From Thereva unica (lineage: Eukaryota > Arthropoda > Insecta > Diptera > Therevidae), in contig OX465281.1 of the NCBI GenBank assembly GCA_949987705.1, positions 198,573,112-198,637,111 of the forward strand: 64,000 bases of DNA, given 5' to 3'. This document shows, piece by piece, positions 1 through 64,000 of the stretch (positions are counted from its first letter, which is position 1; each line of letters starts with the position of its first letter). Below the pieces are notes generated by a model. That model was not told the origin of the DNA and did no database searches. It saw only the letters and a program-made list of their open reading frames with translations. The position numbers and the translations under genes are program-made.

Positions 1-12
1 AAATATTCTCCG

Positions 13-575
13 TTTTTACAACCCAGCGGGAAATGTAATGGCTAGGTAAGCGAGGTGATAATGAGATGAACCCATTACCTTTGTGATGAAATAATAGCTT
101 ACTTTTACATAGGGATGTCCTATGGCGGAAAGTACTTACTGTAGGCATTACAAACGAGGACTTATTTCAGAGGTAAAGTGTAGTATAGATTACCATTTAA
201 GGCACGCAGAATAAAATTCTGGCTACCCTTTTTAGCATTAAAAACATTACTATCCAAAATTACCACTGCATTTCAGCTACATTTGGTGAGAATTTTACTA
301 GCAAGATATCTTTTTGACTGCACTGCACGATCCACACCGAACGAATTTGGAGGACGGAATAAACTCAAGAAGAGAGGCTTCGACAAGACAAAGAATAATA
401 AAAGCACATCACATTTCCAAAGAAAGTATTTCACAAGTCATTACCTAGTCGCTTACCTAGCCATTACAATGTAAAGACCTCCATTTTACTAAATTTGCAG
501 TAGAATTTTTCAATTACCATGTAAGCGGTTACACAAATCATTAATGAATTCTTAGGTTACCCGCTGGGAAATAAA
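13..575. mobile_element. Inverted-repeat element relic (MITE-like)
   Basis: Two pairs of inverted arms bracket about 550 bp. A 17-nt stretch at 37-53 is exactly complementary to 449-465, and the 9-nt CCCAGCGGG at 22-30 is the complement of 560-568. The right arm has an extra ~95 bp between the two matches. No transposase is encoded, and the small reading frames inside show no recognisable protein. I infer a decayed non-autonomous DNA transposon. The exact ends and target duplication are not visible because the element abuts the window edge. Confidence 0.4.
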
Positions 576-2489
576 GCCTTTGATTTGTTACATATAGGGT
601 GTTAGTAATACTCTATTTACAAATTTTATAGCGCCAAACTATTAGGAGTCCTAGCATACGTGACAGACCCTCCTGTACAAGCAGTTGCGGAAAAATTGTA
701 AAGATGAGAGGATGAATATTAACAACCCCAGTTAATACTAAGTAAAGCCGGTTAATAGTACACTTCAGCCTGTCCCTGTTATGCTGTCTGTAAATTTTGG
801 AAAGAAGGATTCAATTGTTTTACAGTTCCAGGATGATAATTTATGTGGATCTATCATTATAGCCAGGGTCCTAAATCCAAAGCAATGCCTGAATGCGAAA
901 GGATCTTTTTGACTGAAAGCCGTGAATTATGCCTACTGGGGACACCACGCGCCCTGTACTCGACTTCTTAGGTGGTGTGGAAGAGAGTGCACAAGACTTA
1001 TTATATTTATAAAGCACTTACAATTCCTGGTGCGTTATAAATTTTAAAATATTCTTTAGTAACAGTAAAGTGCGACAGTTTAGCATGGAATGGTTTTACA
1101 TAAAGAAAGATTTTACTTTTCCCATATCATTAAACATCAAATCTTAATGATGAGGCAAAATACTTCATTGCCTAGGATAGATACTATATGATAAAAACCT
1201 CTTCCAATTTAAAATCTAATTTAAAACTTTTAACTGAAATTTTCTCAGGCTCAACTTTTGGTCGAAAATAGAAAATTTTTTATATTCTGTACAAAGCAGA
1301 AATTAAAATTTGCGGCACCACCGTATCCACCTGCAGACAAAAAAATATGATTTCATAAAACAATAAAAAAAATAAAAATCATCCACGACTAAATTTTTCC
1401 CTAAACCTGAAAAATCGTTTTTAAACAACACAACAACAAAAAATTCCGAAAATTTTGTTTCCAAGAACGGCAGGCGCAATCGCAAGTATCCCAATTCATG
1501 CGATTGCTATATACATGAATTCAAAAGTTCAATGTACATAAGCAGCGAAACCGATAGACAGCTTTTATATATTTCGAAAGCTCTTGAGTCTCAGTTTTAA
1601 CATGGATTTTTGAAATCAGTGTAAGTAAGGCCATCTATGTCCAAAGCCCGCAAACAAGGTTACGTATCTACTTATAGATAATCAATGTAATCAAAGTAGA
1701 TAATCAATATTGTCAACCAAATCAAATCTACGCCTAACAATATGTTTGGAATATAGTGTTTCTGCATATTTAAACGCAAATATCGAATGGGCTTCCGTAG
1801 CGTTTATTTCACTCTGTTGTCTGGAACTGCCGTTTGTGATTTTTTTATGGATGCATGGATACCCAAACCAGGTGGATAAAAGTTTTTATTTTTTCGGAAT
1901 TTTAATAAGTTTGTCTCTTTTCTTTCTGCGCCTCTTCCAACTTGATTTTCACCCACTTTCATGTAACCGATCAACACAAAATGTTGCCGCTATCGTTCGC
2001 GGGACAATGCAATATGACATTTTTGTACCAAAAACAAGATGGCGGCTCCAAAATGGCGGTCGAATTTTGCAATAGTGTTTTCCGACATGGTTATCAAATC
2101 AAAGTGTATCACGAGTGGAATACAATTAGCTGCGTGGCGTATTTCCAAATTCAAAATGGCGGCCACAGATGGTGGAAACATAAGGGGTGGTCCATTAATT
2201 ACGTGAGTCGTTTAAGCGGGAGGGGGTCGAGCCGAATCTCACCCAATCTCACGTGGGGAGAGTGGGGTCTCGGCAGTGTAAAATTGCTGGGCTAACTTAA
2301 CTAAAACATTTTTCTCCACTAAAGACCTCCACTCACTTACAAGGTCTTTTAGGAAGAGTCGGCAGGCACGGCCCGGTGCCGGCCACACACTACTCAGTCT
2401 GACTGAGGGATTAGGACTTCTAGTATCCGCTTGACAGGCTGTGGCATGCTGATAACGTCATGATTCCCTACAGAAATTCAGGCCGTTGT
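576..2489. other. No recognisable gene
   Basis: AT-rich sequence with only short open frames that resemble nothing I recognise. A run around 2035-2170 repeats the word AAAATGGCGG three times. The sequence near 2187-2208 (GGTGGTCCATTAATTACGTG) resembles words often found in insect repeats, but I cannot assign it to a family. Confidence 0.5.
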
Positions 2490-2990
2490 TAAATCAAGAA
2501 AATTGGCCTTATTTGGTACTTTTCGGCAAAACTCAGGTGGAAAAGTACAAAAAGGAAGAAATAGAGCCAATTTCAACATTAACAGTGCTTATAACTTCAA
2601 AAGTAAAAGCCGCAGCATAATAGTTTTGAGACATTAATCATAGAAAATTGTCCAAGATTTCTAATTTTCCAAAAAAAGTATTGGTTAATTACGTGTTTTT
2701 TGGAGAAAAAGGTGGTTGAAGTTGAGATTTTAGTAAAAAAATATACAAAATGTTTTCTTTGATGACTCATAACTCTGGACATTGGTGGGTTGACCACTTC
2801 ACTTTTACAGTTTTAGATTGGTGGGGGTATTCTGCGTAGATTGCTGCCTTATTCAGGAAAATATCTAATAGGGTTACAAAAATACAGGGTAATATGTAAA
2901 CCGCTACCAAAAAAATTTCAAAACGCCCTAGCGGCTAAACCGTTACGATTTCCCCTCCCCCACCCAACGATTTTTTGTTCGTCTATCCAA
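2490..2990 (+). repeat. Dispersed repeat, copy a
   Basis: About 450-500 bp closely matching 16150-16615 in the same orientation and 39385-39690 in the opposite orientation. Shared landmarks include GCTTATAACTTCAAAAGTAA, TTTTTTGGAGAAAAAGGTGG, GGGTTACAAAAATACAGGGT and AAAACGCCCTAGCGGCTAA. No coding capacity is seen. The third copy lies inside an element with terminal inverted repeats (39025-39897), so this family probably belongs to a non-autonomous DNA transposon. Confidence 0.75.
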
Positions 2991-3383
2991 GACCTATCCA
3001 CAACCCAACTCATCAAGTAACTGATACACCCTGTACTAATATGTACAGACATTTTTGAAGGTACCTATAATTTTGCATAAGTGTTTTCTGTTAAAAAATT
3101 AGTTTTTGTTTTTCATTTATTTACAGTTTTTGGAGTAAACATTTTGGTTATATATTTCTTAAATCTACCCATCAGTAATTATAAATTTAACAATAAATGT
3201 TATATCTATAATATAAAAATGAATCGCTAAATGTGTTGCTAAGCGCAAAACTCGAGAACGGCTGGACCTATTGGACTAATTTTTTTTTTTTCGAATATTC
3301 GTTGAAGTACGAGGATGGTTCTTACGGAGAGAAAAATTTAAAAAATTGCCTGAAAAAACAAAAAAATGGTAATTTTAGGAATT

Positions 3384-3537
3384 TTCACTTCATTTTAGTT
3401 TCAATATCTTCATGGCCTACCTATTGTTTGACAAATGTAAAATTGTCATTAAATTGAATCATTACATTTAATGAAAATTTCAAATTTACGCAGCTGTCAA
3501 ACAATAGGAGGCCATGACGCTATTGAAACTAAAATGA
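3384..3537. repeat. Inverted repeat inside the Helitron
   Basis: Arms of about 45 bp (3384-3433 and 3497-3537) are imperfect reverse complements around a ~63-bp AT-rich loop. The arms carry ATTTTAGTTTCAATA and its complement, and CCTATTGTTTGAC and its complement. The structure sits between the Helitron head and the start of the tandem array. Confidence 0.7.
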
Positions 3538-5197
3538 TCCATGGCGGCCGTCTCAAGAGGGCGGTGTACCACTTTCTTCACAACCACCTCGACATGGGTA
3601 TCAAATGAAAGGGTATGATAAGTAGAATACAATAAGCAATGTAGTATACAAAACATATCTTTAGATCCATGGCGGCCGTCTAAAGAGGCCGGATTACCAC
3701 TTTCTTCACAACCCTATCAAAATGGGTATCAAATTAAAGGGTATGATAAGTAGAATACAATAAGCAATGTAGTAGACTCAATATACCGATTCATGGCGGC
3801 CGACGCAAGACCCATGTTCTTTGAGGCATTTCATCTGTGTAAAATTCATATCTGAAGGAAAGGTCTCGGGCTCCGTGAGGTTTATAGCAAAATTTCAATA
3901 GAAAAGCAGGCGTTTGGTCCATAGCAGCCATCTCAAGAGGGCGGATTACCATTTTCTTTACAACCCCTCGACATGGATATCAAATGAAAGGGTATGGTAA
4001 GTAGAACACCAAAGGCAATATAGTATACTCAATATATCGTTTGGTCCATGGCAGTCATCTCAAGAGAGCAGATGACCATTTTCTTCACAACCCCTTCGAA
4101 ATGGGTATCCAATGAAAGAGTATGATAAGTAGAACAATATAAGCAATATAGTATACTCAATATGTCGCTTGGTCTATAGCGGCCACCTCAAGAATGCGGA
4201 TTACCATTTTCTTCACAACACCTTCGACATGGATATCAAATGAAAGAGTATGACAAGGAGAACACCATTGGCAATATAGTATACTCAATATATCGGTTCG
4301 TCCATGGCGATCATCTCAAGCGGGCGGACTACCGTTTTCTTCACAACCCTTTCGAGATGGGTATCAAATGAGAGAGTATGATAAGTAGAACACATAAGCA
4401 ATATAGTATAATCAATATATCGTTTGGCCCATAGCGGCCATCTCCAGAGGTTGGATTACCATTATCTTCACACCCCTCGACATGGATTTCAAATGAAAGG
4501 GTATGATAAGTAGAACACCATAAGCAATATAGTATACTCAATATATCGTTTGGTCCATGGCGGTCATCTGAAGAGGGCGGATGATCATTTTCTTCACTAC
4601 CCCCTCGACATTGGTATCAAATGAAAGGGCATTATAAGAACAATGCCATAGACTGTGTCTTTAGATTCATGGCGGCCATCTCAAGAGGGCGGGTTACCAT
4701 TTTCTTCACAACACCCGAGACATGGGTATCACATGAAAGGCTATGAAATGTAGAACACCATAAGCAATATAGTATACTCAATTTATAATTTGGTCCATGG
4801 CGGCCATCTCAAAAGGGCGGTTTACCATTTTCTTCACAACACCCGAGACATGGGTATCAAATGAAAGGCTATGATAAGTAGAACAATATAAGCAATATAG
4901 TATACTCAATATATCGTTTGGTAAATGGCGGTCATCTCCAGAGGGCGGATTACCATTTTCTTCACAACCCCTTCGAGATGGGTATCAAATGAAAGAGTAT
5001 GATAAGTAGAACACCATATGCAATATAGTATACTCAATATATCGTTTGGTCCATAGCGGCCATCTCAAGAGGGCGGATTAATATTTTCTTTACAACCCCT
5101 TCGACATGGGTATCAAATGAAAGAGTATGATAAGTAGAACACCATAGGCAATATAGTATACTCAATATATCATTTGGTCCATGGCGGTCATCTCCCA
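3538..5197 (+). repeat. ~128-bp tandem repeat array
   Basis: About 13 head-to-tail units, each starting near CCATGGCGGCCATCTCAAGA and containing TTCTTCACAACCCCTTCGAC, GGTATCAAATGAAAGAGTAT and AGTATACTCAATATATCG. Units are diverged at a few to about 15 percent of positions, and one near 3790-3920 is partly rearranged. No reading frame is conserved across units. The array is entirely inside the Helitron, a known setting for minisatellite expansion. Confidence 0.9.
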
Positions 5198-5724
5198 AAA
5201 TCAATTTTCCCAGATTTGTTCTTTTTTAACTATAGCATTTTCCTATCGCAGACTGTGTCCCCATAATCTTATTTCATTGAAAGGCGTTGCAACGCACGCG
5301 GGTTTTTGCTAGTACTTTATATAAAACAGAAGTTATACGAATTTTTCTGTATTCATTTCAGAGGTACATACTTTTGCGGCTCACTGTAAGTAAAATCTTA
5401 GAAATTGCAAGCCGAGCCATGGAACGTGCTTGCGTCGAGGAATTTCCAGAACCCCTTTTCTAAATTTTGCACGACAACTGTTTGACCTCACGTGAGAATT
5501 TATTGAAAAGTAGTAGAAAAAGAAGGTAAATATGCAAGAAAAGAAACAGATTACAATTTACATTTAATATTATATTTCCTAATAATTTATATTTCCACCA
5601 TTGCTGTTAATGAGCTTGAACATCCTGCGAGGTAATGAATCGTACAAATTGTGAATAATGACCATAGGGATCTCGTTCCACACCTCTCCGATGGCAAATC
5701 TCAGTATAAGCTGTGTCCTCAAAT

Positions 5725-7600
5725 TTTTTTTTTTTTTATGAAAAAACCAAGCTTAGGTGTAACCCTTTGTACTACCAGTCCGTCATGTCGTTCAGTTCGT
5801 GGTGCAATGTCTAGTAGTAGCTTGGTTTGAAGAATAGGGGAAAATAGGAAAGGTTAGAGGGGGTCTGGAGGGTGTAGAAGAAAATGACGGTGAACCTCAC
5901 GTTTGAACTCTAAGATGTTGTACGAGTTGGGAAATACTGACTGCGGGAGATTATTCCACAGTCGAGTTGTTCTATTCATAAACGAACTTCTAAACCGTAT
6001 TGTGCGTGAACGAGGGGGCTGTAGGGTATGGGGGTGAGCCGAGCGGGCTAGTCTTGTGTTGCGGGAAAAGTATTGCCGTGCAGGCAGGAGGTCCTGAATT
6101 TCGGTGGAACAGTCGCCATGGTAATAGCGATAAAGTATGGAGAGGGCTGCTACATTCCTACGGTGGCCTAAGGTGTCTATGGAGGCACGAAAGGGGCCAT
6201 CACCAATGAGTTTGAGGACACGATTTTGCACCTTGTCGAGACAAGCCAAGGTGGTTTTTGGGGCGCCTGCCCAGATATGTGAGTTGTATTCGAGGCGCGG
6301 CCGAATGTAGGATTTGTATATTGTAGCCAATGCGGCTGGCTGGAGGAGGAACTTGCATCTCTTGAGAAATCCAAGGCATTGGGAGGCTTGTTTGGCGATT
6401 TGGAATATGTGATCGTTCCATCGCAGATGCTCCGTTAAAGTTACCCCTAGGATGTTGAGAGTTGAGTCAGCCGTTAGATTCTCTCCATCCACCGAGACAG
6501 GAGGAAGGTCGGTACAATTTTTGTTGGAGATCAGACAGGGCTTCGTTTTTGTGGCATTGAATTCGACGCGGTTCAATTCGCCCCAATGAAGAATCGATTC
6601 GATATCCCGGTTGATCGAAGCCGACATCAGTTGACGGTGGTAAAGACAAGGTCTGGCACGTGCTTGTCTTATATTGTCGAAGGAGTAAGAGAAATTCAGA
6701 GTACCGTCATCAGCGAAGCAGTGAAGTGGGTTGGAGGGGATTGAGAGCAGATCATTAATGAAGATTAGAAAAAGTGCGGGTGAGAGAATTGACACCTGGG
6801 GAACTCCGGCCGAAATGGCGTGGGGGTTGGATTCGACGCCATCCAATACTACCTTGATTGAACGGCCTGAAAGAAAGCTCTTAATCCAGTTCCTTAGAAC
6901 TAAGTGTATACCAATAGCTTGGATTTTATTCAACAGAGCTGGGTGCCATACTCTGTCAAAAGCCTTTGATATATCTAGAGCAACCAGGCTAGACTCACCA
7001 AAGCTGTGAATGCTTTGGTTGATACGCTCGGTTAAACACACAAGCAGATCGCCAGTAGACCGTTTAGATCTGAAGCCGTATTGCCTGTCGTGTATAATTT
7101 GGTTGGATTCTAGATATTTCATCAGCTTTTTATTGATTATTGTCTCCATGATTTTGGAGAGAACAGAAGTAATTGCTATTGGGCGGTAGTTTAAGGGGTC
7201 GCTGGCTTCACCTTTTTTTGGGATTGGCTGAACATGAGCTAGTTTCCAAGAGTCGGGATACACTCCGGAGAAGTAAGACAAGGCAAAAAGTTTGCGCAGA
7301 GGTTTAGCCAAAGGTGAGGCACATTTTTTAAGTACCATAGGGGGGATTTTGTCGGGACCAGTGGATTTATTGGCGTCGAGTTCCTTGAGACACCTAAACA
7401 CCTCGCGGGTCCTGAAGTGAACTCCGTCCATTGAGTGGGTGGTATTCTCGAGAGTGGGGGTGACATAGCAGCATCGGGTAAAGAAGAATTTGCGGCGAAC
7501 AGAGAAGCTAATAGGTCGGCCTTGGGTTTGCTTTCTGTTATCACTTCCTCGTTGTGAAAATTGTCTCCCATCAGAATAAAGCCTTCTCGTCATCCATCCC
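5725..7600 (-). pseudogene. LINE reverse transcriptase, 5'-truncated (family 1)
   Basis: A minus-strand fragment of a Jockey/CR1-type non-LTR retrotransposon with a long open frame ending at 5854. Visible reverse transcriptase blocks are GPDKIPPMVLKKC, LNYRPIAITSVLSKIME, LVALDISKAFDRVWH, AGVPQVSILSPALFLIFIND and the active-site box FADDG. The thumb and C-terminal region follow (ILGVTLTEHLRWNDHI to LWNNLPQSVFPNSYNILEFK). A frameshift near 7465 separates the first ~40 residues. The 3' end is an A-rich tail (T-run at 5727-5739). The element is inserted in the Tc1 transposase just after IENV. Endonuclease and ORF1 are missing, as usual for target-primed truncation. Confidence 0.9.
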
Positions 7601-8022
7601 CATAACATTTTCTATAATGTTAAGGTCCGAAGATAAAGAAGGCAATGGCAAAACTGGCATCTTCTCGGCTGCAAACCATTCTTTAACCACACGTGCTGTA
7701 TGAATAGCGGCGTAATCATGCTGAAAGATCCAATCATTACTTTGCATGTACTCAGAAAACATTACTTTGGCTCTAGAGACCATATTTTTGTATTTTTCTC
7801 CTGTTTGCGTACCTTCCAATATGAAATGCAACCGCAGACCATCACGCCTGCTTCTCGCCTGTGTATTCTTGACAAGTATCTTTCTTCTTTGCGACAATCG
7901 TGAAAGTGATATGAAAAACCGGCTGGGTTGTCTAAACAGAAGCGTTTTTCGTCCGAAAAGATTATCTTTCTCCATTCTGTAGTCCATGCCATGTGTTCTT
8001 CAGCAAAACGGAGCCTTTTTTT

Positions 8023-8455
8023 ATGTGGTAAATACAAGCTTAGGAATCACCCTTTGTACTACATGTCTGTCATGTCGTTCAAGTCATGGTCAGTGTCTAG
8101 TAGTAAGCTTGATTTGAAGGATAGAGGAGAAAGGATAGATTAGGAGTCTGGAGGGTGCGTGAATAGATGTCGATGAGCCATGCGTTTGAACTCTAAGATA
8201 TTATATGAGTTCGGAAACACCGACTGCGAAAGGGAGTTCCACAATCGAGTTGTTCTATTTATAAACGAACTACTAAAACGTAATGTGCGCGAGGAGGAGT
8301 GCTGTAGCGTTTGCGGGTGAGCCGAGTTGGCTAGTCTTGTGTTGCGGGAAAAAATTTGCCGTGTAGGCATGAGGTTTCTGATTTCAGTGGAACAGTCGCT
8401 ATGGTAATAGCGGTAAAATTTGCTAAGGGCTGCTACATTCCTGCGATGGCTTAAA
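8023..8455 (-). pseudogene. LINE 3' fragment (family 1) in Tc1
   Basis: Only the last ~110 codons of the same LINE family remain, from PLSHRRNVAALSKFYRYYHS to LWNSLSQSVFPNSYNILEFK, followed by a 3' untranslated region and an A-rich tail. Near-identical sequence on both sides (GGCTCCTTTGCT upstream and GGCTCCGTTTTGCT downstream, read on the minus strand) looks like a 12-14 bp target-site duplication. The transposase frame of the host Tc1 is recovered on both sides, so the insertion landed inside an existing Tc1 copy. Confidence 0.85.
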
Positions 8456-9062
8456 GGGTCGATGGAGGAGCAAAGGAGCCTATTTTCTTTATGGCGTTGT
8501 GTCCATTTCGGTTTCTTCTTTAAGCGAAGACGTCGTAAATGTGGATCAGCCTCAATAATTCTTTGGATAGTAAGAATAGACGCTGTCGTGGCCTTTCTTT
8601 GTCCTATTTTCCTTGCTGTTAGGGACAAGTTTGATGCCTTTTTCAGAATAGAACGTCTCTCCCTCACCGGGGTTGCTGTTTTCACGCCTCCTTTTTGTTT
8701 CTTTCCATAATTCTTTGGGTCCCTTAAAAAATTATTCACAACTCTGGCATTCCTACCAAGCCTGCCGGCAATTTCGCGGTTGGATAAGCATTCATCGGCA
8801 AACGCTTAAATATTTCCAATTTCTTTGGAATTTAGTCTTTTTCCACTTCCCATGATTTATTTATTATTTAAAATAACACTACAAATACTTCACGACAACA
8901 ATTTTCAACAATATTTAAATCCTTTTTCTGTTATTTTTTCAATAAATTCTCAAGTGAGGTCAAACAGTTGTCGCGACTTTTATGGACAAAATTTTGAAAA
9001 AGCGTTCTGGAACTTCCTAGACGCACGTGCATTTCATGGCACCCCTTACAAATTCTAAGAAT

Positions 9063-10200
9063 CTACTTAGGTACTCATATAGAACAAAAAAAACCAAAAA
9101 ACCATGTGAGGTCACACAGTTGTCGCCCAGTGTATGATCATTCCATTAAAGACCCTAAAAAAACTAAGATGAGTTAGCTCTTACTTCTAGCACAGACATG
9201 CTTTTAGTCAGAAAGTGGACTGAGGCCGTATTTCATCAATACCAATATCCTTAAATCGCTGCAAGTCCTTAATATAAACATTTGTCGATAATTACTACTT
9301 TAAAATAAAAAATCAATACTAAAAGTTACCACCAGGCAATTTCGCCCCAACTTAAGCTCATTAGTGTAAGGCAAAAGCGACTGGAAGAAGGTGAGAAAAT
9401 CTTATCATCATTAATGTAATCTGCCAACAAATTAGAAAAAAAAAGAAGTTTTCATCCCTTTGTAATTAATTTTTACCTTTTTCACCGAAGTTGACCGTCT
9501 ACTATAATTATAAAGTCATTCTCCACTCAAAGTTATGAGGATTGCGCCCAACTTTTACTCGGATCCTTTCACCCGGTGAAGAGAGGGCAGCCGGCACAGC
9601 AGACGTGTTTGGTTAAAATTGAAACAAAATTTTCAGTGAAAACTCAAATTGTGGCTTTTTATTTGTTGCTCCTGAATTGCTTCATTCACTTTTATGTGTG
9701 TGGATTCAACCGAAAATGAATTTTTTAATAATGCAGGAAGTGCGAAATTTTTATGTACTTTGCAGGGAAAAGGCAGTCGAGCCAAATTTGGGGGTACCCC
9801 ACCGCAGCACGTTTAAATGGAGCACTTTAACCAGCAATTTTATTCAATTTAATAAAACAATGCCGAATTTATTACAATGATTTCGTTTTTTGTCCTTATT
9901 ATATTGAAATTGTAAGGAAATTTTTTTTGCATTAAACAAATTGTATTGGAGTGGAAATATATTTGTTAAGTTAATTGCTATTATTTTTGACGTGTTAATG
10001 GACGGTCTGGACTTAATGGCTTATATTTCAATATCCAAGTACCTACGATGGGAGCACCATATATTCCCAATCGGCAAATATCCGGAAATTTTAATAAAGT
10101 AGTTACTGACGATCAAGACACCGCGTTTTTCATTCTCAGAAACAGATCTAAATGTAGTGCTCCTCACAAACTAACTCAGATTTAACTTTTTTGCAAAGAA
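9063..10200. other. No recognisable gene
   Basis: AT-rich sequence with no frame I recognise. Part of it (from roughly 9500) may be 5' untranslated sequence or decayed ORF1 of the LINE that starts to be readable at 10201, but I cannot show this. Confidence 0.4.
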
Positions 10201-10334
10201 AACAACTTCAGGGTCTACGTAAAGAACTCGATACTTTGAACACAAATGGAGTTGTTAAAACAATTAAGTATATTCGAGGTGAGCCACGTATTGTTGATGT
10301 TAAAACTCCTTCTAGTCCTTATCCAAAAAAGTAA
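10201..10334 (+). pseudogene. LINE ORF1 (gag-like) C-terminus
   Basis: An open frame of 44 codons ends at a TAA at 10332-10334 and contains RKELDTLNTNG, IKYIRGEPRIVDV and a final KTPSSPYPKK. It immediately precedes the endonuclease frame of ORF2, which is the position ORF1 occupies in this kind of LINE. The upstream part is not recognisable. I call it ORF1 from position rather than from a conserved domain. Confidence 0.55.
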
Positions 10335-11293
10335 GCAAGAAACTCAGGTGCTACTACCAGAATGTTCGGGGTTTAAAAACGAAATTGAAAGACTTAGAAA
10401 AGTACAACCACGTTATAAAAGATTTTGATATTGTTGTTTTTACCGAGACCTGGTTGAAACCTGAAATTTTAAATTCTGAAATATTACTTGGTAATTTTAA
10501 CATTTATCGTACAGACCGTAGTTCCATGACAAGTAGTCTCGATGAAGGCAGTGGCGGTTTCAGAGGGGGGTAATTGGGTAATTACCCCCCCCCCCGCCCA
10601 AGATTTGCGTTCCCTCAAACAAACAAGTTAAGTGTATGGTGAATCTAGTCGGCGATCTATGACTGTGAATTTTTTCTCCTGGAGAGTCGTGGAAGGAACC
10701 GATACCCGTGACTTAAGCTAATATGGCACGCTATGTAAACAAACCGAGGTTAACTGCTCAAGCGCCGAAAGAGAAGTGATGAACTTCTTCCTTTGCACGG
10801 GCTAAGTGAAGTCTAGAAATTAACAAGTCTTTCATCTTCATATAGTTAATGAGTGGAAGGCGAACAGCTATATGCAAAAGTTCTTCAAATGACGATGTCT
10901 GGCTATCAGAAAGAGAATGCAACATTTTTATACGCGTTTGCATGCAACTAAACAGCTAAACTTTTATGAGTTTATATGGGAATAAACTTAATGTACTGGT
11001 GCATATTTGCTCGTTTGTTTTGATTTATGAAAGAAAACAACAGCTGATTCAATTTTCTTTCCTTTTCTGTTCTGCATACTTTATCCTAAAGAGAGAATCT
11101 GGCCTTGTCTCGCCGAGTTCACGAAGTATGCGTTGATTTTTGCTCAGCAGTGATGTTCATATATGCACGCACACAACTAACGGGGGGAAAATTTTGTATG
11201 AAGATGAAAGACTTGTTATTACTAGACTTTGTGCACGAGTTCCTTTTTCTAAATATACGCGACATACGTTGAAACTATTCGTCTCTTTGATAT

Positions 11294-12108
11294 TCAGCTG
11301 TGTTCCACATTTCGATTTTTATGAAATTGATACTCGAAATCGAAATTAGGTGTTCTACATTTCGATTAAATCGAACTGTCAATCGAAATAAAAACGTTTC
11401 AGTTGTTGTTTGTGATTTGAAAGTGGAGTAGTAGGAGAAGCGCTGTGATTTATTTTTAAATGTAAATATTTGTAATTTATTGACAAAGGTAACAATTTAT
11501 TTAAGAAATTATTTTTCTTTTATGTTTTTAAAAAACTGAATAAAGTATTATTTTTTAAATTTATATTTAACTTTTCCTATACTAAATTTAGTTTATAAAC
11601 TATTAGCTATTTCATCTCTGACCCTAACAGCATCACTTCTCTGTTCTTTAACATTTTCTGGGTCGATAACTTCTATATCTGCATTTGTGATGGATGTTAC
11701 TTCATAATCTAGTAATATTATGAAGTGCAACACAAATGTGTACTATTTGTACAGCTTATATTGTGCATATATAAATAATTCAAAGGGAATCAAGAAGATT
11801 CATAGGATTTGATTTATCCCTTTACAATCTTCTTTAATTTTTTCCTTTGAAGCTCTCTTTCTTCAATTACTGCAGCTATTATGTAACACAAAATCCATTT
11901 TTTGGGGCATAAAATTTTTTAATTTTTTTAACTCGGACACAAACTATGCTCAAAATAAATAAAAATTTTAAGTGTCAACCAAATTATATATTTTCGAAAG
12001 TGATTTCGAACAAACGAAATTCACTCGGAATTCAGAACATCAATTTTGAATTCGAGTGAAATTGAATTCCGATTTCGATTGCATTTCACTCGATTTGTGG
12101 AACACCGC
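11294..12108. mobile_element. Nested inverted-repeat element (MITE-like)
   Basis: The left end reads AGCTGTGTTCCACATTTCGA and the right end reads, on the other strand, AGCGGTGTTCCACAAATCGA. A second copy of the left-end motif (AGGTGTTCTACATTTCGATT) occurs at 11348-11367. The interior is AT-rich with no gene. No clear target duplication was found, so the superfamily is not assigned. Confidence 0.5.
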
Positions 12109-12183
12109 TAATTAGGTGCGTTTTTTAAACCTATTCTGTCCTGGAACATTAAAAAAACGCTGTTACTATTACTACTATTAATT

Positions 12184-12325
12184 TTTTGACGTGACAACGT
12201 CTTATAAATCGATGAGTATAGGAAGTCATTATCCCCACCACTACTTAGCGACGGGAACGGAACGGGACATTTTGCGCTATTGACTTCCTATACTCATCGA
12301 TTTATAAGACGTTGTCACGTCAAAA
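12184..12325. repeat. Perfect 45-bp hairpin
   Basis: Positions 12184-12228 are exactly complementary to 12281-12325, with a 52-bp GC-richer loop. The arms contain GACGTGACAACGTCTTATAA and ATCGATGAGTATAGGAAGTC. The arm sequence itself begins with the near-palindrome GACGTGACAACGTC. Perfect arms imply a recent fold-back element or active sequence homogenisation. Confidence 0.85.
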
Positions 12326-12364
12326 CTGACACAACCTAGCCGCGATATTTTTATTCCAGTTACT

Positions 12365-12592
12365 CCCAACCTTTATTATCGCGACTCTGACAGTGTTATG
12401 CCTCCTGAAACGAGTTAAATTTCATCAACCAACCGATGACATACGCTTTGGTGGAGCGAGGAAGAGCTAGGGAGACAGGAGAATTCAGGGGGTTATTAAT
12501 GTGGTCACGGGGAACCGTGACGTTGCCGGAATTCGACCCGGGACCTCTGGGATGGTAGCCAGGCGCCTTACTCCCTAGGCTACCGAGGTCCC
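12365..12592 (-). mobile_element. tRNA-derived SINE
   Basis: On the minus strand the sequence starts GGGACCTCGGTAGCCTAGGG at 12592 and resembles a tRNA 5' half with a box-A-like TAGCCTAGGGAGTAAGG. A box-B-like GGTCCCGGGTCGAATTCC follows about 40 bases later, one base short of the consensus. The first and last parts of the tRNA-like region (GGGACCTC and GAGGTCCC) can pair. A ~150-bp unrelated body follows, to about 12365. It would be transcribed by RNA polymerase III and moved by a LINE. It is not a functional tRNA gene, since no cloverleaf with an anticodon arm is complete. Confidence 0.65.
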
Positions 12593-15414
12593 AAAATTCT
12601 TGAAATTATCTTCAAAACTGCTAAATTATATGAAAAATTATTTCAGTTTTTTCTTTTTTTTTAATTACCCCCCTAAGCTAGTTGGCTGGAAACGCCCTTG
12701 GATGAAGGGGGAGGTGTTCTAATTGCAGTTAACAATAAATTACGTTGTATACAATTAGATGTATCAAGAGATGTTGGACATGTCTTTGTCTTAATTCAAC
12801 TTGGTAAAATAAACATAGTAGTCAGTTCTCTATATTTCTCATCAACAAACTCAAGTGACATAATGAATTCATATTGCTCTACTCTGGAGAAAATAAACAT
12901 TTCATATCCAAATGTAAATTGGCTGCCATTAGGTGATTATAATCTGCCGAAAGTTGAATGGTTAAATGGAACTTCGGCTAGTTATCCGCTTGATAAAGGA
13001 TTGACCACCTTAAATCTAAAAAAGTCGTTAAACATTCTTGCAGAGTCTATTAGTCTTTTAAATTTATATCAAAAAAATTTAGTTAGAAATAAGAATGAAG
13101 TTATACTTGACTTAGTTTTTTCGGATATATCGAACATTATTATAATGGAATTAGATGACTCGATTTTGCCAATTGACTCTCACCATCCGCCGTTATTTAT
13201 TGAAGGCGAAATCACTAGAGCTTGAGTACAACGACTGGAAGTATGATTTTGATAAACTAAATTATAATGATTTCACATTGATGTTAAGTGATAGGCTAGC
13301 AGGAATTGATTTTACAACTCTTTCGTTAGATGATAGTGTTTTTTGTTTTTATTCTCATCTTTATTATTGTATCGAGTCATTAGTACCAAAGAAAAAATGT
13401 TATACGTCTAATTTTCCGCACTGGTACAGTACCGAGTTAAAACACTGTATTATACAAAAAATTAACACTCATAGAAAGTACAAAAGATCAAACTGTGTAG
13501 ACGTTTATCAACAATTTTCTTTGTTGAGACAACATTGCAAAAACTTAGCTAAGAGAGATTACAAATTTTTTTTAGAAAGATCTGAAGCAGCAGTAAATGA
13601 AAATCCCAACTACTTTTGGAATTATGTTAACATGAGAAAATCTAATAAGGGTTTGCCTAATGTAATGCAGTTTAACGGTCGGGTTTATGAAAATGGAAAT
13701 GACATCGTTAATGCGTTTGCTGATTACTTTGAGACTTTTTATAAACCTGCTAATGTTGTCAATGTGGAAATTGATGATCAAACGCCTCACACAATTAGCG
13801 AAATTGATATATCGTTAACAGACATTTTTAATGAACTGGGAGGCCTTGATAGCCGTGGTGGTGCGGGTCCCGATGCGATTCCGCCCATTCTGTTAAAAAA
13901 ATGTAAATTTATTTTTTCGTATTATTTGAAAATTCTCTTCAATAAATCACTAACAGAAAGTAGTTTGCCACCAATTTGGAAAACAGCATTTATAACACCG
14001 ATTCACAAGTCAGACACTAAAAACGATGTGACACACGGCCGATATAAATCATGAATTCCGAAAGCTTTTGAAAAATCTTTAATCACACGTAAAATTTATA
14101 GTTTTGTTCAACCGTTTCTGACTGATAGACAATTCGGTTTTTGTAAAGGCCAAAATATTGAGTCGAATTTAGCTTGTTATTCGCAAAAAATCCTGTTATC
14201 AATGGAAAACAATGTGCAAGTAGATAGTATTTATACGGATTTTAGTAAAGCCTTCGATTCAGTTAACCATATTGCATTGTTGGTTAAATTAAAATCCTTT
14301 GGTTTTACTGGGTCCTTACTTGAATGGCTCAATACCTATTTATGGCACAGAGTGCATAATGTTAGGTATAAAAACTTTGTTATCTAGAGAAATTAATGTT
14401 TTATCGGGTGTTCCACAGGGCTCACACTTGGGCCCTCTTTTGTTCAATATTTTTATTAATGACCTTTCATATGTGATTGATCAGGCCGAGTGTTTGTTAT
14501 TTGCGGATGACTTGAAAATTTTCAGAACTGTAACTAGTGATCAAGACGCAGGGAAATTGCAAGCGTGCTTTGATAAGCTTTTCACATGGTGCTCAATAAA
14601 CGACATTTCTCTTAATATCAAAAAATGTAAAGCCATAACTTTTTCTAGAAGTAGAAATCTGATAAGTTACAATTATAAACTCAATGATGTGATATTAGAC
14701 AAAGTAAGCGAAATAAGAGACCTTGGAGTGATTTTTGATAGCAAAATGAATTTTGATGCGCACAGAAATTATATTGTCAACAAAGCCAACCAAATGTTAG
14801 GATTTGTGAAAAGAACTGCGATAGAGTTTAAGTCGCCAACTACTCTTAGAACTTGGTATCTACTATTAGTTAGACCACTTCTGATGTTCGCGTCACCGAT
14901 ATGGTTTCCAACTGCTCAAATTCATATTAAGCAAATCGAAACTGTTCAACACAAGTTCTTTAGGATATTAGCGCCACGGGCAGGTTTACCTGACCCTTTC
15001 ATTGATCACAATTATACAAACCTATCAGCGTTTTCTCATATTCCATCTCTTGCGTCTCTTAGAGTCTCTTGTGATTTGAAATTTTTGTATAAATTGGTAA
15101 ATGGTGTCACAGAGTGTTCATTGCTTCGCAACGAATTGTGTTATACTGTGCCGCGAAGAAACACGAGATCTAACTCGATATTTTATCTAGACTTTTTCAA
15201 ATCTGATTATACTAAAAACAATGTCTTAACTAGGGTATGCGCAAATGCAAATGAGAAGAATTTGGATTTGAGATTTGTAAACTGGCAGGAATTAAACCAT
15301 GTCATCGATAACTTAATTTTGAAATATGAATAATTTTGCGCTACATCGTTAATGCGATTCGAATCAATTATAAAGTGGACTTAAGTCCGTTATGTTTCTA
15401 AAAAAAAAAAAAAA

Positions 15415-16149
15415 TAATAGCTATATCTCTTCTTTAGTACACTAATTACAAGTCACACATTCAACCCTCCTTATAAACGCTTGTATGATGACTGAAGAAG
15501 GTGAAAGTCCGCTCAAAATTCAGCTCATTGGAAATAGCGCCATTTGATCCATAATAAACAAATTGAGCCACAGTAGAAAAGTAAGAAAATGATCTGGCAA
15601 ATTGTTACGGATATTGCCACGGTATTGTCTGTTCCACCGAATATCGTACCTCAAGGTCAATACCTATTTCTCCCGCAACACAAGGCTAACCCACTCGGCT
15701 AATTTTTACAGTAGTACAAATAGTCCATGGAAATGGTACTTTAACATTGCAAAAATGCAGGAGAATATTTTATTTTTGTGTTGTGTAGGGGAGGGTCGGG
15801 TAAGTTTAAATTTGAGTTTTCGAAATCTCCTCCAATTAGCCGCCATCTTGAAAAATGTGTGCAAATGATTTTTCCACTATATCCCGTAACAGTACATCTT
15901 AAAGAAAATTTCCATTTCCATGGACTAAAAGGATGATCCTTAGTTTTAATTTTGTCATAAACAACAAGTTTATATAATCATCATGGATTGCTTTATCATT
16001 TGGTTCAATGACTTTACCATCCCAAAAACAAAAGAAACTATGATGACCTGAAGAATGCAATAGTATCGACATAAAAAATGGTTTTAACTGTCAGGCGGAT
16101 TTTTTAAGGTAATAAAGTGTTGGTTTACAAATCCTGGATGAGCGCAGCT
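15415..16149. other. No intact gene; short LINE scrap
   Basis: Apart from a ~115-bp scrap of LINE family 1 at 15595-15712, nothing is recognisable. The scrap encodes the residues matching CSTEIQDLLPARQYFSRNTR of the 5725 copy, with changes. Confidence 0.5.
15595..15712 (+). pseudogene. LINE family 1, 3' scrap
   Basis: About 40 codons in shifting frames match the C-terminal region of the LINE at 5725-7600 (the block with TATTGCCACGGTATTGTCTG and CCGCAACACAAGGCTAACCC). Too short to place precisely. Confidence 0.5.
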
Positions 16150-16615
16150 TTGTCGAAAAGTACGAGAAAAGTACGAAATAAAGCCAATTTTCACATTAAA
16201 ATTGCTTATAACTTCAAAAGTAAAGGCCGTAGCATAAAAGTTGCCCTGACCTTATTCATAGGAAATTGTCCAAGCTTTTCAATTTTGTAAAAAAAACTTA
16301 ATTAACTACGTATTTTTTGGAGAAAAAGGTGGTTGAACTTGAAATTTTAGTGAAAAAAAACAAAACTTTGATTTTGACGACCCATAACTCTAAAAGTTGG
16401 TGGGTTAGAACCTCGACTTTTACAGTTTTAGATAGGTGGGAGTATTCTGCGTAAATTGCCACCTTATTCACGAACATATTTCACAGGGTTACAAAAATAC
16501 AGGGTGATATAAAAACATCTATCAAAAAATTTCAAAACGCCCTAGCGGCTAACCGTTACGATTTACCCCCCCCCCCCTCCCCCTTACAATTTTTTGTTCG
16601 TCTACCCCCACTGAC
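16150..16615 (+). repeat. Dispersed repeat, copy b
   Basis: Same family and orientation as 2490-2990, including GCTTATAACTTCAAAAGTAA, TTTTTGGAGAAAAAGGTGG and AAAACGCCCTAGCGGCTAA. It ends after a C-run in TTTTTTGTTCGTCTACC, as copy a does. Confidence 0.75.
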
Positions 16616-17039
16616 TAACATACTTCAATTTCAGCCAAATCCGCCGGGACCCTTTTCTCATATAATTTGTGCGGTGTCCTTTACATTTTTTTAAATATCT
16701 ACGTACTTAAAACATTAAAACAACACAAATATTTTGTTTAAAAAAATTAATAAACACTATTTTCACTTTTTCACCTTTTAAAATGCCTTTTTTTCATTAA
16801 TTTGCAAATTTTATGTGTATCTGATATAAGTTCTTAACGCCTGTTTTAGCAACTGACATTCTGTATCTCACAAGCCGGGGGCTTATGGGGAAAAGAGCAA
16901 AAGATATAAACATCACTATACCCGTCTATTTTTTTCTAATTGATTTTATTTCTGAGTGCTTCTGTCAGTTTGGGGGCTTATGGATGAGCGAGCGACTATA
17001 CCTTTTTGGTGCCATCGGTTTGTATGGGAATAATTGCTG

Positions 17040-18353
17040 ATGAGCAGTCCATTATTATATGTCAGTGGTCGTGACATGGATAGACATAGATATCAGAGAG
17101 CCAGAGAATTGTCTGAACGCAGGTCCATGAGGGCTCTTAATTTGTGGTCAAATAAAGTTAATTCTGCCATGAATTACGATTCTTCTATTGAATACAAGGA
17201 TGATCCTGTCGTTTTAATAGGTATACAATGTCTGTTGTCTGTGAATATTGCTCTGCTTTAAAATGGAAGGATGAATCTAAAGGTATGTCTTGTTTACAGG
17301 GTAAAGTAAAATTAGAGGAAATTCTTCCTCCACCCGAACCACTACACTCTCTTCTTACGGGTGACCATCCTAAATCTAAACAATTCATGCGCAATATACG
17401 CCGATATAACAACGCATTTCAAATGACCTCTTTTAAGAGTACGCAGGTTGTTGAGCGGGGTTTTATGCCTACATTTAAAATTCAGGGGCAAGTATATCAT
17501 TTAGCAGGGAGCTTGCTACCATATCAACCCGATGATCATAAATTTCTGCAAATTTATTTTATCTCTGATCCAGAAACACAAGCATCTACGCGATGTAACC
17601 GTGTCGCACAGCCAATTGATAGTGGTTTGGTAAGATCTCTACAAGATATGTTACATTCCCATAACAGCTACATACAGTCTTTCAAAACTGCTATGGAGAC
17701 CGTTCCACTAGGCACACCCGATTTCAATGTCGTAATCCATGCAAATAAAGTGCCTGTTGGAGAACACAGCGGCCGTTATAATGCCCCATCTACGAGTGAA
17801 GTAGCAGTTGTGATAGCTGGACAACAATTTGATAAAAGAGATATTGTGTTGCGTAGCCGTGATGACAATTTGCAAAAAATTTCTGAGTTGCACAGATCTT
17901 ACGACAGTTTACAGTATCCTTCAGTATGCCGGGGAGAAGACGGATATGCCATTAATGTTTCTCAAGTTGATCCGATTAGTGGAGCACCTCTACGTAAAAC
18001 GGTTTCATGCATGAACTACTATTGCTACCGTATAATGACAAGACATAACAAATTTAACCCTTTACTCAGATATGGAATGTTAACGAACCAATACTTGGTC
18101 GATCAATATGCAAAAATTGAATCAGAGCGATTAGCTTACATCCGTAACAACCAAACTAAATTGAGAGCAGAAAATTATGTTCATCTCCAGGATGCTTTAC
18201 AGTCGAATGAACACAGCAGCGACATTGGACAATTGGTTATACTACCTTCATCGTTCACTGGTGGGCCTAGATATATGCATGAAAAATCACAGGACGCAAT
18301 GACTTATGTCAGACATCACGGTAAACCTGATCTCTTTGCAACTAAAACATTAG
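17040..18353 (+). pseudogene. Helitron Rep-helicase, N-terminal part
   Basis: The region reads from MSSPLLYVSGRDMDRHRYQ, changes frame near 17222, and continues with CEYCSALKWKDES, PPPEPLHSLL, GQVYHLAGSLLP, NYYCYRIMTRH and NQYLVDQYAKIESERLAYIR, ending in GKPDLFATKTL at the retrotransposon junction. These are the conserved blocks of the Helitron N-terminal domain that precedes the HUH nuclease. The frameshift and the 6.7-kb insertion make it non-functional. The matching second half is at 25063-28004. Confidence 0.9.
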
Positions 18354-18950
18354 TGTTCACGATCGTCTTCTGAAAAAGAAAAAAAATATTTCAACAAAGA
18401 ATTTATGGTCACTTTGCACATCACTTATCTGAAGAATTCTGCAAGCTGAATGGCTGGTGACTGAGATCTGGAAGAAATTTGAATTAAATTTAATTTATTA
18501 ACTAACTTTCCTTTTATGACATTGTTTACCTTTTACATTCTAAAACACATGTATTGAACTGGCAACTCTAATTTATAGCTTTTAGTAATTAATTGTTCTC
18601 AAGTGTAGATGGAGCAGTAGTTAAATTGATCAATGCATGACAATTGTTTTTCGAATATCTACTTGCTTTTTTTTACCGTTTTTCGTAAAAATTGTCATTC
18701 GTTTTTCGGCCATAAACTCGAGAAGTTGCATTAGTGAATAAATAATTATAAAAACATAAAAAATCGATTTTTTTTCTTTTTGAATTTTATTAAATATTTC
18801 GTTCGATCATTTCCTATTATACTGATTTTTAGTGGATGTGCGGAAACCGTTTTTGGTTGTAAAAAAAAGGAAATATATAAAATCAAAATTTATTTCGGAC
18901 TTGGACATTTGGCATAATTTCGGCGTACAATATTTTATCGTACTTGAACA
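18354..18950 (+). repeat. BEL/Pao 5' LTR
   Basis: 597 bp from TGTTCACGATCG to TTGAACA, bounded on the right by the putative primer-binding site at 18954. It is AT-rich with no coding capacity. Confidence 0.85.
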
Positions 18951-19161
18951 TTTTGGTCCTTCGAGCCGGATCAGTGAAAATTAGTGCAGGTTTCATAAAA
19001 ACGATTGAGTTGGTGATTATACATCATTTTCAGTGAATTTGGACTAAAAGGTTATACACGTGCAGACACATTGGGGTAGCCATTACCGGTGAGTAAGTTC
19101 CAACTCATCATATTCGTATATACCAATAATACATATATATATTATAAATAATAAATAAGAA

Positions 19162-22100
19162 ATGGATGTTTTAGTGGCAGAACAATATGAGCTATATGAG
19201 TCCATGAAAGTAAATTTAGCGAAGTATAAAAAGGATGGTAAGGTAAAAAAAACACCAGTATACTTCAATAACCGTCTAGAGGTGCTTTGCAACACTTGGA
19301 CAGAGTTCAAGAAAAATCACAAGGACATAATTAAATGTAAGGTAGAAAATAAAATAGATTCACATGAATATTTCAGCGAAGGGGTGTATGGCGAGGCTGA
19401 AGAATTTTTCATTGAAACTAAAACTCAGATGGAAGAAGATAATCTGATTTTAAATCCACCGCCACAAACCTCCATGCAGAAAGAGAAATCCTTGGAAACC
19501 GAAAAAGTAATAGAAAAGTTCGTGGAGAAGGAAGATACGCAACTTCCTAGAATAAACATACCTAAATTCTCAGGAGAATATAAAGACTGGCTTTCATTCC
19601 ATGATTTATATACAACACTAGTGCACAATAACAAGGGACTATCTAGTGTAAGAAAATTACACTATTTAAAATGTAGTCTGCAAGGTGAAGCAGCGCAAAT
19701 CGTCAAACATTATACCATCACTGAAGCAAATTACGAACCAGCTTGGAATGCACTCATTAGACGATTCGATAACAAAAGGGTACTAATAAAAACCCAACTA
19801 AAAACTCTGTTTTCCCAACCAAGTGCTAGTTCGGAAACCGCGGCGAACATCAGAAGGCTCCTTGACACCACAGAGGAGTGTATTCAGTCTTTGAAAAATC
19901 TACAGGTTAAGACAAAAGCATGGGACATAATTTTTACTTATATTGTCAGCGAAAGGCTGCCGGCAGAAACAAGAAAACTTTGGGAGCAGGAGGTTGGGGC
20001 TGATCAAGAGTTCCCGTCCTATGAAACTTTAAAAATGTTCCTGGAATCTCAGTTTAGAGCACTGGAATCAGTAGGCAGCACTAAAAATATTCAAAGATCT
20101 ATTAGCCAAAAGCACTCCTTTTACTCAAGCAAGCCATATAGTTGTGCCTTTTGTTCTGGGCCCCACTCAATTAGACAATGCTCACAATTCATCGGCTTAG
20201 ATCACGCCGGTAGGCGAAATACAGTCATACAAAAACATTTGTGTTCCAATTGTTTATCTAAAGGTCATATTTCGAGTGATTGTACAAGTCGTTCATCTTG
20301 TTTTAAGTGCAAACACCGTCACCACACCCTGTTACATGACGACACAACAATAGAAAACAAAACAAAACATTTTAAAAATGATTTTCAAAGTGACAATAAT
20401 ACAAACATAAAAACTGCGAAACCGGAAGCATCTACCAACACCTTTCATACAGCATTTCATGCCGAAACAAATCTCCAAGTATCTGAGGCATTTTTAGCAA
20501 CAGCATTAGTAAAGATATCTTCGGGTAGTGGCGTTGAAACTATAGCACGAGTACTAATAGATCCAGGATCTCAATCAACGTTCATCGCGAGCTCTTTGGT
20601 GCAACGCTTGAAATTATCAACTTCGCAAGCGCGTACTGAGATATTCGGTATAACCAATATGAGGGTAGGTACAGTAAAAAGCCGTGTATCTTTAATCATA
20701 GCTTCGCTCTATAATAAGGAACAGGTAATGGTAGAGGCATCGGTGCTTGATAAATTAACCGGCATACTTCCATCGAAAAAGATTAAACCGATGTCATCAT
20801 GGAATCATCTAAAGCACTTACAATTAGCAGATCCAGAATATTATCAACCTGGAAAAATAGAAATGTTACTAGGAGTAGATGTATACTGTAAGATAATACG
20901 CAAAGGTCTTCGTATTGGTCCAAGCGGAACTCCCATCGCACAAAAGACAATATTAGGATGGATATTGTCTGGAGAAATACTTGAGAAAAGATCTGAACCA
21001 GCATCATCATCATTTTGCTGTTATACGTCACTCAACGAACAACTTCGAAAATTCTGGGAAGTTGAAGAAATTCCCACCACAAGCATCCTAAGTCAAGAAG
21101 AAAAATTGTGTGAAGAATACTACAAAAAAACAGTGGTTCGTTCCTCAGATGGTCGGTATACCGTTCGTCTTCCCTTCAAGAATATAAACCAGAGACCTTT
21201 ATTCGGCAGGTCTCGTAGTGCAGCTTTGTTTCGATTTAAACAGCTTGAAGGTCAATTTACAAAATCTGACGGACTCCAACAAGAATATTCAAAGTGCTTG
21301 CAAGAATATTTGGACTTAGGACACATGATTCCAGTCAGCACACCTGAAATAGAAAATATGGTTCAAAATGAAAATGGATTCATATCTTACAAAACAAATT
21401 ACCTCCCTCACCATGCAGTACTAAAAGAGAGCACTACAACAAAACTCCGAGTAGTGTTTGATGCGTCACATAAAACTTATGGTGGTCCATCGCTGAATGA
21501 GCTCCTCATCCCTGGCCCTAAGATTCAGGACGATTTATGGTGGATATTGTTAAGGTGGAGAAAACATCGCATCGCTATAACGGCGGACATCGAAAAGATG
21601 TACCGCCAAATACGTATTCACGAAGAAGACGCCGATTTTCAACGTATCCTATGGAGAAATTCTCCAGACAACCCAATCAAAGATTATAAATTACAAACTG
21701 TGACTTTTGGAACTACAGCGGCACCATATTTAGCGGTCCGCACTTTGCACCAGTTAGCCGATGATGAGTCCATACACTATCCCCTCGCATCCGATATAGT
21801 AAAATCCGACTTTTACGTAGATGATCTACTAACCGGAACCGATTCTATTGATCACTGTTTAGCTTTACAAAAGGAATTGATTCAGTTATTAAATTCAGGC
21901 GGTTTTAATCTAAGAAAGTGGACATCAAACAAAATAGAATTATTAAATAACATTCCATTAAAAGACAGAGAAATCAGTGGTGTTCTTGAATTTAATGTTA
22001 GTGAAAGTGTAAAAACCTTAGGACTCAATTGGTACCCCAAAAATGATAAGTTTAAATATAAGCTCTCTATAAACCTTGAAAAAGACACTAAAATCACAAA

Positions 22101-24414
22101 AAGGAAACTATTAAGTGAAATTTCGAAATTGTTCGATCCGCTCGGGTTTTTAGCACCTTTCATCATTAAAATGAAAATTTTAATGCAAGTTCTATGGATT
22201 AGAGGAACAGAATGGGATCAAACAATCCCTAATGATATTTTGGAAATTTGGCACAAAACATTGGAGCAAATAAAGTTTATTGAAAATATTGAAATCCCAA
22301 GATGGATATCTACAAATTCTGGGTCCGTCGAAATTCACGGTTTTTGCGACGGCTCGTTACAAGCGTATGCTGCAGTGCTCTATGTGCGTTCAACGGATGG
22401 TAACAACATCAAGATCACCTTGTTAACTGCAAAATCGAAAGTCACCCCTATCAAGCAAATATCATTACCACGAATTGAACTGTGCGGAGCATTATTGTTG
22501 GCGAGATTGTATGCAGTGACAAAAAAGGCAATGGAGTTCAAGGATATAAAATTTCGAGCGTGGACCGACTCAACAATTGTCTTATCATGGCTTCGTGGAC
22601 ATCCAATGAAATACAAAACCTTTGTTGCCAACAGAGTAGCAGAAATTCAAGAAGTCTGCAGCGCAAACGATTGGGGGTATGTTCCCACAAATCAAAATCC
22701 TGCCGATTGTGCGACGAGAGGTCTATTACCACAAGAAGTAACGAACGCAACTCTTTGGTGGAATGGGCCGAATTGGTTAAAGAATTCTTCCGAATATTGG
22801 CCAGTACTTCCCAAATGCAATGATGACAACTTAGAAGCAAGAGTTTCAAAAATAAACATCAATCTTGCAACGAAATCGGAGCCGTCAAATTTCGACCTAC
22901 TTATAAAAAGGTACTCGACAATAGGAATACTTCTACGGGTAACTGCATATTGTTTTCGTTTTGTATATTTATGTAGAAAAAAGCATTTAAAATCAAGTAC
23001 CTTGTCAACGGAAGAGATTGAAAATAGTTTGCAATTCTGGATAAAAAGAGCTCAAAAAGAGACATTTCATATAGAAATACGCGAACTTGAATCAGGAAAC
23101 CAAATCAACGGGCGTTTGCAAGGATTAAATCCTTTTATAGATGGCATAGGAATATTAAGAGTAGGCGGGCGTTTGCAGCAAGCAAATATACCATGGACTG
23201 AAAAACATCCAGTTATATTGCCGAGTCACCACGAAATAACCACATTAATAATTGACGAGACTCACAAATCAACATTACATGGAGGAATTCAGCTTATGAT
23301 TTGTACCTTACGTCGAAAATATTGGATAATCAATGCCAGAAACGTTATTAAAAGGCACATTCACAAATGTTTGAGGTGTTTCAGGCAAAAACAAGAGTAT
23401 CGGCAGCAGCTCATGGGCAGTTTGCCACCACCCCGCGTACAAATGTCAAATCCATTTCAACATGTAGGTGTTGACTACTGTGGCCCTTTGGATATTAAAA
23501 GTTCAAAACTTAGGAATTCAAAAATTCAAAAATGTTACCTAGCTATATTTGTGTGCCTAGCCACTAGGGCAATACATATTGAAACCGTTTCCGAATTAAC
23601 CGCTCAAGCTTTTCTTGCCGCCTTGAAGAGATTCGTTGGAAGAAGGGGCCTCTGCACCGACATATATTCAGATAATGCAACTAATTTCGTTGGTGCCAAA
23701 AATATCCTAAAAGAAGAATTTAATCAATATCTGTTACATATGCACAAGGAAATAGCTAATTCAGCAATCAAAGAGAACATAAATTGGCACTTTATACCTC
23801 CTGCTTCCCCTCATTTCGGAGGCCTTTGGGAAGCAGGAGTAAAATCTACAAAACATCATTTAAAAAGAATTTTGTCAAACAGCAAGCTCACTTTCGAAGA
23901 ATTAACAACAACAACAATCCAAATTGAAGCGTGTCTGAATTCCAGACCTCTTTGCGCTATGTCTGACGATCCTGAAGATTTAGCAGCGCTCACTCCTGGA
24001 CATTTTTTAACCGGAAACGCGTTGCTCGCCGTCCCAGAACCCTCATATTTAGATCAACGTGAGCACCGTTTGAGTAGATGGCAATACATGCAACAGCTTA
24101 TGCAGTCCTTTTGGAAACGATGGCACCACGAGTATTTAAATACTTTACAACAGAGATCCAAGTGGGCAACTAAAACCAAAAATATTGAAATCGGTAACTT
24201 AGTACTAATTCATGAACCAAATACTCCACCATGCAAATGGCCATTAGGCAGGGTAGTTGAAATCCATCCTGGCCGTGAGGGCTTAGTAAGAGTAGTTACA
24301 CTCAAGACCAAGGACACAATCTGCAAGAGGGCAATTACAAAAATATGTCTCTTGCCCATTAATGACAATTATATAACAAAAACCTCAGAAGCATCAGCAG
24401 CTAACCTTAATTAA
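19162..24414 (+). CDS. BEL/Pao gag-pol polyprotein
   Basis: A 1750-residue uninterrupted frame from an ATG at 19162. In order, with approximate residues: a gag-like region with IPKFSGEYKDWLSF (about 130-215, the domain that precedes pol in BEL/Pao); zinc-knuckle cysteines in CSNCLSKGHISSDC (near 360); an aspartic protease with VLIDPGSQSTFIA (near 463); a reverse transcriptase with RVVFDASHK and the YVDD catalytic box (near 884); an RNase H-like region with GFCDGSLQAYAAVLY (near 1060); an integrase with HHCC-type cysteines (HKCLRC, near 1410), GVDYCGPL, YSDNATNF and PHFGGLWEAG (1433-1560); and the C-terminal KWPLGRVVEIHPG module. No envelope gene follows. It would assemble particles, copy its RNA and integrate the cDNA. 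The open frame and matching LTRs suggest recent activity. Confidence 0.97.
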   Translation: MDVLVAEQYELYESMKVNLAKYKKDGKVKKTPVYFNNRLEVLCNTWTEFKKNHKDIIKCKVENKIDSHEYFSEGVYGEAEEFFIETKTQMEEDNLILNPPPQTSMQKEKSLETEKVIEKFVEKEDTQLPRINIPKFSGEYKDWLSFHDLYTTLVHNNKGLSSVRKLHYLKCSLQGEAAQIVKHYTITEANYEPAWNALIRRFDNKRVLIKTQLKTLFSQPSASSETAANIRRLLDTTEECIQSLKNLQVKTKAWDIIFTYIVSERLPAETRKLWEQEVGADQEFPSYETLKMFLESQFRALESVGSTKNIQRSISQKHSFYSSKPYSCAFCSGPHSIRQCSQFIGLDHAGRRNTVIQKHLCSNCLSKGHISSDCTSRSSCFKCKHRHHTLLHDDTTIENKTKHFKNDFQSDNNTNIKTAKPEASTNTFHTAFHAETNLQVSEAFLATALVKISSGSGVETIARVLIDPGSQSTFIASSLVQRLKLSTSQARTEIFGITNMRVGTVKSRVSLIIASLYNKEQVMVEASVLDKLTGILPSKKIKPMSSWNHLKHLQLADPEYYQPGKIEMLLGVDVYCKIIRKGLRIGPSGTPIAQKTILGWILSGEILEKRSEPASSSFCCYTSLNEQLRKFWEVEEIPTTSILSQEEKLCEEYYKKTVVRSSDGRYTVRLPFKNINQRPLFGRSRSAALFRFKQLEGQFTKSDGLQQEYSKCLQEYLDLGHMIPVSTPEIENMVQNENGFISYKTNYLPHHAVLKESTTTKLRVVFDASHKTYGGPSLNELLIPGPKIQDDLWWILLRWRKHRIAITADIEKMYRQIRIHEEDADFQRILWRNSPDNPIKDYKLQTVTFGTTAAPYLAVRTLHQLADDESIHYPLASDIVKSDFYVDDLLTGTDSIDHCLALQKELIQLLNSGGFNLRKWTSNKIELLNNIPLKDREISGVLEFNVSESVKTLGLNWYPKNDKFKYKLSINLEKDTKITKRKLLSEISKLFDPLGFLAPFIIKMKILMQVLWIRGTEWDQTIPNDILEIWHKTLEQIKFIENIEIPRWISTNSGSVEIHGFCDGSLQAYAAVLYVRSTDGNNIKITLLTAKSKVTPIKQISLPRIELCGALLLARLYAVTKKAMEFKDIKFRAWTDSTIVLSWLRGHPMKYKTFVANRVAEIQEVCSANDWGYVPTNQNPADCATRGLLPQEVTNATLWWNGPNWLKNSSEYWPVLPKCNDDNLEARVSKININLATKSEPSNFDLLIKRYSTIGILLRVTAYCFRFVYLCRKKHLKSSTLSTEEIENSLQFWIKRAQKETFHIEIRELESGNQINGRLQGLNPFIDGIGILRVGGRLQQANIPWTEKHPVILPSHHEITTLIIDETHKSTLHGGIQLMICTLRRKYWIINARNVIKRHIHKCLRCFRQKQEYRQQLMGSLPPPRVQMSNPFQHVGVDYCGPLDIKSSKLRNSKIQKCYLAIFVCLATRAIHIETVSELTAQAFLAALKRFVGRRGLCTDIYSDNATNFVGAKNILKEEFNQYLLHMHKEIANSAIKENINWHFIPPASPHFGGLWEAGVKSTKHHLKRILSNSKLTFEELTTTTIQIEACLNSRPLCAMSDDPEDLAALTPGHFLTGNALLAVPEPSYLDQREHRLSRWQYMQQLMQSFWKRWHHEYLNTLQQRSKWATKTKNIEIGNLVLIHEPNTPPCKWPLGRVVEIHPGREGLVRVVTLKTKDTICKRAITKICLLPINDNYITKTSEASAANLN

Positions 24415-24581
24415 AAAAAAAAAAAAAAACTTTCCTGTCCTACCCATTTCATCATTCCATGTTTAGTTTTTTTTAGATTCGCTAGAACAGTATTCCAAAA
24501 TTGGCCCCATTCAAATGAAGTCGTCGATCAAACTAGCAGCCTACAATCATTGAAACCCTGGGGTTTCAAGGCCCCGGAGTA

Positions 24582-25062
24582 TGTTCACGATCGTCTTCTG
24601 AAAAAGAAAAAAAATATTTCAACAAAGAATTTATGGTCACTTTGCACATCACTTATCTGAAGAATTCTGCAAGCTGAATGGCTGGTGACTGAGATCTGGA
24701 AGAAATTTGAATTAAATTTAATTTATTAACTAACTTTCCTTTTATGACATTGTTTACCTTTTACATTCTAAAACACATGTATTGAACTGGCAACTCTAAT
24801 TTATAGCTTTTAGTAATTAATTGTTCTCAAGTGTAGATGGAGCAGTAGTTAAATTGATCAATGCATGACAATTGTTTTTCGAATATCTACTTGCTTTTTT
24901 TTACCGTTTTTCGTAAAAATTGTCATTCGTTTTTCGGCCATAAACTCGAGAAGTTGCATTAGTGAATAAATAATTATAAAAACATAAAAAATCGATTTTT
25001 TTTATGTTTTTATAATTATTTATTCACTAATGCAACTTCTCGAGTTTATGGCCGAAAAACGA
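24582..25062 (+). repeat. BEL/Pao 3' LTR, truncated, with fold-back end
   Basis: 24582-25003 is identical to 18354-18775. From 25004 the sequence turns back: 25004-25062 is the exact reverse complement of 24927-24985 (59 bp), with an 18-bp spacer containing the perfect palindrome AAAAAATCGATTTTTT. The remaining ~175 bp of the LTR, including its CA end, are absent. The result is a 136-bp perfect hairpin at the 3' end of the element. Confidence 0.95.
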
Positions 25063-28004
25063 AGCATACATTACACTGGACAGAAATAAAGGAAAATATC
25101 AACACAAATTTAACTCCACAAGATAGATACGATATAGTGAATAGAGTGTTCCATTTAAAAGTACAGAAACTCCTATACCTCATAAACAAGGCTCACATAT
25201 TTGGTCCACCTCGATGCCACATGTACACTATAGAATGGCAAAAACGTGGTTTACCACATGTCCATCTGCTGGTGTGGTTAGTGAATAAAATTAGACCGGA
25301 TCAAATTGACAGCGTTATTTCAGCAGAATTACCGAATAAAGAAGAAGATCCACACCTGTACGAAATTGTAAAAAAACAAATGGTCCACGGCCCTTGCGGA
25401 GCCTTAAATCCTAATTCTCCATGTATGCGGGAAGGCAAATGTACTAAAAAATTTCCGAAATCATTCCAGAGCGAAACATCTACCAGCGACGGCGGATATC
25501 CTAAATATCGTCGACGTTCGCCAGACGAAGGTGGACACACTGCCACTGTGCGAAACCATGAAATTGACAACCGGTGGGTCGTTCCCTATAACTCGCTACT
25601 ACTAAAAATTTTCGACGCTCACATCAACGTTGAGTTGTGCAGCTCAGTAAAATTAATCCAATACGTTACTAAATATATAAATAAAGGCAGCGATCAAGCT
25701 ACGTTCAGCATACAATCACCAAATGAAGTGGAGAAATATCAATCTGGTCGTTACATTTGCAGCTCAGAAGCAGTATGGAGGATTTTATCATTCAACGTGC
25801 ATGACCGTGCACCTACGATTGTTCACCTTGCCGTTCATTTAGAAAATGGACAGAGGGTTTATTTCAATGAAAACAACATTAACGATGTTGTCAGTAATCC
25901 GCGAGATACACTAACAGCATTCCTTAAGTTATGTGCTCAAGACGATTTCGCAAAAACACTGACATATGACAAAGTTCCAAGCTATTATACGTGGAATCAG
26001 ACTGCCAAAACCTTCCAACGGAGAAAGCAAGGTACTCCTGTTGACGGCTTTAATGGAGTTAAAAAACGGATGCTCTTGGGAGGGTCTACGTGGTTCATCC
26101 CAACAACCGCGAATGTTTTTACTTGAGAATGTTACTCCATGTTGTAAAAGGCCCAACATCTTTCGCACACATCAAAACTGTACAAGGAGTTACTTATAAT
26201 ACCTATCAAGCAGCATGCAAAGCGATGGGTCTCTTAGAAGATGACTCTCATTGGGAGAACACATTATCAGAAGCTGCTATTTCCAGTTCAGCTAGGTCAA
26301 TGAGGTATTTGTTTGCCATTCTCGTAGCGTTTTGTCAAGTAACCGACTCTGTAATTTTATGGAATAAATTTCAAGAAAATATGGCTGAAGACATTTTGAT
26401 TCGGCGACGGCGAGAGTTAATGTCAGATGACGTTCAGTATGATCAATACATCTTTGATGTAGCGTTATTTGAATTAAACAAAGTGGTAGAATTACTTTCG
26501 AATAAATCTATTAAGGATTTTGGATTACCGATGCCAACTAATATAACAAACTCGGATTTGACCAGTGCCGAATACACAAGGGGAATGTCCTACAATCGAT
26601 CAAAATTGTTACAAGTTGTAGCTCAAGATGAACATCGCATGAACATTGACCAAAAAAAAGTATACGATGCTTTATTAACATCGATTGATAGGAACGAAGG
26701 AAAAATATTTTTCCTTGATGCTCCAGGAGGTACGGGAAAAACATTTTTAATTAATTTGCTCTTAGCCAAAGTAAGATCTACTGGTAAAATTGCATTAGCC
26801 GTCGCATCATCCGGCATTGCAGCTACACTTTTGGAAGGAGGCCGAACCGCACACGCGACATTCAAACTCCCGCTAAAAATTGCTACTGATGATACTACCA
26901 GTATTTGCAGCATTTCCAAACAAAGCAATACTGGAAAATTGATGCGTGACTGCTCATTAATAGTTTGGGATGAAGCTACCATGTCTAACAAAACTTCCGT
27001 GGAAGCCTTAGACAGAACAATGCGCGATTTGCGCAACACAAACTCACCTATGGGTGGATGTACAATTTTGTTCTCAGGTGACTTTCGTCAAATCTTACCG
27101 GTTGTGACGAGAGATACAAGAGCTGATGAAATTAATGCATCATTAAAAAGATCATACCTTTGGCCATATGTGAATAAATTGGAACTTAAAACCAACATGA
27201 GAGTTTCGTTGTGTACACATGAAAACAGGCTTTTTGCAGAGTTGTTGCTCAAAATTGGTAATGGGCAGCTCCCAGAAGACAATGGAAGAATTAATTTAGA
27301 TAATGAAAACCTTTGCGTTTTGGTAAATAACGTTCAAGAATTGGTCGACAATGTTTATCCCCAAATTAATAACATAGGTTGTAAAACTATACCTTGGTTT
27401 AAAGAGAGAGCAATTCTGTCACCTACTAACGAACAAGTAGGCAAGGTAAATAACTTGATTCTCTCAAAAATTGATGCACCGACGCAAGTATACTACTCTG
27501 TAGACACTGTGCTCGATCTTGAAGAGGCTGTTCATTTTCCTACAGAATTTCTCAATTCCTTGCAGTCCTCTGGACTACCCCCACATAAATTGGTGTTAAA
27601 AGTAGGGTGTCCTATTATTTTATTACGGAACCTTAATCCACCCAAATTGTGCAATGGTACACGTTTACATGTAAAATCTTTAAAAACCTTTTTAATAGAG
27701 TGCACAATACTGACCGGATGTGGAACTGGAGAAGTTGTTTTAATTCCCCGAATTCCCTTAATGCCCACGGATTTACCATTTCAATTTAAAAGATTGCAAT
27801 TTCCAGTAAAACTATCTTTTTCAATTACCATTAATAAATCACAGGGTCAAACATTCAATGTTGCAGGTTTAGATTTAAGCGTTGAGTGTTTTTCACATGG
27901 ACAAATTATATGTAGCCCTTTCGCGTGTAACATCTAACCAAAATCTGTTTGTACTGTCTAATGAAAAAACAGCTCTAAACATTGTATATAAAGACATTTT
28001 ATAG
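25063..28004 (+). pseudogene. Helitron Rep-helicase, C-terminal part
   Basis: The region resumes with WTEIKENINTNLTPQDRYDI. The HUH nuclease motif is IEWQKRGLPHVHLLVW, followed by the tyrosine region YVTKYINKGSD. A one-base deletion near 26083 shifts the frame. The helicase part then shows Walker A DAPGGTGKTFLINLL, Walker B LIVWDEATM, FSGDFRQILPVV, and the late motif FSITINKSQGQTFNVAGLDL. A one-base insertion near 27905 moves the last motif (YVALSRV) and the C-terminus, ending at 28004, out of frame. The intact protein would nick a strand, attach by tyrosine and unwind DNA for rolling-circle transposition. This copy is inactivated. Confidence 0.93.
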
Positions 28005-28089
28005 TAAGTTATACGACCTCCGTCGCAAACACTGTTCACCCGTGCGAAGCCGGGGCGGGACGCTAACTAGTTTTTGTTAATTTAAATCT

Positions 28090-28980
28090 TTGGGGGATGT
28101 GGGGGGAACTCTATTAATAACGACATTAATTTCATTCTAGAGTGGGGAAGCAAGAATCGTGTCGAACTCAACCCCACCAAAACCAAGTACTGTCTTATTT
28201 CAATAAAAAAGTTCAAACCCTTTCCATCCGTAACAGTGGGTGAAGTTGAAATAATGACCGACCCATCCTTACACATCTTCGGCGTGAGATTAGCCAAAGA
28301 TTTGCGATGGAATCACCAAATTTTCCAAATCGACCAACATGCATCCCAGTGCTTGGGATTTCTTAAGAGGTGCTAGTTCCTCCTCCAGCCATCAGCCCGT
28401 GCTGTTATTTATAAATCCGACGTTCGGCCTTTTCTCGAATACAACTACCTCGCTTGGGGTGGCGTTTCAATAACCCCCTTGGGATGGTTAGATAAGGTGC
28501 AAAAAAGGGCCCTTAAATTAATTGATGACGACACCGTTGGCTGCACCATCGTCCCCTTGAGCCACCGTAGTAATGTAGCAGCACTGACAAAATTTTATCG
28601 CTACTATCATAGTGACTGTTCCTCCGATATAAACGGTCTTCTGCCTCCAGTGAAATGTTATACTCGCACACAAGATTAGCCCACTCATCTTACTCCCACC
28701 ACTTGCAGCCTGCCAATTCGTTTATCAACAGAACAACTCGACTGTGGAATAATCTCTCGCAGTCAGTATTTCCGAGCTCCTACAACATCCAAGAGTTCAA
28801 ACGCAGGGTTCATCACCACCTTCTTCTATCTCCCCAGTACCTTCATAGCCCTTAACCTATTCCCCACTCCATCGTACTAAGCTTTCTGCTAGACATTGCA
28901 CCATGACGTGACAAACGACATGACAGACTGGTGGTACAAATGGTGACTGCTGAGCTTAGCACTGCCACATAAAAAAGCTG
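28090..28980 (+). pseudogene. LINE family 1, 3' fragment
   Basis: A 5'-truncated plus-strand copy. Recognisable pieces, in shifting frames, are WNHQIFQI, CLGFLKRC, RPFLEYN, LDKVQKRALKLI, VPLSHRSNVAALTKFYRYYHS and LWNNLSQSVFPSSYNIQEFK, followed by the family 3' untranslated region to an A-rich tail near 28975. It has in-frame stops and frameshifts and matches the copies at 5725 and 8023. Confidence 0.85.
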
Positions 28981-29771
28981 CTGTTCGACATCGCTATATG
29001 AAAAAAAGGGTATATAAAAGCTGATCCAGCTGGCGACGTAGAAGCTTAAGATTCATTACGTTTTTTTTGTTGCATTTAATATAGCTTCAAATGCCCCAAC
29101 ACATACAACTAGCCGCTTAGATTTTTTGGTTATGTGATAAAGACGATACGAAGCGGAAGCACCCCAGTAGGAATTCTAGGAAGGCCTTACCGATGGCGCA
29201 CTGAAATAAGTACTCATCTGGTAAAGGGGTACCCCTTATTTTCTTGGTGCTAGATGAGCCCTTATATAACCCATTACAAGAGAAGGCAGATGGTAAGGTG
29301 TAGTCCAGAATTATGCCCAAACAAGTGAGAATCTGCCCGATGACTCAAGGGAGCTTTCCTGGAGTTTTCATAAATTTTACAGAAAAAAAAAGAAAACGGG
29401 CAATTATCTTCTTCGACATAAAATGCGACATTAGCATACTCAATAGCCCGGCTCTCATTCGATACGGAGGACAAGCAGCTTTGGAGAAGTGGTTAGAATT
29501 TAGTTGGGGGACTGCTTAGGTAAAGCCCTCTCGGGCTTGCAGAGAAAAATGCATTTGTAAAAGATGAACAAAATAAAAGCATTTCGATACCGGATCACAT
29601 ATCCACAGGCGCCCATGAATATTTCTTTTTGCAATGTTCCATTTCCCGCTGGGATCCCAGTGGGACTTGTAAGCTTACATAAGTACTGAAAAGAGCACTT
29701 ACCAGTAAGAGGTATGTAGGCCTTACTATACCCCTTACAGATGAGCAGTTATGTAAGTACTCTAAAGTAAA
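28981..29771. other. No recognisable gene
   Basis: No coding sequence is recognised. Words such as TTTCCCGCTGGGATCCCAGT (29641-29660) and AAGTACT-rich stretches recall the inverted-repeat relic at 13-575 (its CCCGCTGGG arm), so a diverged copy of that element is possible but not demonstrated. Confidence 0.35.
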
Positions 29772-29927
29772 CTGGTCCAACTTTATTTTTATTATATGTT
29801 ACCGACATCAACAAAATCAATTTAAATGGAAACTATTGCATTTATGCTGATGATATAGTCTTGATTCAGGCTGCCAAGACTCAAAGCCAGTTACAGAGTC
29901 TAATTAATGATGACCTAGCTATCCTCT
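29772..29927 (+). pseudogene. LINE reverse transcriptase (family 3), upstream piece
   Basis: The frame encodes PTLFLLYVTDINKI, the active-site region CIYADDIVLIQA and QSLINDDLAIL, then runs straight into an LTR element at 29928. The sequence continues at 37977 with the next residues SRWAIANKFKVNKCK, so the two pieces were one gene. It is 5'-truncated just upstream of the active site. Confidence 0.9.
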
Positions 29928-31634
29928 TGTAACAGCATAATGGCGCGATATAAATAGTGGGCGCCACTTATGCGAGGTGTTACCCCCTTAGCCACAAGCC
30001 CGGAAGAGCATGGCCAAGGAGCCAACACCATACATAAGAAATAAAAAGAAAATCCGGAACTCCTACGCCGGCCACACGGAGTTGTCTAGCTCGCCGGAGG
30101 GGTCGTGGGGTGTGTGGCCGGGGCTTACCGCGGTTGGTTCACCACTTACCTGTGTCTGTGCAACTTTGACTTCCGTCCATCATTCTCCGGTCATCGCCTG
30201 AGCCGCGTCAAACCCTGAAAAGAAATGATCCCCCCCTCAACCATTCCACCAAAAAAATTTACCACAGGGACATTCTAATGTTTATAATCATTTATTATAT
30301 CTGTAAACCTCAACACAAACATTACATTGGGACCTTAACAACCACGACACTGATTAGTTGCCCGTGTCAAATATTAACAAGTAACTGATTCAATACATAA
30401 GTGTTACGTTATTTTTGGGACATGTGCATGAAGGACAACAATAAAGCGCGCAGTACTGGCCAATACTCCTCGCTTTGTACAAACGAGATTACAATCAACA
30501 GAATCACTTAGAGAAAAAAACACATTTCCCGGAACCAACAAAGAACCAAATATTTCTGACAAGGGGCAACACAAATTCACAAATAATTAAAAAGAATATT
30601 ATAAAGTTAATACTAACTACTATTAAAATTATTATTTTAGTAATAAATTTTTTTTTTTTTTAAATTAAAGCAAAAAGAAAATTATTTTGTGTAATTTTTT
30701 TGTGTGGTTTTTTTTTCTGATCCAGCTGGTGTGGATGCACTATAGGTATTGCTTAATTACCTGACTATCGAACGGTGTATCAATTGGTAGTAATGAAATA
30801 TACAGTTCCGCCTTTATACTAGTGTCTGCTGTTTGATAAACGTCATCTAATTTTCCGGCAACTTTTTTTCTATTTAAACCATATTCGCGTAATTTTGGAT
30901 AATCTTCGGTCTGTTCTCCATCCCCCCTCGGTCTTCTGATTTCATACCTGTTACTTAGTCCACCAACTCTCCATTGCCTTCAGCCATTTCTCTACACGTT
31001 TTTCTCGTTTTTTTCTGAAATTTTGGTGACAGATAAACGAAGAGTATTATAAACACAGGGTCCTTCCCCTCAAATAAATAAAACAGTTTGTACAGACCAA
31101 TACCAATCCGCAATTTTCTCAAAAAAAACTCTAATCACGCAAAACACACTCCGAAATATGTATATCCGGAGCTATTAACTACAGGGCAAAACGCAATCCT
31201 TGTATCGCTGGTATCCCTTTCGGCACCTTCAAATTTCTCCAAATCCCTTTCTGACTTGTTAAATTCTTTCCCTTTTTCTTCTTATTTTTTTTTTTGTATT
31301 TTCGACTAGAATTCACCGCACCGAAATAGTCCTGTTTGTTGCTACTTCGGAACGAAATTGTTATTTTTTGGCAAATGAACTGAATAATGAAGGTTTTTAT
31401 CTTCCAGCCAGTCGTATGTGTTCAAAAACTGATTTTTTCCTTTTTTATATAATCTTAAATTTTTCCGAACACAAACTTTTGCAGTATATTTCTGCATACG
31501 TCAAAATTCGAACTCCCATTTTCTTTTTTTTTCATTTCTCCCCGCCTACCTTTTTGTTCCGAACCCACTACTCGATTTTCTTCCCCACAGTAATTTTTAG
31601 TCAAGTAGATATTTAGGCAAAACTGACCGTTACA
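29928..31634. repeat. Left LTR
   Basis: 1707 bp beginning TGTAACAGCATAATGGCGCG and ending ACCGTTACA. It differs from the right LTR at about 30444 (GCGCGC versus GCCCGC) and about 31117 (TCAAAAA versus TAAAAAA). Short frames inside it are duplicated exactly in the right LTR and show no protein I recognise. Confidence 0.95.
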
Positions 31635-31856
31635 TACCCTCGGGTCCACGAGGCCGACTCGCGAGGCAGTGAGGAGCCGAAAAAAAACGGACAGTTTTTT
31701 CTCTGTAGTGAGCTTCGGGTAAGATCAACGTGGGTCTCGACTCATCCCCTGAGATTAAGAGGCTCATGGTCTCCAGACTGAGATGCCGGGCTGTTCAGGT
31801 TCTCACCAGAGTCGTCTCCATACGGAGTGAAAAAGGATAAGTTGGACGTACGGTCA
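31635..31856. other. LTR-element leader region
   Basis: Untranslated sequence between the LTR and the Copia fragment, where a primer-binding site would lie. I could not match it to a particular tRNA. Confidence 0.4.
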
Positions 31857-32238
31857 CAACCGTATTTTCGTGATGATTTGTTAACCTGCAGTAAGAGCCA
31901 ACAGGAAATAAGAGTTGTAAAGCCAAAACTGTCAAATCAATTCAATATGAAGGATATGGGAAAAGTTAACACTTACTTAGGTATAGACATAAACCATAAT
32001 AAAAAGGAAAATAAATTAACGTTAAGTCAGGAAAAGTACATAGAATCTCTTGGGAGTAAATATAACTTAGAAAGGTGTAAATTATATGATACTCCTATGG
32101 AAACAAATTTAAAATTAGATCCAGCATCTGAAATTGACGTAAGAATTAAGGACAGAAATTTAATTGGAGAAATTTTTATACATAAGTGCTAACACAAGAC
32201 CAGATATCGCGTTTAGTGTTAACTATTTGAATAGATGC
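31857..32238 (+). pseudogene. Copia reverse transcriptase / RNase H fragment
   Basis: About 125 codons of a Copia polyprotein: FRDDLLTC (an altered catalytic YVDD box), QFNMKDMGKVNTYLGIDINH, LSQEKYIESLGSKYNLERCK and TPMETNLKLD. After a frameshift near 32175 come ISANTRPDIAFSVNYLNRCQ residues, where RNase H begins. There are no Copia LTRs around it. The right edge abuts the end of the ALG12 copy directly, so it looks like part of a chimeric cDNA captured by the LTR element. Confidence 0.85.
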
Positions 32239-32864
32239 CAAAGCTGCTAAGCGGTGCAGTTTAGATAATGCCACACCTCCAGGATAGTTAGCGCTTGATA
32301 CTGACAACAGGAGTATGGTAAGAAATAAGTCAAACATGAGGTGACCTCCGGCTACAAGTAACATGCAACCTTGCCATCACGATTTAGTTCGGTTTATCCA
32401 TATTCTATGACAAGCACATGCAACTGGCAAGTTCAGTACGGGGGAGATGATACAACGTAGCTCTTTATGCGGTAAAAATGAGTATAGGAATACGAAGTGA
32501 TTGCAGCTACTCCAATTGGTCGGCATCTTGGTTCCAAAGCAAGACCTAGAGGGATAATAAATATTGATGTCCCCATTGCTCGTGGGATTGCGGAGTAGAA
32601 ATACCATAGTAACGGTGAAACACCCCATTTTGAGTTCTTACTCAAAATCTTATTATACCATAAAACTTGTCATTCAGGCCATAATGATCTTCCCCAAAAA
32701 AATTGTATCAACAATTACCGTAGTTGTTAAAATTTTGATACCTGCTGGTACTCCTACCTTTAATAGATTATCCACTGAGATTTTTCTGGTATAAAGATCG
32801 TTAAGTACCAATATTCCTAGAAGAATCACCAATTCCGATCTGAATATTATTATTGCAGTTCCAG

Positions 32865-33813
32865 ACAGTGTCTCCATATACACGGTAATTACCGTAGATG
32901 CACCGTAATCTGGTATTTATCTACCGTCAAGGTAATAATGTATTACCGTGTCATATATCACCGTATTACCATTATAAATTATGTTGTTGTAAATATTTCT
33001 TCATGTAATGCGTAAAACGAATCTCAGTCAGTCAACTTAACAAATTTTGTAATGGCAATACTGCTTTTGGTCGCCGGGGATCCCCCAATAACTAAAAGTC
33101 TATCTCCACTCATACATAAATAAAACTACCAACAAGTCTTGGCCATCTATTCTCGTCCGTATTTAAATATCGGAAGGAGTGTTTGTAAGCGTGATGGATG
33201 AATGACCTAAAATTACGTTGTGTTTTCTTCTAGTTACGACGCGTTACAAATACGTAGCAAACATTTAAATCTAAGAACTGTTTCAAGTTCCAGCTTTTAT
33301 CTTAGAATAATCGCAATTTTAAAGTTATAGAGAGAGATTTTACGGTTTTAAGTTTAATATTTGTTTTCAAATGCCGAATGCGAGCGCATTTTCAGCCAAA
33401 TCAATGATATCAAAACGAAAAAAAGAAACAAACTTCTAACCAAAACAATAAAAGGGAATATTTTCACTCAGCAATCAATTAAAAGAAATGGCAAAAACTG
33501 TGTGGATTTCAAACCAACTAGCGACATGTTGTCAAAAATGAATAAATCCATTTACGAAAAAGACACTGTCATGCTAGGAGAGTCTGATTCAGAATAATAA
33601 TATGTTTCACAAGTTATTTAAATTTTCTTTTGTTAATAATTAAAACGCAAATATATTCAGACTTGATTTGGTTCATAATCTGGTTTTTTCCTTTGAAAAA
33701 TTACACGGTAATTTACACGGTACACTTTTAGCAGATTCACCGTAATTTTGGTAGAAACACCGTATTTTTACCCTTACAACACGGTAACTCTCGATTTACA
33801 TATGGAGACACTG
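32865..33813. mobile_element. hAT non-autonomous element
   Basis: A perfect 8-bp duplication, GTTCCAGA (32857-32864 and 33814-33821), flanks termini CAGTGTCTCCATAT and its complement. Subterminal regions are studded with the word ACGGTAAT and its complement, as expected of transposase-binding repeats. The 949-bp element keeps only a C-terminal scrap of a transposase, at 33361-33597. It splits the ALG12 copy. Confidence 0.93.
33361..33597 (+). pseudogene. hAT transposase C-terminal (dimerisation) remnant
   Basis: 78 codons with SNAECERIFSQINDIKTKKR NKL resemble the hAT C-terminal dimerisation block. The DDE catalytic region and zinc finger are absent. Whether this stump is ever expressed is unknown; it has an open frame and a stop, but its first codon is not an ATG (TTG at 33361). 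Confidence 0.75.
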
Positions 33814-34305
33814 GTTCCAGATAACCATACAAAGAGATTATGCTTCTCTTGTAGCCAAAAACTAACTGCCTAAAGTACGACTGGAAGCGCCATGACATTT
33901 GATAAAGGACGACTCATGTAGAACATAAAGTGGAATTGTGATATCGTTACTAACATACCATATCGATATAGTAAGGCCGAATTTTTTCTATTACTTTTCT
34001 TAAATTTTCCATGCTGCGGCTACAATTCCGGCTAGCACTAGTCTAACTACATATTGACTCCAAAATTTTGAATTCCCATATTCTGGAAGAAGATAACAGC
34101 GGGTGACGATAATATTGATACAAATAAAAGGCCCAATAAAAGTTCGTGGCACTACACCAGGAAATTCATGATGATCATACTGAGTGAAATTGTGCCATAG
34201 ATAGAGTATATCATGCATTGCTTGTATATTAAAGCTCTCCTCCACATTTGGGAAGGGTGCATAGAATAGATGAGCCAGAGCTACCAAGAACAGTATGAGC
34301 CCCAT

Positions 34306-36269
34306 TACCGAATATCAGTCACGCAAACACTTTCAATAATTTCGTATTACGGATCCGTTAAATATATTTAAATTGCGGGAAATACGAGAAAATCAGGAAT
34401 CCAGAGGAAACTGACATCAAGATGAAGAAAAGTTGGGGGCTGCTGCGGCAAGCTCTAGTGGGCTTAGTGTTAAATACGTCATCCATATCTGGATACTGGC
34501 CACTTTATTTGTGTCCAATTTTTGCTTCGCAAGTTCCGAGTTGAGATGGAAATAAATTTTCCGGCTTTAAAAATAACCTTACAAACCAATAAAAAAATTT
34601 TCTCGACGACCACTGACAATTTAAGCAGAGTTCCGCACAACTGATTTTTACTGATAAATATTGTAAAAGAATTTGGTTATGTTTAGACCACTAAAATCCT
34701 GATGATAAAATCGTTAATACTACAAATTCGTTGCATTTTAATTTGTAAAATTATATTTCCTTATTAAACTTTACCAAATAACCGTCTTAAAAACACATAT
34801 ATGTGTAGATCTGTTATATTTAATTTTTCTCTAAATTAACGTATTAAAAAATGATGGCGCGTGTAAGCGTCTTATAAAAGCTAGTAGCAAAGATAACTCA
34901 GAAAGATACGACACTGTAATCCTTTCTGTGCGAAGAAAAAGGAAAGTAAAAATCTATGATCTTCTGTCTATTCATATACACGCTCCGGAATGGCGAGATG
35001 GCGGAGCAACGGCAAACTACACAAACACATGCAGAGCTGGAAGTACAAGAAGATGGTACATGAATTCACACAAGCAAAATAAAAGTCCAGACGGCACAAA
35101 AAATTGCGGAGAAGAGAAATCAGTGCGTCCCTTTCGCACTTCGTGAAATAACATTTCTTTATTTACCCTTTCTTTCTTCGATTTTTTTTTTGTTTTTAAA
35201 TTGAATTTTGTCTCGCTTGCACCTTGTCGATTGATATATTCACTCGCAAGGGAGCTTATGGGAAATTTTGAGAGTGTCGTATCTTTGTGGGTAATCTTTG
35301 CTAGTAGTGTGTAGCTATAAAACAATAAAAGTGTATTAGTGAGTGTATGCTTTGATTCAATAATGTGTGGAATGGTTGAGGCAGACGACAATTCCCCTCA
35401 GGGCTCCCGCATGTCAATGTCCTCGATGCCAGTTGGTGAAAACCATGAAGCATAGTCATCACCAAGTGTCATCCAGGTCGCCGACCCAGCTTTAGGTAAA
35501 CCCGAAAGAAGAACGGAAACAAAAATCCAAAATCGCATCGCCACGAAAAGAAAGGAAACTTCTTCAAAAATAAAAAAATTTGGGGGATCCGCTGTTCAAC
35601 CACAACCGAGCTACCTTTCGGAAAATCAATCAGTTGGGAGGAACAGACGAAAAAAAACTCGGGACTTAAACAAAAAATAGAATTTAAAAAAAGCTGGATG
35701 GACCATCAGGAGGGCAAGGGGCGCAGTGGCAGGCGTTAACACGCCTGTTACCAAAGACGGTTAAGCCCTTGTACCAACTTCACCTTCCACCAGGAAAAAT
35801 TAAAAGAAGATCCTGTTCAAAGACCGACGCAGTGGCAGGCGGTATCACGCCTGATACCAGAGTCGCCGACCCTAGAAACAGGACAGGGATGAACCACTAC
35901 TACACCTGCACGCATAGCCAAGCGAACACCGCTTGTTAGCAAGCCGTGCAGATCAGCATGGTTCGAAGCTACTCCAAAAAGAAGAAGTTACCGCAGAAGT
36001 GAACGGACAGGCCTAAAAGCGAAGACAAATAAAAATTCACATAGAATTTGGACAAGCGCTGAAAAAAAATTCGGCAAAACAGACAAAGGCTAAGGCCTCG
36101 CGGTACTACCTTAGCCCACGGCGAGCGCTGGGTAAAAGTGGTGAACCATAAACAAAAAAATCAAATGTTGTCCGTGAAGGCACAAGTGGTACTAAACCAA
36201 AAAAATTTAAACTTCAAGGTCCGTGAAGGACTATTAACGGGCTTTAAAAGCTTCGTTGGGCGCCATTTA
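34306..36269. other. LTR-element interior: MITE and decayed gag-like sequence
   Basis: Apart from the MITE at 34870-35320, the only suggestive coding stretch is a short frame at about 35364-35454 (MCGMVEADDNSPQGSRMS), which stops at 35452-35454. It could be the start of a gag gene, but no zinc knuckle or other domain is visible. A related ~37-bp word (CGCAGTGGCAGGCG...CACGCCTG) occurs twice, at about 35722 and 35829. No pol is present. Confidence 0.5.
34870..35320. mobile_element. MITE-like inverted-repeat element
   Basis: The left arm has GTAGCAAAGATAACTCAG and AAAGATACGACACT. On the opposite strand the right arm (35272-35315) has CTAGCAAAGATTACCCAC and AAAGATACGACACT. The outermost bases pair as TTATAAAAGCTA with TTTTATAGCTA. 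No transposase is present and no clear target duplication was found. Confidence 0.6.
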
Positions 36270-37976
36270 TGTAACAGCATAATGGCGCGATATAAATAGT
36301 GGGCGCCACTTATGCGAGGTGTTACCCCCTTAGCCACAAGCCCGGAAGAGCATGGCCAAGGAGCCAACACCATACATAAGAAATAAAAAGAAAATCCGGA
36401 ACTCCTACGCCGGCCACACGGAGTTGTCTAGCTCGCCGGAGGGGTCGTGGGGTGTGTGGCCGGGGCTTACCGCGGTTGGTTCACCACTTACCTGTGTCTG
36501 TGCAACTTTGACTTCCGTCCATCATTCTCCGGTCATCGCCTGAGCCGCGTCAAACCCTGAAAAGAAATGATCCCCCCCTCAACCATTCCACCAAAAAAAT
36601 TTACCACAGGGACATTCTAATGTTTATAATCATTTATTATATCTGTAAACCTCAACACAAACATTACATTGGGACCTTAACAACCACGACACTGATTAGT
36701 TGCCCGTGTCAAATATTAACAAGTAACTGATTCAATACATAAGTGTTACGTTATTTTTGGGACATGTGCATGAAGGACAACAATAAAGCCCGCAGTACTG
36801 GCCAATACTCCTCGCTTTGTACAAACGAGATTACAATCAACAGAATCACTTAGAGAAAAAAACACATTTCCCGGAACCAACAAAGAACCAAATATTTCTG
36901 ACAAGGGGCAACACAAATTCACAAATAATTAAAAAGAATATTATAAAGTTAATACTAACTACTATTAAAATTATTATTTTAGTAATAAATTTTTTTTTTT
37001 TTTAAATTAAAGCAAAAAGAAAATTATTTTGTGTAATTTTTTTGTGTGGTTTTTTTTTCTGATCCAGCTGGTGTGGATGCACTATAGGTATTGCTTAATT
37101 ACCTGACTATCGAACGGTGTATCAATTGGTAGTAATGAAATATACAGTTCCGCCTTTATACTAGTGTCTGCTGTTTGATAAACGTCATCTAATTTTCCGG
37201 CAACTTTTTTTCTATTTAAACCATATTCGCGTAATTTTGGATAATCTTCGGTCTGTTCTCCATCCCCCCTCGGTCTTCTGATTTCATACCTGTTACTTAG
37301 TCCACCAACTCTCCATTGCCTTCAGCCATTTCTCTACACGTTTTTCTCGTTTTTTTCTGAAATTTTGGTGACAGATAAACGAAGAGTATTATAAACACAG
37401 GGTCCTTCCCCTCAAATAAATAAAACAGTTTGTACAGACCAATACCAATCCGCAATTTTCTAAAAAAAAACTCTAATCACGCAAAACACACTCCGAAATA
37501 TGTATATCCGGAGCTATTAACTACAGGGCAAAACGCAATCCTTGTATCGCTGGTATCCCTTTCGGCACCTTCAAATTTCTCCAAATCCCTTTCTGACTTG
37601 TTAAATTCTTTCCCTTTTTCTTCTTATTTTTTTTTTTGTATTTTCGACTAGAATTCACCGCACCGAAATAGTCCTGTTTGTTGCTACTTCGGAACGAAAT
37701 TGTTATTTTTTGGCAAATGAACTGAATAATGAAGGTTTTTATCTTCCAGCCAGTCGTATGTGTTCAAAAACTGATTTTTTCCTTTTTTATATAATCTTAA
37801 ATTTTTCCGAACACAAACTTTTGCAGTATATTTCTGCATACGTCAAAATTCGAACTCCCATTTTCTTTTTTTTTCATTTCTCCCCGCCTACCTTTTTGTT
37901 CCGAACCCACTACTCGATTTTCTTCCCCACAGTAATTTTTAGTCAAGTAGATATTTAGGCAAAACTGACCGTTACA
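36270..37976. repeat. Right LTR
   Basis: 1707 bp, near-identical to 29928-31634. Its end, GTTACA, is followed by the CTCT duplication and the resumed LINE frame. Confidence 0.95.
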
Positions 37977-38713
37977 CTCTCAAGGTGGGCTATAGCAAAT
38001 AAATTCAAAGTTAATAAGTGCAAGACTAGTTATATAGTATTTAGGCAAAAAACCTTCCCCCCATTAATATCTCCGTGGAAATAGAAAATGAAATAATAGC
38101 ACCTGTAAAAGCAGTTAAATACCTTGGACTTGTCATTGATGAAAACTTGAATTTTTCGTTTCATCTAAATCAGTTGGTGCAGAAAATTTCACCACTAATA
38201 GGAGTTCTTAGACGTGCCCCAAACTTGCCTGCCAGCATTGGAAATGCTTTATATAACACTCACATTTTATCAAATATAAGATACGGTATTAATATATGGT
38301 CCCAATGTGGTACGACATCCCAAGCCAGAATTAGAACACTCATGTCTAAAGCTATTAAAGCCATCTGGAAGTTGCCTGCACTTACTCCAACAATAGAGGT
38401 ATATAATCTCGCGAATCAATTGACACTAGAGAAGATAATAGCTCTCGAGGAAGTCAAACTTATATACAAAATCAGGAATAAACTGACAAAAACAAAGGTC
38501 CAATTCAGGAGTAATGGGGACAATCATAATTACCAAACCAGGAATAGGCATAAAATATTACAGGGAGCTGCCAGAACCAACAGACTCTACAAGGATACTA
38601 TAGCGAAAGCTGTCAGGACATTCAACTCTATCCCAGATGACATAAAGAACCAACGTACGCTCCCTTTATTTATAAAAGCCTTTAAAAAATTCTTAAATCA
38701 AAATGATAGTTGA
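37977..38713 (+). pseudogene. LINE reverse transcriptase (family 3), downstream piece
   Basis: Continues the frame interrupted at 29927 with SRWAIANKFKVNKCKTSYIV. After a one-base slip near 38060 it stays open to 38713, with YLGLVIDENLNFSFHL, RYGINIWSQCG, NYQTRNRHK and TFNSIPDDIKNQRTL, the usual C-terminal region of Jockey/CR1-type reverse transcriptases. It has diverged from LINE families 1 and 2. Confidence 0.88.
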
Positions 38714-39024
38714 AACATTACTCTTCGATCTTAAAAATCGATCGCGCTTTAGTTACCTTAAGCTTTCTTTTCAAAAAATCCTTCGGTTGCATTTTTCTTT
38801 CGGGGCTTCAACCTTGGTGCAAAAGACACCTGCTGCTGCTTGACCCAAGGCTGAGGTCGCCGGCCGGAAAAACGCACCCGTCGGCTTTTCTCCAAGTGCC
38901 CGGCGCAATTTTCTTACGAGCTTTTAATTTCTTTCGCAGGCCAAATTGCGGTAAATTTTTGTTGCCAATTTCCTTTGGCGTTTCAGGTTACACCTGGATG
39001 TTGTGCACTGGTCGTTTACCGGCC
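38714..39024. other. No recognisable gene
   Basis: Likely the 3' flank of LINE family 3 followed by anonymous, slightly GC-richer DNA. The open frame here has no recognisable domain. Confidence 0.4.
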
Positions 39025-39897
39025 CACAGTGGCGAGATATTTGATATTCCACCCAAATTACTCTAGAGGTAGTAATTTTTAAGTTATTGACAAAATTTTT
39101 TTTTTTAAATGTTCATCTTGAATTTACCTATCGATCCCTCTAGCCGGATTTTGAATTTTCATTTTGGTTTTTTTTTTTAATTTTTAACAAAAAGTCTATT
39201 TTTTTCAAAAAATACTATTTTTTCTATTAAATTTATTCTAACGGGCCGAAAATTTGAGTTTCCGTACTCATGTTTTTTTAAAATGTTCGTCTTTTAATTA
39301 GCTATTAATCTGTCTAGATGAATTTTTGATATAGTTTTTGAAAACTGTTCAAAATACTGTCCAATATCAAATCATTCAGTTTGAAATTTTTTTGGTAGAG
39401 GTTTACATATCACCCTGTATTTTTGTAACCCTATGAGAGATTTTCTTGAATAAGGCCCCAATCTACGAAGAATACTCCCGCCGGCTTCAACCCACCAACT
39501 TCCAGAGTTATGTGTCGTCAAAGTCAAACCACCTTTTTCTAAAAAAAAAGTAGCTAATTGACATTTTTTTATTACAAAATTGGAAAGCTTGAACAATTTC
39601 CTATGAATAATATGTTCAACAACTTTTATGCTACGGCCTATAATAGTTTTGAAGCTATAAGCAATTTTAATGTTAAAAATTGCCTTATTTGGTACTTTTA
39701 GACATAACCTCAGGTTGTAAGGAACTGGAAAAGTACAAAATAGAGCTATTTTTAACATTAAAATTGCTTATAGCTAGACCTAGAGGGATCGATAGGTAAA
39801 TTCAAGATGAACACTTTAAAAAAAATTTTTGTCAATAACTTAAAAATTACGACCTCTAGAGAAATTTGGGTGGAATATCAAATATCTCCCCACTGTG
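39025..39897. mobile_element. Inverted-repeat element carrying the dispersed repeat
   Basis: Arms of about 120 bp (39025-39143 and 39777-39897) are reverse complements, starting CACAGTGGCGAGATATTTGA and including ATTCCACCCAAATT and CTATCGATCCCTCTAG. CGGCC is repeated on both sides (39020-39024 and 39898-39902) and may be a 5-bp target duplication. The interior contains copy c of the dispersed repeat and a second inverted repeat (near 39658-39684 and 39745-39775). No transposase is present. Confidence 0.7.
39385..39690 (-). repeat. Dispersed repeat, copy c
   Basis: Opposite orientation to copies a and b, recognisable by the complements of GGGTTACAAAAATACAGGGT, TATTCTTCGTAGATTG-type and GAAATTGTTCAAGCTTTCCA blocks. 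It is the only copy whose flanks show terminal inverted repeats. Confidence 0.7.
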
Positions 39898-39954
39898 CGG
39901 CCCCTTGCACTTTTAGTGTACACAGCATTCGAGGTTCAAGGTTTTTAGATATTT

Positions 39955-41640
39955 AGAAATAGTTTATATTGGATTTATATTGGAACTTGAATAATTTCGG
40001 ATCGTTTGATGCCCCCTGCCGGATGTTGAAACCGCCGCGATTTAAAACCTCCGTCACTTTCTTTCGAATTTCGCGCCCTTCCGAAATTGTATCAGCGAAT
40101 GTCACAAGTCGTCAACATACATGTTGTTTTTCAAAATTTTAGCCGCGCGAGGATAACCATGACTTTCATCATCAGCGAGCTGATGAATTATTCTGATGGC
40201 AAGAAAAGCTGACAATGAAACTCCAAATGTAACGGTATTTAATTGAAGAATTTTCAAATCGCCGTTAATATACCATAAAATGCGCTGTTTATCACGATCA
40301 TCCGGGTGTATCCAAACTTGGCGATACATTTTTTCAACATCACCCATGATAACAAATTCGGGAAAACGAAATCGAATTAAATGTTCGAAAATTTGATCTT
40401 GAATGGTGGGATCGACGAGCAGGGTGTCGTTAAGAGAAAGACCGTTTGTGGATTTGTGCGAGGCATCGAACACGACTCTGATCTTAGTGGTATCGCTTGA
40501 TTGTTTAAAAATCCCGTGATGAGGAATATAATAGCCAATGGAAGGATCACCGTCTATTACGGTTGCATGTTTGAGATCGATATATTCTTGAATGACCTTT
40601 GCATACTCATGTTTGATTCCGGTTTTTTATCAAAGCTTTTGAAAAGTGAATTTAACCGTTTTAAAGCTGAATGAAAACTGTCTCCTAACGGTTGTGCATT
40701 TGGGTTGAAGGGCAGTTGTACTACCATTCTCGACAAAATGTTTTTCGCATAAAATTTCATCGGGCGATTGATTTGAAGGGTTTTTTATTTCTTCGAGATC
40801 CCAAAATTGCGTAAGAGATTTCTGCAAATCAACCAAATTAAAAGTTGCGACAGTACGTGGTTTTTTACAATTAATACCACCCGCGACGATCCATCCCAAA
40901 CGAGTTTTTTGTAAACAAAGATCGATTTTACTATTGGATAATTTAAATTGACCGATTGAAAATAAAGAAAGGGTTGATCCTGAACCGATTAATAAATCGA
41001 CTGGAGAGGGTAAATGAAATTGAGGGTCAGCAAGTTTGATGTGTCGAGGTATTTCAATTGAGTCGCGTGGAAAAACATCTGATGGAATTGAGTTGGAAAT
41101 TTTTGGAACAGTGTGAAAGGTCATTGTTTCGGTGTAATTGCTGGAATAAGAGCCGACCGTAGCGTCGATTACCTGCTTGGAAATTGTCATCATAGAATTT
41201 AGTGCACCAATCTGGAGGGGGCACTGTCGCATCTGTAAACGCAACAACTTCGCGAGCCGCTCGCTAATGAAGTTCGTCTTTGAACCGGTGTAAAGGATCA
41301 CTTTCTCCCTTTTATCATTTTCTAGCCACACAACAGCTGTGGTCGTCAACTGGACCGAAGGAGTCGGTAAGAGTGGTTAAACACGCGGTGACAATTTCAC
41401 CGGTTAGTCATGCGTGGTTTTCTTTGTTTGTAGAGAGATCATTTTTTTGGGTTCGTTTTTGTTTTCGAATGGCCTGGGAAATCCGTTTTTCTGAAGTCGA
41501 TATGAATAAGGGTGTTATGTTTTCCATTGCCCGTCCGACAACCCGAATACGTGCAAGGTTTTCCGCGATGATCTCTCAAACAATTCAAACACACATATGC
41601 CTTTTTGGCGACATCAAGGGATATACGTCATAATCCAGAA
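39955..41640 (-). pseudogene. BEL/Pao pol fragment (second element)
   Basis: On the minus strand from about 41640: zinc-knuckle residues near the gag end (AYVCLNCLRE, RVVGRA), an aspartic protease-like region (VILYTGSKTNFISERLAKLL, with the usual catalytic DTGS replaced by YTGS), then LLIGSGSTLSLF and TRLGWIVAGG, and a reverse transcriptase with RVVFDASHKSTNGLSLND, MGDVEKMYRQVWIHPDD and MYVDDL. Frameshifts lie between about 40630 and 40480 and at about 40100. The sequence fades near 39955, so RNase H and integrase are lost. It has clearly diverged from the young BEL/Pao element at 18354. Confidence 0.88.
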
Positions 41641-41770
41641 AGACAAAATCCAGAATGACAAAATCCAGAATGACAAAATCCAGAAATGACAAAATCCAGA
41701 AACGACAAAATCCAGAAATGACAAAATCCAGAAACGACAAAATCCAGAAATGACAAAATCCAGAAAAAAT
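41633..41770 (+). repeat. ~17-bp minisatellite
   Basis: About eight tandem copies of a unit close to ATGACAAAATCCAGAAA, alternating ATGAC and ACGAC variants. It directly abuts the decayed BEL/Pao fragment. Confidence 0.9.
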
Positions 41771-43597
41771 GCAGAATAACAAATCGCGCGATTTTTTATT
41801 CTGTATTTTTTCTAATATTATTAGTAAAAATAATGGTAATAATAATCAAAACATTTTTAATAAATAATAAAGTTGATAACATAAATAAATAACATAAATC
41901 GAAACAGACATTCTTTTCTAGACCAACTTCAATTATAAGTTTGTTTTGCTAATTCGGCTTACAGGTCCTACTGGGACGCAGTCTTCTGTCAGTGAAACCT
42001 CGCCGCATACTTAGGAGGATCCTCCGCATGCATTACAAGCCCGCAAGTAACTGTCTCCAGCTTAAGCGGTACTGCTGCGGATATCCATATCATGAAGAAA
42101 TTCTTAGACGAACAGTTTTAAATAAAAGCCGTGTAGAGAAGATTACCAAAAAGCTTCTTCATTTCCAAGTATATCGCTTAATTTCGCACAGGCGATAGCA
42201 GCTACAAGAATCGATCATGACAACAAGAGATAGTGTTGCAACTAGTTAACTAGCTCATACATAAAAATTACAGTACGAGTACATATGACATAAATCATCA
42301 ATTAAAATAGTATAATTTGTACTAATTTTAATTTACTTTACGCCAATAACGGTAGTGAAAATTCTACTACAAAAAAATCAAAACATTTCTACTACAACAA
42401 TAAATTGGATTGTAGCTTTACTGCTGACAAATAGATTGAAATAAATCTTTCATTGTAAAACCTATTTTTCCCGTTAAAATTCATAATCCAAACACCCTTG
42501 GGCTCCTCCTGGACTTGTAAAAACTTAAAAACTGCCTTATCGAACACGTATATCATTTTTCTTTACAGGAGTGCTTTTACAAATTGTATTTCCGGCATTC
42601 AGGTGCAGTCTCACATTTTATTGGTACATTGCCAGACTTTCTAAATCAACAGGTGGAACTTGGCTATTCATTCACCAATCCTAATTTTGGAATCGAACCA
42701 AGAGGAAGTTTGCCCCTAATTTAATATTAAATTTCCTAAATCGAAATCATTCTCGTTTCCGGCTTTAAATTACCCCAGAGTAATCTTAAAAAACGACTGT
42801 AATTTGTTCATTTCCTAAGAATAATTATGTTTTTTCGTAGAAGGTGTTTGTAAGTGGAATTTATGCGGTATATATAAAATAAAGTATATGTGGCGAATTG
42901 AACTGGTAATTAAACTGCTTGACAGAAAATAGTAAATTTTTCTAGATTTCTTTTGTTCAGTGCCGGTCCTAGCCCTTGAACAAGTTAGGGCGAGATTGTT
43001 TCCCGGCGCCCTCTGGTCAACGCTTTCACATCGCATAAATATGATTTCAGTTTATTTTCTGTATTATGTAGAATAAGAATAAGAAATCTGTGACTTCAAA
43101 ATAATTATTTTTTAAATTTTTGTCTGTCTATTTGTCCGGGCTAATCTTGGAGATGGCTAATCCGATAGCGTCGGGACTTTCGTAGAGGATTTAGTAGTAT
43201 TGGTAATATTTTAGGCAACGTTTTCGCTCCGATCTGACTATTGGATCCGACTATCGTTATTCGACTATCGGCTCAGACCGAAAACTTGACCCGATGATCG
43301 TAGGAAAGCGATTCGAACCCGTTTTTATCATTCCAATTATAGACCTCAAAACTCGGATTTTAAGGCAACTAATCCGATTTCTTAGGTTAATTTTGCACTA
43401 TGAACGGACTAGTGGGTCAGACCGAAAACTTGAACCGATAAATCGAAGAAGAGCCTGATAGAGTGAAAACTTTTTTTTATCAAAGAGTTATACATACCTA
43501 AATATCTAAGTTTAACTAAGCGAATAGTGTCCGTACTATAGACAACCCTTTTCTTTTTGGTCAGATTTTCGTGGATAGCGTTCACGAGAAAACAAGT
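41771..43597. other. No recognisable gene
   Basis: AT-rich sequence without recognisable coding potential. CAGTGCCGGTCCTAGCCC (42959-42976) looks like a hAT-type terminus, but I found no partner end. CCTGATAGAGTGAAAACT near 43457-43475 is the reverse complement of sequence at 47489-47508, immediately beyond the solo LTR. Confidence 0.5.
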
Positions 43598-45309
43598 TGT
43601 AACGTTCAGTTTTTCACGGCAATCCCTGAATATCTACTTGCCCCAAAATCACTGTGGGGAAGAAAATTTAAAAGTTGTTCGGAACCGAAAAGTAGGCGAG
43701 GAAAATAAAAACAAAAAGAGGAAAGGAAAATTTTGGCAGTCTGTGAGGTAGAGAAAAAGTATCAACCCGGAGAGTCTGTATTTTTGTGGATAAATGTAAA
43801 AATAAATACATATACCAAGTTTGGTGTCCACATCAGGAAATAGTAACCCCAGTTTAGACCGATTGGTCAAGGAAACCTCCCGGAGAAGTTGAAGTTAGAA
43901 GAGAGAAATCAGCCCCATCTTATTTCGTCAACGTTTGCACCTGTTTTCCGATTGGCTGAAGGAAGTGCCTCTGGACGAAGACATTGATATTGAGGGTCTA
44001 ACAAAATACTCCTCGAACTATAACAACTAGTGCCCTGAAGGATGAAGAACAGACATTGAAGAAGATATCGTTGATACCGGTGACGATTAAGTAAGTCTGT
44101 TTTATAATTTTGATCTGTTCGAAGGGAACGAATGTTTTCTTTAATTTCGACTTCCATGACTTCTTTTTGCTCTCGGGAAAAACGACAGTAAAAATTACTA
44201 TTAAAACTCTCGTTTAAGCAGTACAAAAGATTCATGCGTAAATTATCTCCTGATACAACGACTGGAAAAAAAAATATTTGTTTGTACACCAATTGTAATT
44301 GCAATTCCATTTTGAACTATCTTACTTCCTGTGTACGGTTCTGTAGAGCATTGCACAAAACCAAACGGAAAAAAAGGAAAACATTATTGTCCAGTTTTGA
44401 AGCATATCGAGGAGACCAGCAAGCAATTTCTTAATCAACTACTCCTATTTTATTAACGCCAGTAAGTGATCCTAGGGGATTGTTAATTTCTAGTTCATCG
44501 AAATATATGGAGAGAGTGACAAGAAGCAAACTCTCACACGTTCACTATGGCTGACATCACTGGCAGAAATAATATCTAATAATAATATTGAAATTCACGT
44601 TATTTTTTCTAGCAAGTTGATGACAATTTAATTAATTTACCAATAATACTAGTTTATTTTAAACGGGTTAATCATACCCAGAGCACTTACAATTTAGGCT
44701 TTACTCATATTACATTTATTATTCAAATTACTCTTATTTTGGCAGTTAAGTACACCTTTGTTTATGTTAATATATTCCACTCCTTAAATTTTTTGGTTGA
44801 CGTTTTGTTGTGTTATGTTTGAATTTCACGAATGAATTGATATTTATAATGCATATATACTAATGTGTAATCGTTTTGATGTACAAACGCGACGTTCTGG
44901 TACCATTACGACGCGTTTTTTTTTTGTAAATCTTTCGTCGAACCGAGTCTTTTATATAGGTATGTAATTACATAATACTGCTTTTGAATTTAAGTTGGAG
45001 TTGTGTTAATCCAGGAAAATAAATACTTATATTGAAAATTTCAATGTGTTAATAAATTTTTTCTGGAATGGTTGGGCCGAATTTCATTTCCTTTTCAGGG
45101 TTCTTAAGTAGTGCCTTTCCTTGCCAGCTAGTGGTTATCCATACTATGAGCTGGCAAGGGACCGAACTACAGTGACGCGGCTCAGGCCATGCATGGAGAA
45201 TGATAGAGGCGGAATCTGAAATTGCACAGTCACAGGTAAGTGGTGAACCATACTGCGTATAGGCCCGGCCACACACCCCACGACCCCCATCCGGCGAGCT
45301 AGCCAATCC

Positions 45310-47331
45310 TAGTGATGAGCAAAAGTGGTCTTGTTCTTGCAGTCTTGTCTTGTTCTTGCACATTTTGCAAGAACAAGAACAAGACTCAGTTATGCTTGCA
45401 AGAACAAGAACAAGACTAAAGGCCCAGTTATATAGCAGAAATGAAAATGAACCGAAACGAAAAGAATGAAATAAATTGTATGAAAATATATGAACTCAGT
45501 TATATAAACGAACAGAACCGAAACCGAACGAAAGATATAAATTTATTTCATTTCGGTATTCGTTTCAGCTATTCAGCGCGTTAATTTGACAGTTGGACAG
45601 ACAGTTTGTTTTCAAATTAAAAGCTGTCGAAAGAATGAAAACGAGGGTATTTTAAACAAAATGCAGTCAATACAAGGAGAAAATATTAAAATTTTTAATT
45701 CTCTTGCGAGAAACTATCCCCCATTGAATTAATTATTATATTTCATTTAATATCAAAAGCAGGCAAACACTCATTAATAAATGTCAAAAGCGGATTCCGT
45801 CTTTCGTTTATATAATTGCAGTGTATTCCCCGTTTCATTTCATTTCAAATCTGTTCGTTTTCATTTCTGCTATATAACTAGGCCTTAACTGTGCAAGAAC
45901 AAGACCCAGAGCAAGATTTCTTGCAAGATTCTTGCAAAAATTCCACCTAAATTCATTCTATTAAAAACAAAAAACATAAAATTGATTATTATGCTCAAGT
46001 AATTATTATAGATACATGTATATGTGTATATATTTAGTATGATAATTGTAAAAGCATTTGTACATAAGTACATAATGACTTTGCATGTCAACGAGATTCA
46101 GAATCAATATTTTTGCATTTCGAAGCAAAATTTTCCGAAAAGATTTAGGTAGATGTCCCACACTGCCTACTCTTTTTTTATCCAATTGGGTGGTCTGTTA
46201 CTTTAATTCAATTTCTGGTGTTTAGGAAACTAGTCCTTCTTCTGTTAAATCCATACAAAAATGAAGATTCCTCATATTATATTAAGATAAAAATAAAGTT
46301 TAAAAAACCGACTTCAGGAAGAAACCAATCCCGTGATACACAAAAAAGGAAGAAATAATTGTTGGTAATTCTTAACAGCATTAATCGAATCAGAATGGAT
46401 TTAGAAAGAAGAATCTATAGTATTCAGTAGTTCAAGTAGTTTATTAGAAAAGAAAAAATGCTCTAAAAAAATTCTTTTTTGAGTAACCTCTTTTGCTTTT
46501 TGGATGGCAAGGAAACTCGGACTTTTCTCAATGTATGTAATATTTTCAAGGCCTCCGCATTGGTTACATCGCATCGTAAGAACGACATGACAGGAGCGTG
46601 GGCCAGTTTTTGTATTGCTGCAAAGGGATTTAATAATTTTTTGTGCCCATACACGACATTTCTTCTTTAAAGAATCATACTTGAACAACCTAATTTTTTA
46701 TAATAAGTAATGGGTATAATACTGGTTTACTTTTGCTTCAAAATATTTCCGTTGTAATTTGTTGCTTACACACTTGACAGAAAAATGTCTACGCCTAACT
46801 TGTTCCCCTATGAATTTTATGTAATTTTTCAGGGGCGCAAACATAATAACGTCACCAAGAGCAGTCGTGAAACTGATTTGTTTAATAAAAAAGCCATGTG
46901 GAATTCTCACCTCAAAGGTAGTAAATTTTCGGTGTATACAAACTTTTGACGCTGACTGACTGACGCTAAAATTATAATAGTTTTAAAATCAATTTTTTGC
47001 ATTTTGTTGTTTGGATATATTTTTTTTATTAAAGTCTAGGTTTTTTTCAATAACCATTTTATAAAATCAACATACAATACCTACTACATGCGAGAAAATA
47101 CCTTGGCCTTGCAGTTTTGTCTTGCCTTGTCTTGGTCTTGCACATTTAGTAAGAACAAGAACAAGCCCTAGGTATATTTGCAAGAACAAGAACAAGAACA
47201 AGCCTTAGGTATATTTGCAAGAACAAGAACAAGACTTAGCTATGCTTGCAAGAACAAGACAGACTGAACAAGAACAAGACAAGAACAAGACTAGATTAGT
47301 CTTGTCTTGTTCTTGCGTTTGCTCATCACTA
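45310..47331. mobile_element. hAT-type element of self-complementary repeats
   Basis: A perfect 8-bp duplication, GCCAATCC (45302-45309 and 47332-47339), flanks termini TAGTGATGAGCAAA and its complement. Just inside both ends are dense runs of CTTGTTCTTGCA and TGCAAGAACAAG. These words are complements of each other, so each end can fold on itself. The 2022-bp interior has no transposase and includes a nested MITE at 45420-45885. Confidence 0.88.
45420..45885. mobile_element. Harbinger-type MITE
   Basis: 466 bp with inverted ends AGGCCCAGTTATATAGCAG and AGGCCTAGTTATATAGCAG, followed inward by AAATGAAAA. TAA is repeated on both flanks (45417-45419 and 45886-45888), the three-base duplication typical of PIF/Harbinger. 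It is non-coding and rich in GAAACGAAA-type words near the left end. Confidence 0.75.
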
Positions 47332-47486
47332 GCCAATCCGTGTGGCCGGCGGCACGTTATCATATTCAAATTTTTTTTATGTTTTGGTGTTGCGCTCTTA
47401 GTCAGGCTTTTCCGGGCTTCTGGCTGAGGGGGCAAGACCAAGCATAAATGGCGCCCAATACATAGTCGCGCCATTATGCTGTTACA

Positions 47487-48119
47487 AAGTTTTCACTCTA
47501 TCAGGAATACTGACTTTTTCCGATTAGGTTTTCGAAATGCAGACCTACCCCATTTTTTAACGGCCGCCCCGCCCCGCTCGGGCTATGAAGGATTTTTATT
47601 GGTTCTAATAGGTACGTCGTCTTTCTGTCTATTTGTAGGGCGGTTAAGAGAACCGGCTAATCTTGGTTTGAAACGTTTTTGACGGGCTATATTTTCTTAG
47701 ACATATTTTAGGCTTCCTTTCACTCGGTCAAAGAGTATTTTATTGACAAAGACAGACAAGCCGTTATGGGGGGGTATAGCCCAATACTTAAGGATTGTGT
47801 ATTGATTGTGTAGGAGACAGAAATAATCGAACACTGCTGCCACTGTAAGATATTGCTCTTTCAATAGACGGGAATACTATTGATCGATGGGTCAGAGATT
47901 ATATTGAAATACACAATAAACCTAAGTTAAACAAATGAACAAAAAGAAATCTATCAACGCGTCATCAACTGTATCAATACGGGTGTAAGTAGTGTATATT
48001 TTTTAGGCGCACCACGCGACACTGGCACTGGATAGTGCCGATAGGCTCTCTAAGTAGTAGAGCTATGTCACTCCGGCGCCACCTCCTAGGTGGCTTCGTA
48101 GTGACATAGGATTTGGGGG
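47487..48119. other. No recognisable gene
   Basis: Anonymous sequence. A GC-richer patch around 48005-48110 contains several short inverted words (for example GGCACTGGATAGTGCC and GCCACCTCCTAGGTGGC) but matches no RNA family I know. Confidence 0.4.
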
Positions 48120-48700
48120 GGTCTGAAAGCTCTTCATGTACGTGTACGAGGTGTTTTAGGTTTGTGTCTTGGATAAGGTGGCTTGAAAGCTCTTCATGTA
48201 TGGGTATGAGGTGTGAAGGTGGCTTAGAGTTGGTGTGTGGAGATGGGTGAAAGCTCTTTATGTACGTGTACGAGATGTTTTGGGTTTGGGTCTTGGGTTA
48301 GGTGGTTTGAAAGCTGTTTATGGAGGTTGGGTGTCTTGGATGGGGTGGCTTGGAGTTGGTGGGTGGAGATGGGTGGTCCAGAGCGTGTATGGGATTTGGT
48401 GTGGGACCGGGGTGGGATTTGGGGTGTGACTGAAAGCTGTGTTGTTGAGTGCCACCTGTGGGAAGCTAGTTGAATTTCGGTGTTGATTTGGTCCAGAGCT
48501 GGCATGGGATTTGAGGTGTGACTTAAAGCTCTGGATGTATGTTTCTTGGATAGGGTGGCGCAGAACCGGCATGGGATATGGCCCAGAGCTGGCATGGGAT
48601 TTGGGGATGTGACTTAAGGCTCTGGATGTATGTTTGCGTGGCCCAGAACCGGCATGGGATTTTGGATAAAAAGTTGGTGCGAGATGTGAGCGCCAGCTGT
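48120..48700 (+). repeat. Degenerate G/T-rich minisatellite
   Basis: Irregular tandem copies of words such as GAAAGCTCTTCATGTACGTG, GGTTTGTGTCTTGGATAAGG, GGTGGCTTGGAGTTGGTGGG and GAGCTGGCATGGGATTTG. The open frames across it on both strands follow from its composition and are not genes. It lies just outside the left inverted repeat of the Polinton; sequence near 48715 (CTAAGAATTAAAGAAGCTC) resembles the inner edge of that repeat. Confidence 0.8.
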
Positions 48701-48841
48701 GAGAAGCTAGTTGAACTAAGAATTAAAGAAGCTCTTGGGGAACCTTTGGATAAATTTCTCTGTGAGTGGAATTAAACTAAGCTGTGTGTGGGGGATTGAG
48801 AGCTTTGGTTTCGAGATGTTTTCTGTAGTATTAATTCTGGT

Positions 48842-48945
48842 GCTTTGGAATGAGCTTTGATTCTGGAGCAAAAATATACATATAATTCAGTGAAGAACTG
48901 TACTTTCAAGTAACACTAAGAATTAAATTAAGCTTTAGCTGAGAT
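48842..48945 (+). repeat. Polinton left terminal inverted repeat
   Basis: 104 bp matching the complement of 62726-62816 at about 95 percent, except for a 12-bp insertion (AATTAAATTAAG, 48921-48932) that duplicates adjacent sequence. It contains ATATACATATAATTC, which could act as an inward-facing TATA-like element. It is short for the group, whose repeats usually span hundreds of bases. Confidence 0.85.
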
Positions 48946-49753
48946 GGCTATATATTATTCTCGACAACAACCCGGTGCGATCTGTAAGCTATGATCTGGA
49001 TTGCAACCATATGCCATGATATATTATTATTATTATTATCTTCCAAAGAATTTTTAATGAGGACACTCACCTCAAGTCGCAATATTATAACAACCGCAAC
49101 TTGAAAATTGCTAAGTGGTCAAAAAGATGAAAAAGATATTTCCCATAAGCATCAACAATGCAGCGAAGGCTCCCATTTTCATCAGACTTGTGATGCTGGA
49201 TATATTATATTTTTAAACAATAAATTTAAGGTAAAATACCTTTCACAAACCACAAATATTACACACACTAAGAAGTGGCAAAAAGCTGCCGCAAAAAATA
49301 CTCGGTCACATACTAAAAACAATGAAGATTCCCATTATCAGCTAACTTATGCCTTAATTATTCAATCTTGAACGTATTGGATAAATTCTATTATTTAAAC
49401 TGATCACCTTAAGTGCTAATTGTACCCAATGAGTAAATTTTAATAACGGTTAAATAAGAAAACATCGGATTCCTTATCAAGCAAAGATGTGAAAATTTCA
49501 GTCTTCTCATGCTGCGAACGTTTATTGAGATAAACAAAGTGCATCAGTGAATGTAATCAGCAAGTTAGTACTGAAAAGAAAAAAATTAAACGGCAGAGCA
49601 AACTTCTGAAATATTTAATAAAGTTAGGGTATTAAAAAGAATTGTTGTTGTTGTAATAGCTACAAATAAAAAACCTATTAATTAGAACACATATTATTTT
49701 TATTCTGATAAATCATACAATTATTTGTTTATTCAAGATACAGCACAGTATTA
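48946..49753. other. Polinton left subterminal region, no clear gene
   Basis: AT-rich sequence. A frame at 49108-49371 (87 codons) shows no recognised domain, so I do not call it a gene. Two related words (GAAGGCTCCCATTTTCATCA and GAAGATTCCCATTATCAGC) occur at about 49166 and 49324. Confidence 0.4.
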
Positions 49754-50137
49754 TTATTCACCAGGAAATTTCCTTTTCTTGTTGTTAGGATTGTAAAAAT
49801 TAGGGATTTCACTTGAATTATCGGTATAAAAACTATAATTAACTGGAATGGCATCAATTTGTACAAACTTGAAAATAAATGTCTTCCCCTGCGGTCCAGA
49901 ATTGATTACGTGGAAATTTCCTTTGTTGTTGATGTCTTGTAAGGCTGCATCAGAAAGTGAACTGTACCTGGCTGGTAGCAAAAGCTGATGCTCCTTTAAC
50001 TCGAGATGAATCCGAACACCATACACTGTTTCAAGCCTGCTTGCAGATTTTATTTTATATGGGGTTCCAAACTCCATGTCGGACATCCTTAAGTATGGTG
50101 AGTATTCCAAGCTTTTGAGTTCTGTTGCTGTATCCAT
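49754..50137 (-). CDS. Polinton small protein, 127 aa, function unknown
   Basis: A complete frame from an ATG at 50137. Features seen: FGTPYKIKSASRLETVYGVRIHLEL followed by LLLPARYSSLSDAALQ and a basic C-terminal tail (NNKKRKFPG). The pattern of a glycine-bounded strand, then a YG turn, then a strand ending in LP-R looks like a small beta-barrel. An OB-fold single-strand-binding role is a guess from shape only. It lies next to and divergent from the polymerase, sharing the repeat-bearing intergenic region. A TATA-like TATATAA lies at 50211-50217, 74 bp upstream. I believe similar small proteins occur in other insect Polintons, but I cannot name a family. Confidence 0.7.
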   Translation of the reverse strand: MDTATELKSLEYSPYLRMSDMEFGTPYKIKSASRLETVYGVRIHLELKEHQLLLPARYSSLSDAALQDINNKGNFHVINSGPQGKTFIFKFVQIDAIPVNYSFYTDNSSEIPNFYNPNNKKRKFPGE

Positions 50138-50210
50138 GTTTCTGGGGTTGATGTTGTTGATCTCCAGGTGGTTGGGGTTGAACTGCTAGCGTTCTCCTTC
50201 ACAGTTCTCA

Positions 50211-50217
50211 TTATATA
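50211..50217 (-). promoter_or_regulatory. TATA box for the 127-aa gene
   Basis: TATATAA on the minus strand, 74 bp before the ATG. Confidence 0.45.
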
Positions 50218-50227
50218 CCCTAAATCT

Positions 50228-50600
50228 AGAAACATGATTGAACTTGTCCATGAGTCCGCAGCACATAGATGCACCTGTCTAAACAACTTTGGGGTGGAAG
50301 TTTTCATGATGCACCTGTGTAAACAACTTTTGGGGCCTAGGAATTCGCTACGTCAGCAGTTTTTGCACCTGCGTGAGAAAGCTATAGACCGGAAGTTGGT
50401 AAATTGAATTGAATTCCATGCACCTGTGTAAACAACTTTTGGAGGAAGGGGTAGGGATTTGCCTGTCTGTGACTATGGTGATGCAATTCCATCTAAGACA
50501 GCCGGATACCGGAAGTTGGTAAATTTTGTACTTGTCCATGAGTTCCATGCACCTATGTAAACAACACTTAGGGTCAGGAATTTGCTACATAGGCAGATTT
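50228..50600 (+). repeat. Intergenic repeats upstream of the polymerase gene
   Basis: Four copies of GCACCTGTGTAAACAACTTT (variants at about 50270, 50312, 50419 and 50550), spaced 42-131 bp apart. Associated secondary repeats are CTTGTCCATGAGT (about 50227 and 50531), CGGAAGTTGGTAAAT (about 50391 and 50511) and GGAATTTGCTACAT/GGAATTCGCTACGT. They fill the gap between the divergent 127-aa and polymerase genes. They may be regulatory or replication elements; nothing in the sequence decides between these. Confidence 0.85.
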
Positions 50601-50639
50601 GCATGATCGAACTTGTTCATGTTGTGCAATTGCGGGTAT

Positions 50640-50647
50640 TATAAAAG
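50640..50647 (+). promoter_or_regulatory. TATA box for the polymerase gene
   Basis: TATAAAAG, with the first in-frame ATG at 50825. A leader of about 150 bases would follow. Confidence 0.6.
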
Positions 50648-50824
50648 AAGCAGTAGCAGTAGTATTTTCACAGTTTACAACGAGCATCCCGCGAGTTAAC
50701 TAGTAAAGTGTTATTAATTACGACTCCTGATAATACTGGTGATTTTAACAGTGAGCATCCAACCAATTTAACAAGTGCTAAGTGAAAAGTTTTGTTTTTG
50801 TTATTAATTATTATAACTTTTAAA

Positions 50825-53800
50825 ATGGATACACGCAGTATAATGAGTGGACTAAAAAAGCAAGCAGCAGATTGCTTAAGGGACAGAGACGCTGCGCAAA
50901 GTGTTATTATTACAAAGGTGTGTGGTTTATTCATTAAAAAAATAAAAGCAGCATGCAGGGCCGAAAAGCAGATTGGGACCAAACAACACTATCAAAATTG
51001 CATTGCGCAACTAAGAGGTTTACAAGTATTGTTGAAAGCTGGCAGCAGCCACCATGGAGCAGGTGTGCAGGAAGGAGGAAGAAGTGAAAAAAGAAGTGCT
51101 CGTGTACGCTGGGAAGAGCTGAATAATGCGTTTGCATCACGAATCAGGACAGGCGTCATCATTAATATAAAGCACATCGAAGTGAAGCAATTTTTAAAGG
51201 ATGGTTATGCTTTGTTTGAGCGGCGCGTTAAGAACATTTTAAAGAAGCATAATTTCGTCAAGACATCAACGACTTTAAGCTGCGAGTATGTTAAGCATGG
51301 TGTCAATGATGGTGATATTATAAGCGACATAAAATACTTTCACACCAAAACTACGCCCATTGGGAGCACCGATGATCTGGAACAGTGGTTTTTGAAAAAC
51401 GTGCAGGATGATCTATTGACCCAAGTTGAGGAGTTCCAAGAGAAAGATAGCGGCTGGGCTTTACATACCATAGTGAACTTAATGGTGCAAATAAACAAAT
51501 ACGAGCCATTAAGAGGATCGTCATTTATAAAATTGCCGCAAAGCATCGCAGCAAAGCATGCATGCGTAAATGTGAGGAATAATGATAATGCATGCTTTGC
51601 GTGGGCAGTGGTCTCTGCTTTGTATCCAGTAGAGTATAGGGATCACGCATATAGAACATCAAAGTACCCGCACTACAACAATGTGCTAAACTTGAGCGGT
51701 ATCACTCTTCCAGTTACACTGAGTCAAATAAAAATATTTGAAGCAAACAATGGATTATCGATTAATGTTTTCATACTGGAAAAGGAAAAGACAAATGAAT
51801 ACACGACTGTTCCAGCTTACTTAACGAAGAAGCAATTGGATAAACACATCAACCTGCTAATGATAAAGTCAAATTATGACTGCAGTGAGGATGGTGATGA
51901 TAGTGACGGTGATAGTGATATTGTTTATCATTTCTGCTGGATTAAAGACTTATCACGTTTGGTGAGCAGGCAGACGTCTAAAAACGAACACAAAAAATAT
52001 ATCTGCGATAGATGTTTATTTTATTTTTATACTGAAGAAATGCTCGCAGCGCATGTGTCTGAGTGTGAAAAGGTGAATGACTGTAAAGTTGCTTTTCACA
52101 AGGAGAAATTTATCACTTTTAAAAATTATAATTATAAGAATCCAGTGCCATTTACAGTATATGCAGATTTGGAGTCGGTATTGATACCTGTTACCGATGG
52201 TGGTAGTAATGGTGATAAGACGAGAAAAATTCAAGAACATGAAGTTCATAGTATTGGATTATATTTTCACTGCTACTACGATGACTCTTTATCATTTTAC
52301 CGATCAAATCGTGGAAAAACGTGTCTTCAGTGGTTTACATTGCAGTTGCAGGAAATAGCAAATATAGCTGAAGAGAAAATAAAAGATATAAAACCGCTAG
52401 TACCCTTATCAGTGCAGGAAAAGTGCATACAATATAACCAACCATGCTGCCATATATGCGAGAAACCCTTTGTGCTTGGCGAAACTAGAGTGAGAGATCA
52501 TTGCCACCTCACAGGTAAATATCGTGGACCTGCACAAAACAGCTGCAACATCAATTATAATGATTGTCGCAACATCCCAGTCATTTTCCACTCAGGATAT
52601 GATGCGCATTTCATAATCAAGGATATAGCATTAACCATACCAGGAAAAGTGGATCTTTTACCGTTGAACAAAGAGCGGTACATTTCATTTACCAAACACA
52701 TTGAAAATAGCTCCATCAAGCTGAGATTCATCGACTCTTATAGATTTATGGATGAATCTTTGGATAAACTAGCCGGACTGCTGCCTAAGGAAAAATTAAA
52801 AATAACAAAAGCTCAATGGCAAGACCTGGATGATGAAAGCTTCAACCTTCTCACGCGCAAAGGAGTTTTTCCATATGACTTCATCGATGGTTGGGATAAA
52901 TTGGAGTGTAATAGTTTACCTAGCGTGGAGCATTTTTATAATAAAATGATTGATGAGCCGATAACTGAAAAAGATTATGAACATGCGCAAAAAGTGTGGG
53001 AAAAATTTAACATTAAAAGCCTGGGAGAGTATTCAGATTTGTATTTAAAAACAGATGTTCTTCTGCTGGCGGATATTTTTACAAATTTTAGAGCTATGGG
53101 ACTGGAGACTTACAAACTTGACCCTGCACACGTCTTCACACTGCCTGGATATACATGGGCAGCGATGCTGTATTACACGGGAGTGCGCTTAGAAAGGATA
53201 ATGGATGTTGACATGCTTTTATTTATTGAAAAATCTTGCCGAGGTGGAATTAGCCAATGCTGCTGCAGATATAGTGAAGCCAACAATAAATATATGAAAA
53301 ACTTTAAACCGGATGAAGAAACTAAATATCTGATGTACTATGACGTGAATAATTTATATGGATGGGCCATGTCGCAATCACTTCCAACCGGAAACTTTAA
53401 ATGGATTGATAATGTTGATGTTATGAGTGTTGATGATAATTCACCGATCGGCTATATGTTGGAGGTAGATCTTGAATACCCGCAGGAGCTGCATAATTTG
53501 CATAAAGATTTTCCATTTTGCCCCACTCATTCAGCACCACCAGGATCAAAACAAGGCAAACTTTTAACCACTTTACACACCAAAGAAAAATATGTTATAC
53601 ATTACCGCAACCTAAAACAATGTTTATCACATGGACTAATACTCAAGAAAACTCACCGCATTCTGCAGTTCGATCAATCACCATGGCTTAAACCATATGT
53701 GGACTTAAATACAGATAAAAGGAAACAAGCCAAAAATGCCTACGAGAAGAACCAATATAAGAAAATAATTAATGCTGTTTTCGGAAAAACTATGGAAAAT

Positions 53801-54577
53801 GTGCGAAAATATTCAAACATAAAACTATGTACAAAGTGGGAGGGGCGGTATGGCGCTAGAAACCTCATTGCAGCACCGAATTTCCATAGTCGCGCAATTT
53901 TCAATGAAAATTTAGTAGCAGTTGAATTACGAAAGCTGGTAGTTAAATTCGATAAACCATTATACATTGGTATGGCGATTCTCGATATTTCTAAAATAGC
54001 ACTGTACGAATTCCATTATGACTTTATGCTAAAAGAGTTGAATGCTGATAAATGCAAAATAATGTACATGGATACGGATTCATTAGTATATGAAATAAAA
54101 AATGTTGACATATACGATATTATGAAGAAAAACATAGATAAATTTGATACTAGTGATTATCCTATGACCAACCAGTTTAATATGCCGCAAGCAAATAAAA
54201 AAGTTCCTGGATTGATGAAAGATGAATTAAGTGGCCGAATAATGACATTGTTTGTAGGCTTAAGGTCTAAAATGTACTCCCTTGAAATAGATGGTGTTGA
54301 TGAAGTGAAGAAAGCAAAAGGGGTAAAGAAGAACGTTGTGGCGAAAACTTTGCAGATTAGCGACTATATTGAATGTTTGCAAAATTCAAAAAGCAAGATA
54401 GCTGAGCAAAAAAGCATTCGTTCATATAGTCATAAAGTGTACACTTTAAACCAAGCAAAGATCGCTTTAAACCCACAGGATGATAAACGCTGCATTATGG
54501 ACAACGGGATCGACACTCTACCATGGGGACATTTTTCAGTGCAGCAGCAGCAGCAAGAAGACATGGATGTAGAATAA
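50825..54577 (+). CDS. polB: Polinton protein-primed DNA polymerase B
   Basis: A 1250-residue frame from the ATG at 50825; the 11 preceding open codons lack an ATG. Approximate residues: an N-terminal region with NNDNACFAWAVVSALYP (near 246), which resembles an OTU-type cysteine-protease centre; a C2H2-like finger CDRCLFYFYTEEMLAAHVSEC (near 392); exonuclease motif I VYADLE (447); an inserted His-Me-finger (endonuclease VII-like) block with CCHICEKPF, VRDHCHLTGKYRG and CNINY (539-575); exonuclease II FHSGYDAHF (586) and III YSDLYLKTDVLLLAD (734); polymerase motifs A YYDVNNLYGWAMSQSLP (838), B KKIINAVFGKTMENV (978) and C MYMDTDSLVYE (1081); and GLRSKMYSLE (1146). It would replicate the element from a protein primer bound at the ends. 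No lesion is seen. Confidence 0.97.
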   Translation: MDTRSIMSGLKKQAADCLRDRDAAQSVIITKVCGLFIKKIKAACRAEKQIGTKQHYQNCIAQLRGLQVLLKAGSSHHGAGVQEGGRSEKRSARVRWEELNNAFASRIRTGVIINIKHIEVKQFLKDGYALFERRVKNILKKHNFVKTSTTLSCEYVKHGVNDGDIISDIKYFHTKTTPIGSTDDLEQWFLKNVQDDLLTQVEEFQEKDSGWALHTIVNLMVQINKYEPLRGSSFIKLPQSIAAKHACVNVRNNDNACFAWAVVSALYPVEYRDHAYRTSKYPHYNNVLNLSGITLPVTLSQIKIFEANNGLSINVFILEKEKTNEYTTVPAYLTKKQLDKHINLLMIKSNYDCSEDGDDSDGDSDIVYHFCWIKDLSRLVSRQTSKNEHKKYICDRCLFYFYTEEMLAAHVSECEKVNDCKVAFHKEKFITFKNYNYKNPVPFTVYADLESVLIPVTDGGSNGDKTRKIQEHEVHSIGLYFHCYYDDSLSFYRSNRGKTCLQWFTLQLQEIANIAEEKIKDIKPLVPLSVQEKCIQYNQPCCHICEKPFVLGETRVRDHCHLTGKYRGPAQNSCNINYNDCRNIPVIFHSGYDAHFIIKDIALTIPGKVDLLPLNKERYISFTKHIENSSIKLRFIDSYRFMDESLDKLAGLLPKEKLKITKAQWQDLDDESFNLLTRKGVFPYDFIDGWDKLECNSLPSVEHFYNKMIDEPITEKDYEHAQKVWEKFNIKSLGEYSDLYLKTDVLLLADIFTNFRAMGLETYKLDPAHVFTLPGYTWAAMLYYTGVRLERIMDVDMLLFIEKSCRGGISQCCCRYSEANNKYMKNFKPDEETKYLMYYDVNNLYGWAMSQSLPTGNFKWIDNVDVMSVDDNSPIGYMLEVDLEYPQELHNLHKDFPFCPTHSAPPGSKQGKLLTTLHTKEKYVIHYRNLKQCLSHGLILKKTHRILQFDQSPWLKPYVDLNTDKRKQAKNAYEKNQYKKIINAVFGKTMENVRKYSNIKLCTKWEGRYGARNLIAAPNFHSRAIFNENLVAVELRKLVVKFDKPLYIGMAILDISKIALYEFHYDFMLKELNADKCKIMYMDTDSLVYEIKNVDIYDIMKKNIDKFDTSDYPMTNQFNMPQANKKVPGLMKDELSGRIMTLFVGLRSKMYSLEIDGVDEVKKAKGVKKNVVAKTLQISDYIECLQNSKSKIAEQKSIRSYSHKVYTLNQAKIALNPQDDKRCIMDNGIDTLPWGHFSVQQQQQEDMDVE

Positions 54578-54632
54578 AACTCACACAAGTGCAATATGTA
54601 AATAGTATGAATAAAAGAATAATTATAACTTT

Positions 54633-55106
54633 TTATAAAAAATTTGTTTTATTTAAAAATTCCCTTATTACAAAAACATTTTTCAGAGCACATCGGCCTT
54701 CGTGTATTATGCAGGATAAGAAGCCATTTGTTGTTGTTGTTGTTAATAGTTTGGGGCATCCCTCCTCTTCTACATCATATATGGTTAGCTCCTCTCCAAA
54801 TAATTCCTGAATCCATTGTTTCTTTCCAGCTCCTTTAACATAGATTATTTTATCATGCAACAGATCTCCAACTGAATATAGTGTGCGGTAGGGAATGTAT
54901 CCATCACCCCATCTGAATCCATGGTGATTGTGTCTCAGCCACTCAACTTGTTTCTTTTCAGACCGAGTTAGATGTTTATGTGGGAATGGTGGTTGGAATA
55001 TGTAGTGCTGCATTTGATTTTCACAATTTAAAAGGGCCAATTCTTTGAAAATAAATTGATTGTTTTGTAATTTGAATCCTTGAAGATCGATGATAATGGC
55101 ATCCAT
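54633..55106 (-). CDS. Polinton 157-aa protein, possible nuclease-like fold
   Basis: A frame from the ATG at 55106, which lies one base after the stop codon of the upstream capsid gene (TGAAATG). It has no TATA box of its own, so translation by reinitiation on the capsid mRNA is likely. Visible blocks: MDAIIIDLQGFKLQNNQFIF, KELALLN, VEWLRHNHHGFRWGDGYIPY, IIYVKGAGKKQWIQELFG, EEEGCPKL and RCALKNVFV. The opening beta-strand with an aspartate, then a KEL strand and a KG-K-W helix, recall RNase H-fold (DEDD-type) exonucleases, but I cannot confirm the active site. It probably belongs to a family seen in other arthropod Polintons. Confidence 0.7.
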   Translation of the reverse strand: MDAIIIDLQGFKLQNNQFIFKELALLNCENQMQHYIFQPPFPHKHLTRSEKKQVEWLRHNHHGFRWGDGYIPYRTLYSVGDLLHDKIIYVKGAGKKQWIQELFGEELTIYDVEEEGCPKLLTTTTTNGFLSCIIHEGRCALKNVFVIREFLNKTNFL

Positions 55107-55107
55107 T

Positions 55108-56307
55108 TCAAGCAATTTTCCTGACTTCGTTGGTTAGAGGTGTATATTCCACTATTCGATCATGTAGCAATAAACAGTATGCTGTTGTGTTAGTGGGAAC
55201 GTTTTCCGATGTTTTGAATTCCAACCTTATATCCACAGGACCTGTTTTAATGGTTTCGTTTTGCCGAGAACAATCAATGACTACGATCGGAGCATCACGC
55301 ATAAACTCTTCCCTTGAGAGTAGTGGCTGCAACTGGCGTCCATAGTATGAAGTTTGGAATTTTATATACATATCATATAGGAGAGCGTATTTATGAGCAT
55401 CAAATTTCAAGTTCAGGTCATCATATGGGTATGATTCCGAATTCAAGTGCACTTTAACATCTGTCAGCTTGCAGTGGTCAAACTTACTGACATCCTTTGT
55501 TTTATCATTTTTACGATTTGTTTGGAGAGCTAGTATGACATATCGGGGCTTTTCCATCTGCGATGACGTTTTGACAGACCACGTGTGATGAGTCGTTGCT
55601 GGTAGCGTGGGGTACTCGTATATGTCCCAGCTCCTAAATGGCATTTGTATTTCACGACCGCTTTCAATGATTTTATATAAAGCAATTTTCTCATGATCGG
55701 CCACATTAACATGGGGAATGCGCCACTGAAGTTTCGAGATTAAGATGTTTACATCATCTGTCGGTGATATGACTGCATCTTCATCCATCCTGCTTCGTAT
55801 TAATATGAGTTCATGTTTAGCGTTGGCGATAATTTTCTTGTAATCTTCAGCAAAGCCCAGCAATGTTTTTAGAGGGATGCAGAAATTGAAGAATCCATGG
55901 GGGGATGTAATTGATTTATCTGGTGACCAGCTAGCGTTGTATAACATGCGGCTCTCATTTTGGTTTAATGATATGTAATTTTTTAGTGTTGTTGCTATTC
56001 CAAGATTTCGAGTTCTATCAATTTCCACACCATTGATTTCATAGCGAATTTCCTCAAAGAGAAACGCTACAGCATTATTTACTAGCTCTGCAGTGCTGGA
56101 TATTGTTCCATCAGGTTTAGTTACTGTTCCCTCAATGTATATGAAACTTTCAGCTGGGAGGATATACAGGTCTTGGTTTTGCACTGGAATGCGGGTTTCA
56201 TCACTGTTTTTAAATGAAGAGGTGAACGATGAGTAAGTGTGGTAGTCAATTTTTGTTATGCTATTATCATGGCTTGTGCCTTCAGTAATATCCAAGATGT
56301 TGTTCAT
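55108..56307 (-). CDS. Polinton major capsid protein (putative double jelly roll)
   Basis: 399 residues from the ATG at 56307. The N-terminal block SSFKNSDETRIPVQNQDLYI LPAESFIYIEGTV, then FLFEEIRYEINGVEIDRTRNLG, resembles the capsid protein of insect Polintons, and much of the rest is predicted beta-rich. The family forms the hexameric shell of a virion. It lies in a minus-strand block with the minor capsid, protease and phospholipase-like genes, as expected for a morphogenesis module. A TATAAA at 56422-56427 precedes it by 115 bp. The frame is intact. The double-jelly-roll assignment rests on motif resemblance and context; a structure prediction would decide it. Confidence 0.85.
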   Translation of the reverse strand: MNNILDITEGTSHDNSITKIDYHTYSSFTSSFKNSDETRIPVQNQDLYILPAESFIYIEGTVTKPDGTISSTAELVNNAVAFLFEEIRYEINGVEIDRTRNLGIATTLKNYISLNQNESRMLYNASWSPDKSITSPHGFFNFCIPLKTLLGFAEDYKKIIANAKHELILIRSRMDEDAVISPTDDVNILISKLQWRIPHVNVADHEKIALYKIIESGREIQMPFRSWDIYEYPTLPATTHHTWSVKTSSQMEKPRYVILALQTNRKNDKTKDVSKFDHCKLTDVKVHLNSESYPYDDLNLKFDAHKYALLYDMYIKFQTSYYGRQLQPLLSREEFMRDAPIVVIDCSRQNETIKTGPVDIRLEFKTSENVPTNTTAYCLLLHDRIVEYTPLTNEVRKIA

Positions 56308-56421
56308 TGCTTCAAATTTAGTCCTATTGATTTTAGAAATTGTATATTATCAGCTCTCAGTTGACGTCTTGCTCGCTTCAAGGTTGTCGGTTGACTAATG
56401 TTTTCCGTGAAGTTCATCCTG

Positions 56422-56427
56422 TTTATA
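56422..56427 (-). promoter_or_regulatory. TATA box for the major capsid gene
   Basis: TATAAA on the minus strand, 4 bases beyond the minor-capsid stop codon at 56431-56433. Confidence 0.45.
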
Positions 56428-56430
56428 TGC

Positions 56431-57141
56431 TTATTGCTGCTGTTGCTCCCGTAGACTATCATTCTGCGGCTTTAAATGTAGTCTGATAGTTATCGTTTCA
56501 CCTCGAAAATTTATTAAATCTCCGTCCTGATCAACTAGCTTTAGTGTGAGCGAACTAACACGTTTGACGTTCACCGGTAAATAGATCACATTCGCTGGAA
56601 CCTCTACTATTTTATAGCCTGGCCCCACGGTTGGGGCAAATTCATGCAGCATATGCACCTGTTTATTGTTGATGTATGAGCCTGATATGATGTTACATTC
56701 AACCCTTATAGTATTAACTTTTATAATATTGACGGGTAGATCTGATGTATGTAATATATTTGCTTCCAGTACACGTTTCCCAAATCCCAACAGCGGTGCG
56801 ATAGATCGCTCTTTATCAAAATGTATAACTTCAGTTGCTTTTATTTCACTCTTCAAGGTATTATTGTTTGCCCTTATTAAGACTGTTGCCTTGCTGCTGC
56901 GCTTATTTAAGCTTTGCTGTACTGAAGCCGCTATGTCATCAATCTCGTATGATCCAACAGGTATTTCGATACACGCATCACCCACATGCATTAAGTTGTT
57001 GCTGTCATCAATATTCGGTATAGAATTGTATGTTTGAAAATCAATTAATCCGCAAACGTAGTCTCCAGCTAATTCCAATGGGGGAAAGTATTCAGCGGTG
57101 AGAACCGATGCATTACCAGTAAGAGAGAGTGTTATCGACAT
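56431..57141 (-). CDS. Polinton minor capsid (penton-like) protein
   Basis: 236 residues from the ATG at 57141. The blocks AEYFPPLELAGDYVCGLIDF, TYNSIPNIDDSNN, IEIPVGSYEIDDIAASVQQS and VKRVSSLTLKLVDQDGDLINF are characteristic of the single-jelly-roll penton proteins of Polintons. It would occupy the capsid vertices. A TATAAATA at 57185-57192, overlapping the protease stop codon, sits 44 bp upstream. The C-terminus ends in a short glutamine run. The frame is intact. Confidence 0.88.
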   Translation of the reverse strand: MSITLSLTGNASVLTAEYFPPLELAGDYVCGLIDFQTYNSIPNIDDSNNLMHVGDACIEIPVGSYEIDDIAASVQQSLNKRSSKATVLIRANNNTLKSEIKATEVIHFDKERSIAPLLGFGKRVLEANILHTSDLPVNIIKVNTIRVECNIISGSYINNKQVHMLHEFAPTVGPGYKIVEVPANVIYLPVNVKRVSSLTLKLVDQDGDLINFRGETITIRLHLKPQNDSLREQQQQ

Positions 57142-57184
57142 GGCTACTTGTTATGAAATGTCTATGTTTGCACTTGAAGACCGT

Positions 57185-57192
57185 TATTTATA
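57185..57192 (-). promoter_or_regulatory. TATA box for the minor capsid gene
   Basis: TATAAATA on the minus strand; its TAA is also the stop codon of the protease frame (57188-57190). Confidence 0.65.
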
Positions 57193-57541
57193 CATTATGT
57201 AAGAATTCTAAGCATAAGTGTCCGCAAATCACTGAGTTGAAATTTTGATGAGCTGTATAGTTGTATGTGACTGCATCTCCCAAATAATTTACAACTTCCC
57301 GCGGTGGCTGCAGATTTCCAAAACTATCAAAGTAATTTATGATATCTCCATTCTTCTTATACGCTACCCAATGCGTTCCAGGTCCAGATAAAACATCTAG
57401 ATTTATAATTCCGCTCTCATTTCTCCATGGTTTTTTAGGTAATTGATCGCGCATAAATACTCCTCTAAAGTGGGCTATATTCTGTGCATATTTACGCAGA
57501 TCATTTTCATTGAGTGCTCTTTTGGGCAGCGACTTTATTAG
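57188..57541 (-). CDS. Adenovirus-type maturation protease, reached by -1 frameshift
   Basis: An open frame of 117 codons begins at the last base of a slippery heptamer and ends at 57188. The conserved blocks are LPKRALNENDL, HFRGVFMRDQLPKKPWRN, ESGIINLD, the catalytic-histidine region GPGTHWVAYKK, the acidic residue in NYFDSFG, and the nucleophile region NSVICGHLCLEFL, in the order of the adenovirus (C5) cysteine protease. The first ATG in frame (57454) would remove the conserved RALNENDL-to-FRGVF segment, and no ATG lies between the upstream stop (57581-57583) and that point. The frame is -1 relative to the gene just upstream, which suggests production as a frameshift extension. The protease would cleave capsid precursors. 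Confidence 0.88.
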   Translation of the reverse strand, partial: LIKSLPKRALNENDLRKYAQNIAHFRGVFMRDQLPKKPWRNESGIINLDVLSGPGTHWVAYKKNGDIINYFDSFGNLQPPREVVNYLGDAVTYNYTAHQNFNSVICGHLCLEFLHNV

Positions 57542-58371
57542 TTTTTTGGTCGGGGGTTGAGAAAAAGTCCCAGTCCTTTCCTATATGGCTTTAGAAATAA
57601 TCCTTGCCCATGTTTTCCTAGCGCTATAGCTTCCATTGTCTCATTATGACGTTTCGCTTCCTGAAGCTCCCGACGTGCGCCGCTTGCTGCGTTTACAGCT
57701 TTAGCTATGCCTGCTGCACCTCCAGATAGCGCTCCAACGGCTGAAAGACCTGCAAAAAGTGGAATGAGGAACGGTAAAACTCCACCTACTTTAGGCACTG
57801 GTATCACTCTAGGTGTAGTGTATGATTTTTTCTTCCCCTTAATAACATTCTTTGCAGCACTTAGAGCAATTTTAGTAGCTTCCAACAGATCTTTCGGCTT
57901 TTTCAGCTTTAACACTTTTCTAGCATTACGTACAGCTTCGTGGAATGATGGACGTAACGTATTCTTCTTCTTCTTCGAGCAGGTAATTTTTGCTTTGACA
58001 CCCATTCCAACTTTTATTTTAGCTTTCATGGCGTTTGTTACTAATAGCGCGTTAGCACGTTCTGCAAAGCTAGCGTCTTTAGATGTTACTCGTTGCCAGG
58101 CTTTTTCTTCTAAAATACGGTCAGCTATATGTCGGTCGCTTAAGTCCTTATGATCTCGATATGCAATATCATGCTGTTTGCAGGCTGCGTCTAGTGGGTT
58201 GATACCAGGATCACCGCGAGCTAGTCTTTTAGCTAACTTTGTTCCTGGACCACAGTATTGATATCCCGGTAGATGAAGCTCAAGCGGTAACTTATTTATA
58301 ACAGTGTTTAACAGTCCTCCCCCCTTGGCAGCTTTTCGATGAATGATGCGTTTCTCGCTATGGTCAATCAT
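57538..58371 (-). CDS. Phospholipase A2-like virion protein (Polinton PX-type)
   Basis: 277 residues from the ATG at 58371. Residues about 30-72 carry a parvovirus-type phospholipase A2 centre: the calcium-loop YCGPGT (39-44) and the catalytic HD pair in CKQHDIAY (67-68). A lysine-rich middle (KAKIKVGMGVKAKITCSKKK) follows, then a long hydrophobic stretch (GGVLPFLIPLFAGLSAVG, near 210-235) and a short basic tail. Membrane breach during entry is the known role of this domain in parvoviruses; here it is inferred. The last sense codons form A AAA AAC before the TAA stop, a classic -1 frameshift site leading into the protease frame. A divergent TATA box lies 47 bp upstream. Confidence 0.88.
   Translation of the reverse strand: MIDHSEKRIIHRKAAKGGGLLNTVINKLPLELHLPGYQYCGPGTKLAKRLARGDPGINPLDAACKQHDIAYRDHKDLSDRHIADRILEEKAWQRVTSKDASFAERANALLVTNAMKAKIKVGMGVKAKITCSKKKKNTLRPSFHEAVRNARKVLKLKKPKDLLEATKIALSAAKNVIKGKKKSYTTPRVIPVPKVGGVLPFLIPLFAGLSAVGALSGGAAGIAKAVNAASGARRELQEAKRHNETMEAIALGKHGQGLFLKPYRKGLGLFLNPRPKN
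57541..57547 (-). promoter_or_regulatory. Candidate -1 ribosomal frameshift site
   Basis: The minus strand reads AAAAAAC, phased as A AAA AAC in the phospholipase-like frame and followed directly by TAA. A -1 slip enters the protease frame with no stop. This heptamer is among the most efficient eukaryotic slip sites. I see no obvious strong downstream stem or pseudoknot. Confidence 0.7.
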
Positions 58372-58403
58372 TTTATAGCTTTACAGCAAGACTGATAAAA
58401 ATC

Positions 58404-58425
58404 TATAAAAGTACGGGTATTTATA
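58404..58425. promoter_or_regulatory. Divergent TATA boxes
   Basis: Within the 75-bp gap between the two ATGs, TATAAAA (plus strand, 58404-58410) serves the ATPase at 58447, and TATAAATA (minus strand, 58418-58425) serves the phospholipase-like gene at 58371. The spacing to each ATG is about 37-47 bp. Confidence 0.65.
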
Positions 58426-58446
58426 GGGATTGTGTTAGTGTACAAC

Positions 58447-59131
58447 ATGAAGTTTATCAAGCAACAAGCGTGTCTACCAGTTAGAAATACTGATGTGGAA
58501 ATTACAAGTACATCAAAGAAGCATGGGGTGCTGCTACCAAACAGTATAAGAGGTATTATTGTTGGACCGTCGAATTGTGGCAAGACAAATGTTATGCTAA
58601 GTCTACTGGAGCATCCTAACGGTCTGAGATTCGAGAATATATACATTTACTCAAAGTCGCTAAGTCAGCCGAAATACGAGTATTTAGGAGAAGTTGTAGC
58701 TCACATATCAGGTTTGGGCTATTATACGTTTTCTAACAACCACGATGTTATACCACCGGAGGAAGCAAAGCCAAACTCAATTTTCATCTTTGATGATGTA
58801 GCCTGCGATAAACAAAAATAATATTAGAGCCTACTTTTGTATGGGGAGGCATAACGACATTGACAGCTTTTACCTCTGTCAAACTTATACTCATATACCA
58901 AAGCATCTAATCCGAGATAATGCAAACTTTCTGATCATATTCAAACAAGATGATTTGAACCTGAAGCATGTATACAATGATCATGTGAATAGTGATATGG
59001 AATTCGCAAAGTTCAGAAAAGCGTGTGCCAACTGTTGGAAAGACAAATATGGATTCTTAGTAATTGATAAGGACAGCCCCATGGGCAAAGGTCGATATCG
59101 AAAAGGCTTTGATGCATTCATGAGCCTATGA
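58447..59131 (+). pseudogene. Packaging ATPase (A32/FtsK-type), one-base frameshift
   Basis: From the ATG at 58447 the frame shows Walker A VGPSNCGKTNVML (near residue 39) and Walker B SIFIFDDVACD (near 113), then a TAA at 58819-58821. The remainder of the protein (YFCMGRHNDIDSFYLCQTYT, HLIRDNANFLIIFKQDD, GFLVIDKDSP, RYRKGFDAF) continues in the +1 frame to 59131. The switch falls at an A-run (58814-58818), consistent with one extra A. The enzyme would pump element DNA into capsids. A homopolymer sequencing error, a true lesion or a rare +1 recoding event are all possible; the first two are likelier. Confidence 0.92.
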
Positions 59132-59159
59132 AGGAGCCCACCTAATCAGCTGACCAGGT

Positions 59160-60098
59160 CTTTCAGCTCTGCCTGGCTGGTCTGTCTGGCTGGTCTGTCT
59201 GGCTGGTTGGCTGGTCTGTCTGGCTGGTTGGCTGGTCTGTCTGGCTGGTCTGTCTGGCTGGTTGGCTGGTCTGTCTGGCTGGTTGGCTGGTCTGTCTGGC
59301 TGGTCTGTCTGGCTGGTTGGCTGGTCTGTCTGGCTGGTTGGCTGGTCTGTCTGGTTGGTCTGTCTGGCTGGTCTGTCTAGCTGGTTGGCTGGTCTGTCTG
59401 GCTGGTTGGCTGGTCTGTCTGGCTGGTTGGCTGGTCTGTCTGGCTGGTTGGCTGGTCTGTCTGGCTGGTCTGTCTGGCTGGTTGGCTGGTCTGTCTGGCT
59501 GGTCTGTCTGGCTGGTTGGCTGGTCTGTCTGGCTGGTTGGCTGGTCTGTCTGGCTGGTCTGTCTGGCTGGTCTGTCTGGCTGGTCTGTCTGGCTGGTTGG
59601 CTGGTCTGTCTGGCTGGTTGGCTGGTCTGTCTGGTTGCTCTGTCTGGCTGGTCTGTCTAGCTGGTTGGCTGGTCTGTCTGGCTGGTTGGCTGGTCTGTCT
59701 GGCTGGTTGGCTGGTCTGTCTGGCTGGTCTGTCTGGCTGGTTGGCTGGTCTGTCTGGCTGGTTGGCTGGTCTGTCTGGCTGGTCTGTCTGGCTGGTTGGC
59801 TGGTCTGTCTGGCTGGTTGGCTGGTCTGTCTGGTTGGTCTGTCTGGCTGGTCTGTCTAGCTGGTTGGCTGGTCTGTCTGGCTGGTTGGCTGGTCTGTCTG
59901 GCTGGTCTGTCTGGCTGGTTGGCTGGTCTGTCTGGCTGGTTGGCTGGTCTGTCTGGCTGGTCTGTCTGGCTGGTTGGCTGGTCTGTCTGGCTGGTCTGTA
60001 TGGCTGGCTGGTCTGTCTGGCTGGTCTGTCTGGCTGGTCTGTCTAGCTGGTCTGTCTGTCTGGCTGGTCTGTCTGGCTGGTCTGTCTGGCTGATCTGT

Positions 60099-60158
<60 letters not shown>

Positions 60159-60165
60159 TTTGTCT
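59160..60165 (+). repeat. ~1-kb GGCTGG/TCTGT minisatellite
   Basis: The plus strand is almost free of A. It is built from two words, CTGGCTGGTCTGT (13 bp) and CTGGCTGGTTGGCTGGTCTGT split as 13+8 bp, in irregular order. A marker segment (CTGGTTGGTCTGTCTGG...CTAGCTGG, once with TTGCTC) recurs at about 59349, 59631 and 59829, showing higher-order units of ~200-280 bp. The end decays into pure (GGCT)n at about 60094-60160. All plus frames are open because of composition, giving WLVGWSV-like polymers that are not credible proteins. It separates the ATPase from the next gene. Confidence 0.97.
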
Positions 60166-60187
60166 GGTTGATTGACCTGTCAGGATC

Positions 60188-60195
60188 TATATAAA
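60188..60195 (+). promoter_or_regulatory. TATA box for the 292-aa gene
   Basis: TATATAAA. The ATG at 60195 overlaps this box and would be upstream of any start site it sets, so the ATG at 60249 is preferred. Confidence 0.6.
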
Positions 60196-60248
60196 TGCTT
60201 ATTAGCTTAGCTGTATATCATTGTAGCTGTAACCACCTGTGTAGCAAC

Positions 60249-61127
60249 ATGAATGAAAAATTGATGAAGGATATTATAAAGACTCGTGAGGCTATACGAA
60301 GAAAATATAAAGCTCTCAAGACTGGTAAAATTGAATCTGAAGCTCAATTAGAGGAAACATTTAAACCTATAACCAACACGCTGAAAAAGCTCACAACAAC
60401 AGCAGCATCAGTGAAACTTGAACCAAAAGAAGAAGAAGATGAAATTAAGCAAGAGGGCAATGAAGAAGCATACACACCACCACCACGTAAATACTTAAAG
60501 CTAGAGCCACCGAGTTATCCTGAGGATGATGATGATGATGATGATGATCAGTTTGTCACACCTACAAAAGAACCAAAATTAGAGTCTGCAGACCAGATAC
60601 TAAACAAATATAAACAACTACTGGAAAATGATAGCACGAGAATTGATAAAACGTATGGAGCGTACTATAAGAACGATATGTGGAATATTGGTAATTCGAG
60701 ATTAAAAGTTGATAAAGAATACTTTCTTATAGATGGCAAGCGGTACAAGATAACTGAAGGTCTAGCTGAATTAATTTTTATGAAAAAGCCTCGAGGCTAC
60801 TCAAAAGAAGACTTGTCCAATTATCAAAAAATTGTAAATGATACATGCGTCCACAGACGTGATTTTAAGGAAAACCAGCAAATAAAAGGAACAAATAGCT
60901 TCAAATATAGAAACATAATAAAAAAGTTGATTCACACTCCTCATACTGGAACGGGAATAATGCAAATTCCAAAGAAAAATATCGATTACATATATTGGGA
61001 TGACCCCAATGAGCTAGTTGATAGGCTCCGAATATTGATAGCATCGCAGCAAGCTGGAAATAATAGCCATAGTAATGAAATAGTGTCAATCATTGAGGAG
61101 TTGCGGGAAGCTGACATTATAGTATAA
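60249..61127 (+). CDS. Polinton acidic/coiled protein, 292 aa, function unknown
   Basis: Starting at the ATG at 60249, the first ~70 residues are charged and helical (KDIIKTREAIRRKYKALKTG), probably a coiled coil. A low-complexity acidic stretch encoded by a GAT repeat follows (60523-60548). The C-terminal half is better conserved in appearance: YGAYYKNDMWNIGNSRLKVD, YKITEGLAELIFMKKPRGYS, EDLSNYQKIVNDTCVHRRDF and YIYWDDPNELVDRLRILIAS. I recall similar C-terminal regions in uncharacterised proteins of arthropod Polintons but know no function. A scaffold or core-protein role is a guess from position among structural genes. Confidence 0.75.
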   Translation: MNEKLMKDIIKTREAIRRKYKALKTGKIESEAQLEETFKPITNTLKKLTTTAASVKLEPKEEEDEIKQEGNEEAYTPPPRKYLKLEPPSYPEDDDDDDDDQFVTPTKEPKLESADQILNKYKQLLENDSTRIDKTYGAYYKNDMWNIGNSRLKVDKEYFLIDGKRYKITEGLAELIFMKKPRGYSKEDLSNYQKIVNDTCVHRRDFKENQQIKGTNSFKYRNIIKKLIHTPHTGTGIMQIPKKNIDYIYWDDPNELVDRLRILIASQQAGNNSHSNEIVSIIEELREADIIV

Positions 61128-61130
61128 ATA
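61123..61130 (+). promoter_or_regulatory. TATA box for the fibre gene
   Basis: TATAAATA; its TAA is the stop codon of the upstream 292-aa gene. The ATG follows 35 bp downstream. Confidence 0.65.
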
Positions 61131-61164
61131 TTCCCACCCACATAGAACTATTAACATTTCGGAA

Positions 61165-61521
61165 ATGAGCGTTGACAAGTTTGGTCGATCTTTTAAACGG
61201 CAAAAATTTAGAGCAGTGGGTGATCGCGGTCCACCTGGAATTCCTGGAAAAGACGGTCCTGCTGGACCAAAAGGAAACGGTTTCAATTTAACATCAGATG
61301 GTGACTATGATCTTACCTTGAAAAGAATCAAAAACCTAGGTGATCCAAAAGAAAATGCTGACGCTGCAACCAAAAACTATGTCGACGAAGAAATACGGGA
61401 AAGCATTGACAAAGCAGTAGAGAATCTAACGATGTTCATTTATCGCGAAATTGCGAAGATCGAAAATTATATATTCTCACACATAATTAATAAGAAGGCT
61501 GAAAATGGCATCTCTGAGTAA
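61165..61521 (+). CDS. Collagen-like fibre protein
   Basis: 118 residues. A basic start (SFKRQKFRAVGDRG) leads into a short collagen-type run of Gly-X-Y triplets (GPPGIPGKDGPAGPKG), then RIKNLGDPKENADAATKNYVD, a pattern common in phage and virus tail-fibre or spike proteins, and a helical, probably trimeric coiled C-terminus. It is likely a trimeric spike or fibre used for host attachment; this is inferred from architecture. The last 17 bases overlap the start of the integrase gene. The frame is intact. Confidence 0.7.
   Translation: MSVDKFGRSFKRQKFRAVGDRGPPGIPGKDGPAGPKGNGFNLTSDGDYDLTLKRIKNLGDPKENADAATKNYVDEEIRESIDKAVENLTMFIYREIAKIENYIFSHIINKKAENGISE
61468..61473 (+). promoter_or_regulatory. 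Possible TATA box for the integrase gene
   Basis: TATATA within the end of the fibre gene, 32 bp before the integrase ATG. Confidence 0.35.
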
Positions 61522-62431
61522 GAGGCAAGTAGTAAATGAGCTTCACAAACCTGCTCGTCGAAATTTTTCTAGGCGGAGAGTTATCAATAAAGGTCTGGAT
61601 GATTTGTGGCAGGCTGACTTGGTGGAAATGGATGCATATAAACATGTAAACAAAGGATTCCGCTACTTACTGACTGTAATTGATGCATTTTCTAAATATG
61701 CCTGGGCTGTACCAATTAAAAGAAAAACTGGTCCAGAAGTCACAGAAGCGATGCAATTAATTTTTAAGGATGGACGCACACCTAACAATTTGCAAACGGA
61801 TGATGGTAAGGAATTCTACAACTCTCACTTTCAAAAGCTAATGAGCAAGTATAAAATCAACCACTACTCAACATATACATCGCTTAAGGCATCAATAGTG
61901 GAAAGATTCAACCGAACTTTAAAGAGCATGATGTGGAAGGAATTTAGCATGAATGGATCCTACAAATGGATTTTTATGGTGAAAAAACTGCTATCACAAT
62001 ACAATGCAAAAAAACACCGAACAATCAAAATGAGCCCCGGTGATGTTAATAGGACAAATGAAAAGCTACTTCTTGCTACAGCCTATAATCACATCAAAAT
62101 TGCCCCTTCATCTGCATATAAAATAGGAGACCGCGTCCGTATAAGCAAATATAAACATCTATTTGAAAAAGGCTACACACCAAACTGGACAACTGAAATC
62201 TTTAAAATCTCCAAGGTTCAACTGACTAATCCACCGACATATCAACTTGAGGACTACCAGGGTAACCCCATTAAAGGTGGATTCTATGAAAAGGAATTGC
62301 AGAAAGTTAAACACTCAGATCTCTACCTTGTTGAAAAAATATTGAAAAAGAGTGGTGATAAAGTTTATGTTAAATGGCTGGAGTTCTCACGAGAACACAA
62401 TTCTTGGATAAATGCTAATGATGTATTATAA
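61505..62431 (+). CDS. Polinton retroviral-type integrase with chromodomain
   Basis: 308 residues. The catalytic core has DLWQADLVEMD (first Asp near residue 38), LQTDDGKEFYN (second Asp near 99) and ASIVERFNRTLK (Glu near 134), forming the DDE triad. The C-terminus is a chromodomain, YLVEKILKKSGDKVYVKWLE and HNSWINANDVL (about 270-308), which would steer integration to particular histone marks. The N-terminal zinc-binding HHCC module of full-length relatives is not evident: the frame starts directly with ASLSKRQVVNELHKPARRNF. No lesion is seen. Confidence 0.95.
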   Translation: MASLSKRQVVNELHKPARRNFSRRRVINKGLDDLWQADLVEMDAYKHVNKGFRYLLTVIDAFSKYAWAVPIKRKTGPEVTEAMQLIFKDGRTPNNLQTDDGKEFYNSHFQKLMSKYKINHYSTYTSLKASIVERFNRTLKSMMWKEFSMNGSYKWIFMVKKLLSQYNAKKHRTIKMSPGDVNRTNEKLLLATAYNHIKIAPSSAYKIGDRVRISKYKHLFEKGYTPNWTTEIFKISKVQLTNPPTYQLEDYQGNPIKGGFYEKELQKVKHSDLYLVEKILKKSGDKVYVKWLEFSREHNSWINANDVL

Positions 62432-62452
62432 ATTAAATAAAAAGACATTTTT

Positions 62453-62683
62453 TTATAACAAATTTGTTTTATTTTCAAATCTTATGCTATATATTTTTTC
62501 ATGATGATGTTGGTTTAATATGGGCTCTAGGATTTTGCCTGTATTGATGACTCTCTGTTGAAATCTGCATCTATCAAGGGCACTTATATGCCATTGCCCC
62601 ATACGGCTAGCTCTATAATCGAAATCCCATACATACATGATGTGTACTTCAGGCGCTAGTGTAAATCGAACCCTTTTCAGCAT
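62453..62683 (-). CDS. GADD34/PPP1R15-like PP1-targeting protein, 76 aa
   Basis: A complete frame from an ATG at 62683, inside the right inverted repeat region and convergent with the integrase. Residues 4-7 are RVRF, a canonical RVxF docking motif for protein phosphatase 1. VH at 13-14 and VW at 18-19 follow at the spacing found in cellular PPP1R15. Then comes AxRxGxW (25-31), A at 35 and DRxRFxxRV (37-45). This ordered, ungapped set is the signature of the GADD34 C-terminal core, which recruits PP1 to dephosphorylate eIF2-alpha. Herpes simplex and African swine fever viruses are known to use related modules against PKR-type shut-off. Whether it works so here is inference. The inverted repeat supplies a TATA-like ATATAA at 62774-62779. 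Confidence 0.85.
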   Translation of the reverse strand: MLKRVRFTLAPEVHIMYVWDFDYRASRMGQWHISALDRCRFQQRVINTGKILEPILNQHHHEKIYSIRFENKTNLL

Positions 62684-62725
62684 TCTCTACAGCTGCTTTT
62701 GGTGATCCGCCAGACCCAATGCTGG

Positions 62726-62816
62726 ATCTCAGCTAAAGCTTAGTGTTACTTGAAAGTCCAGTTCTTCACTGAATTATATGTATATTTTGCTCTAGAATCC
62801 AAGCTCATTCCATAGC
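62726..62816 (-). repeat. Polinton right terminal inverted repeat
   Basis: 91 bp matching the complement of 48842-48945 (GCTCATTCC, CTTCACTGAATTATATGTAT, CTTGAAAGTCCAGTTC-type blocks), without the 12-bp insertion of the left copy. Confidence 0.85.
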
Positions 62817-63379
62817 CTAAGTTGCTACATTGATTATATACTAAGTAGATATGGACAAACGCGAGTCAAATTAACTTCAGGTTACGGCACCACGAGCTGG
62901 GGGCGCTAATATCGCAGGGTTTTATGCTCCGCTATATATGGTTAGTTTCCGAAATAAACTTTTCTTATTTGCGTGAAAGCCCTTTGCGCATTTGAAAACA
63001 AAATCAGAAGCTGCGGCTTTGAGTTTAGTGGCGGTGGATCTAAAAATAGATTTCTATGCGCTTATTCCTATTGTTTTGTTCGGGAAGGGCAAAGAGGGTG
63101 ATAAAATGATGATGATTTCGTAGGCGATGGGTGAAATTTGACAATGAGGGAATAAATGAATGGGCGAGATAACTTTAATGGGAAATTTGGCTACAAGCAT
63201 GTTTTTATTATCTTTAGAAAAATGAAGGGATTATTTCCTTTTTCTTAGCGAAAAGGTGACAAATTTTTAGATTTGTTCTCAGGTATTTTATAAGTTCGTA
63301 GAAATTTGAAATTTTTACGGATAATTTAATTACTGTTGAGATAAATAAAATAATTTTTGTTTTTGATTTTATTTATCGT
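62817..63379. other. No recognisable gene
   Basis: Anonymous AT-rich flank of the Polinton. No target duplication could be matched to the left flank. Confidence 0.4.
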
Positions 63380-63930
63380 TATTTATGTGGCATGGCCAAG
63401 TCCAACCCTTTGTACCGTTACCACGTTATGTCCTTCAAGTAAGGATGTACTAGTAAGTTTAGGTTAGTCTGGATGGTGCGTGAGTAGATGTCAATGAACC
63501 GTACGTTTGATCAGTTCTCTGTTAACAACTACATGTATGTGTTCTATTTATTAACAAAGGGGGGGTATGTAGTGGACCGCGGATGTCCTGAGTTGGCTAA
63601 TCTTGGAAAAAGAGGTGCGTGTAGGTGAAAGCTGTTAAACTTAGGTGCTACATTCCTACCGGCTTGAAGGGTATATAGAGGACCAAACGGGTGCTACCGC
63701 CAATGTACCCTCTTCGTTTGGCACCTTATTCAGCTTAGCCAAGCTTGTTTTGGCTGAGTCCGCCCAGATATACGAGTTATATTCAAGGCGGAATGTATTA
63801 CTTGTAGATTGTAGCCTGGACAGCTGGCTGAAGGAGGGATTTTAATCTCTGGATTAATCTCAAGCATTGATTAGCTTGTTTGACGATTTGGAATGTGATT
63901 ACTCCATCACGTATCTATGTATCTCGGGCC
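63380..63930 (-). pseudogene. LINE family 1, heavily decayed 3' copy
   Basis: Minus-strand sequence matches the 3' part of the LINE at 5725-7600: the region equivalent to the 3' untranslated tail (CAACCCTTTGTACC, TACCACGTTATGTCCTTCAA), GTGCTACATTCCTACCGGCT, GCCCAGATATACGAGTTATA and GATTGTAGCC blocks occur in the same order, with many indels. No frame survives. Confidence 0.65.
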
Positions 63931-64000
63931 TTAAAATTGTTATATTTTTTGACGAAACTGGCCGAAACCGTATTCTCTATTACAATATCGGAATTTATTT

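Follow-up and report, generated by a model that had tools for sequence, protein, structure and literature searches.

A PPP1R15-like gene under purifying selection beside the integrase of an insect Polinton

A Polinton in the genome of Thereva unica carries, next to its integrase, a 76-codon gene whose product is, judged by its sequence, homologous to PPP1R15/GADD34. The gene is under purifying selection about as strong as that on the integrase, across several lineages, and it is conserved across Polinton lineages. The reading that we favour, with a probability of roughly 0.78, is that a PPP1R15 core (essentially the last exon) was captured from an insect host, is now a resident accessory gene of the Polinton and acts on PP1 and eIF2-alpha to sustain translation. 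With such a gene the element would probably sustain protein synthesis against the attempts of the cell to stop it. PP1 binding, dephosphorylation of eIF2-alpha, a benefit to the element and a role as antagonist of host defence are what we infer by analogy with the known members of the family. The stretch of DNA analysed, called the window here, is 64,000 nucleotides long, and its features are collected in Table 1.

Table 1. The PPP1R15-like gene and the surrounding Polinton in the window.
Feature	Position	Strand	Remarks
Left terminal inverted repeat	48053..48747	+	begins AGTAGT; placed by comparison with sister copies
1250-aa ORF in PolB position	50825..54577	+	Endonuclease_7-like piece (PF02945, recombination endonuclease VII-like) at residues 534-581 is all that Pfam shows
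Double jelly-roll major capsid protein, 399 aa	55108..56307	-	PF21738, E 1.5e-141; 1969 relatives
Phospholipase A2-like domain protein	57538..58371	-	PF08398, E 9.8e-14
Packaging-ATPase region	58447..59131	+	split in two frames (58447-58821, 58841-59131); weak Pfam matches
Polinton integrase, 308 aa	61505..62431	+	rve domain PF00665, E 1.7e-13; chromodomain below cut-off; convergent neighbour of the PPP1R15-like gene
PPP1R15-like core gene	62453..62683	-	76 aa, ATG at 62683; RVxF aa 4-7, VH 13-14, W31, eIF2-alpha motif aa 27-45
AATAAA within the last codons of the gene	62468..62473	-	resembles a polyadenylation signal
eIF2-alpha-binding motif of GADD34 and viral relatives	62549..62605	-	exact match; motif as given in PMC5346070
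Last element sequence upstream of the gene	62684..62828	-	homology to sister copies ends at about 62828

The PPP1R15 core and its proposed action

The gene is intact, as the preliminary description had it: its reading frame is uninterrupted from ATG to TAA, and 21 bp lie between this stop and that of the convergent integrase gene. The residues named there, RVRF (4-7), VH (13-14), VW (18-19), A25-x-R27-x-G29-x-W31 and D37-R-x-R-F-x-x-R-V45, are all in place, and their order and spacing, said to equal the PPP1R15 core without a gap, are those of human PPP1R15A in an ungapped alignment over residues 3-58. One point needs correction: the core had been placed in the first 45 residues, where the motifs do lie, but it is larger, residues 3-66 aligning with nearly the whole core.

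For the 76-aa product, Pfam-A gave one convincing family, PF10488 (PP1c_bdg; E 2e-4), with 21.6 bits against a gathering score of 26.1. Three sister copies scored 22.3-23.9 bits with the same family, a more diverged copy (class 3, see below) 26.3 and the presumed host exon 28.4. We also ran phmmer against all PDB chains, and it turned out that the top five matches (best E 7.1e-5) were two chains of human PPP1R15A, two of PPP1R15B and, in second place, DP71L of African swine fever virus. With a profile built from the two human cores alone, the ORF scored 37.3 bits. Among 2981 stop-to-stop ORF segments, taken from the window and from 12 further loci, the runner-up reached 6.9, and the highest score among 20,000 shuffles was 10.9. 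When nine element copies were aligned by hhalign with 23 cores from the protein database, the probability was 98.3% and the E-value 1.6e-14, over 64 ungapped columns with 38% identity. The similarity between profiles, on which the proposal had been staked beforehand, is present in both comparisons, in that with Pfam below the gathering score. Besides, the motif published for eIF2-alpha binding by GADD34 and its viral relatives, Rx[Gnl]x1-2Wxxx[Arlv]x[Dn][Rg]xRFxx[Rlvk][Ivc] (as described in PMC5346070), fits the gene at every position; it occurs a single time in the window and in none of 300 dinucleotide-shuffled windows.

To compare single residues, K555 of human PPP1R15A was set on R4 of the window product, and the contact residues were those named for the human protein in the account of the solved holophosphatase (PMC8500838) and in PMC10743859. 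The window copy retains V556, F558, V564, H565, W582, D588, R591, F592 and R595, and it is changed at two eIF2-alpha contacts, Arg587 being replaced by L36 and Arg594 by Q43. Of the 11 contact positions, taken after PMC8500838, 9 are kept, compared with 11 of the 45 remaining ones (Fisher P 8e-4). R612 lies beyond the aligned stretch and falls on residue 61 by counting; this is H in the window. The Glu that follows Trp582, invariant in the 23 database cores, is His in the element gene.

Among the 70 genomic copies that we read (see below), V5, F7, H14, W31, R40 and F41 occur in all, D37 and R44 in 69, R61 in 67, and V13 in 60, with L in the other 10. The RVxF and W/DRxRF residues have therefore not been lost from the orthologous Polinton genes. 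Sorted by the partner that they touch in human PPP1R15A, the PP1 contacts (V5, F7, V13 or L, H14, W31) and the G-actin contacts (F41, R44 and, in most copies read, R61) are retained, and the eIF2-alpha contacts only in part (D37, R40). AlphaFold2 predicted, with low to middling confidence (mean pLDDT 68, pTM 0.31), a mostly unstructured start followed by helices at residues 30-56 and 58-75, with a block of pLDDT 71-85 over residues 31-70. The predicted pair is similar to the two helices that PMC8500838 describes for human residues 582-619; a structure search with the model found nothing to compare.

Known PPP1R15 cores are described as binding PP1 through RVxF and VH, wrapping helices around G-actin and presenting phospho-eIF2-alpha to PP1 (PMC8500838, PMC10743859). 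Phospho-eIF2-alpha is reported to be undetectable in cells expressing DP71L (PMC5346070), and short viral versions of PPP1R15 are reported to bind PP1 (PMC4394352). Because the contact residues have been kept by selection, the same action would be the simplest reading for the element protein. The Polinton protein would clamp host PP1 via RVRF, VH and W31, its two predicted C-terminal helices would dock G-actin and the barrel of eIF2-alpha, and the complex would strip the phosphate from Ser51 of eIF2-alpha, so that translation could continue during replication of the element or assembly of its capsids in a cell under stress.

With Arg587, Arg594 and the Glu next to Trp changed, the substrate could have shifted. 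The most serious competitor is accordingly a PP1 adaptor that descends from PPP1R15 and has been retargeted to another substrate (e.g. a protein of the element), or that does no more than sequester PP1 or actin of the host. With such an adaptor we would expect what is seen in nearly all 70 copies read, namely PP1- and actin-facing residues that are kept, and two of the four Arg/Asp contacts to eIF2-alpha are indeed changed in the window copy. We nevertheless regard it as unlikely, since the published eIF2-alpha motif is matched in full, the functional DP71L likewise has no Arg at the Arg587 position in the alignment, and the diverged class 3 copy, which belongs to a second Polinton lineage, does have Arg at the Arg594 position.

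Genomic copies, selection and the surrounding element

We searched the host genome (910 Mb in 930 contigs) with the 76-aa protein and obtained 582 candidate places, of which 150 were scored; all copy numbers are lower bounds. Most of the scored places (146 of 150) contain no stop, and four do. We read 70 of them, the 30 best and 40 picked to cover the lineages; none came from the four stop-bearing rows, and the openness of all 70 over codons 1-71 is therefore no independent count. Class 1, at least 80% identical to the window protein, makes up 62 of the 70 copies read.

Selection was measured by NG86 between real copies of different lineages, with no consensus involved. The dN/dS of the gene is 0.13-0.22 in six class 1 lineage pairs, which means purifying selection, and that of the integrase in the same copies is 0.13-0.19 in five pairs and 0.00 in one; this comparison omits pairs with copy L085, whose integrase frame holds a stop, and the eight class 2 copies, which have no integrase. 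A wider set of ten class 1 pairs gave the same range except for the closest pair, with 0.72 on four nucleotide differences. Class 1 compared with class 2 has a ratio of 0.06-0.12 for the 71 codons together and of 0.04-0.06 for residues 1-45, at a silent divergence of 0.9-1.9. When residues 46-71 are taken separately, two of five such pairs have 0.39 and two others a meaningless silent-site estimate, so that the tail is under weaker constraint than the core. Neutral evolution was simulated in 20,000 runs, and no run produced as small a number of amino-acid changes as is seen in three of the class 2 pairs; two closer pairs gave P of 0.0014 and 0.036.

These results bear on the idea that the gene is a neutral passenger, i.e. 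a piece of host PPP1R15 that was trapped in one element and copied along. The product does correspond to the last exon of the host, which is how a random capture would look at birth, many copies are only a few changes apart, as after a recent amplification, and 4 of the 150 scored places hold stops. Yet dN/dS is far below 1 and similar to that of the integrase, the neutral simulation disagrees, and silent sites are saturated relative to the host exon (NG86 dS >2) although about half of the residues are kept. A neutral passenger or decaying fossil is thereby refuted for the lineages as a whole, and we hold this explanation to be very improbable. Single copies, including that of the window, may be drifting. 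The window copy has two residues that are rare among the 70 copies read, D22 (1 of 70) and H61 (3 of 70).

That the gene belongs to the Polinton and adjoins the integrase in the terminal slot, as first proposed, holds for the class 1 copies read. In all 62 class 1 copies read the same integrase lies convergently within 400 bp, and in the 60 of them with a placeable integrase end the gap is 17-29 bp. Copy L085 (C1:63016820-63032008) is bounded by inverted repeats of 697 columns with 97.4% identity, has the ends AGTAGT...ACTACT and a 6-bp target duplication (AAACCC), and contains the PPP1R15-like gene at 63018049; complete ends are those of this one copy. A family of host genes, domesticated or multiplied, that merely adjoins Polintons might account for 150 scored places in one genome, but it is hardly credible when the integrase stands alongside in 62 of the 70 copies read, when inverted repeats of 697 bp with Polinton ends, flanked by a target duplication, frame one of the copies, and when the presumed cellular gene is located elsewhere, with a splice-acceptor-like sequence before its core. 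Integrase adjacency and the terminal repeats and target duplication of L085 likewise reject a stray host gene beside the element.

Two observations concern the ends of the elements. Five copies, the window's included (L027, L030-L032 and L052), have only about 26 bp upstream of the gene in common with most other class 1 copies, and this divergence represents alternative element ends. Copies L068 and L072 have near-identical integrases (dS 0.011) and adjoining PPP1R15-like genes that differ (dS 0.165), which hints at recombination or gene conversion near the end of the element.

The hallmarks of a Polinton, an integrase with rve domain and a double jelly-roll capsid protein, are both present in the window, and all named relatives of the capsid protein among the 120 listed are from insects. 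The right terminal repeat has been lost from the window copy, which is end-truncated. We rejected the pair 48842-48925 / 62734-62816 as terminal repeats, because sister copies put the left repeat further out and no right one in the window; this pair is a sub-terminal repeat. Pfam gave no match to PolB or a protease and only weak ones to the ATPase; ORFs of fitting size and order are there, and the protease and PolB are named by size and order alone, the 1250-aa ORF being what we take to be PolB. A stretch of 857 aa, 94% identical to this ORF, lies about 13 kb from copy L060. Since its ATPase region is split into two frames, the window copy is probably not autonomous. Between a 292-aa gene and the integrase there is a 118-aa ORF (61165-61521, plus strand) with a short collagen-like Gly-X-Y stretch and weak, below-cut-off matches to a T7 tail-fibre domain and collagen, possibly a fibre-like virion protein. 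A GGCT-type simple repeat (60000-60170) lies inside the element before the 292-aa gene.

Origin of the gene and its other carriers

To look for the cellular gene, we searched the genome with P0148, an invertebrate-looking core from the protein database. The single best place was C1:223369982-223370191 (E 6.7e-14), which is absent from the places returned for the window protein; another place from this search, with a stop, is C1:205734599. At the best place (L105, C1:223369700-223370600) a frame starting with VRF directly follows a splice-acceptor-like TTTTTAG and runs for 94 residues to a stop, and the two stops reported for the match precede VRF, in the presumed intron. We presume this frame to be the final exon of the cellular PPP1R15 gene of the host; the conserved PPP1R15 core is described as encoded by a separate exon (PMC4394352).

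Five element copies have 31-36 of 65 residues in common with this exon; the corresponding figures are 23-27 of 62 for P0148 and 20-22 of 54 for human PPP1R15A, so that among the cellular sequences found the presumed host exon stands nearest. A tree built from 18 cores puts class 1 and class 2 into one group (96/96), which joins the host exon and class 3 (95/93), with a warning from the program about long branches. The donor of the gene was thus most likely an insect host, and what was taken was the last exon or the coding portion of it. For the residues that precede V5 of the element product, the host exon has no counterpart.

Class 2 comprises 11 of the 150 scored rows, with 72-74% identity, and eight copies (L077-L084) were read. 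None of these eight has a Polinton integrase beside the gene. The convergent neighbour is an IS1595-type transposase (PF12762, E 1.2e-18), identified in L097 on DNA common to the others. In three of five longer class 2 loci there is, nearby, a piece that resembles a Polinton protein (39% over 67 residues), the 157-aa protein at 54633-55106 of the window, and no other Polinton protein was matched in about 15 kb beyond the gene in one class 2 region. Further along from the transposase, class 2 loci (L077-L084, L097-L102) contain ORFs rich in tandem repeats, and the class 2 copies seem to start at GGTAATTC, about 390 bp before the gene.

Class 3 comprises seven rows of the search with P0148 that have a 67-aa frame, matching from query residue 10 to 71, and two of them (L106, L107) were read. 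The product is shorter and 50% identical to that of the window. The gene occupies the same slot in the same convergent order, beside a Polinton integrase 68-70% identical to the window's, i.e. in a second Polinton lineage. Class 3 may go back to a second capture.

A chance or convergent likeness of a short ORF to PPP1R15 can be dismissed as next to impossible: the protein is indeed short and its own Pfam score under the cut-off, but the shuffle controls with the human-only profile and the eIF2-alpha motif, the profile-profile comparison, and the diverged class 3 copy that passes the Pfam cut-off all reject it.

Meaning and comparison with known systems

The gene is known from one host genome. 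In the protein database, no entry has three five-residue words in common with the window protein, though relatives of the capsid protein at 73-85% identity are present; since capsid relatives are there and gene relatives are not, it may be that only few lineages have the gene or that it was not predicted in that database. Scans of viral contigs confirmed no relative (two motif scans gave 26 loci, in which segments scored at most 10.3 bits with the human-only profile), and neither PHROGs nor scans of genome contigs gave a lead. Our literature search found no earlier description of a PPP1R15-like Polinton gene, and a mention in subscription journals or in work on adintoviruses is possible.

For animal Polintons, the question of virus or transposon is presented as open, capsid genes arguing for virions and particles not having been observed (PMC8097293). 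A gene of a kind best known for undoing the translation arrest of the host, and constrained about like the integrase, suggests that some part of the Polinton cycle meets that defence, and it offers a simple assay for it. A broader claim, for which we see even odds, is that animal Polintons carry a dedicated antagonist of the integrated stress response of the host, that selection has kept it in several lineages, and that within one insect genome it has passed among three or more kinds of mobile element (two lineages of Polinton and the element with the IS1595-type transposase), which would point to a true viral infection cycle. If this holds, the host cell would sense Polintons and arrest translation in some phase of their life.

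Compared with cellular PPP1R15 (GADD34/PPP1R15A, CReP/PPP1R15B and insect PPP1R15), the element protein has in common about 64 ungapped core residues with RVxF, VH, Trp, the eIF2-alpha motif and a predicted second helix. It differs in having no N-terminal region, only the core and four residues before V5, and in the changes of the Glu after Trp582, Arg587 and Arg594.

The same pared-down core is seen in the viral relatives herpesvirus ICP34.5, DP71L and the insect-virus protein coGV-gp036, of which DP71L is likened to the element protein by sequence and the other two by description. The short form of DP71L is given as 70-72 residues (PMC5346070, PMC4394352). These relatives are carried by other DNA viruses, whereas the carrier here is an integrating Polinton with an rve integrase and 150 scored copies in one genome; capture of a PPP1R15 core by a transposon-like element would add to the captures known from large DNA viruses.

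As in other Polinton/Maverick elements, extra ORFs flank the core modules, and the ends of L085 are like the (AGT)2//(ACT)2 ends described for vertebrate Mavericks (PMC8097293). A PPP1R15-like gene is not among the accessory genes described in that account. Finally, baculovirus PK2 is also a product of an insect DNA virus that counters translation arrest by eIF2-alpha kinases (as described in PMC3856412), which suggests that this arrest matters to insect DNA viruses; PK2 acts, by description, on the kinase side, whereas the Polinton protein would act on the phosphatase side.
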